Of a DNA stretch of 35,948 bases, positions 1 through 35,948 are shown one piece after another. The stretch is from Methanobacteriaceae archaeon 41_258. Lineage in GTDB: Archaea > Methanobacteriota > Methanobacteria > Methanobacteriales > DSM-23052. Each line of letters opens with the position of its first letter. Position 1 is the stretch's first letter. The translations under genes were made by a program, and so were the position numbers. The stretch is taken from contig LGEU01000001.1 in assembly GCA_001507955.1 (NCBI GenBank), forward strand, positions 1 through 35,948, written 5' to 3'. The notes under the pieces are model-generated. The model searched no databases. It was not told the DNA's origin and saw only the letters and a list, made by a program, of their open reading frames with translations.

Positions 1-1762
1 TTAAAAGGGCCTTACCTATCCAATATGCTCTTGGAGTATTCTGCGAACCCCCATCAAATGTCACAGGCCTGTCGGCGGCCACGGCAAAAAGGTGTCCGAA
101 GTCCCACCAGGACATTACTACCGTATCCTTACTGGTATTATTCTTTATCCATGTTAAGGAATTCCACATTCCATCGTCTGTCCCTGGGACAACAGATGAA
201 GTTAGCGCATGAGCCCCGCTTACAGGTGCAGAGACTATAGCCAATGTGACAAGTATCATCATGGAAGTGGCCCTGAATTTCTCATTCCTTATTGACAATA
301 TTATGACAATTGCTATTATCCCCACCAATATTTTGGTTATCACAGAAACTTGGAATGGGTAAATTAGGAGTATTCCTGCTATGAACGCTACGATGGCAAT
401 AGATGTTGTGCTTTTAAGATTATCGCGGAGGTATTCTACAAAGTATCCTGTGAATATCCCGGCTGATATACCTAGTGGCATGGCGAATAATGAAACGAAC
501 CTGAAACCCTTTGTAACCGCATAGCCGGTTAATAGGAGCCATACACATATTAGTGATAGGTAGGATAGATATTCTCCTTTCTTTTTCTCAATATTGGGGA
601 TTCGCTGATATTTGATGAATTTGCTCTTTTTACCGGCGCGTTTACCCCCATTTTTCACTTCCACTCTGGGCGCTTCTAATGATCTTATCCTCCATATAAG
701 CACCCCAACACCGAGCAATCCGCAGAAAAATGGTAATAATCCGCCAACTCCCCCAAGTACTGATGTTTGGTTGGGTAAGAATGGATTACCCGTCATGAAA
801 GCCGGTACTTGTAATTCAGAAACTGAAACATAAACATTAGGATAGGCCGTGCTCTGAGCGGTGGCTTGCAACTGCACAGCCGAAAACAGTCCAGAAATTG
901 AATCTATGAGTGCTGGGAATCCTTTCAAGATCCCGAAGAGGGAAACTCCTATGATTATGAGGAGTAGGAACATTGAAAGTTCCCTTTGATTAACTAGCCA
1001 TTCAAGCCTGCTCTTATAAGATTCTCTCTCCACGCCCATAAGATGTTTTAAAAGGAAATAGACTATTATGAAAACTCCTACAAGTACAACATAGAATATG
1101 TAGCCAACCCATGCCATTGAAAAGAGCAAGATCGATATGATAGCTGCTGATAGGAATGCCAATCTCCTCTTAAATGTATCAGCGCTTATACTCTCCACGA
1201 AGAACCATATAAATAATAACGGTAAGATCATGTTGAACATGTCAGTGTCAAAGAAGCCGGCATAAGTATGTGATACATATACTGGTGTAAGTCCTATTAT
1301 GATCGCCGCGACTATCCCACCATAATCATTACTCATCTTCCTCGTTAAAAGATAAGCTGGTATTACACATAACGAACCTATGATTGCCCCTATCCAATAA
1401 GCGACGACAGTAAGGGGATAATCACCAAACATGTTAGCAAGATGATAGGCAAAACTTGTAACATATGCTATAAGTGGTGGATAATCTACTGACCTCCCTG
1501 GGGGATAATATGAATGGAGATCCCAGTCTTCCCCGTTAACTTTTGTATCGCCTAGGATGCCTTTATGTAGGTAGTTCATTGTCAACCTATAATTGTAGTA
1601 GGAGTCCATTTCACTGAAATAAGGAAGACCACTCTGATCTTTATAGAATTGTTTAGAATCCTTTGGGACCCCACCTATATTATAGGCCTCTGCCCTGATA
1701 GCGAATGCTAATATGAATAAAACTGCGATGATTACCAGGGGTTTGATTTTCTCTAGTTTCAT
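1..1762 (-). CDS. aglB: AglB/STT3 oligosaccharyltransferase, 3' end cut by window edge
   Basis: Transfers a lipid-linked glycan to Asn in the N-glycosylation sequon on the outer face of the membrane. The frame is open from an ATG at 1762 to the left edge, giving 587 residues. After a first membrane segment comes a loop with acidic E51-M52-D53, then D172-T173-D174 (the family DxD), many hydrophobic segments, an SVSE motif at 313-316 (the TIxE/SVSE class) and the signature WWDFG at 552-556, followed by the start of the soluble C-terminal domain. Known family members run to roughly 850-1000 residues, so about a third is missing. The gene begins 58 bases after the topA stop on the same strand and may be the last member of the tbp-topA run. 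The ribosome site upstream of ATG is weak. The motif order makes the family assignment secure; the glycan and lipid carrier cannot be told from sequence. Confidence 0.93.
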   Translation of the reverse strand, partial: MKLEKIKPLVIIAVLFILAFAIRAEAYNIGGVPKDSKQFYKDQSGLPYFSEMDSYYNYRLTMNYLHKGILGDTKVNGEDWDLHSYYPPGRSVDYPPLIAYVTSFAYHLANMFGDYPLTVVAYWIGAIIGSLCVIPAYLLTRKMSNDYGGIVAAIIIGLTPVYVSHTYAGFFDTDMFNMILPLLFIWFFVESISADTFKRRLAFLSAAIISILLFSMAWVGYIFYVVLVGVFIIVYFLLKHLMGVERESYKSRLEWLVNQRELSMFLLLIIIGVSLFGILKGFPALIDSISGLFSAVQLQATAQSTAYPNVYVSVSELQVPAFMTGNPFLPNQTSVLGGVGGLLPFFCGLLGVGVLIWRIRSLEAPRVEVKNGGKRAGKKSKFIKYQRIPNIEKKKGEYLSYLSLICVWLLLTGYAVTKGFRFVSLFAMPLGISAGIFTGYFVEYLRDNLKSTTSIAIVAFIAGILLIYPFQVSVITKILVGIIAIVIILSIRNEKFRATSMMILVTLAIVSAPVSGAHALTSSVVPGTDDGMWNSLTWIKNNTSKDTVVMSWWDFGHLFAVAADRPVTFDGGSQNTPRAYWIGKALL

Positions 1763-1820
1763 GGTGGATCTTCACAATATTTTCTCGCTGGATATGATTA
1801 TCTTCTCATGTATAAATATT

Positions 1821-3959
1821 TTATCCTTTTTCTTTAACTTCTTCTACCGAGGCTGTGAAACGACATTTCGGAAACCCTTTACAGCCTATAAATTCACCAT
1901 ATCTTCCTGAACGTTTCACAAGATCGTTTCCACACCTTGGACATTTCCCCACAACTTCTATCTTATCTTTTTTCTCTTTGCCGCAGTTTGGGTCTAGGCA
2001 TGCTCTCTGCCTGGGCTTTCCATAGGATATTAGTGGGAGGCCACATTTTTCACACTTGCTTTTCAGTATGCGAGCACCCTTAGGTAGGGGGTATACTATT
2101 TTACATTCTGGGAACCTTGAACAGCCAACAAAACTGCTTTTGGTCTTATCTGAATACTTTAGTAGTAGGTTTCCTTTACATTCTGGACATTCTCCTATTA
2201 TACGCCCCTTTTGGTAAGCCTTATAGAGGTGTTTTCCTATTTCTTCTTTATTTTTTTCTATCTCTTCTATTATTGATATGATCTCTTCTTTGGCTTTTTT
2301 GATGATTTTGTCCTTTGATGTTTTCCCTTTCATTATCTTTTTGAGTTCTTCTTCAAATTGTCTTGTGAGTTCTTCACTGGTTATCTTTTCACAGTATCTT
2401 TTGAGGGTGTTTATTATATTTTCTCCAAGTGGCGTTACTTGGATCTTTTTTCCTTCGATGTACTTACGATCATAGAGTATTGAGATTATATCTGCTCTTG
2501 TTGATTTGGTTCCAAGGCCCCTTTTCTCCATTTCTTTTATAAGGGAAGCCTCATTGTACCTTGATGGTGGTTTTGTCTCTCTTTCTTCTGCTTTCACTTC
2601 TTTGACTGGGATTTTTTCTCCTTCTTCGAATTCTGGGAATTTTTCATCTTCTATTTTCTGGTAGGGGTATTGTTCCATCCACCCCATCTTCACAACCCTT
2701 TTTCGTGAAAATTTGAAAATTTCCCCACCTATATCTAATTTTGTATTCATTGACTCTATGAGGGCTTTTTCACCGAATACGCTTATGAACCTGTATACTA
2801 TTAGTTCATAGACTTTTTTTTCATATTTTCCCAATTTTTCAGGTAATAGTCCTGTTGGGTGGATTGCTGGGTGTGCTTCATCCTCTTTTTTGCCTTCATG
2901 TGGTTTTAGTGGCTTTTTCAGATTAGTTATTTTTTCTTTAAATCTTGGATCTTTTGAGAGGCCCTTGAAGATTTTCTCATAATCTATGGTTTTTGGAAGT
3001 TTTTGGGATGATGTTCTTGGATATGAAATATAACCTTCAATGTAGAGGTTCTGGGCGATGCTCTGGGTTTTCTTCGGGCTTAAACCAAATACCTTGTATG
3101 CTTCTGCTTGAAGACCCCCGAGATTGAAGGGTGCTGGGGGCATCCTAGTTATCCGGTTTATTTTAACCTCTTCTATGATGGCGTCCTTTCCTTTGCATGT
3201 TCCCAGCACGCTTTTAACTTTATTTTTCTGGAATATCTTACCCCTTTGGTTTAATGCTATTATGTCATTTTCTAGGATGGCCTTTATGATCCAATAGGGT
3301 TCTGGTTTGAATTTTCGGATGGCTTTTTCCCTATCTACTAATATTGAGAGGGCTGGGGTTTGAACTCTCCCTGCTGAAAGTTTTATGAACCTATTAGTTG
3401 ATTCTTTGACCGATTTCATTAATGAACGGGAGATATTGACTCCGAAGATGAAATCTAACACGTGCCTAGCTATTCCACTGTCTACTTGTCCATAATCAAG
3501 TTCTATAGGGTTCTTGTAGGCTTTTATGATATCATCCCTCGTTAGTGTGGAGAATTTCATCCTCAAGGTCTTCTGGAGAGCTTCTTCCCCACAGATGTGT
3601 TTGAGGACGTTGTAGCCTATAAGGGTCCCCTCTATGTCATAATCACAAGCATGTAAGTATTTATCGGCATTTTTAGCCAAACCATCAATAGCATCTATAT
3701 AATCTTGGATGTAACGTTTCTTTTTATCAACTTCGGGCACTGGAGCCCATTCAAGGTCGAAAAATAGTTCTTCATTGGGGTTTTTCGGTTTTAGGGTGTA
3801 AAGGTGGCCTGCTGCTGGTATGATTATGGTTTTTTTATCTTCTTCCTGATGTACCCAATAGTATATTTTTTTATATTTTTTCTTTTTTGCATTTGGGAAT
3901 AATGCTCTAGCTATTTTTTCTGATGAGCGTGGTTTTTCGCATATGATGACTTCGTCCAT
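1821..3959 (-). CDS. topA: DNA topoisomerase I (type IA)
   Basis: Relaxes negatively supercoiled DNA through a transient 5'-phosphotyrosine link. The 712-residue product opens with a Toprim domain (CEKP glutamate near residue 8; CDYDIEG acidic motif near residue 105). The catalytic tyrosine is Y313 in the SYPRT motif. The C-terminus, from about residue 587, holds three Cys4 zinc-ribbon modules of the C4 topoisomerase type (CPEC..., CEKC..., CPRC...). An ATG also exists at 3968, but GTGAT lies five to nine bases ahead of the ATG at 3959 and matches the archaeal anti-Shine-Dalgarno, so 3959 is preferred; it gives an N-terminus beginning [10 protein letters not shown], as expected for archaeal TopA. 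It follows the small zinc-ribbon gene by 12 bases and is probably cotranscribed with tbp and serB. Confidence 0.96.
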
Positions 3960-3971
3960 GATGATCACATT

Positions 3972-4121
3972 CTATAAGTAGAATCCATAAAATTCACTGC
4001 AGTAATTGCATATTGGATATTTTCCATAATGATAGTGGCTGTTGTCATCTGCTTCTATGTTGAATTTTCTCTGACAGATGAAGCAAGTTTCTATTTTCTC
4101 TTTTTTGTTTTTGGATTTCAT
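3972..4121 (-). CDS. 49-residue zinc-ribbon protein
   Basis: A short frame, ATG at 4121 to TAG at 3972, fills the gap between the phosphatase gene (stop at 4126) and topA (start 3959) on the same strand. The product has a lysine-rich N-terminus and two CxxC knuckles (C13/C16 and C38/C41) separated by 21 residues, a typical zinc-ribbon spacing. There is no signal peptide or membrane segment. Tight packing with flanking genes (4 and 12 bases) and intact Cys pairs argue that it is real despite its size. The ribosome site is weak (AGAG), so translation may be coupled to the upstream gene. Function unknown; a nucleic-acid or protein-binding accessory of its neighbours is only inference. Confidence 0.72.
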   Translation of the reverse strand: MKSKNKKEKIETCFICQRKFNIEADDNSHYHYGKYPICNYCSEFYGFYL

Positions 4122-4125
4122 TTCT

Positions 4126-5589
4126 CTATATTATCCTGTATCTTTGTAGGAGTAATAGTTCGTCTTTTGTGAGCTTTTTACCATCTTTGAATAATTTGTA
4201 TATTTCTTCTGCTCTTTTCTTTTCTACTATCCTCCTTTTACGGCTTTTAGCCGCGTTAACACTATCCATCCTCGATTTAATCCTCTTTATTTCAATGTTA
4301 GCTTGCTTTATCCTTTTTAGGATCTTTTTTGATTTTTCATGTTTTTTTGATGCTAGTTTCCTGAATTTCATGAACTCTTTGTGGGCTTCATCTGCCTTGG
4401 CTCTTATCTTGTCTGTTTTCTGGAATTGTTCTAGCATTTTTTCATGGTATTCTTGGGCTTCTTTAGAGAGTTTAACAACATTCTCATGGTATTTTTCTGA
4501 CAATTTTTTAAGTTTGATGGCTTTTTTTTGTGTTTTTTCATCTTCTTGTATCTTTGCCAGCTCTCTTCTGAGATCATTTACCCTGTTAACTAGTTCGTTT
4601 TCTTTTTTCATGTCTAGGACTTGTGTCTCGATTATCTTATCGATCTCCTTGATCTTATTCTCTAACTTTAGACGTTTTCTCCCTGTGGATGACCATTTTA
4701 ACTTATGGATCTTCTTGTTGGTTTCATCTCTGAGTCTTTTGTTCTCTTCAACTATTTTATTTATTTCATTTCTCTTGTCCCTGAATTCGATAGCTAACTC
4801 CAGGTTTTCTTTAACCTTCTTGTTGAGCTCGTCTCGGAGCTCTTTTTTTTCTTTAGCTTCCTTGTTGAGTTCATCCCGTTCCTTTAAGATGATTGAAAGT
4901 TTATCCTCATATTCCTTTTTTTTATCGAGGACTTCTTCAAGGTTTACCTCATCCGTTTCTTCAAGTTCTTCTATGAGGGGCAGTATTTCTTTGAGGTCCT
5001 TTTTCTCTATTATGGCATCGGCTTTTTCTTTGACTATTGGCTTGGCATTGAATGCTATGCCCAACTTGGCGGATTCTATCATGGATATGTCATTGGCACC
5101 ATCACCTACGGCAACGCATTCATCAAAACTGAAACCTTCATCTTCTAATAGTCTCTGTAGGATTTCATATTTCGTTTTTTTCACAAGGGGCCCGCTAACT
5201 TCCCCAGTTAGGATACCGCGTTTGTGGTGTAGTTTGTTACAGATTATATAATCTAGGTTCAATTTTTTACCTATTATATCTGCTATAATATCAAAACTGC
5301 CTGTTATTGTGGCTATCTTGTAGCCTTTCTCCTTGAGTTGTTGGATGGTTTCCTTGGCACCTTTCATTAATGGGAGTTTGTGGGCCAATTTTTTTATATC
5401 ATCAACCCTGGCTCCTTTGAGTAGTTTCACTCTTTCTTCTATTGACTCTTTGAAGTCCATTTCCCCTTCCATGGCTCTTTTTGTGAGTTCCATTATCTTT
5501 TCTTCAACTCCCATTAATTTTCCGATTTCATCTATTGCTTCCGCGTCTATTATAACGTTATCAAGGTCGAAGACTACAAGTTTGATCAA
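4126..5589 (-). CDS. serB: SerB-type HAD phosphatase fused to a long coiled coil
   Basis: The first ~210 residues form a HAD-superfamily phosphatase of the phosphoserine phosphatase type: motif I FDLDNV near residue 7, motif II TGSF, and motif III GDGANDISM. The likely reaction is hydrolysis of O-phosphoserine to serine. The remaining ~270 residues are almost entirely charged heptad-rich coiled coil, ending in a conserved-looking KLTKDELLLLQR segment, resembling the archaeal coiled-coil proteins of COG1340. An ATG at 5601 exists, but GGTGAT (5593-5598 region) sits just ahead of an in-frame TTG at 5589, giving MIKLVVFDLD, so TTG is preferred. The gene starts a few bases after the tbp stop. A plain SerB is ~210 residues, so the fusion is the odd feature. 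The phosphatase family is secure; substrate and the role of the coil are inferred. Confidence 0.88.
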   Translation of the reverse strand: MIKLVVFDLDNVIIDAEAIDEIGKLMGVEEKIMELTKRAMEGEMDFKESIEERVKLLKGARVDDIKKLAHKLPLMKGAKETIQQLKEKGYKIATITGSFDIIADIIGKKLNLDYIICNKLHHKRGILTGEVSGPLVKKTKYEILQRLLEDEGFSFDECVAVGDGANDISMIESAKLGIAFNAKPIVKEKADAIIEKKDLKEILPLIEELEETDEVNLEEVLDKKKEYEDKLSIILKERDELNKEAKEKKELRDELNKKVKENLELAIEFRDKRNEINKIVEENKRLRDETNKKIHKLKWSSTGRKRLKLENKIKEIDKIIETQVLDMKKENELVNRVNDLRRELAKIQEDEKTQKKAIKLKKLSEKYHENVVKLSKEAQEYHEKMLEQFQKTDKIRAKADEAHKEFMKFRKLASKKHEKSKKILKRIKQANIEIKRIKSRMDSVNAAKSRKRRIVEKKRAEEIYKLFKDGKKLTKDELLLLQRYRII

Positions 5590-5600
5590 TAATATCACCA

Positions 5601-6146
5601 TTAAATAAGATCCAACTCAGCGAGACGAGCTTTTGTCCTTTCAACACCAAGTTTAGCGTCCTCTGCACTTTTAGCCCCTGTGCAGACAACTTTACCCGAT
5701 CCAAAAAGTAAGAGAACAACCTTAGGATCATCTAGACGATATACGAGTCCTGGGAACTGTTCAGGTTCATATTCAGTGTTTTCAAGTCCAAGGGCCACGG
5801 CTTCTAGGTTGAGCGGTTTCCCCAGGTTGGCGGAGGCCACTATATTCTGTATTTTGATCTCGAAGTCCTCTGGAATTTCAGGGTCCATTGTCCTCATCTT
5901 ATCCACTGTTATTTTTATGGCCCTTTTGGAATCTTCTATTGACTTTGCACCAGTACATACAAGCTTGCCTGAGCCGAATATTAAGGCGGCTGTCTTCGGA
6001 TTCTTCAACTTATATACGAGTCCTGGGAACTGTTCTCGGTTAAAATCAACATTCTTCAATGCTTTAGACACTTTTGTAAGGTCTATGGATTTTCCAAGGG
6101 TTGCAGAGGCCACTATATTCTCTATTTTAATATCTACATCATTCAA
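5601..6146 (-). CDS. tbp: TATA-box-binding protein
   Basis: General transcription factor that binds and bends the archaeal TATA box and recruits TFB and RNA polymerase. The 181 residues consist of two imperfect direct repeats (about 6-92 and 97-181). Each has an NIVASA(T/N)LG start, FPGLVY(K/R)L and FGSGK(L/V)VCTGAKS, the saddle-forming TBP repeat. Length equals that of typical archaeal TBP. The start is a TTG at 6146 preceded by GGGAGG eight to nine bases upstream; no in-frame ATG is available nearby. It heads a minus-strand run with the SerB fusion, zinc ribbon, topA and aglB. Confidence 0.97.
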   Translation of the reverse strand: MNDVDIKIENIVASATLGKSIDLTKVSKALKNVDFNREQFPGLVYKLKNPKTAALIFGSGKLVCTGAKSIEDSKRAIKITVDKMRTMDPEIPEDFEIKIQNIVASANLGKPLNLEAVALGLENTEYEPEQFPGLVYRLDDPKVVLLLFGSGKVVCTGAKSAEDAKLGVERTKARLAELDLI

Positions 6147-6202
6147 TTATTATACCTCCCAGTGAAGTTGAGACTATACATTGGACTCTTATAAACGCTA
6201 AA

Positions 6203-6210
6203 TTATATAA
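6203..6210 (-). promoter_or_regulatory. Probable TATA box for tbp
   Basis: TTATATAA on the minus strand about 60 bases upstream of the tbp TTG, in an AT-rich divergent intergenic region (6147-6378). A start site about 25 bases downstream would leave a leader of ~35 bases containing GGGAGG. The rest of the interval carries the unassigned promoter of the plus-strand CYTH gene and no other recognisable feature. Confidence 0.45.
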
Positions 6211-6378
6211 TATTATAAGTACTTAAAAATTGATTACTATCAAATCCAGATTTTTTATTACATATTCTTCGATTTAAAAACTTTCCAAACAAATCCATAA
6301 AATATAACAATATCTAAAGGAAATTACATGGAAAAGACAAAGATAATTCTATCCATTTAAAAGGATTGGTGAACATCC

Positions 6379-6921
6379 TTGATCGAAGTGGAAGTAAAAG
6401 CCAAAACAGACCATAGGATAAAAAAGAAACTTGAATCCATCGGAGCCCAGAAAATCAGAACAGAAAAACAAGAAGACATATACTTCAACGCACCCCACAA
6501 GGACTTCAAAATCACAGACGAAGCCCTAAGGATAAGAGAAACGCCAACAAGAACCCTCTTAACATACAAAGGGCCTAAAATAGATGAAAAGAGCAAAACC
6601 CGGCAAGAAATAGAAACAGAAATCCCAAACCCCCAAAAGATGACAAGAATACTAGAACATCTCGGATTCAAGAAAGCACACAAAGTAGTGAAAAAAAGAG
6701 AAATATACCAGTTAGACGACCTCACAATCACAATAGATAACATCGAGGGCTTGGGAACCTACATGGAAATAGAAAAGGATATAAAAGAAAATGAAGACTA
6801 TGATGAAACACTCAACAAAATCTACAAAATCTACAAAAAACTTGGAATCCAAAAAGGATTCCAAAGAAAATCATACCTCGAATTACTACTAGATGATAAT
6901 CTCCCACCAAAAAGGAATTAG
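6379..6921 (+). CDS. cyaB: CYTH-domain protein (CyaB / triphosphatase type)
   Basis: Member of the CYTH superfamily, whose enzymes act on triphosphate substrates (class IV adenylate cyclase, thiamine or inorganic triphosphatase) using divalent metal in a beta-tunnel. The N-terminus carries the hallmark ExExK motif (EVEVKAK at residues 3-9), followed by alternating charged beta strands: ALRIRE, RTLLTYKGPK, RQEIETEI, and TITIDNIEGLGTYMEIEKD. Length (180 residues) matches stand-alone archaeal CYTH proteins. Translation starts at TTG 6379 with GGTGA six bases upstream. It is the first gene of a plus-strand run and ends 11 bases before aksA. Archaeal members are often named class IV adenylate cyclase, but cyclase activity cannot be inferred from sequence alone. 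Confidence 0.85.
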   Translation: MIEVEVKAKTDHRIKKKLESIGAQKIRTEKQEDIYFNAPHKDFKITDEALRIRETPTRTLLTYKGPKIDEKSKTRQEIETEIPNPQKMTRILEHLGFKKAHKVVKKREIYQLDDLTITIDNIEGLGTYMEIEKDIKENEDYDETLNKIYKIYKKLGIQKGFQRKSYLELLLDDNLPPKRN

Positions 6922-6932
6922 GTGGTAATCAT

Positions 6933-8108
6933 TTGAAATATTTTGTAAGCCCCTTCAACAAGAAAGTAAGATTAAAATTCCCAGAGAAAATCACAATCTA
7001 TGACACCACCTTAAGAGACGGAGAACAGACACCAGGAGTTTGCCTAGGAACAAAAGAAAAACTTGCAATAGCAAGAAAACTCGACGAATTAGGAATACAC
7101 CAGATAGAAGCAGGCTTCCCAGTCGTGTCGGAAGAAGAAAGAAGATCAGTTAAAAAAATCGCAAATGAGGGGCTAAACGCTGAGATACTAGCATTATCAC
7201 GCACAAAAAAAGAAGATATAGAAAAAGCCCTAGACTGCGACGTAGATGGGATAATCACCTTCATAGCCACATCAGACCTACACCTCAAACACAAACTAAA
7301 ACTAACAAAAGAACAAGCATTAAGCATCTGCATGAAATCAATAGAATATGCCAAAGACCATGGAGTATTCGTAGCATTCTCAGCCGAGGACGCCACAAGA
7401 ACAGACCTTGAATTCCTGAAAAAAATATATAAAAAAGCCGAAGATTACGGAGCCGACCGCGTCCACATAGCAGACACGGTAGGCGCCATTACACCCCATG
7501 GAATGCAATTCCTCGTAAAAGAACTCAAAAAATTCCTCAACACAGGAATAGCACTACACTGCCACAATGACTTCGGACTCGCAGTCGCAAACTCAATCAC
7601 GGGCCTGCTAGCTGGAGCGGATGCAATATCCACCACAGTCAACGGGATAGGTGAAAGAGCAGGGAACACGTCCCTAGAAGAACTAATAATGGCCCTATTA
7701 ATTTTATATGAGATAGATCTAGGATTCAACATAAAAGTACTCTGTGAACTCTCAAAACTAGTGGAAAAATACACGCATATGAACGTCCCAGAAAACAAAC
7801 CAATAGTAGGAAAAAACGTCTTCAGACATGAATCAGGAATACACGTAGATGCGGTCCTAGAAGAACCACTGACCTACGAGCCATTCCTACCCGAACTTAT
7901 AGGACACAAAAGAAAGATAGTGTTGGGCAAACACTCAGGATGCAGAGCAGTTAAAGCAAAACTTGAAGAATATGGGATAGAGGTGACAAGAGACGAACTC
8001 TGCAAGATAGTTGAAGAAGTGAAAAAAGCCCGAGAAAAAGGAAGATTCATAAATGATAAATTATTTAAAGAAATCATAAGTTCAGTTAAAGGACCGGTAG
8101 ACATGTAG
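6933..8108 (+). CDS. aksA: Homocitrate synthase AksA
   Basis: Member of the alpha-isopropylmalate/homocitrate synthase family, which condenses acetyl-CoA with a 2-oxoacid. In methanogens AksA works on 2-oxoglutarate and longer homologues in the coenzyme B (7-mercaptoheptanoyl) pathway. The TIM barrel opens with TLRDGEQTPG (near residues 26-35, metal-binding Asp), and has HCHNDFGLAVANS, NGIGERAGNTSLEE and the C-terminal HESGIHVDAVL motif. At 391 residues it lacks the long regulatory C-terminal domain of leucine-feedback LeuA, which favours AksA over LeuA. It starts at TTG 6933 behind GGTGGT. The next gene encodes a homoaconitase large subunit, the following step of the same cycle, supporting AksA over citramalate synthase. 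Confidence 0.88.
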   Translation: MKYFVSPFNKKVRLKFPEKITIYDTTLRDGEQTPGVCLGTKEKLAIARKLDELGIHQIEAGFPVVSEEERRSVKKIANEGLNAEILALSRTKKEDIEKALDCDVDGIITFIATSDLHLKHKLKLTKEQALSICMKSIEYAKDHGVFVAFSAEDATRTDLEFLKKIYKKAEDYGADRVHIADTVGAITPHGMQFLVKELKKFLNTGIALHCHNDFGLAVANSITGLLAGADAISTTVNGIGERAGNTSLEELIMALLILYEIDLGFNIKVLCELSKLVEKYTHMNVPENKPIVGKNVFRHESGIHVDAVLEEPLTYEPFLPELIGHKRKIVLGKHSGCRAVKAKLEEYGIEVTRDELCKIVEEVKKAREKGRFINDKLFKEIISSVKGPVDM

Positions 8109-8117
8109 TGATCCAAG

Positions 8118-9377
8118 ATGAACATTACCGAAAAGATACTAGCCAAGGCCGCGGGAAAAAAAGAAGTACAACCAGGCGAAATCATCGAAGTCGACATCGA
8201 TCTTGCAATGACACACGATGGCACAAGCCTACCCACAATCAAAACCTTCAAAAAAATAGCTGAAAAAACAGGACAAAAAAGAGTCTGGAACCCAAAAAAG
8301 ATAGTAATAGTCTATGACCACAACATACCCCCAAACAGTATTGGAGCAGCCGAATTCCAAAAAGTAACACGAGAATTCGCAAAAGAACAAGGAATAACAA
8401 ACATCTTCAAACACGGGGAGGGCATATGCCACCAAGTACTCCCAGAAAAAGGATTCATAAAACCAGGAAACATCATAATAGGGGCGGACTCGCACACATG
8501 CACCTACGGGGCCTTCGGAGCATTTGCCACTGGAATGGGCGCCACAGACATGGCCATGATATTCTCCACGGGCAAAACATGGCTAAGAGTCCCGGAATCA
8601 ATGAAAATAGAAGTTGAAGGTGGATTCCAAGAACATGTAACAGCTAAAGACCTCATATTACACATCATAGGAGAACTCGGAGTCGAAGGGGCAACTTACA
8701 AATCCGTTGAATTCACAGGAGAAACCATTAAAAGACTTGAAGTCCCAGAGAGAATGACCATCTGCAACATGACAGTGGAAATGGGAGCCAAAAACGGGAT
8801 AATAGAACCCAACAAAGCCACTATAGAATATCTTAAGGAAAGACTCCCCCAGGAGAAATTCAAAATCTATACTTCAGATCCTGATTATGATTATCATGAG
8901 GAATTCTATTTTAACATAGATGATCTTGAACCACAAATAGCATGTCCAAACTCAGTTGACAACGTAAAAGACGTCAGAAATGTCCTAGGAACACATATAG
9001 ACGAAGCATTCATAGGTTCATGCACAAATGGGAGGTTTGAGGACCTTAGAATGGCGGCGGAGATCTTAAAAGATGAAAAGATACACGATGATGTGAGGAT
9101 GATAATAGTCCCAGCATCCTCAGAAACCTACCTTAAAGCCCTAAAAAAAGGCCTTATAAAGGTCTTCATAGATGCCGGGGCAATAGTATGCAACCCGGGC
9201 TGCGGCCCATGCCTTGGAGCCCACATGGGCGTCTTAAGCTCTGGAGAAGTTTGCATATCCACAAGTAACCGAAACTTCCAAGGACGCATGGGAGACCCCA
9301 AATCAAAAGTCTACCTTGCGAATCCCATAATAGTGGCCCAGTCAGCCATCAAAGGCGAAATATCCATACCAGAATAA
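8118..9377 (+). CDS. hacA: Methanogen homoaconitase large subunit
   Basis: Large subunit of a heterodimeric aconitase-family hydro-lyase. With HacB it isomerises homocitrate and its homologues for coenzyme B synthesis; the close relative LeuC serves leucine synthesis. The 419-residue protein carries the 4Fe-4S ligands C302 (GSCTNGR) and C362/C365 (GCGPC), the substrate loop DSHTCTYGAFG and the C-terminal SNRNFQGRMG motif. ATG 8118 is preceded by GTGATC. It sits ten bases after aksA, which is the main reason to call it HacA rather than LeuC. The small subunit gene is not in the window; a chorismate-lyase-like gene follows instead. Confidence 0.87.
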   Translation: MNITEKILAKAAGKKEVQPGEIIEVDIDLAMTHDGTSLPTIKTFKKIAEKTGQKRVWNPKKIVIVYDHNIPPNSIGAAEFQKVTREFAKEQGITNIFKHGEGICHQVLPEKGFIKPGNIIIGADSHTCTYGAFGAFATGMGATDMAMIFSTGKTWLRVPESMKIEVEGGFQEHVTAKDLILHIIGELGVEGATYKSVEFTGETIKRLEVPERMTICNMTVEMGAKNGIIEPNKATIEYLKERLPQEKFKIYTSDPDYDYHEEFYFNIDDLEPQIACPNSVDNVKDVRNVLGTHIDEAFIGSCTNGRFEDLRMAAEILKDEKIHDDVRMIIVPASSETYLKALKKGLIKVFIDAGAIVCNPGCGPCLGAHMGVLSSGEVCISTSNRNFQGRMGDPKSKVYLANPIIVAQSAIKGEISIPE

Positions 9378-9391
9378 AAAGGGGATGTGGA

Positions 9392-9925
9392 ATGGATATA
9401 GATGTTGTGGAGGAAATCAAAAGACTTGAAAGGGTAATAGGTCCGCTTTCAAACACCCAAAAGATACTATTAGCAACTGATGGTTCGGTTACAAGAATAC
9501 TCGACGTCATACTCGGAAAAGTGAATATAAAAACCTTAGTACAAGAGTTTAGAGAAGCCAGCGAAGAGATCGCTGAAAAACTTGACATAGCCGCCGGGGA
9601 AAAAATAAACTACAGAATAGTATTAATTGGTAACGAAGAGCCCCTCATACATGCAATATCATACATCCCCCTTGCAAGATTAAATAACGATTTTAAAGAA
9701 GATTTGATAAGAGCAGACATACCAATCGGGAAAATACTGCGCAAACATAACATCGAATCAAGAAGAGAAGTGGAAAAAATAGACGTCGAAGAACCTACAG
9801 GAGAACTCAAAGAGATATTCCACACAGATTCATTAATGCTAACACGCACATATAACATCATACACAAGGACAAGATCCTAATAAGGATAAAAGAAACATT
9901 CCCCATCACATACTTCAAAAAATAG
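9392..9925 (+). CDS. Chorismate-lyase-like protein (DUF98 family)
   Basis: A soluble 177-residue protein resembling the DUF98/Rv2949c chorismate pyruvate-lyase-like family, which makes 4-hydroxybenzoate and pyruvate from chorismate. Features consistent with it are an N-terminal helix then LLATDGSVTRILDVI, a central strand YRIVLIGNEEPLIHAISYI with the family Arg and Ala, an IPIGKIL segment, and a C-terminal RTYNIIH...ILIRIKETFP. In methanogens 4-hydroxybenzoate is a precursor of methanopterin, so that role is plausible. It lies 14 bases after hacA and 27 before fen1. Recognition rests on pattern memory rather than a domain search, so family membership is likely but activity is inferred. Confidence 0.68.
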   Translation: MDIDVVEEIKRLERVIGPLSNTQKILLATDGSVTRILDVILGKVNIKTLVQEFREASEEIAEKLDIAAGEKINYRIVLIGNEEPLIHAISYIPLARLNNDFKEDLIRADIPIGKILRKHNIESRREVEKIDVEEPTGELKEIFHTDSLMLTRTYNIIHKDKILIRIKETFPITYFKK

Positions 9926-9952
9926 GGTTCAAGAACCCTTGGGGTTATAAGT

Positions 9953-10939
9953 ATGGGTGTTAAACTCAAGGATATAATATACGCTTCTAAGATAAAAATT
10001 GGGGATTTGAAGGGGCGCATTATAGCAATCGACGCCCCGAACACCATATACCAGTTCCTCTCTAGTATAAGGCAGAAGGATGGGACACCTTTAATGGACA
10101 GAAAAGGTAGGATAACATCACATCTCAGTGGCATACTCTATAGAACCTCAGCCATCATAGAAAAGGGCATAAAGGTGGTTTATGTATTCGATGGTAAAAG
10201 CCCACATTTAAAAATGGAAACAATCACAAAAAGGAGATCTGTAAGAGTTGAAGCTGAAAAAAGATGGAAGAAAGCCCTCAGAGAAGGAAAAATCGAAGAA
10301 GCTAGGAAATATGCTGTAAGATCCGCCAGAATATCCCCTGATATAATATCCACTTCGAAAAAACTTCTAGACTTGATGGGCGTTCCATTTGTTGAGGCGC
10401 CGGCAGAAGGCGAAGCTCAGGCATCTTACATCGTCCAGAATGGTGATGCGTGGGCGGTTGCGTCACAAGATTATGACTGCTTACTATTCGGAGCTCCAAG
10501 AGTCGTTAGAAACCTTGCCATAACCGGGAGAGCACAGGAACTAGAACTTCTAGAATTAGAGAGGATCTTGAAAAGATTGGAAATTACAAGGGAACAGTTA
10601 GTCGACATGGCATTACTCATAGGCACAGACTTCAACAAGGGAATAAAAGGAATAGGACCGAAAAGCGCCCTCAAATTCATAAAAGAAAAAGGCAACATAT
10701 ATAATGTACTAGAAGAGCTAGGTGAAGAGTTAGATGGTGACCCTGAGATTTTAAGGGAGATTTTCCTCAATCCAGATGTTACAGATGATTACAAGCTTTC
10801 ATGGAGGAGTCCGAACAGGGAAGGTATAATAGATTTCCTCTGCCATGAACATGGATTTTCAGAAGAAAGGGTGCAAAATGCCATAAAAAAGATGCAAGTT
10901 GAAAAATCTATCCAGAAAAGTTTGACAGACTGGTTCTAA
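9953..10939 (+). CDS. fen: Flap endonuclease 1
   Basis: Structure-specific nuclease that removes 5' flaps during Okazaki-fragment maturation and repair. The 328 residues begin with the conserved MGVKL. The N-terminal nuclease block has an IAIDAPNT aspartate and VFDGKSP. The internal block has EAPAEGEAQASYI and ASQDYDCLLFG carboxylates, then a LIGTDFN...GIGPKSALK helix-hairpin-helix. The final eight residues QKSLTDWF (321-328) are a textbook PCNA-interacting peptide. It starts at ATG 9953 behind a GGGGTTAT site. Its last 32 bases overlap the end of the opposite-strand helicase gene, so the PIP box is encoded in dual-coding DNA. Confidence 0.97.
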   Translation: MGVKLKDIIYASKIKIGDLKGRIIAIDAPNTIYQFLSSIRQKDGTPLMDRKGRITSHLSGILYRTSAIIEKGIKVVYVFDGKSPHLKMETITKRRSVRVEAEKRWKKALREGKIEEARKYAVRSARISPDIISTSKKLLDLMGVPFVEAPAEGEAQASYIVQNGDAWAVASQDYDCLLFGAPRVVRNLAITGRAQELELLELERILKRLEITREQLVDMALLIGTDFNKGIKGIGPKSALKFIKEKGNIYNVLEELGEELDGDPEILREIFLNPDVTDDYKLSWRSPNREGIIDFLCHEHGFSEERVQNAIKKMQVEKSIQKSLTDWF

Positions 10940-12917
10940 CAGATTCTTCCCCAAGCCTATAATAAAAGCCCCTACTAATAGAATACTTGATAAGCCTCCT
11001 ATAGGATGGGTGCGCTTTGAGAGTTTCAGAATCACCTATAATCACAAGTTTTCTCCTCGCCCTTGTAAGTGAGACGTTAAGACGTCTTAAATCACTGAGA
11101 AAGCCTATTCTACCATTTTTATTGCTCCTTACCATGGATATTATTATGATCTCTTTTTCACGCCCCTGGTAACCATCAACAGTGTTAACCTCAACCTTAG
11201 CATGGGATGATATAAGATCCACTTGATCGTCATAAGGCGTTATAATACCAATATCAGAAGGTTTAACACCCCTCTTAATAAAAAAATTGGATACTATAAT
11301 GGCAAGATCAGCCTCTAATTGATTCTGGAGTGAAGGCGACCCTTTAACTCTCCTCTCGAATTTGCCTTCAATACTAGCAGTGTCCATGAAGAGCAGAGGC
11401 TTAGCAGGGTTTAAAAGTTCTCTTCCAAGCCCCCACTCACAACTCGTATCATCTACAAGACTATCTATAGTGAAATTCTCCAAGCCAGGTGCTGCTTTTA
11501 TTCTACCATCATAAAATTCCATGTTGGGAAATTCCATCAACTGAGGGTTCATACGATACTGAACATCCAACATGTATGCCTTATATGGATACAATCTTAT
11601 CAACTCTTCAAATAACGTCTTCTCTAATTCAACAGCATCCTGGTTCAAAATAGTTGGGGGTAACTGTTTATGGTCCCCCGCCAAGATGAACCTCCCACCA
11701 CGTGAAAGAGGGATTAGAATACTCGGTATCGTGGCCTGGGAAGCCTCATCCACCACTATAAGATCGAAGCTGATACCATCAAGGTATTCTAGGGCTGCTG
11801 TTGAATTAGTTGAAAGTATAACGGGAGTCTCCTCTAGGATGTCAGCCACTATACTATTTTCTATATCATCTATCATCTCGTATAATTCATCTATTTTCTT
11901 GTTGGTTTTTATCCATTTTGCCATAGATATCATGACATTTGGTGATATGCCCCTGCTACCTCTTCTTTTCATGGCATTTGCCATTATCTGACGGTCACTT
12001 AAACCTCTTCTGAGGGATGGTGTGGGCTTATGGTACTTCTCCCTTTCTCTTATCAGGTCCTGGATCTTTTTTTCCAGTTCAGATATCTTCTCATAATCCT
12101 TGTGATCCTCCACTTTATAGGCTAGGCTTTTTTCTATATTTTCTTTCGAAACTCTCTGTGGATGTCCAAGTCTTACACATTCCACTTTCCCATCCAATCC
12201 TTCTAGGATATTATCCACGGCCATATTACTCTCAGCTGTTACAAGTAACTTACCACCCTTTTTAACCTCTTGGAGTATGAGTTCAATGAGTGTTCTTGTT
12301 TTACCCGTGCCGAAGGGGCCGTGGATCAGGAAAAAATCATTAGAGGCTAATGCCCTTGATATCGCCTCCTTTTGGGAATTGTTAAGACTTTCGTCTTCCA
12401 ATTCGAATTCCACTCTTCTTACTTTAGCTGTGGGTTTCCTCTTCCCCAGGAGAAACTCTAATATATTATAGGTATTTTTGTTAAGTTTTTTCAGATTATC
12501 TTCCATCCGTTGGAATGTGATGTCATTGGCATATAAGTCAATTCTAACATTTTTTAAAGCCCACTTTGGCACTTTTTCCATGGCCACGATTATAAATCTG
12601 CTGCCTTTCTGGGCCACAGTAGCTGTAAGATCGCTTCTAAGAGGGTTCCCCCTACTTATAAGTACAAGATCCCCCACACCTATTTCGGTTTCGATGGGTT
12701 TTTTCCTACCATACTTGACAAGGGTGAACCCAAGTTCCCTGCCGAGGATTTTCCCATTCAGGTTGTTAATAGCCCTACCTATCTTTTCACGCTTTGAGGC
12801 TGATAAACGCCTTATCTCCGAGATCATGGCTTCGATCTCGGCTTTCCTCTCCATTTCAACAAGTTCTAATAATCTTTTCACATATTCTTTGATTTTGATT
12901 TGCAGACCCCCCCACAC
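10908..12917 (-). CDS. SF1 DNA/RNA helicase, UPF1/SMUBP2 type
   Basis: A superfamily 1B helicase expected to unwind DNA or RNA with ATP in the 5'-3' direction. The ~190-residue N-terminus contains a beta-rich OB-like region (IGVGDLVLIS...) as in IGHMBP2. Motifs follow in order: Walker A GPFGTGKT at 200-207, VTAESNMAVD (Ia), DEAS at 390-393 (II), GDHKQLPP (III), QYRMNPQL (IV), VNTVDGYQGREKEIII (V) and NVSLTRARRKL (VI). All are intact. The start is uncertain: GTG at 12917 is the only start before a GTG at 12881, and neither has a good ribosome site. It follows the DUF2119-like gene by two bases. The 3' end overlaps fen1 in antisense, a striking pairing of two nucleic-acid enzymes. Confidence 0.92.
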   Translation of the reverse strand: MWGGLQIKIKEYVKRLLELVEMERKAEIEAMISEIRRLSASKREKIGRAINNLNGKILGRELGFTLVKYGRKKPIETEIGVGDLVLISRGNPLRSDLTATVAQKGSRFIIVAMEKVPKWALKNVRIDLYANDITFQRMEDNLKKLNKNTYNILEFLLGKRKPTAKVRRVEFELEDESLNNSQKEAISRALASNDFFLIHGPFGTGKTRTLIELILQEVKKGGKLLVTAESNMAVDNILEGLDGKVECVRLGHPQRVSKENIEKSLAYKVEDHKDYEKISELEKKIQDLIREREKYHKPTPSLRRGLSDRQIMANAMKRRGSRGISPNVMISMAKWIKTNKKIDELYEMIDDIENSIVADILEETPVILSTNSTAALEYLDGISFDLIVVDEASQATIPSILIPLSRGGRFILAGDHKQLPPTILNQDAVELEKTLFEELIRLYPYKAYMLDVQYRMNPQLMEFPNMEFYDGRIKAAPGLENFTIDSLVDDTSCEWGLGRELLNPAKPLLFMDTASIEGKFERRVKGSPSLQNQLEADLAIIVSNFFIKRGVKPSDIGIITPYDDQVDLISSHAKVEVNTVDGYQGREKEIIIISMVRSNKNGRIGFLSDLRRLNVSLTRARRKLVIIGDSETLKAHPSYRRLIKYSISRGFYYRLGEESVRTSLSNFSG

Positions 12918-12919
12918 GA

Positions 12920-13528
12920 TTAGAATGGTGGATAATCGCCAAAAAACTCTATAGCATATCTCCTTGCAATTTCAACTTGTTCAGGGTACTTCCTTGCAAG
13001 CTTTTCCTCCAGTTCTGGACGATCCTTTATTGAGGCTATAATCTTTAAAATATTGGTATAGGTTTTGAGGACTTTGGTGTCTATTCTGTCTTGGATGCAT
13101 GGCATTTCAAGGGTGATGCAAACATCAGTCCGTTTAAAAAAGCTAGTCCTTATATGGGGGGATACAGAGCCTATTAGGACACCATTTTCCAATTCAATGA
13201 GGGGTGGTACCCCCATTTTCTTTTTACGATCGGGGTCTGTGAGTCCTTCATAATATTTGTAACAGTGCGCTTCAACGTAAATGGATGGCCTATAATATTC
13301 TATTAATGAAATTATCTCCCTTCCCTGTTTTGTATAATATGATCTTTTCAAAGTGCTGAGGTAGGAGGTTGGATCGCAATTATATATTATAAGTTTACCA
13401 TCTATCACATCCTCAAAACCCAATGACTTGAGGGCTTTTATTGTTGTAAGACCTTCCCTTCCATGCAAGCCCCCTACAAATAATCTTATTGGCCCCTCCC
13501 CCTTTTCTATCAGTCTAAAGAAACTCAT
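12920..13528 (-). CDS. DUF2119-like protein, possible metallocarboxypeptidase fold
   Basis: A 202-residue soluble protein of an archaeal conserved family that I recognise as DUF2119-like. Near the N-terminus it has [10 protein letters not shown] (H22, E25), reminiscent of the HxxE zinc motif of M14 carboxypeptidase and succinylglutamate-desuccinylase folds, and later VEAHCY, a possible further metal ligand. No signal peptide or membrane segment is seen. A TTG lies upstream at 13543, but ATG at 13528 overlaps the ahcY stop in an ATGA arrangement with GGAAGG just ahead, so that start is chosen. Sandwiched between ahcY and the helicase, it is surely cotranscribed. Substrate unknown; hydrolase activity is inference from motif resemblance. 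Confidence 0.8.
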
Positions 13529-14778
13529 GTTCCTTCCTGCCAATTACTCAAATATTCCACTTGTCGAGGCGTTAATTCATCAATTTCTATCTTCATGGAT
13601 TCTAGTTTCAACCTTGCAACCTTCAAATCGATCTCATCAGGGGATTTATAAACTCCAGGTTCATAATCCACGCTTAGAAGATGTTGTGCGGAAAGTGCTT
13701 GGAGTGAAAAACTCATGTCCATTATCTCTGCGGGATGGCCTTGTCCCCTGCTAGAAGCTAAATTAACTAATCTGCCCTCGGCGAGGAGATATAATCTTCT
13801 ACCATCCTCTAATACAAATTCTTCAATATCCTCTCTTATAATTCTATTTTTGACTGAGAGGCTTAAAAGATCGTCACGGTTTATCTCCACGTTGAAGTGG
13901 CCGGCATTAGCCATTATACAACCATCCTTCATCTTCTTAAAATCTTCTAGGGAGACAACATCAATATTCCCAGTGGCTGTTATAAGTATATCAGCATGTC
14001 TAACAGCCTCATTAACCTTCATAACCCTGAAACCGTCCATCCTAGCCTCAAGGGCCCTTATAGGATCCACCTCAGTTATGATAACATTAGCTCCGAGGCC
14101 ATCTGCTCTCATAGCGATGCCGCGACCACACCATCCATAACCACAAATAACAACAGTCTTGCCAGCTATCAACATGTTAGTTGTGCCCATTATAGAATCA
14201 AGTGTTGACTGGCCAGTACCATACCTATTATCGAAAAGATACTTTGTATAAGCATCGTTAACAGCCATGACAGGGAATCGTAACGCACCATCTTCTGCCA
14301 TGGCCCTGAGACGATGTATACCCGTGGTGGTCTCTTCACAAGCCCCCCTTATCTTATCTAATATTTCCGGTCTTTCTCTGTGGGCGAGGAATATCATGTC
14401 CGCCCCATCATCTATTAAGATGTCTGGCTCATGGTCGAGAACGCGATGAATATTCTCATAATATTCTTGGGTTGTTTCGCCACGCCATCCATAAATGTTA
14501 AGTCCGAGGGATGCACCCGCTGCTGCGGCATCATCTTGGGTGGAAAGTGGGTTGCAGCCTGTCATGGCGACTTCAGCCCCACCAGCCATTAATGTCAGTC
14601 CAAGGTTGATGGTCTTCGGCTCCAAGTGTAAACATGAAGCTATTGTAATCCCTTTGAATGGTTTTTTTTCCTCGAATTCTCTTTTTATATGTTCAAGGAC
14701 TGGCATGTGCCTTTGAACCCATTCTATTTTCTCCTCCCCATTTGGGGCTAATGAAATATCCTTTACATTGTATGGCAT
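13525..14778 (-). CDS. ahcY: S-adenosyl- / S-inosyl-homocysteine hydrolase
   Basis: NAD-dependent hydrolase that clears the S-adenosylhomocysteine formed by methyltransferases. In methanogens the homologue has been reported to prefer S-inosylhomocysteine after deamination. The 417 residues show the substrate domain ([20 protein letters not shown]), the catalytic [18 protein letters not shown] segment, the NAD-binding [14 protein letters not shown] and ITEVDP, and a C-terminal region ending in a helix rather than the eukaryotic PFRY tail. Start ATG 14778 is preceded by AAGGGATC. It leads the ahcY-DUF2119-helicase run; the 3' end overlaps the next gene by four bases. Confidence 0.96.
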
Positions 14779-14796
14779 AATGATCCCTTCTCTTAC

Positions 14797-14804
14797 AAAA
14801 AAAA
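14797..14804 (-). terminator. Possible U8 terminator after cdc48
   Basis: Downstream of the cdc48 stop (14830) the minus-strand transcript contains an unbroken run of eight U, flanked by short complementary TTACA and TGTAA arms. Archaeal RNA polymerase terminates at such oligo-U tracts. It lies just ahead of the ahcY ribosome site, so it would separate cdc48 from ahcY only partly, or act as an attenuating site. Confidence 0.38.
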
Positions 14805-14829
14805 TGTAAAGGGGGGTGTAAGTTTATTT

Positions 14830-17052
<2,223 letters not shown>

Positions 17053-17122
17053 TTATTTTATTAATGGAGGTTATCCTAATATTTTAGTAAATTTTTGTAA
17101 CTATAATACAAATGTAGTTTAT

Positions 17123-17140
17123 ATTATATAAAGTTTTCGG
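17123..17140 (-). promoter_or_regulatory. BRE plus TATA promoter of cdc48
   Basis: On the minus strand CCGAAAAC is followed directly by TTTATATAAT, a textbook archaeal BRE and TATA box. It lies ~100 bases upstream of the cdc48 ATG, giving an expected start near 17100 and an AT-rich leader of about 80 bases. It begins only ~30 bases beyond the tyrA stop codon (17170). Confidence 0.65.
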
Positions 17141-17169
17141 AAATTTTAAATATAAGAATATGAAGCAGA

Positions 17170-18474
17170 TTATCTTATAACCGCGCCAAAACCTTCAAGC
17201 AAACCTTTAACCTTATCATAAACGCCCTGATCGATAACCTCAAACCTAAAAGTTACACTCACCATGCCCGAAGGTATTTGATCCCCCTTATAAATATCAA
17301 CTACACTAGCTTTCACAATGCCATCCAAACCCTCGATAACACCTTTTATAACCTTAGGATCACAACCTTCAGGAAACATAGCTGAAATATCATAACAACG
17401 CCTAGGAAGATTCTTCACCTTCCAATCCCAGAGCTCCTCCCTACTCAAAACCTGAATATTCGACACCTTCAATCTTACACGCCTTTTACCAACCCTCAAA
17501 ACAACAAAATCGGGATCAACAGACTCCAAAACTCCGACATGAACATTACCAGAATAAATATGTCTAAGACCGACTTCCTTACCAATAGAATCCTTCAAAA
17601 CATCCAACTCCTTATTCAAAGCAAAAATAGCCTTATCAGACCTTCCAAGGGAAGCTTCAACATCATCAAGACCCTTAGCGGCAAAACTCATCCACCTAAC
17701 AAAATCATCCCTCTCCCCATGCCTCAAAAGGTCCTCCAAACGTTCCACGGCTCCAACAAATGCCTTACGGACATCCTCACCATACCTATTATAAACTTGT
17801 ATAGAATAGGCCAGATAAGGATTCTGTGAAACTATCCTGGCAATAGTATCAAGCATAAGATTATAAATAGGACTCGCAAACCGCCTAGACTCCCTCACAT
17901 CAACACTCAAATCCCTAATAGTCAACGCAATACTAATATAAGCAAAATGCGTAAGCACCTGCACAACACTCATCATCCTATCATGCTTCACAGGCGAAGT
18001 AACCAAAACCCTAGCACCATGCCCTTTTAAAAAACTAACAGCCCTATCAACCCACTTAGACCTCCTCAAGGGAGTTAAAACCACGACCTGACCAGCAAGT
18101 GAACGTATCCTAGGACCAAACATGGGATGGGTAGGGAGAACATCAACACCTTCAGGGGCAAGTTCTTCCATCAAACGGGCAGGCTCCTCCTTCACAGAAG
18201 TCACATCAACAAGCAAAGAACCCCTCCGCATAATAGGAGCAACCTCCCTGATAACATCAAGAGTATTCTCAATAGGCACAGATATTATAACGATATCAGA
18301 ATCCCTCGCGGCTCTAACATTATCAGGACAATACTCCACACCAAGCTCCTTACTAACATTCTCCCCAGTAACCCTATCCCTGCCAGTTATAATCACCCTA
18401 AAACCTTCACCCTTAAGAAAACCGGCTATCCATTTTCCAAGGCCCCGTGTACCTCCAATAACCGCGACATTCAT
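17170..18474 (-). CDS. tyrA: Prephenate dehydrogenase
   Basis: Oxidatively decarboxylates prephenate to 4-hydroxyphenylpyruvate for tyrosine synthesis. The 434 residues start with a Rossmann loop VIGGTRGLGKWIA, followed by DIVIISVPI, VDVTSVKE, and the THPMFGP catalytic-histidine motif. A helical dimerisation domain comes next, then a ~150-residue C-terminal extension (from about 290) ending in a small ACT-like alpha/beta domain that may sense an amino acid. A TTG exists at 18492, but ATG 18474 lies one base after the preceding stop with AGGAT upstream and is preferred. Its codons end mostly in G or T, unlike neighbouring genes, which favour A or C; this might reflect transfer or altered mutational history. 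Confidence 0.93.
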   Translation of the reverse strand: MNVAVIGGTRGLGKWIAGFLKGEGFRVIITGRDRVTGENVSKELGVEYCPDNVRAARDSDIVIISVPIENTLDVIREVAPIMRRGSLLVDVTSVKEEPARLMEELAPEGVDVLPTHPMFGPRIRSLAGQVVVLTPLRRSKWVDRAVSFLKGHGARVLVTSPVKHDRMMSVVQVLTHFAYISIALTIRDLSVDVRESRRFASPIYNLMLDTIARIVSQNPYLAYSIQVYNRYGEDVRKAFVGAVERLEDLLRHGERDDFVRWMSFAAKGLDDVEASLGRSDKAIFALNKELDVLKDSIGKEVGLRHIYSGNVHVGVLESVDPDFVVLRVGKRRVRLKVSNIQVLSREELWDWKVKNLPRRCYDISAMFPEGCDPKVIKGVIEGLDGIVKASVVDIYKGDQIPSGMVSVTFRFEVIDQGVYDKVKGLLEGFGAVIR

Positions 18475-18475
18475 A

Positions 18476-18847
18476 CTATCCTGCCTGTTCAACTTTACCC
18501 CACTGAGATGCCTTAACAGCCAAAAAACCTCCTAAACCGCCAAGACAAACTGCTAAGAAACACGCTAAGAGAAAACCGACAACAAAACTGAACATGTCCA
18601 CTCCAAGCATATTACTTATCCAATATGGCATCTCGGGCCCCATTATCATATTATATATGAATAATATGATTGCAAGTATCAAAGTTGCTATTGCACCCAC
18701 ACTGGAACTTCTATCATCCTCCCTAGTTAAATAAGTGGCGATAAAACCTACAAAAACAAATATAAAAACTCCATCAAAGAATAGAAACATAACAACCCCA
18801 AATAGTATACCGATAAAAGTTGCTGTTCCAGATTCATAATCTCCCAT
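18476..18847 (-). CDS. Small multi-pass membrane protein
   Basis: A 123-residue very hydrophobic protein with about three or four predicted membrane segments (roughly 9-40, 50-66 and 83-112) and a short charged loop TREDDRSSS. The pattern recalls archaeal DUF5518-type membrane proteins, but I cannot confirm the family. It starts at ATG 18847 behind GGGAGG and ends one base before tyrA, with which it is cotranscribed. No functional motif; a regulatory or transport role next to an aromatic amino acid gene would be guesswork. Confidence 0.8.
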   Translation of the reverse strand: MGDYESGTATFIGILFGVVMFLFFDGVFIFVFVGFIATYLTREDDRSSSVGAIATLILAIILFIYNMIMGPEMPYWISNMLGVDMFSFVVGFLLACFLAVCLGGLGGFLAVKASQWGKVEQAG

Positions 18848-18944
18848 TCCAACATCTCCTCCCTAATTATATATCCTCCAACTATAACCTAGTATTAGTG
18901 TAAGTCTCTTATATTATTAGATATTTCCATGGTGTGAATCAAAA
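18848..18944. promoter_or_regulatory. Divergent promoter region, membrane protein / pelA
   Basis: A 97-base divergent spacer. On the plus strand TTATATAT at 18867-18874 can serve pelA, giving a leader of about 45-50 bases with GGTGTGA before ATG. On the minus strand ATAATATAAG (18908-18917) can serve the membrane protein and tyrA, with GGGAGG close to the start. The two TATA elements face apart, so transcripts would overlap in this spacer. Confidence 0.45.
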
Positions 18945-20000
18945 ATGAGGATAATCCAAGAAGACAAAAAAAAGGGAATCATAGAATTAATCCCTGAAAC
19001 CCTCGACGATCTCTGGCATTTATCACATATAATAGAAAAAGGCGACCTCGTATCTTCAAAGACCACGCGCAGAATACAGGACACCAGTGGTGAGAGGATA
19101 AGAAGTGACAGGGGAGTGAAGAAAACATTCTATCTAAGAATTCGTGTAGAATCTGTGAAATTTCACAAATACACTGGCAAATTAAGGGCAACAGGAATTA
19201 TAGAAAAGGGCCCAGAGGACCTAGTACCATTAGGTTCATATCATACACTAGAAATCAAATTAAACACCCCATTACGTATAAAAAAAGAAACCTGGTCCAA
19301 GTGGGCTTTGAGAAGATTAAAAGACGCCATAGAATCATCAAAAAGACTATATGCTATAATATTGGCTTTAGAGGATGACACAGCCGATATAGGGTTCATA
19401 AGGCAATATGGGATAGAATATTATGGTCCTATCATTGGGCACATCCCAGGAAAAAGAATACAACAAAAAGACCGGAGAAAAAAAATCATCCAATTCTATG
19501 AAAAAATAATAGAAGTCATAAAAAACTTGAAAGGAGTGGAACTAATCGTCATCGCAGGACCAGGATTCACAAAAACAGACTTCCATTCCTACCTAAAAGA
19601 AAAATATCCAAAATTGGCCAAGATCTCCATAATAGAAAGCACAGGAACCGGTGGCCGCGTAGGGATACAGGAAGTCCTAAAAAAAGGTACAATTGAACGA
19701 GCAGCCACAGAAAATAGAATAGCAAAAGAAATCAGAAACGTTAACGAAATACTAGAAGAAATAGCAAAATCATCAGATCTGATAGCCTATGGTGAAAAAG
19801 AAGTTAAAGAAGCAGCAAACATGGCCGCGATAAAAAAATTATTAATATTAGACAAACTTGCAAGTGAAAAAGAAACACTACTAGATTCCGTCGAAAACAT
19901 GGGCGGTGAAATAATATTAATAAGTAGCGAACACGAAGGCGGAAAACAACTAGAAGCACTCGGGGGAATAGCAGCCCTCTTAAGATTCAAAATACACTAA
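18945..20000 (+). CDS. pelA: Pelota (Dom34) mRNA surveillance factor
   Basis: Release-factor homologue that rescues stalled ribosomes with aEF1A/ABCE1. The 351 residues show an N-terminal Sm-like domain (1-130; LIPETLDDLWHLSHII and the FYLRIRVESVKFH strand), a central eRF1-like domain (about 130-260; IIAGPGFTKTDFHSYL and the TGGRVGIQEVL turn), and a C-terminal eRF1-3-like domain ending LGGIAALLRF. It lacks the GGQ motif of true release factors, as expected. ATG 18945 has GGTGTGA seven bases upstream. Leads a plus-strand run with the radical SAM and MraY-like genes. Confidence 0.96.
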   Translation: MRIIQEDKKKGIIELIPETLDDLWHLSHIIEKGDLVSSKTTRRIQDTSGERIRSDRGVKKTFYLRIRVESVKFHKYTGKLRATGIIEKGPEDLVPLGSYHTLEIKLNTPLRIKKETWSKWALRRLKDAIESSKRLYAIILALEDDTADIGFIRQYGIEYYGPIIGHIPGKRIQQKDRRKKIIQFYEKIIEVIKNLKGVELIVIAGPGFTKTDFHSYLKEKYPKLAKISIIESTGTGGRVGIQEVLKKGTIERAATENRIAKEIRNVNEILEEIAKSSDLIAYGEKEVKEAANMAAIKKLLILDKLASEKETLLDSVENMGGEIILISSEHEGGKQLEALGGIAALLRFKIH

Positions 20001-20024
20001 AAAAGTCCTTAAGTGGGCAAAAGC

Positions 20025-21209
20025 ATGGGGATAATAATCAACAACTGCAGAAGATGCAACACTTGCAACCTAGTACTATGCCCTGCAGGAAACGTTAAAA
20101 AGGCAGCTGAAAATGGTAAATGTTTCGAATGCGGAGCATGCACATTAGCCTGTCCATATAAAGCCATAAAATTGGATAAAAGTAGAAGAGAGAAGGTAAG
20201 GGTTACAGTAGATGGTAAACCAGTGAAGGTGGCAGGGCTCGTGAAAGACGCCCTCGAAGCCGCTGGAATAGACGTGGGAAAATCACCAGAAAGCACCATA
20301 TTCATGCCATGTGAATGCGGAGGCTGCTGGGCTTGCGCAGTCAAAATCGATGGAAAACTGGCATTATCATGCATAACACCATTATCAGAGGGCATGGAAA
20401 TAAAAACAAAGATCAAATCCCCTTTAAGGGCCATAAGCGGGTTCGGCGCCCACATGGTAGGTGGTGTTGGAACACCATACTATCTAAAAGAGAGTATAAG
20501 GCCCATAGAAGTGGTTGGATTCACACACGGTTGCAACCTGAGATGTCCACAATGCCAAAACTACCGCATCGCCTTCACAGCAAAAGCCCCATTACTAGAA
20601 CCCAAAGAAACAGCTAAAATCCTACTAGGCCTTGAATCAATATACATAACAGGCACGATAACATTCTCGGGTGGGGAATGCACATTAAACAAGGAATGGC
20701 TGCTTGAAACAATGCAACGAATAAAAAGAGAAAGGAAAGTTAACATACACATTGACACGAATGGGACAATACTAAACCCAAAATACATAGACCAACTAGT
20801 AAAAAAAGGAATGACACAGATAGGCATAGACCTCAAAGCTCTCAAGACTAGGACATTTCAACGCATCACAGGCATAAGAGACGAAAAAATCGCAAAAGAA
20901 TACCTAAAAAATTCGTGGAGTGCCACAGAATACATCACTAACAATTACGAGGAAGAGGTATACCTAGGAGTTGGCATTCCATACAATAAAAAATTAATAA
21001 CAATAAAAGAAGTCAAAAGAATGGGAGAAAAAATCCGCAAGATCAACCCAGAAATCCAAGTTTGTGTACTGGACTATAGGCCAGAATTCAGAAGACAAAT
21101 CATCAAAAGGCCATCATTCAATGAAATGATCCAAATAAAAAAACTATTAAACAATGAAGGTCTCAGAACCGTCATCGTCCAAACCACCCACGGCCACATC
21201 GGACCATAA
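20025..21209 (+). CDS. Radical SAM protein with fused ferredoxin domains
   Basis: Three iron-sulfur modules occur in one 394-residue chain. Residues 8-43 hold two 4Fe-4S-type Cys sets (C8/C11/C14/C19 and C33/C36/C39/C43-Pro). Residues ~57-120 look like a plant-type 2Fe-2S domain (VRVTVDGKPV, then C98-GG-C101-WA-C104 and C116). From ~160 comes a radical SAM core with C170xxxC174xxC177 in GCNLRCPQCQN, followed by TFSGGECTL and HIDTNG, closest to glycyl-radical-enzyme activases (PflA/COG1180 type). The ferredoxin parts may deliver electrons to the SAM cluster. ATG 20025 is chosen over GTG 20013. Target unknown; no glycyl radical enzyme lies nearby. It sits between pelA and the MraY-like gene. 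Confidence 0.88.
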   Translation: MGIIINNCRRCNTCNLVLCPAGNVKKAAENGKCFECGACTLACPYKAIKLDKSRREKVRVTVDGKPVKVAGLVKDALEAAGIDVGKSPESTIFMPCECGGCWACAVKIDGKLALSCITPLSEGMEIKTKIKSPLRAISGFGAHMVGGVGTPYYLKESIRPIEVVGFTHGCNLRCPQCQNYRIAFTAKAPLLEPKETAKILLGLESIYITGTITFSGGECTLNKEWLLETMQRIKRERKVNIHIDTNGTILNPKYIDQLVKKGMTQIGIDLKALKTRTFQRITGIRDEKIAKEYLKNSWSATEYITNNYEEEVYLGVGIPYNKKLITIKEVKRMGEKIRKINPEIQVCVLDYRPEFRRQIIKRPSFNEMIQIKKLLNNEGLRTVIVQTTHGHIGP

Positions 21210-21226
21210 AATGGTAGTGAGGGCTT

Positions 21227-22084
21227 ATGTTAAATAAAATCATCATCGCAACAATCATAACACTAATCCTAACACCAACAATAAAGTATCTCATAGAAAA
21301 ATATGCCAAATCCACCAACCTCTACACCAGAATCCGGGGGGGCACGCCACGTGGAGCAGGCCTAGCACCATTCATTATCCTCATACTATTTTTACCCACA
21401 CCCTACAACCTCCTAATTGGGATAATGGGCATCCTAGCGTTCATCGACGACATCCTAGGGAGAAAAAGGATAAAAAACTCGATGGTGGAATGGGGACAAT
21501 TAGCAAGGGGTCTTGGGATAGTAATCATTTCAGTCCTGGGATATCCCATAATGGGCCCTTCCAGCATCATCGTAGCCTTCATGATACAACCGTTGAACAT
21601 TGCAGACATGCAACCAGGAGCCGCCTGCACCACCATAATAATAACCTCACTTTTAATCATCATCATCTCTTTACTCAAAAACCAGCCAATATACTTTCCC
21701 CTCTTAATATTAGTTACTTGCATCGCATATTCACCCCTAGACTACAAGGGAAAGATAATGATGGGTGAAATAGGTAACCACAGTTACGCCATAGCCCTAG
21801 GCTTAAGCTTCCACCTCCTCGGAGGATTCACAACAGTCCTAACATTCTTCTTACTTACAACATTTATAATAGCTCTAATAAGAAGAGAAAACTTGAAAAA
21901 GTATATCCAAGAAAACCTTAGAATCAAAAACCCGACCTTGGGGGACTGTTTTATGGATGTTATAAGTGGCGGGGGGCTCGGAGACTTGCTAAGACAATTA
22001 ATATTAAGAGATAAAAAATTCAAAGTCAAAAATAGGATACTGAAAATCCTAGGGTTTAGAAGATTACTTCACAACCCACACTAG
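21227..22084 (+). CDS. MraY-like phosphoglycosyl transferase (GT4)
   Basis: A 285-residue polytopic membrane protein of the MraY/WecA/GPT superfamily, which moves a phospho-sugar from a UDP-sugar to a polyprenyl phosphate. Signature pieces: TRIRGGTPRGAGLA near 34-47, the FIDDILGRK aspartates D74/D75, the N125..D128 segment (LNIADMQPG), and GEIGNHSYAIALG at 181-193. The usual GDxG is GEIG here, and the usual NxxDGxDGLA is altered. In pseudomurein-walled methanogens this family is a candidate for the lipid-I step of wall synthesis. ATG 21227 has GTGAGG upstream. With the MurG-like gene 387 bases downstream it suggests a lipid-linked wall precursor pair; the substrate is inferred. Confidence 0.82.
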   Translation: MLNKIIIATIITLILTPTIKYLIEKYAKSTNLYTRIRGGTPRGAGLAPFIILILFLPTPYNLLIGIMGILAFIDDILGRKRIKNSMVEWGQLARGLGIVIISVLGYPIMGPSSIIVAFMIQPLNIADMQPGAACTTIIITSLLIIIISLLKNQPIYFPLLILVTCIAYSPLDYKGKIMMGEIGNHSYAIALGLSFHLLGGFTTVLTFFLLTTFIIALIRRENLKKYIQENLRIKNPTLGDCFMDVISGGGLGDLLRQLILRDKKFKVKNRILKILGFRRLLHNPH

Positions 22085-22470
22085 TTTTTACCCCCCCTAA
22101 CAATATCCTAGCCGGGTGCTTAAACTAAGCTCAAGCTTTTCAAAGACCAATAGGATCCCTCTAGGTGCTTGGGCATTTCCATCCCATGATCTTCTAAAAA
22201 TATAATCTAAGTGGATGGAGTAATCTCCTTTTTAAATTTGATTTTTTCATGGGGACTGGATACTTGAATCTCCCTGGATCTTTTTTTCCGGATAAAATTT
22301 CATAACCACTAACCAATAAAAATTATATTATAATGTTAAGATTTATAGTCATCCCACTAGGGGATAAATGTTAATATCAAGTATCCCCCCCCACTTTAGC
22401 TTTTACAAGCGAATTCAATTCAAATGTCCTCGGAACCTTGAAAGAATTGGAGTCCACTCTAGGTGAGAAG
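22085..22470. other. 386-base intergenic region with promoter and stem-loop
   Basis: Short T-runs follow the MraY-like stop and occur at 22281-22287, possible terminators. A TATA-like TTATATTATA at 22324-22333 (plus) probably drives the MurG-like gene. GGGGATA at 22360-22366 can pair with TATCCCC at 22382-22388 around a 15-base loop, placing a hairpin in the leader. No credible coding frame is seen on either strand, and I see no tRNA, repeat or clear box C/D RNA. Confidence 0.4.
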
Positions 22471-23520
22471 ATGAAAGCATTGTTTATTATCACAGGCCGT
22501 GGTATTGGTGGTGACGCTGTAATGGGGCTTAACATAGCGCAGAACCTTTCTAATAGAGGTTTTGAATGTGAATTTGCATTAGATCGCACAGCCCCTGGTA
22601 TACTCTTCAAAAAAAGGAGTATAAAATGGTACAAGATGCTGATACCCCAAGCCGGAGGCCATGCTGCCACAAAATCTAGCCTGTTTAAAGCTGCTTTAAA
22701 AGCCTTAAAGGGTACATGGGAAGGTTATAAGTTGATAAAAAAGGTAAAACCAGATGTAGTGGTTGGTGTTATAGGCGGCGGAGCCGTGATCGGCTGTTTA
22801 TCGGCTAAATTGGCCAGAGTACCTGCTGTGGGCATATCAAACACTCCAACCGATGCTAGAATATGTAGAATTCTTAATCCAACTATAATGTTACCAGAAT
22901 CTGGCCTTTTTGGGATAAAGGGCATGAAGAATGTTCACAGTTCATACTCTCCAATAGATCCAAAAATCACAATGGGAAACCCTGATAATGCGCTTAAAAG
23001 AATGCCACCATCCTTCAAGGAGGATCTTCCAACAATATTATTTTCTTCTGGTTCATCACTTTTTGAATTAATGGCAAAAGCCGCGAAAAGGATAAGTGAA
23101 ACAGATATAGAAGCGAATATTGTAGTAGTAGGCCACCCCCTAAAAAAAGATTTTGAAGGATACCTTCAAAGTCCCAGGATCATAAAACTAGGATATATAG
23201 ATTGGGTTCCTGACCTTTACAGTCTTGTTGACCTTGCAGTGTTATCTGATGACGGTGTCATGATACATGAAGCCATAGCATGCAAAGTTCCAATAATCGC
23301 ATTAAAGGGTGTTAAGTATGGGAGATATCATAATATGGCCTCTGTGTTCCCTGGTGCTGTTGTCGAAAGCGATTTTAATAACCTCGAAAACACCTTGAAA
23401 AGGGCGCTTAAAATGAAGGATGAAATGATGGAAAAAGCATCCTATTATGGTGAAAAGGTTATAAAAGCCAGTGACAGGATCGCTGATATAATCGTGAAGG
23501 CTGCAATGAAGAAAATTTAA
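22471..23520 (+). CDS. MurG-like glycosyltransferase (GT-B)
   Basis: A 349-residue GT-B-fold protein of the MurG/UDP-N-acetylglucosamine transferase class. It has an N-terminal glycine-rich acceptor loop (TGRGIGGDA), PDVVVGVIGGGAV, a linker, then a nucleotide-sugar half with VVVGHP, LGYIDWVPDLY and EAIACKVPIIALKG. In bacteria MurG adds GlcNAc to lipid I; in Methanobacteriales a homologue is expected in pseudomurein precursor synthesis. Start: a TTG exists at 22438, but AGGTGA four bases before ATG 22471 decides the start. It lies in the same direction as the MraY-like gene but has its own promoter region. The stop TAA shares bases with the opposite-strand reductase stop. Acceptor and sugar are inferred. 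Confidence 0.83.
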   Translation: MKALFIITGRGIGGDAVMGLNIAQNLSNRGFECEFALDRTAPGILFKKRSIKWYKMLIPQAGGHAATKSSLFKAALKALKGTWEGYKLIKKVKPDVVVGVIGGGAVIGCLSAKLARVPAVGISNTPTDARICRILNPTIMLPESGLFGIKGMKNVHSSYSPIDPKITMGNPDNALKRMPPSFKEDLPTILFSSGSSLFELMAKAAKRISETDIEANIVVVGHPLKKDFEGYLQSPRIIKLGYIDWVPDLYSLVDLAVLSDDGVMIHEAIACKVPIIALKGVKYGRYHNMASVFPGAVVESDFNNLENTLKRALKMKDEMMEKASYYGEKVIKASDRIADIIVKAAMKKI

Positions 23521-24809
23521 TATTTTGCAAAAAAACGCAGTAACTTGTAAATAACATCAGATGAAGGGTGAGTTTCTATAAATCTTTCGAAATCGTAGGT
23601 TTTAGCGCCTAATTTTAAAAGGAGTGAGAGATAGGCCACCACATTACGACTTGAGGGGCCTATCGAATAAACCTTTTCGATAGTCCCTGTTTCAAGGTCT
23701 ACTTGGACTTTACCAAGTCCTGTATTATCATCTAGGACTTTCCAGAATGAACCCGGACCCGCGGCCCCTGGCATTTTCCCCTCAACTGATTTTTCTCCTT
23801 TGGCTCCTTTCATTTCAATGTAACTTACATCATAGCCTAGTGATATTGCATGTGGAATGCAACTATAGTCTATCCTTTTTTCTATCCCTGCAGCATTTAA
23901 TCCTGCTATTGTACCTTCCATGCGCGCGACTGGTGTGGTTCCAATTCCCCCGATAACATCACCTGCGGCATAAATGTTATTGTAGGTTGTCTGCATCCTA
24001 TCATTAACTATGATATTCCCCCTCTCGCCCTTTTTGACAATATCTATTATCTCTGAATTGGGGGTCATGCCCGTTGCTAAGAATGGGATGCCCTCTATGC
24101 GCTCTTTGTCTGTTTTAACAGCTCCTCTTTTTATACTTTTTATGCTGGTGTTTGTGTGGATTTCAACATCCTTTAATAATATTCTAGTTATGTAATCTCT
24201 TATTTCCCAATCTATATCTGCTAGGAATTCCCTTCTGCATATGATATGAACCTTTGATCCTAGGATTGAGAATATGTTAGCTATTTCGGCTGCTATCATA
24301 CCACTGCCGATTATAATTAAACTTTCAGGGACTTCTTCCAACTTTAGGATGTCTTGGTAGTTTATGGCGTTTTCGCTCCCTTTGATTGGGGGTGTGTATG
24401 GTCTTGCGCCCGTTGCTATTATCAGTTTATCATAGTTGAGTTTCTCACCTTCTACTTCTACGTGTTTATTGTCTGGGACCCTTGCTTCTCCATATATTAC
24501 TTCTATTCCCGCGTCTTTGGTTTCCTTTTCTGTTATCTTTCTTATCTTTGCGATCGTCTTTTTGATACCCTTTGCTATCTTCTTGTATCTTATGTTGTAA
24601 TTGAATTCTAGGATGTGGTGTTCATTGAGGGTTTTGGCATCATATAAAAAGTTTGTCACGTCTCTTAATCCGCATATGACCATGCAGCCTTGGTTTAGGC
24701 ATGTGCCGCCTAGATGATTCCTTTCTATGATTGTAACATCCTTTTCTAATGATGCTAATTCTAGGGCGGCTGCTCTTCCAGCTGGCCCTCCGCCTATAAT
24801 GATATTCAT
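23517..24809 (-). CDS. Dihydrolipoamide-dehydrogenase-like flavin disulfide reductase
   Basis: FAD/NAD(P)-dependent oxidoreductase of the pyridine nucleotide-disulfide family. FAD loop IIIGGGPAGRAAALEL lies at the N-terminus, with the redox pair C37/C42 in GGTCLNQGC. ATGARP follows, then a second dinucleotide loop LIIIGSGMIAAEIA, the AAGDVIGG FAD motif, and a dimerisation domain with HPSSDVIY near the end where lipoamide dehydrogenases have HAHPT. The active pair is intact, but residues after the second Cys diverge from the usual P-S-K. No lipoyl or 2-oxoacid dehydrogenase genes are nearby, so the partner is unknown. ATG 24809 follows GGAGG by eight bases; a GTG at 24827 is less likely. Confidence 0.87.
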   Translation of the reverse strand: MNIIIGGGPAGRAAALELASLEKDVTIIERNHLGGTCLNQGCMVICGLRDVTNFLYDAKTLNEHHILEFNYNIRYKKIAKGIKKTIAKIRKITEKETKDAGIEVIYGEARVPDNKHVEVEGEKLNYDKLIIATGARPYTPPIKGSENAINYQDILKLEEVPESLIIIGSGMIAAEIANIFSILGSKVHIICRREFLADIDWEIRDYITRILLKDVEIHTNTSIKSIKRGAVKTDKERIEGIPFLATGMTPNSEIIDIVKKGERGNIIVNDRMQTTYNNIYAAGDVIGGIGTTPVARMEGTIAGLNAAGIEKRIDYSCIPHAISLGYDVSYIEMKGAKGEKSVEGKMPGAAGPGSFWKVLDDNTGLGKVQVDLETGTIEKVYSIGPSSRNVVAYLSLLLKLGAKTYDFERFIETHPSSDVIYKLLRFFAKY

Positions 24810-24841
24810 AGGTGCGCCCTCCATCACTATTGTTTAATAAT

Positions 24842-24850
24842 CTTTATAAG
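24842..24850. promoter_or_regulatory. Near-palindromic TATA element between reductase and hypC
   Basis: CTTTATAAG reads as a TATA-like element on either strand. On the minus strand it would start transcription near 24822, just ahead of the reductase GGAGG. On the plus strand it would start near 24870, leaving a ~40-base hypC leader. A second AT-rich stretch (GTATATATATGG) nearer hypC could also act. Assignment is by position and composition only. Confidence 0.35.
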
Positions 24851-24908
24851 TAAGCTGTTTCAAGTATCATTATAGTGTTATCTGTATATATATGGAGAGG
24901 GATTAGCA

Positions 24909-25151
24909 ATGTGTATAGCAGCGCCTGCTCAAATAATAGAGATTGACGAGGAAGAGAATAGTGCAGTGGTTGATTTTGGTGGTGTGAGGCAGAAGGTTAA
25001 GCTCGATCTTGTGGAGGATGTTAGAGAAGGTAAATATGTCCTTGTACATTCAGGTTATGCTATTGAGGTGTTGTCTGATCGGGCTGCGAGGGAGTCTTTG
25101 GAGGCGTGGGATGAACTGTTAAAGGTTCTTGATGAGGAGAATCCAAGTTAG
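24909..25151 (+). CDS. hypC: Hydrogenase maturation chaperone HypC
   Basis: Small chaperone that with HypD assembles and delivers the Fe(CN)2CO group to [NiFe]-hydrogenase large subunits. The 80-residue product starts with the essential MCIAAPAQI (Cys2), followed by the OB-like VDFGGVRQKVKLDLV and the YVLVHSGYAIEVL strand, then a C-terminal helix: the full HypC/HupF pattern. ATG 24909 follows GAGAGGGAT. No other hyp or hydrogenase genes are in the window, so it is a detached maturation gene. Its stop overlaps the trpY stop on the other strand by four bases. Confidence 0.96.
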   Translation: MCIAAPAQIIEIDEEENSAVVDFGGVRQKVKLDLVEDVREGKYVLVHSGYAIEVLSDRAARESLEAWDELLKVLDEENPS

Positions 25152-25651
25152 TATATTGAAACTCTTTTCACTCCTTCTATTTCTAGGAATTTTTTAAGAA
25201 GATTGCCTGGGATAGGCTTTTCTGTTATAATTGTCAGTTTTGGATTTTCTTCAAGTTCTGGGTCGCTTGCATGTGCTTGTCTTATACTTATACCCTTGGA
25301 GGCTATTAGGGTTGCGGCCTTTGCTAATATACCTGGGCTGTTAGCGTTTGCTTCTATTTCAACCACTCCAAATTCGAGGTTTTTTGCCGTTTCTTTGAGG
25401 AGGGCTCCTGCGGGTATTATGTTTTCGAAAATTTCCTTTAGGTTGTTGTCTTGGAGTATGACTTGTGTAGTTGCTCTTATTGTTCTTCTGTCAACGTTAG
25501 CGGCCCTTGCAAGGGCCATGTCACTTATCTCCACGTCTCCACAGTATATTTTCCCATCGGGGTTTACCCTGAATCCGAGTTCTACGATTTTTTTCGCCAC
25601 GTTTATTCTTGCAGGGTATTTTTGGAATTTGTGTTTTATTTTTTCCCACAT
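25148..25651 (-). CDS. trpY: TrpY, transcription regulator of the trp operon
   Basis: A 167-residue DNA-binding regulator. The N-terminal ~75 residues form a helix-turn-helix (VAKKIVELGFRV... DMALARAANVDRRTIRATT), and a C-terminal ACT domain (about 90-167; GVVEIEANANSPGILAKAATLIA) is suited to bind an amino acid. In Methanothermobacter thermautotrophicus TrpY is divergent from trpE and binds TRP boxes (TGTACA) to repress itself and, with tryptophan, the operon. The same arrangement is present here, including TGTACA at 25664-25669. ATG 25651, with GGTGG five bases upstream, is preferred over TTG 25663. The identity rests on domain order and position and is strong. Confidence 0.93.
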   Translation of the reverse strand: MWEKIKHKFQKYPARINVAKKIVELGFRVNPDGKIYCGDVEISDMALARAANVDRRTIRATTQVILQDNNLKEIFENIIPAGALLKETAKNLEFGVVEIEANANSPGILAKAATLIASKGISIRQAHASDPELEENPKLTIITEKPIPGNLLKKFLEIEGVKRVSIY

Positions 25652-25663
25652 CAAAACCACCAA

Positions 25664-25726
25664 TGTACATTATTATACAGGTAAGATTTAAATAGTACTT
25701 TAAAGTATAAGTATTTTGTGCACAAA
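25664..25726. promoter_or_regulatory. trpY/trpE shared promoter with TRP-box-like palindromes
   Basis: The divergent spacer holds TGTACA at 25664-25669 (the published TRP-box core), a palindromic TATA-like ATTTAAAT at 25686-25693, a 12-base palindrome TACTTTAAAGTA at 25696-25707, and a 12-base palindrome TTTGTGCACAAA at 25715-25726. Starting ~25 bases from the central TATA, trpE transcription would begin inside the TGTGCACA palindrome and trpY transcription at the TGTACA. Each start would therefore lie under an operator. The operators are seen; occupancy by TrpY is inferred from known regulation in the genus. Confidence 0.75.
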
Positions 25727-25754
25727 CAACAAGGAGTTATAACCATGCAAGGAA

Positions 25755-27110
25755 GTGAATATTTTTGGAAAAAGCCCCAAAACATTCAAACTCGATTTAG
25801 AGGATCCATTTAAATTATTCAAACAATTATACCATAGTAATGATTCTGTTTTTCTACTAGAATCAATGGAAAGCGACACAGGACTCTCAAGATATTCGTT
25901 CATAGGCTTCGACCCCATCTTAACCATCAGGGCAAAATCAAACATTCTAGAAATAGAAACAAAAGACAACAAAGAAAAAATACGCGCCAAAAATCCATTT
26001 AACATCATAAGAAATTTCTTAAAAGAAAAAAACAATTTCAAAGGCTTCGCAGGAGGACTAGTAGGATACATCTCATATGAATCCGCAAGATTCCTCGATA
26101 AAATCCCCATAAAAAAACCCGATTTTCCAGACTTCGAATTCGGCCTATTTCTTGATGGAATAAAATTCAACCACCTCACAGGCAAATGCACCTACATAAC
26201 ACTCTCAGAAAATCGACTAGACCACATAAAAGAAGCCTCCAAAGATAATCCTCAAGACCAGAATAAACTTTCCTTCAAAGACAAAGGAAGAATCTTCTCC
26301 AAAGACCAGTACGAAGAAATGGTCTTAAGGACAAAGGAGCGAATAAACAAAGGAGAAATATTCCAAGCAGTAATATCAAACGCCCATAATTACAAGATAA
26401 AGGGCGATAAACTCCACTTCTACGAAGCCTTGAGAAAAGTTAACCCTTCACCGTACATGTACCATCTCAAATTAGGTGAAAGGGAAATCATAGGATCCAG
26501 CCCAGAAATGCTCGTAAGAGTTGAAAACAGGGCAGTTGAAACGTTTCCAATCGCGGGGACGCGTCCAAGAGGATCCAATGAAAAAGAAGACAAAAAGATC
26601 GCAGCTGAGCTCTTATCAGACGAGAAAGAGTTAGCAGAACACCTAATGCTAGTAGATCTTGCAAGAAACGACATAGGAAAAATCAGCAAGTACGGTTCAG
26701 TCAAAGTCAAAGAATACATGAGTATAAAAAAATTCTCACACGTACAACACATCCTATCCCATGTAAAAGGAGAACTCAGAAAGGATAAAACCGCAATCGA
26801 TGCATTATCATCAGTATTCCCAGCGGGGACGGTTACGGGAGCCCCTAAAATACGTGCAATGGAGGTCATAGATGAAATAGAAACCACGCCAAGAGGGGCA
26901 TACGCAGGAGCCCTAGGCTATTTTTCATTAAACGGAAATGCCGATTTTGCAATAACAATAAGATCCCTCATAACCCAAGGAACCCAAGGAAAAATACAAG
27001 CCGGCGCGGGCATAGTATACGATTCAATACCGGAAAAAGAGTTCCTAGAATGTGAAAACAAGGCAAAAGCACTACTATATTCACTCAAAATGGCGGGTGA
27101 AGAAAGATGA
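25755..27110 (+). CDS. trpE: Anthranilate synthase component I
   Basis: Converts chorismate and ammonia (from TrpG) to anthranilate and pyruvate. The 451 residues include the feedback-inhibition segment FLLESMESD near residue 33, RYSFIGFDP, and the catalytic chorismate-binding half: RTKERINKGEIFQAVIS, SSPEMLVRV, PIAGTRPRG, LVDLARNDIGKI, VTGAPKIRAME and AGAGIVYDS. The only in-frame start is GTG 25755, whose AAGGA site is only a base or two away; a better-spaced ATG (25745) lies in another frame. First gene of the trp operon; its TGA overlaps trpG in ATGA. Confidence 0.96.
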   Translation: MNIFGKSPKTFKLDLEDPFKLFKQLYHSNDSVFLLESMESDTGLSRYSFIGFDPILTIRAKSNILEIETKDNKEKIRAKNPFNIIRNFLKEKNNFKGFAGGLVGYISYESARFLDKIPIKKPDFPDFEFGLFLDGIKFNHLTGKCTYITLSENRLDHIKEASKDNPQDQNKLSFKDKGRIFSKDQYEEMVLRTKERINKGEIFQAVISNAHNYKIKGDKLHFYEALRKVNPSPYMYHLKLGEREIIGSSPEMLVRVENRAVETFPIAGTRPRGSNEKEDKKIAAELLSDEKELAEHLMLVDLARNDIGKISKYGSVKVKEYMSIKKFSHVQHILSHVKGELRKDKTAIDALSSVFPAGTVTGAPKIRAMEVIDEIETTPRGAYAGALGYFSLNGNADFAITIRSLITQGTQGKIQAGAGIVYDSIPEKEFLECENKAKALLYSLKMAGEER

Positions 27111-27694
27111 TACTCCTAATCGACAACTATGATTCATTCACATACAACCTCCACCAACTCATCGGAGAAATCATGAAAGAGAAAAACATGACTCCAAGCC
27201 TCAAAGTATTGAGAAACGACGATAAAAGACTTCTCAACCTCGATAAATCAAAAATCAAGAGCATAATAATATCACCAGGACCTGGCAATCCCCTAAACAG
27301 AAAAGATTTCGGATTCTGCCATGAAATAATCAAAAAATTCAAAAATAAACCAATACTAGGCGTCTGCCTTGGACACCAGGGAATATACACAGCATTCGGC
27401 GGCAAACTATGCTACATAAAACCCACACACGGAAAAATAACAACAATATTCCATGACGGAACTCACATCTTCAAAAATATCCCAAATCCAATCAAAGCCA
27501 CCCGCTACCATTCAATCGCATGTGATACACTCCAAATACCACCAGAAATCGAAGTAATAGCATGGTCCATAGACGGGACCATCATGGCAATAAAACACAG
27601 AAAATATCCAATCTATGGTTTACAATTCCACCCGGAATCCATAGGAACAACCCATGGCAAAGCAATACTCAAAAACTTCCTTCTAAATGGGTGA
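27107..27694 (+). CDS. trpG: Anthranilate synthase glutamine amidotransferase
   Basis: Class I glutamine amidotransferase supplying ammonia to TrpE. The 195 residues begin with LLIDNYDSFTYNL, have the oxyanion SPGPGNP, the nucleophile C87 in GVCLGHQGI, and catalytic H175 and E177 in FHPES. All triad residues are present. The start overlaps the trpE stop (ATGA), implying coupled translation. It is separate from trpC and trpD, unlike the fusions seen in some bacteria. Confidence 0.97.
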   Translation: MILLIDNYDSFTYNLHQLIGEIMKEKNMTPSLKVLRNDDKRLLNLDKSKIKSIIISPGPGNPLNRKDFGFCHEIIKKFKNKPILGVCLGHQGIYTAFGGKLCYIKPTHGKITTIFHDGTHIFKNIPNPIKATRYHSIACDTLQIPPEIEVIAWSIDGTIMAIKHRKYPIYGLQFHPESIGTTHGKAILKNFLLNG

Positions 27695-27699
27695 ACATG

Positions 27700-28494
27700 A
27701 TGCTAGAGAAAATAATCACTGAAAAAAAGAAGGAAATTTCCAAAATCAAAACCAAAGAACCGATCAACGACTTGAAGGATAAAATAAGTACAAATGACCC
27801 CCCAAAAGATTTCAAAAAAGCACTCAATAGAGAATTTTCCATCATATGCGAATATAAGAGAGCCTCACCATCCATAGGAGACATATCATCAAAAAAACTA
27901 GAAGAAATGATAAAATCATTCGAAAATGGTGGTGCAAGTGCCATATCGATTTTAACGGAAAAAAGATTTTTCAAAGGGGACATTAAATACCTTGAAAGGG
28001 CTAAATCAGTAACAAACCTTCCACTCTTAATGAAAGACTTTATAATAGACGAATACCAGATATTCCAAGCAAGAGCCCATGGTGCAAGCTCAATACTTCT
28101 AATAGCCAGCATATGCCCCAACCTAGAAACATTTATACACCTATCCAAAAGCCTCAACATGGAACCCCTCATAGAATGTGAAAATTCCATAGAAATCTAC
28201 AAAGCCCTTGAAAACGGAGCAGAAATAATAGGGATAAATAACCGAAACCTAAACGACTTCACCATCAACTTGAAGAGAACCCAAGCATTCGCACCCTTTA
28301 TTCCCAACGAAAAAGTCTTAGTATCAGAAAGTGGCGTGAAAAGACCAGAGGATGTTAAAATACTCCGTGAATACGGTGCAGATGCAATTTTAATAGGAAC
28401 AGAAGTCATGAAATCAAAAAACCCGGCAGATTTTATAAAAGAGCTTATAATCACAGGAACACTCGTCCACAAGGGAGGAGCCCAACTTGAATAA
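27700..28494 (+). CDS. trpC: Indole-3-glycerol phosphate synthase
   Basis: Closes the indole ring from carboxyphenylaminodeoxyribulose phosphate. TIM barrel of 264 residues with the catalytic Lys in IICEYKRASPS, LTEKRFFKGDIKYL, the LLMKDFIID Lys, IIGINNRNL and VSESGV phosphate-site segments. Two ATGs lie in tandem (27697, 27700); GGGTGA is better spaced for 27700. The frame is open further upstream inside trpG, but the ribosome site excludes that. It follows trpG by five bases. Confidence 0.96.
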   Translation: MLEKIITEKKKEISKIKTKEPINDLKDKISTNDPPKDFKKALNREFSIICEYKRASPSIGDISSKKLEEMIKSFENGGASAISILTEKRFFKGDIKYLERAKSVTNLPLLMKDFIIDEYQIFQARAHGASSILLIASICPNLETFIHLSKSLNMEPLIECENSIEIYKALENGAEIIGINNRNLNDFTINLKRTQAFAPFIPNEKVLVSESGVKRPEDVKILREYGADAILIGTEVMKSKNPADFIKELIITGTLVHKGGAQLE

Positions 28495-29149
28495 GATCAA
28501 GATTTGCGGTATAACAAACAGAAAAGACCTCAAAATAGCCATTGATAAGGCGGATTACATAGGATTTATAAACGTTAAAAGATCACCCCGCTACCTCCCA
28601 TTAACCAAGATCATGAAACTGGCAACTGATAAGGAAAAAGCTGTGCTCGTATTAGAACCAAAAACTCCAGAAGAAGTCACAGAAAAGGTTGAAAAAACAA
28701 ACATATCCAATATTCAACTTCACTCCCTCAACCCATCACAAATAAAAAAGCTAAAAATTCAGCTCCCAGAAAACGTGCTACTCATAAAAGCTGTGGGAAT
28801 ACCAAACAAACTATCCTCCAAGAAAAAAAAGGAGATAAAATCCTTTGCTAGAGTCTCCGATGCCATATTATTCGATTATGAATTCCAAGGGAGAACAGGA
28901 GGGACAGGAATCCAAATACCAATAGATATAGCATGCCAAGCAGCAAATATCGCAACACATACAAAAAAAAGTATAAAACTTTTTCTCGCGGGTGGAATGA
29001 ACCTTCAGACTTTAAAAGAAAATTACAAGCTTATAGATTCCCATTTTGATGTTGTGGATTTTAATTCATCCCTTGAAAAATCACCCGGGATAAAAGATCC
29101 CCGTAAAATCGAAGAATTACTAAATTACGTGGACAAGGTGATCCGATGA
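28487..29149 (+). CDS. trpF: Phosphoribosylanthranilate isomerase
   Basis: Amadori isomerase acting before TrpC. The 220-residue TIM barrel starts KIKICGIT with the catalytic Cys, contains [28 protein letters not shown] with the catalytic Asp, and a phosphate-binding [12 protein letters not shown]. Divergent in detail but full length. Start is TTG 28487 with GGGAGG eight bases upstream; it overlaps the trpC stop by eight bases, and its own TGA overlaps the trpB ATG. Confidence 0.95.
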
Positions 29150-30324
29150 TAAAAGATGGCAAATTCGGCAAATATGGTGGAATATTCGTACCAGAACTCT
29201 TAATACCTGCATTAGAAGAGCTAGAATCAGCATTCCTCAAATACAAAGATCATAGCGGATTCAACAAAGAACTTAATTATTACTTGCAAGAATTCGCAGG
29301 AAGACCAACCCCATTATATTTCGCATCAAACCTCTCCAAAAAACTAGGATGCAAAATATACCTTAAAAGGGAGGATCTACTCCACACAGGAGCCCACAAA
29401 ATAAACAATACACTGGGACAGGGACTGTTAGCCAAATACATGGGCAAAAGGAGGCTAATAGCTGAAACTGGAGCTGGACAACATGGTATAGCAACGGCAG
29501 CAGTTGGTGCAATGCTAAAAATGCCAGTGGACGTTTACATGGGGACTGAAGATATAGAACGCCAAAAACTCAACGTATTCCGAATGGAAATCTCAGGAGC
29601 CAGGGTCATACCAGTAGATACAGGATCAAAAACACTAAAAGATGCCATCAACCAGGCAATGAGAGACTGGATAAGCAACATAAAAGACACACACTACCTA
29701 ATAGGCTCCACGGTAGGCCCCCACCCCTATCCCACAATGGTAAAACACTTCCAGAGCATAATAGGAGAAGAAACCAAACAACAAATATTGGAAAAGGAAG
29801 GAAAACTACCAGATGCCATCATGGCATGTGTAGGTGGAGGCAGCAATTCCATAGGGATATTCTCAGCGTTCATAGAAGACAATGTAGAACTCATAGGAGT
29901 CGAGGGAGGTGGAACCGGCTTAAGCACGGATGAACATGGAGCCACACTTTGCAGAGGGACTAATGGAATACTACACGGTTCACTATCCAGAGTACTGCAA
30001 GATAAAGATGGCCAAATAAAAGAAGCACATTCTGTATCAGCCGGATTGGATTATCCAGGAGTTGGACCAGAACACTCCCACCTCAAAGAGATTGGAAGGG
30101 CACAATACGTGGCTATAACAGATCCTGAAGCACTAAGAGGATTCCAATTACTCTCAAAATATGAAGGTATCATGCCAGCCCTTGAAAGCGCTCACGCAAT
30201 AGCTTACATGGAAAAGTATGCTAAAAAACCTGAAAACAAGGGTAAAACAATCATAGTAAACCTTTCAGGTCGTGGAGACAAAGACATGTTCCTAGCAGCC
30301 AAATTACTAGGAGTGGAAACATGA
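29146..30324 (+). CDS. trpB: Tryptophan synthase beta subunit
   Basis: PLP enzyme that condenses indole with serine. The 392 residues have [18 protein letters not shown] with the PLP lysine K85, ETGAGQHG, the PLP phosphate loop GGGSNSIG, and the C-terminal SGRGDKDM. The AETGAGQHG catalytic loop and its length mark it as the TrpB1 type that pairs with TrpA, rather than the stand-alone TrpB2. ATGA coupling occurs at both ends. Confidence 0.97.
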
Positions 30325-31127
30325 AAACGTACCATGAAATGTTCACAGATCTTAAAGAGAAAAAAGAAGCTGCTCTCATGCCATTCATTGTAATAGGAGA
30401 TCCTGACTTCGAAACCTCACTAGAAATAGCGAAAACCTTAATAAAGAATGGTGCAGATGCACTCGAAATAGGATTCCCCTTTTCAGATCCAATAGCAGAC
30501 GGCGCAACAATACAAGAGGCAGACACAAGAGCCTTGAAAAACGGAATAACAGTAGACAAGTGCTTCAAATTTTTAATAAGGTTGAGAAAATTCACATCAG
30601 CACCCATAGGACTACTCGTTTATTATAATCTCATTTACCAACGTGGTGTGAAAAAATTCTACGAAGATGCCATGAAAGCTGGCGTCAACAGTATACTAAT
30701 CGCAGATTTACCCCCAGAGGAAGCGGAAGAAGCCCTTAAAGCCTCACAAGAATATGGTATTGATCAAATATTCATCATAGCCCCCACCACTTCAAATAAA
30801 AGACTGAAAATGATCTCAAAACATGCATCAGGATTCCATTACCTTGTGTCGGTCATGGGGGTTACAGGCGCGAGAAAAGAAGTTAAAAGAAGCACCCTAA
30901 CCTTCATAAAAAGGGTTAAAGAAAATGGGAAACTCCCGGTAATGGTCGGATTCGGAATCTCCAAACCATCCCACATAAAAGAAATAATCAGGGCGGGAGC
31001 TGATGGAGCCATCGTAGGAAGCGCAATAATAGATATCATAGCAAAGAACTTGGATAACCGGGAAAAGATCCTCGAAGAGATCGCAAAATTCACCAAGAGG
31101 ATGAAAAAGGCCACAAGGAGGCTGTAA
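30321..31127 (+). CDS. trpA: Tryptophan synthase alpha subunit
   Basis: Cleaves indole-3-glycerol phosphate and channels indole to TrpB. TIM barrel of 268 residues with the catalytic Glu in [11 protein letters not shown], Asp in [19 protein letters not shown], and phosphate-site GFGISKP and GAIVGSAII. The gene overlaps trpB by four bases and abuts trpD without spacing. Confidence 0.97.
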
Positions 31128-32269
<1,142 letters not shown>

Positions 32270-32403
32270 ATTCATATCTGCCACAGATTGTAAACCTTCA
32301 GAAACGTTATTAGCTTCATCTCTAATAAATTCCTACTTTTAGTGTGTCGACCTCATCCCTCACGTCAACCTTATCACTTGGTCCATGATCTAATTCTTCC
32401 TTA
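32270..32403 (-). other. Spacer between tRNA-Ile and adk-like gene, coding-like remnants
   Basis: No intact gene. On the minus strand, right after the adk-like stop, another frame reads as a hydrophilic protein-like stretch (KEELDHGPSDKVDVRDEVD, ending TAG at about 32325-32327). A third frame then reads RDEANNVSEGLQSVAD up to the tRNA. Neither has a start codon. They may be decayed coding sequence or chance. The tRNA promoter must also lie here. Confidence 0.3.
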
Positions 32404-32985
32404 TTATAAATTTTTTTCCCTTGAATCTGAAGTGCGTTGATGAAGCATTACTAGTCTTTTCATTTCATTTAGGGTTTCGTTAAAATTTATATTTTGGATT
32501 ATGGATAGTGTGCATCCTATCATGGCAGAGGATATTATCATTGACACCCTTAGCATTTCTATGTGTTCAGTTAAGGTTTTTATTGTATCTTTTATCCTTT
32601 CTTTTGGGTCAAGCTTTCTTCTGAATAGTATAAGTTCTGGGGGCGATTCTATTAATATTATAAGGGAAGGTTTTATGATTTTGAGGGGTAGTGATAATAT
32701 GTAACCTATAGGTGATTGGTCGAGGCCATGTAGGTCTACTAGGGCTTTTTTCTGCTTCTTTATTTGGAGTGCTGTCTCCTTCCATATTTGGTGTTGTATT
32801 TGTATTGGGAGTGAGAATAGTTCATCTTCTGTTTCTGCGAAGTTTTTTTCCTTTGCAATCTTTAACATGAGATCTCCATAATTTATATGGGGATAATCTA
32901 CCTTCTCTGATAATTTTCTACATAGGCTGGTTTTACCCACGCCTGGTACTCCAACCACGCTTATAAGATCACTTTTCCTTGGCAT
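32404..32985 (-). CDS. Archaeal adenylate-kinase-like protein
   Basis: P-loop kinase of 193 residues resembling archaeal-type AdkA. P-loop GVPGVGKTSL at about 12-21, INYGDLMLKIAKEKN, the ALVDLHGLDQSPIGYI segment where AdkA has VDTHSTVKTPKGYL, IILIESPPELILFRRK lid-base region, and the C-terminal MIGCTLSIIQN. It differs at several positions from canonical AdkA, and its final ~10 residues are extra, so an AdkA paralogue with another nucleotide or substrate is possible. The ATG follows the MIP18-family stop with no spacing. The stop lies in an A7 tract after which another frame stays open. Confidence 0.8.
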   Translation of the reverse strand: MPRKSDLISVVGVPGVGKTSLCRKLSEKVDYPHINYGDLMLKIAKEKNFAETEDELFSLPIQIQHQIWKETALQIKKQKKALVDLHGLDQSPIGYILSLPLKIIKPSLIILIESPPELILFRRKLDPKERIKDTIKTLTEHIEMLRVSMIISSAMIGCTLSIIQNINFNETLNEMKRLVMLHQRTSDSREKNL

Positions 32986-33282
32986 TTATAACTTGTTTAC
33001 CATTTCTGTGATAGCATCTGCCATTAAATGTCCTGCTATGATGATTTCGGCCCTGTCGATTCCTTCAACTTGTTCTACCATGTTTTTCGCATCCATGGCC
33101 ATCCTAGCTGCGCTCATACAACCTGGGTTGGTTGGTCTTATTGTTATCCTTGCTATTGTCTGGTCTCTCTGCTCTATTTCGATGTTTTCGACAAGTCCCA
33201 TGTCTATTATACTTATACCCATATGCGGATCTGAGACTTTTGCCAAAGCTTCTTTTATTTTCTCTACAAGATCATCTGCCAT
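32986..33282 (-). CDS. MIP18/DUF59-family iron-sulfur assembly protein
   Basis: A 98-residue protein of the DUF59/SufT-PaaD type implicated in maturation of Fe-S proteins. Motifs: VSDPHMGISIIDMGLVENI (family DPE-like region with His in place of Glu) and IRPTNPGCMSAARMA with the reactive Cys. The C-terminus has VEGIDRAEI. The SDP(E/H) change is a deviation from the usual DPE. Start ATG 33282 follows AGAGGTAAT. A TATA-like ATTTAAAT at 33350-33357 on the minus strand likely drives it and the adk-like gene. Confidence 0.87.
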   Translation of the reverse strand: MADDLVEKIKEALAKVSDPHMGISIIDMGLVENIEIEQRDQTIARITIRPTNPGCMSAARMAMDAKNMVEQVEGIDRAEIIIAGHLMADAITEMVNKL

Positions 33283-33349
33283 TATATTACCTCTGATTAT
33301 GATTTGATGATGGAGGTTTTAATTTTTCTAATCTTTATCATAGTTTAGC

Positions 33350-33357
33350 ATTTAAAT
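33350..33357 (-). promoter_or_regulatory. Possible TATA box for MIP18-family / adk-like operon
   Basis: ATTTAAAT, ~68 bases upstream of the MIP18-family ATG in the only spacer (81 bases) between it and the ArcS-like gene. A start site near 33325 would give a ~40-base leader that contains AGAGGTAAT. Assigned by position only. Confidence 0.35.
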
Positions 33358-33363
33358 AGTTTA

Positions 33364-34275
33364 TTATTTGGTTCTGTGACGTACTTTAACAGCCACTCCA
33401 TATTCTGTTTTTATCATCTCTTCTCCGTTTAGGACGGCTTTACCGACTCCGACGAGTTCTTCTTTTCGTGTTATTATAACTTCATCCCCGGGGATTATAT
33501 TAGGATCCGCGTCCACTACTCCTGGTGCGAATAGGGTGTTGGAGTTTAATTTGAAATCTATTTCAACCCATTTAATCTTTAGATCTGCTAGTAGGCGCCC
33601 TCCATGGAGTGTGGGGACATATAATCCTCTGTCCATCATTAAAGTGTGAAGATGATTATTATCCCTGTCTAGGATCATTTTATTGTATCTTCCCCTTATC
33701 TTAAAATCTTTAGGTATTATCTCAGCTCCCTTTTCGCCAAATTGATACTTTGCTATGGATTTTAACCCGTTTAAAAGTTTTATACGTGCAGGTACCATCC
33801 TATAATCTCTTATACTCTCTTTGAGGTTTTCCATGGATGTTTTGGATGTTGGCTTATTGTTAATGCAGGTGAATTTACATTCATCAAGATATTCCTCGCA
33901 GACCTCCCTGTAGCCACCTGTTACATGAGCTATAACATCCTTGTCCCCAACATATTCCCTTAGAACTTCCCCTGTGACTTTTTTTTCTTCCCACGACCAT
34001 CTGCCTGTTGTTGAAACATCATAGGATGAAATAGGATACGTATTTTCCATCTCCCTTGGACAGATGGCAAAGGGTGACGTTAGTATCACTTCCTGGATCT
34101 TGCGAGTAACCTTCCTGAATATTTGATGAGACTTAGAAGTTGAATAAGGTTTTTTCATGCTACAAGGTAATATTACCACCGCTTCCCCAATGGGTTCGAG
34201 AAGTTTCATCCTCTCCCGCCAACGAACAGCCTCCGGACGATAGAGGGACTCTTCAATGGAACATTGCACCTTCAT
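33364..34275 (-). CDS. Short archaeosine-synthase (ArcS)-like protein with PUA domain
   Basis: Resembles the C-terminal part of ArcS (archaeosine synthase alpha), which attaches lysine to preQ0 at position 15 of tRNA. The hallmark PCSMKKPYSTSKSH lies at 37-50, followed by an alpha/beta domain with HVTGGYREVCEEYL, and a C-terminal PUA RNA-binding domain from about 228 (FAPGVVDADPNIIPGDEVII, then VGVGKAVL). At 303 residues it lacks the N-terminal TGT-like domain of full ArcS (500 residues or more). GGGAGG eight bases ahead of ATG 34275 sets the start; an ATG at 34305 is rejected. It overlaps the glutamate-synthase-like gene by 23 bases. A stand-alone lysine-transfer subunit or another RNA modification role are both possible. 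Confidence 0.82.
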   Translation of the reverse strand: MKVQCSIEESLYRPEAVRWRERMKLLEPIGEAVVILPCSMKKPYSTSKSHQIFRKVTRKIQEVILTSPFAICPREMENTYPISSYDVSTTGRWSWEEKKVTGEVLREYVGDKDVIAHVTGGYREVCEEYLDECKFTCINNKPTSKTSMENLKESIRDYRMVPARIKLLNGLKSIAKYQFGEKGAEIIPKDFKIRGRYNKMILDRDNNHLHTLMMDRGLYVPTLHGGRLLADLKIKWVEIDFKLNSNTLFAPGVVDADPNIIPGDEVIITRKEELVGVGKAVLNGEEMIKTEYGVAVKVRHRTK

Positions 34276-35731
34276 CACATAGGACCTCCCAGGATATTGA
34301 ACCATCCAACCATTTTATACCTGCGAGCTCTGCGAGTCCTCTTTTAAAGGAGAATATATCAGAATCATCCAACAGTTTAATATCATCTTTGCCAGTTATC
34401 CGTGCGAAATCAGCAATCTCACCAGTAGCAACCATTATAAAATTTTTCAGCCTCTTAGTTGCCTTTTCAAGGTTAAATTGTTTCAGTAGATGGGGATCAT
34501 GTGTTGTGATGCCAGTAGGGCACATCCCAGTATGACATAGATGGTGTTGTTCACAGTTAAGGGCTATGAGGGCTGCGGTACCTATATAGATGGCGTCAGC
34601 GCCCAGAGCTAGACATTTTGCCATATCAGCTGAAGTTCTAAGGCCGCCACCAGCTATGAGGGAAACTTCTCCCTTTTCCCCGGCCCCTTTAATTATGTGA
34701 GCCGCTCCTGGAAGCGCGCTGATGAGCGGAAGACCCACATTATCCCTTATATGTGTGAAAGCTGTGCTTGTACCCCCACCAAACCCGTCAATACTTATGA
34801 AATCAACACCGGAATCAAGAAGTAATCTGATATCCTCTTCTATGTCCCCGCATCCTATCTTAGCCCCAATCGGAGCCCCAGAGCTAATTTTGCGGAGCCA
34901 TTCAATTTTCTCCTCTAGTTCCTTGACATTTTTTATATCAGGATGATGGGTTGGAAAATATGCTCCTTCATCCTTTCTTATGCCTCTTATCCGTGCCACA
35001 TCCTGACTTATCTTCTCAGGAGGCAAGTAACTTCCTTTACCGGGATAAGCCCCTTGGTCAAATCTTATTTCTATGGCAGCAGCCTTCTTTATAATCTCTT
35101 TGTTTAACCCGAATCTTCCAGTTGAATATTGCAGTATAATCTGGGATGATGCAACTTCTAGTTCATATTCGAGTACTCCGCCTTCCCCTGAATTATAGGC
35201 TATTCCAAGGTTTTTAGCCGTAGTTGCAGTGGCTTTTTTGGCCTTTTCTGATATGGCCCCATAGCTCATTCCACTTATTATGATTGATGAGTTGACTTTG
35301 AGTGATCTTTTAGCCTTTGGGCCGATTGTAACCTCTGTGTTAACTTTTTCATCCTCATTTAATGGTATTCTGTGGATCTGTGCTGGTATGAAATTTATAT
35401 CATCGAATGTGTATGGCGGTTTTTTTGGCGAACCCATTGAACCTATAACGTTTTTTCCCTTTGACATTATTTTTATCTGGATAATTTTCTCATAGTTTTT
35501 AGGATCTTCACACTTTTTCCTCCGACGCATGAAAATGCGCTCATCACCTATAAGATCCTTGTTACAGAAATAAAGACCTTCTAGTTTTTTTTCGTGGTAT
35601 ACTGGGCATGATGCGCATAGGCATCCCCTTTCATGCACCTCGAATTGGCTGTTACCCTCTAGACAATATAATGATTCTCCATGGAAAGGATAACTTGGAC
35701 ATTTTGGGCAAAGACAATCTTTTTTTGACAG
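34253..35731 (-). CDS. Glutamate-synthase-like FMN protein with Cys-rich N-terminus
   Basis: Central FMN/synthase domain of ferredoxin- or NADPH-dependent glutamate synthase, without the amidotransferase domain. FMN-barrel motifs are SGMSYGAISEKAKKA, GGVLEYELE, GAKIGCGDIEEDI, SIDGFGGGTSTAF, LIAGGGLRTSADMAKCLALGADA, and the Fe-S cysteines in CHTGMCPTGI. The N-terminus has tandem CxCxxCP(S/V)Y...YC repeats resembling DUF2769. The first canonical start is GTG 35638, but the frame stays open to CTG 35731 and encodes the first Cys repeat (CLCPKCPSY), which I judge real. No ATG, GTG or TTG exists there; GGGGGGTG precedes CTG. The start is therefore uncertain. It overlaps the ArcS-like gene by 23 bases. 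Confidence 0.86.
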   Translation of the reverse strand: MSKKDCLCPKCPSYPFHGESLYCLEGNSQFEVHERGCLCASCPVYHEKKLEGLYFCNKDLIGDERIFMRRRKKCEDPKNYEKIIQIKIMSKGKNVIGSMGSPKKPPYTFDDINFIPAQIHRIPLNEDEKVNTEVTIGPKAKRSLKVNSSIIISGMSYGAISEKAKKATATTAKNLGIAYNSGEGGVLEYELEVASSQIILQYSTGRFGLNKEIIKKAAAIEIRFDQGAYPGKGSYLPPEKISQDVARIRGIRKDEGAYFPTHHPDIKNVKELEEKIEWLRKISSGAPIGAKIGCGDIEEDIRLLLDSGVDFISIDGFGGGTSTAFTHIRDNVGLPLISALPGAAHIIKGAGEKGEVSLIAGGGLRTSADMAKCLALGADAIYIGTAALIALNCEQHHLCHTGMCPTGITTHDPHLLKQFNLEKATKRLKNFIMVATGEIADFARITGKDDIKLLDDSDIFSFKRGLAELAGIKWLDGSISWEVLCDEGAMFH

Positions 35732-35756
35732 TTACACCCCCCTGGATTGGAAAAAT

Positions 35757-35948
35757 TTAAAGTTTGAGTTCTCTGTGTAATTTTTTAAGTCTTTCTATTG
35801 CGGGATGATCTTCTCCTAGCCTTTTTTTCTATTTTTTCAAGACGAAGGATATGTCTACTTCTTTTTCTCCGTTGATGAGGTTATCTGCATGTGCAACTAT
35901 TTTCTCTTCTAGGGTGACTGGCATATAATCTTTTGGGGGTAAGCCTAG
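35757..35948 (-). pseudogene. End of HD-domain protein (TIGR00295-like) with in-frame TAG
   Basis: The right edge enters an open minus-strand frame reading [20 protein letters not shown], typical of the C-terminal half of the TIGR00295 HD-domain phosphohydrolase family. After 39 residues it meets TAG (35829-35831). The same frame then continues for 23 codons (KKRLGEDHPAIERLKKLH...) to TAA at 35757, aligning in length with the remembered family ending, in which the stop position is an aromatic or other residue. So this is either a nonsense-truncated gene, compensating errors in the two adjacent A-runs, or read-through. The 5' end is outside the window. Confidence 0.62.

Follow-up and report, generated by a model that had tools for sequence, protein, structure and literature searches.

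The locus and the modules of P0001

The window analysed here is a stretch of 35,948 nucleotides from a Methanobacteriales metagenome-assembled genome (MAG; G000:C119, 94% complete), whose family is referred to as f1. All features of the window described below lie on its plus strand. The ORF at 20025..21209 encodes a radical SAM (rSAM) protein of 394 aa, P0001, in which ORF, translation, Pfam and AlphaFold2 analyses revealed two 4Fe-4S sites, a 2Fe-2S domain and a PflA-like radical SAM core. It begins with ATG at 20025 and has its stop at 21209, and an alternative in-frame GTG is found at 20013. Upstream lies pelA (18945..20000), encoding pelota for mRNA surveillance (TIGR00111, 439 bits against a cut-off of 177.65). 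Downstream, a gene at 21227..22084 encodes an MraY-like membrane protein, for which no Pfam family was above its cut-off. A MurG/GT28-like glycosyltransferase gene (22438..23520) is located 353 bases further downstream and was not counted with the unit; Glyco_transf_28 and Glycos_transf_1 are above cut-off in its product, which scored 28.8 bits with the murG model, far under the cut-off of 250.

P0001 contains 18 Cys residues. The N-terminal 8Fe-ferredoxin-like module (20046..20153) was delimited by Cys positions, conservation and a strict pattern search. Its eight conserved Cys (8/11/14/19 and 33/36/39/43) form the motifs C8-x2-C-x2-C-x4-C19 and C33-x2-C-x2-C-x3-C43-P, which are the two C-x2-C-x2-C-xn-C sets of an 8Fe-type ferredoxin. 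Pfam Fer4 gave 20.3 bits in P0001, just below the cut-off of 21.1, and was above cut-off in the Methanothermus fervidus homologue (27.6). Residues 56-129 (20190..20411) constitute a plant-type 2Fe-2S ferredoxin domain, as revealed by Fer2_4 (PF13510; 8.9e-9, 35.7 bits against a cut-off of 22.8), by a fold search with the isolated segment and by the ligand motif C96-x4-C101-x2-C104-x11-C116. A linker (R135...H143-x2-GG-x2-TP151; 20427..20477) connects this domain to the barrel. The radical SAM core and C-terminal part (residues 161-394; 20505..21206) match Radical_SAM (PF04055) at 1e-19, above the Pfam cut-off, as well as radical SAM folds in the PDB. The core motifs are CxxxCxQC at 170-177 (CNLRCPQC), SGGE at 215-218, DTNG at 244-247 and DLK at 269-271. 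D244 and D/E269 are conserved and, by analogy with pyruvate formate-lyase (PFL) activase, could form a putative monovalent-cation site. C219 and C347 are the sole further Cys past the core motif and both vary in the alignment, so P0001 has no SPASM-type (SPASM/twitch) auxiliary cluster.

Conservation of the cluster ligands

The Cys pattern is not due to chance, because it is conserved across 74 aligned homologues. C116, C170, C174 and C177 are invariant (74/74), and C96, C101 and C104 are Cys in 73 of the 74, with one gap. The eight 4Fe-4S positions hold Cys in 63-67 rows, the others being gaps save for one Tyr. R135, H143, G146, G147, T150 and P151 in the linker are likewise invariant in 74/74 and are specific to this family; Q176 and Q178 in the region of the radical SAM motif are also invariant. 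A pattern search found the 2Fe-2S motif in all 82 members, and the strict pattern found the complete 2x 4Fe-4S module in 71, so that 71/82 retain all three modules. Three Methanobacteriaceae (L020, L021, L038) and three bacterial members (L070, L071, L099) are missing the 4Fe-4S module. The core chemistry therefore does not require the complete set of clusters. One Thermoprotei MAG has the ferredoxin and radical SAM portions in two adjacent ORFs (L088:7923-8423 and 8427-9167), which reflects either a frameshift or a natural separation of relay and core.

Predicted structure

The AlphaFold2 model of P0001, built from the 74-sequence alignment, has a pLDDT of 92.8 and a pTM of 0.92. Its top fold in the PDB is PFL activating enzyme (3cb8, E 2.8e-13, TM 0.77 by target); the PFL activase structures 3cb8, 3c8f and 8fo0 all match at E about 1e-13 to 1e-12 with TM 0.77-0.79 by target, followed by NifB, lipoyl synthase and viperin at 1e-8 to 1e-6. 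Residues 52-146 were also modelled separately (pLDDT 85.8), and this isolated segment matches the 2Fe-2S domains of the complex I 75 kDa subunit, HydA and formate dehydrogenase alpha. Sequence profiles gave the same two relatives, HydA1 at profile positions 57-143 (7e-12) and PFL activase in the core (1.4e-11).

These results bear on the original prediction, which was made from the DNA sequence. It had assigned eight Cys to two 4Fe-4S sites and a CxxxCxxC motif to a radical SAM core, and both assignments hold. Its 2Fe-2S module was also correct, but the ligand set that it gave, C-x2-C-x2-C-x11-C, was not; that set includes C98, a position occupied by Cys in just 7 of the 74 homologues, and the true pattern is C-x4-C-x2-C-x11-C. 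Structure prediction had been named as a possible refutation of the 2Fe-2S fold, and the modelled segment instead matched 2Fe-2S domains. A close characterised homologue, which would likewise have counted against the prediction, was found neither among NCBIfam models nor in the literature search.

Distribution of the family

One scan of genome contigs detected at least 78 related loci, most of which span the whole chain. Outside Methanobacteriales, the full-length identity is 40-49%. Among the matches listed, the archaeal carriers are Thermoproteota, Bathyarchaeota, Methanomethylicota, Caldarchaeales-type, Archaeoglobi, Methanoperedens, Methanomicrobiales and Methanopyri-type MAGs, and the bacterial carriers are Desulfobacterota, Chloroflexota and Methylomirabilota. 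The family tree mostly follows the organisms, with the Methanobacteriales members in one supported clade. The family to which P0001 belongs is ancient and uncharacterised, and its carriers are anaerobic archaea together with some anaerobic bacteria. A plasmid search gave no match.

Within Methanobacteriota, 16 of 152 genomes carry the gene: four in f1, eight in f2, the single f4 genome and three in f3. It is present in all 13 genomes of f1, f2 and f4 and in three of the other 139. The rRNA model needed for a 16S-based growth temperature matched only 2/30 genomes, and amino-acid composition was used instead. Each estimate drew on a few tens of kb of the genome; those for sampled members of f1, f2 and f4 came to 57-72 C, and those for sampled members of f3, carrier G048 included, to 8-46 C. 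From this difference, the gene is thermophile-biased within Methanobacteriota, with exceptions. P0001 might be a heat-adaptation enzyme of thermophilic archaea that modifies, for example, tRNA, rRNA or lipid. Its presence throughout the thermophilic-looking families is consistent with this, as are the composition-based estimates for their sampled carriers set against the 8-46 C of sampled non-carriers, and many carriers elsewhere, among the matches listed, are hot-spring archaea. However, sampled Methanobacteriaceae carriers look mesophilic by the same composition-based estimate (about 38-41 C), and archaea and bacteria of groundwater, wetland and sediment also carry the gene. P0001 also differs from Gms, a known lipid enzyme with a SPASM domain (PMC11186832). 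We therefore regard a role in heat adaptation as rather doubtful, though deserving a minor share of belief.

Gene neighbourhood

The spacing in this window (pelA stop at 20000, rSAM ATG at 20025, MraY-like ATG at 21227) is compatible with co-transcription, which the original prediction had stated while suggesting a phylogenetic profile against pseudomurein genes. One possible reading is that P0001 acts in pseudomurein biosynthesis alongside the MraY-like gene, for instance as an epimerase that uses radical chemistry on a sugar to form talosaminuronic acid. The order pelA - rSAM - MraY-like is kept in f1, f2 and f3 carriers, that is, in three Methanobacteriales families. The MraY-like gene is probably OG0001207, which is reported to be among the genes almost restricted to pseudomurein-containing archaea (PMC11915815); that finding does not cover the rSAM gene, and the word 'radical' is absent from the main text of this 2025 pangenomic paper. 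The distribution of the genes supports neither a functional reading of the co-transcription nor a phylogenetic link to pseudomurein. pelA and the MraY-like gene are each found in 60/60 genomes, whereas the rSAM gene is found in 16/152 Methanobacteriota. Nearly all Methanobacteriaceae have this pair of genes and lack the rSAM gene. In sampled non-carriers, the pair is separated by only 64-704 bp that contain no trace of an rSAM gene; tblastn of the 19 gaps in which both flanks were located detected no remnant of a lost gene. In M. fervidus the rSAM gene is located elsewhere, between PolD DP2 and a CbiA/CfbB-like gene, as identified by reading the sequences. Most members of the family, among the matches listed, belong to lineages without pseudomurein, and the rSAM gene does not have the presence in, and restriction to, pseudomurein archaea that would mark a pseudomurein gene. 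A role in pseudomurein synthesis is thus highly improbable, and the pelA/MraY-like site in Methanobacteriales is a happenstance location rather than the pathway of P0001.

No other partner recurs. No Pfam family was found in more than three of 85 adjacent genes, and outside Methanobacteriales no neighbour family occurs in more than three loci; NucS, for instance, neighbours the rSAM gene at three Bathyarchaeota loci. The rSAM gene stands alone, without a stable gene partner. Two observations concern the flanking genes themselves. The PolD DP2 gene adjoining the M. fervidus rSAM gene seems to hold an intein (L128:10283-14422), and in one genome the MraY-like gene is interrupted, with 254 aa and a second piece in another frame (L013:2626-3390; G016:C1:1510008-1510846), perhaps because of a sequencing error.

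At one locus, that of the Anaerolineaceae homologue L104, an AMMECR1 gene whose start is Memo-like (L104:7167-7838) precedes the rSAM gene by 121 bases; this is the sole such adjacency seen directly beside the family. This homologue has 834 aa, and its extra part lies after a masked stretch in the record, for which reason a domain fusion was rejected. The adjacency raises the idea that P0001 substitutes for a component of the AmmeMemoRadiSam system or works with it, and two COG1180-type paralogues, L002 and L004, align through the C-terminal part of P0001. However, the canonical rSAM enzyme TIGR04337 was over its cut-off in 37/37 genomes tested, carriers and non-carriers alike. In the genome of P0001 it is a separate gene (L007, 225.5 bits), and P0001 itself scored 28.7 bits against the cut-off of 220. 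Substitution was rejected because the canonical enzyme is present in every genome tested, and with adjacency at a single locus, any role in this system is barely credible.

Glycyl radical enzymes

The likeness to PFL activase suggests another possibility, that P0001 is the activase of a glycyl radical enzyme (GRE), either NrdD or an unrecognised one, as an NrdG/PflA variant with its own ferredoxin. In addition to the best fold, the closest NCBIfam model (NrdG2, TIGR02495) points in this direction, and NrdD was found in all Methanobacteriota genomes tested. The original prediction had noted no GRE nearby, and this observation can be widened to the whole genome, in which NrdD was the only GRE detected. 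However, the same genome has a separate NrdG gene, L005, above the curated cut-off (175 bits against 131). The identification of P0001 as NrdG was rejected, since its 69 bits are below this cut-off and the true NrdG is L005. NrdD matches are present in 60/60 relatives, most of which do not have the P0001 family. PFL-type GREs are present in only 5/16 carrier genomes, and the GRE adjoins its own activase in both of those inspected. In the wider family, NRDD went unmatched in 13 of 43 genomes, and in 11 of those 13 Gly_radical was without a match as well. One of the 11 is L104 (CP070708.1), whose record is titled as a chromosome; in the MAGs, such absence may partly reflect incompleteness. A detectable GRE in the same genome is therefore not a family-wide feature. 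The separate NrdG, the GREs with their own activases and the 11/43 genomes without a GRE make it unlikely that P0001 is a GRE activase, and we leave this reading only a small chance.

A PFL-like GRE (PF02901, PF01228) beside its own radical SAM activase was observed in two Methanothermobacter-type genomes (L174:3430-6248 and L175:3208-5995). The setting resembles a surface polysaccharide cluster, with flippase-like, UDP-galactopyranose-mutase-like and glycosyltransferase-like genes; it would be unusual for an archaeon to have a GRE that acts on sugars.

Proposed function

We consider it fairly probable that P0001 is an electron-wired, PflA-like radical SAM enzyme with a non-glycyl-radical substrate. 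The N-terminal clusters could plausibly be a self-contained electron wire, which is consistent with their conservation. They would take low-potential electrons from the ferredoxin pool of the cell or, alternatively, directly from a flavoenzyme or hydrogenase, as with the 2Fe-2S domains of HydA and NuoG. The electrons would then pass to the 4Fe-4S cluster held by C170, C174 and C177, and the reduced cluster would cleave SAM to yield a 5'-deoxyadenosyl radical. This radical would abstract hydrogen from a substrate other than NrdD or another GRE. By analogy, the substrate is slightly more likely to be a protein or other macromolecule than a small molecule, a lean that comes only from the closest solved fold, PFL activase, which acts on a protein. 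A broader and more tentative proposal, which we hold to be possible but on balance doubtful, is that anaerobic archaea have in this family a core modification enzyme that has escaped recognition, in which a radical SAM catalyst with a hydrogenase/complex I-type relay modifies a protein, RNA or cofactor in an undescribed way.

Radical SAM enzymes usually need separate ferredoxin or flavodoxin partners, which are hard to identify, and this hampers in vitro work. With a three-cluster relay built into the chain, electron transfer to the SAM cluster could be examined within a single polypeptide, and the members without the 4Fe-4S part (L020, L021, L038, L070, L071, L099) offer a natural comparison. 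Many anaerobic archaea conserve this uncharacterised family, which makes its substrate a worthwhile target.

Comparison with known systems

Both radical SAM cores and ferredoxin domains are familiar modules, and activases with inserted ferredoxins exist. In P0001, a radical SAM core is joined to a plant-type 2Fe-2S domain. No curated NCBIfam model reaches its cut-off for P0001, and a literature search, with most subscription journals outside its scope, found no paper on such a 2Fe-2S/radical SAM fusion and no named homologue. The closest model, NrdG2, resembles P0001 in having a compact core without a SPASM domain, and P0001 scored 69.4 bits with it (cut-off 131.15). The AmmeMemoRadiSam enzyme (TIGR04337) and the paralogues L002 and L004 align with the C-terminal extension of P0001 to near the chain end, and L004 and L007 share with P0001 the CQN after the cluster motif; however, no ferredoxin-like modules were seen in the TIGR04337 enzyme, L002 or L004. 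L002 (1351-2289) and L004 (1060-2175) are two more PflA-like radical SAM paralogues in the genome of P0001, and a GGVG stretch before the cluster motif is common to L004 and P0001.

The GMGT lipid synthase Gms is likewise a radical SAM enzyme; it carries auxiliary clusters and comes from obligately anaerobic archaea. It has an N-terminal helical domain and a C-terminal SPASM domain, and ferredoxin is never mentioned in the paper that describes it (PMC11186832). P0001 has neither domain, and its identification as Gms was rejected on this layout. PflA shares with P0001 the radical SAM fold, SGGE, DTNG, DLK and CxxxCxxCxN, but it is about 245 aa long, lacks N-terminal ferredoxin domains and acts on a glycyl radical enzyme. 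The residue before the last cluster Cys is aromatic in PflA (YC) and Q in P0001 (QC). HydA1, NuoG/complex I 75 kDa and NAD-dependent formate dehydrogenase alpha share with P0001 the Fer2_4 fold, the 2Fe-2S ligand pattern and 4Fe-4S clusters in the same chain. In these proteins, however, the 2Fe-2S domain precedes the 4Fe-4S domains, the reverse of the order in P0001, and it feeds hydrogenase, complex I or molybdopterin sites rather than a radical SAM cluster.

Follow-up and report, generated by a model that had tools for sequence, protein, structure and literature searches.

The most unusual feature of the trpY-trpE region in the window (the whole stretch of DNA analysed, 35,948 nucleotides) is a short leader ORF with its own Shine-Dalgarno sequence, which overlaps the start of trpE out of frame, carries a single Trp codon and recurs with the same layout in 37 genomes of seven genera. 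We believe, at rather better than an even chance, that ribosomes start at the leader ATG, stall at UGG when Trp-tRNA is scarce and enter trpE by a +1 slip of tRNAPhe. An earlier note on this DNA had singled out the 63 bases between the two genes as a symmetric control region built of palindromes around one TATA element. The leader ATG (25745) begins 19 bases beyond that interval and 58 bases downstream of the TATA box's first base, and the overlapping ORF is more unusual than the palindromes. The features are as follows.

25148..25651, minus strand: trpY; probable start ATG 25651, chosen by inspection (the listed ORF opens at TTG 25663)
25664..25679, no strand: box 1, TGTACATTATTATACA, dyad TGTA-N8-TACA; likely TrpY operator near the trpY start site; in 31/37 spacers
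25687..25694, plus strand: putative TATA box of trpE, TTTAAATA
25696..25707, no strand: box 2, TACTTTAAAGTA, dyad TAC-N6-GTA; candidate second operator; arms in 31/37 spacers
25715..25726, no strand: palindrome TTTGTGCACAAA; not conserved, probably chance
25731..25736, plus strand: Shine-Dalgarno AAGGAG of the leader ORF; match of 4-8 nt to AGGAGGTGATC in 37/37
25745..25813, plus strand: leader ORF, MQGSEYFWKKPQNIQTRFRGSI and stop; overlaps trpE out of frame
25755..27110, plus strand: trpE reading frame from GTG; anthranilate synthase component I; TIGR01820, 539.5 bits (cut-off 512.05)
25763..25768, plus strand: proposed +1 shift site UUU_UGG; leader Phe codon 7 and Trp codon 8, GGA being next in the trpE frame

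The trpE gene heads the right-hand operon and lies on the strand opposite to trpY, with 91 nt between the ORFs as listed. The earlier reading of the left gene as a TrpY-family gene divergent from trpE is borne out by the profile searches, in which its product scored 224.5 bits against NF053754 (TrpY_fam; cut-off 180), the profile starting at residue 6 of the TTG-started ORF, and trpE likewise exceeded the cut-off of TIGR01820. Beyond trpY there is a hypC/hupF-like hydrogenase maturation gene (24909-25151) whose stop overlaps the trpY 3' end. According to part of a published account of Methanothermobacter-type control (PMC6737238), M. thermautotrophicus also has a TrpY-family gene divergent from trpEGCFBAD, with overlapping promoters under TRP-box control, and TrpY alone is the known regulator of the trp operon.

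The trpE GTG lies ten bases after the leader ATG, in the +1 frame, and has no Shine-Dalgarno sequence of its own. Among the 37 genomes, the match before the leader ATG was of only 4 nt in nine, and before the GTG (slightly narrower stretch searched, n=37) there was no match in eight, one of 3 nt in 27 and one of 4 nt in two. No other start codon was found in the open trpE frame upstream of the GTG in 32 of the 37. All 37 thus hold two overlapping ORFs in the +1 relation, the upstream one led by a Shine-Dalgarno sequence and showing the leader-frame periodicity described below. The leader peptide reads M-x-x-S-E-[CY]-F-W in most relatives; its single Trp codon is at position 8 in every case, translation being deduced from the selection, and the leaders close after 8-26 codons, the stop directly following the Trp codon in one of them (L042).

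The motif ATG-N7-GTGAATRYTTTTGG matched once in each of 37 of the 150 Methanobacteriales genomes (7 of 19 genera), always at a trpE start, and its reversed control had no match in the same 150. The profile search returned 40 trpE genes of this lineage (E 1e-37 or lower), 37 of them with the leader. The three without it (G009, G012 and G150; loci L072, L073 and L143, the last at G150:C1:100700-101900) seemingly have no ATG, GTG or TTG in the N-terminal frame and carry a Shine-Dalgarno sequence (GGAGGTG; AGGTGAT) about 5 nt before an ATC (G150) or ATT (G009 and G012) that may be the start codon, so that odd trpE starts are not peculiar to the genes with a leader. Altogether 130 genomes had a trpE match, and 90 carry only a more distant trpE, which had an in-frame ATG near its start in all 11 loci examined (ten genomes plus the second copy of G121). 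This second lineage (L155-L163, from G042, G068, G015, G020, G005, G106, G039, G046 and G022) is about 500 aa long, has one Trp codon in the nine genes examined (9/9) and replaces the leader-bearing trpE in many Methanobacteriales; G121 has both. In G122 (C9:41909 onward; L065, L148) trpE is split into two frames (open frame 203; match from residue 194), a break due to mutation or assembly error, and the leader is intact.

In the profile search of the phylum, G150 was the only genome reached outside the order, the other archaea being covered by the motif scan alone. A slightly narrower motif matched 28 stretches of a contig collection described as 84,980 species, 16 of them TrpE and 12 not, and the 16 were all in records titled Methanobacteriaceae, Methanosphaera or, once, Euryarchaeota archaeon. 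This motif requires T at a place where G003 carries C; none of the 12 g1 and g19 genomes known to carry the leader motif was among its matches, and records close to the window may be absent from such a scan, so it is no census. The rarity of the layout was gauged by applying a crude rule to 20-kb stretches, ten from G001 and ten from G149, with one stretch per genome picked because it contains trpE. It flagged three places among 166 ORFs and two among 154, respectively, with trpE among both, and in one of the three other places the leader frame looks like the real gene. In an initial form, the rule had flagged 4/166 and 0/154, missing the trpE of G149.

Changes were counted on a trpE tree built without the first 8 trpE codons, for 37 rows that are all related. 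The leader ATG had none. Leader codons 2 and 3, which lie upstream of the GTG, had 3/2/12 and 3/2/8 changes at their three positions, that is, a third-position periodicity in the leader frame. The 14 positions from the GTG to the end of TGG (positions 11-24) together had 4 changes, whereas downstream third positions had a mean of 7.9 each. Conservation ends at the leader Trp codon, after which both sequence and length vary. TTT and TGG were unchanged in all 37, with no TTC, and of the 35 TrpE residues that are invariant within the first 150 codons, V1, N2 and F4 alone used a single codon. Only one change was silent in the leader frame (G003, TAC for TAT), and in the trpE frame it turns Ile into Thr. 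These counts establish the leader and the selection acting on it, and from them we infer the frameshift.

In the model that we favour, two layers of control would stand before trpE: the TrpY operator-promoter, and a translated leader sensing tryptophan by ribosomal frameshifting. The Shine-Dalgarno sequence would recruit ribosomes to the leader ATG and M-x-x-S-E-[CY]-F would be read. With Trp-tRNA plentiful, UGG would be read as Trp and ribosomes would terminate at the leader's own stop, so that little TrpE would be made. With Trp-tRNA scarce, the A site over UGG would be empty and the P-site tRNAPhe would move by one base, from UUU to UUU, with full re-pairing, which TTC in place of TTT would spoil. 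GGN, a TrpE glycine codon, would then be in the trpE frame, and the product would be a TrpE beginning M-x-x-S-E-[CY]-F-G. The sign fits, as Trp scarcity would raise TrpE. The slippery P-site codon precedes the A-site codon as TTT_TGG in 37/37, and UGG would presumably be slow when Trp is limiting. Passages of a review of frameshifting (PMC5009743) state that a minority of prfB genes shift at UUU_U, and give the slow A-site codon more weight in +1 than in -1 shifts. The C that follows TGG in 31 of the 37 resembles the C after the prfB stop. The shift itself, its Trp dependence, and the share and importance of the shifted product in TrpE are what we infer from sequence here.

The alternative that survives best, which we consider unlikely, is a leader that throttles without sensing. 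The Shine-Dalgarno sequence would feed the out-of-frame ATG, TrpE would come from rare initiation at the GTG ten bases on, the leader would merely keep TrpE low, and the overlap block would be frozen because it codes in two frames. Several observations that count against our model suit this one. The GTG, invariant (37/37), may itself initiate weakly; in G150, N-V is retained at the corresponding position, behind a presumed ATC start with a Shine-Dalgarno sequence of its own; and four of the eight g19 genomes (L040, L045, L047 and L049) have, after the leader ATG, a second ATG in the trpE frame, 6 nt before the GTG (ATGCATGGGAGTG), which, like an in-frame GTG located 18 nt before the trpE GTG in G001, is a possible bypass of the leader. 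However, the part of TrpE right behind FG differs in both residue type and length, so that a protein-level need for MN[VI]FG is not obvious, and TTC for TTT or AAC for AAT, though silent in trpE, is absent in the 37. Moreover, it is at the Trp codon that conservation ends, and the GTG on which this reading depends lacks a Shine-Dalgarno sequence.

The same sequence evidence would be accounted for by frameshifting at a set ratio, in which a constant, Trp-independent shift rate at UUU_UGG would hold TrpE down to a fixed degree and all the sensing would fall to TrpY, the only regulator of the operon known from the account cited above (PMC6737238). We regard this as improbable. On this reading the Trp codon in the A site (37/37) would be coincidental, though TGG is forced there by the GGN glycine codon that follows a U in the trpE frame.

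Another possibility is that M-x-x-S-E-[CY]-F-W is an arrest peptide, stalling on Trp or its tRNA and gating trpE initiation or operon transcription with no frameshift. The residue-level constraint on codons 2-3 and the fixed distance of 8 codons from ATG to TGG would agree with it. However, a ribosome stalled at UGG would presumably cover the GTG and so block TrpE when Trp is scarce, which is the wrong sign, and known arrest peptides are usually longer than this leader peptide; we find this reading quite improbable. Finally, a functionless out-of-frame ATG and ORF kept by descent only, conceivable in so far as all 37 rows share ancestry and TrpY control might be enough for the operon, is hardly credible, since neighbouring sites are heavily changed but the ATG and the block are not, and the distance from the TATA box to the leader ATG ranges from 49 to 303 nt among the relatives.

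Returning to the tryptophan-sensing frameshift, we looked at elements that might assist it or replace it. A downstream stimulating structure was discarded, as the 60 nt after TGG had no stable structure in the mean (z -0.23; 37 sequences, single-base shuffles, a rough measure). The GTGA located 4 nt 5' of TTT is invariant and short, and there is no clear internal Shine-Dalgarno sequence at the prfB spacing. Within 25500-26300 no Rfam model matched up to E = 1, and a hairpin attenuator, a T-box or another catalogued RNA was therefore set aside; besides, the leader overlaps trpE, so that there is no gap for terminator and antiterminator hairpins of the trpL type. TrpE has no Trp in 35 of 36 full-length leader genes, but this was dropped as support because the three leaderless relatives are also Trp-free.

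As to the promoter, the four palindromes reported earlier are exact: TGTACA (25664-25669), ATTTAAAT (25686-25693), TACTTTAAAGTA (25696-25707) and TTTGTGCACAAA (25715-25726). TGTACA is itself the core of a 10-bp palindrome, AATGTACATT (25662-25671). The 94-nt spacer (25651-25744) contains six palindromes of at least 6 bp, five of at least 8 bp and two of 12 bp. When the same spacer was shuffled 2000 times with its dinucleotides preserved, the mean counts were 2.07 for palindromes of at least 6 bp and 0.59 for those of at least 8 bp. Six or more palindromes of at least 6 bp occurred in 1.2% of the 2000 shuffles, and five or more of at least 8 bp, or two of 12 bp, in none (0/2000). The palindrome density is therefore above chance, in this one sequence. 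Of the symmetric layout proposed in the earlier note, the palindromes and their density stand, but perfect symmetry is not the conserved trait.

This became apparent on comparing, by exact patterns, the 37 related trpE spacers that carry the leader. A TGTA-N8-TACA dyad lies 5' of the TATA box in 31 of them (the pattern is missing in L041-L044, L055 and L062, the last anchored on another TATA-like site), and TGTACA occurs within it in 18/37. The consensus of TrpY boxes is of the TGTACA type. The TGTACA that had been taken as the left element is present and begins box 1 of the window, but the element is better described as TGTA-N8-TACA, with TGTACA as its left half. The suggestion that TACTTTAAAGTA is a further element has gained ground, since TAC-N6-GTA arms recur directly after the TATA box, also in 31/37 spacers (missing in L052, L054, L057, L061, L062 and L069), with TACTTTAAAGTA itself in 3/37 and a perfect palindrome of any sequence in 8/37. 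Both dyads are thus conserved in relatives. The palindrome ATTTAAAT was found in 19/37 and may serve trpY too; transcription both ways from one central TATA box would be in keeping with the published TrpY system and its overlapping promoters (PMC6737238). The proposal that TGTGCACA is an operator variant at the start-site position did not hold: it was found in one of the 37 spacers, that of the window, its place being taken by GTGCATAGA, GTGTACAGA and GTGCATTATACA in the three other genomes of the genus, and TTTGTGCACAAA was rejected as an operator on these grounds. TGTACA occupied the start-site position in 2/37.

In the window's own genome, TGTA-N8-TACA-N4..12-TTTAWATA had two matches, at trpE and at a TrpB-like gene, and none for the reversed control. 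The second site (G000:C76:6038-6068; L185, also L186 and L191) precedes a gene that we take to be trpB2, the known second TrpY target; this gene has an ordinary ATG led by a Shine-Dalgarno sequence and no such leader, and its relative in G001 matched TIGR01415 with 745.7 bits. The same two sites were present in G001 and G003, and G002 had only that at trpE. The conserved dyads and the site before trpB2 therefore indicate that the 63-base region is probably, for the most part, a TrpY/trpE operator-promoter of the known kind, with the boxes as candidate operators.

Compared with the TrpY/TRP-box system of M. thermautotrophicus, as far as part of its description goes (PMC6737238), nothing essential differs in this layer: the divergent TrpY-family gene, the TGTACA-type boxes and the second site before trpB2 are shared. 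Two dyads describe the boxes here better, and conservation does not extend to the window's third palindrome. For the leader, we put it at slightly above even that trpE is a natural Trp-hungry-codon switch, in which Trp-tRNA scarcity at the single UGG would lead, by a +1 slip of tRNAPhe, to the first enzyme of Trp synthesis. The bacterial prfB shift at CUU_UGA_C, in the passages of PMC5009743 that deal with it, is alike in that the P-site tRNA makes its +1 slip onto UUU with the A-site codon still waiting, the first ORF is short and the feedback is on its own pathway. In contrast to prfB, the waiting codon here is the sense codon UGG and not a stop, the sensor would be Trp-tRNA and not a release factor, and an internal Shine-Dalgarno stimulator is not clearly present. 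The hungry-codon frameshifting seen with E. coli in the laboratory (PMC5009743) likewise occurs at a codon whose aminoacyl-tRNA is scarce, but the present shift would be an integral part of a biosynthetic gene. The relevant passage of that 2016 review states that no natural case with a starvation-specific trans-frame product was known, so the present one, if true, would be the first natural starvation-driven frameshift yielding a functional product. Such frameshifting has long been studied in the laboratory, and a leader conserved over seven genera makes a natural case directly testable; a shuttle-vector system exists for M. thermautotrophicus (part of PMC8609365). In the ketolide-induced ermC leader (passage in PMC5009743) conditional frameshifting in a leader ORF also serves as a sensor, but there it is induced by the drug and opens the mRNA structure for a separate start, whereas here the shift would enter the gene. 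For archaea, the passages concerned of a 2021 review (PMC8211752) list, besides predictions, one -1 case in a cellular gene, and +1 only in a haloarchaeal virus; ours, if true, would be the first +1 frameshift of a regulatory kind in a cellular gene of an archaeon. No description of such a leader appeared in the titles and abstract openings of the open literature among the matches listed, and an earlier notice in the original trp literature is possible. In trpL-type attenuation of bacterial trp operons, a translated short leader with Trp codons acts together with hairpins. The archaeal leader is similar in being short, translated, with a Trp codon, before trpE and beside a repressor; it differs in having one Trp codon and no hairpins, in overlapping the gene and in that control would be translational. 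If the model is true, the leader would be an archaeal equivalent of the trp attenuator working without hairpins, and would add a translational layer to an archaeal trp control so far described via TrpY alone.
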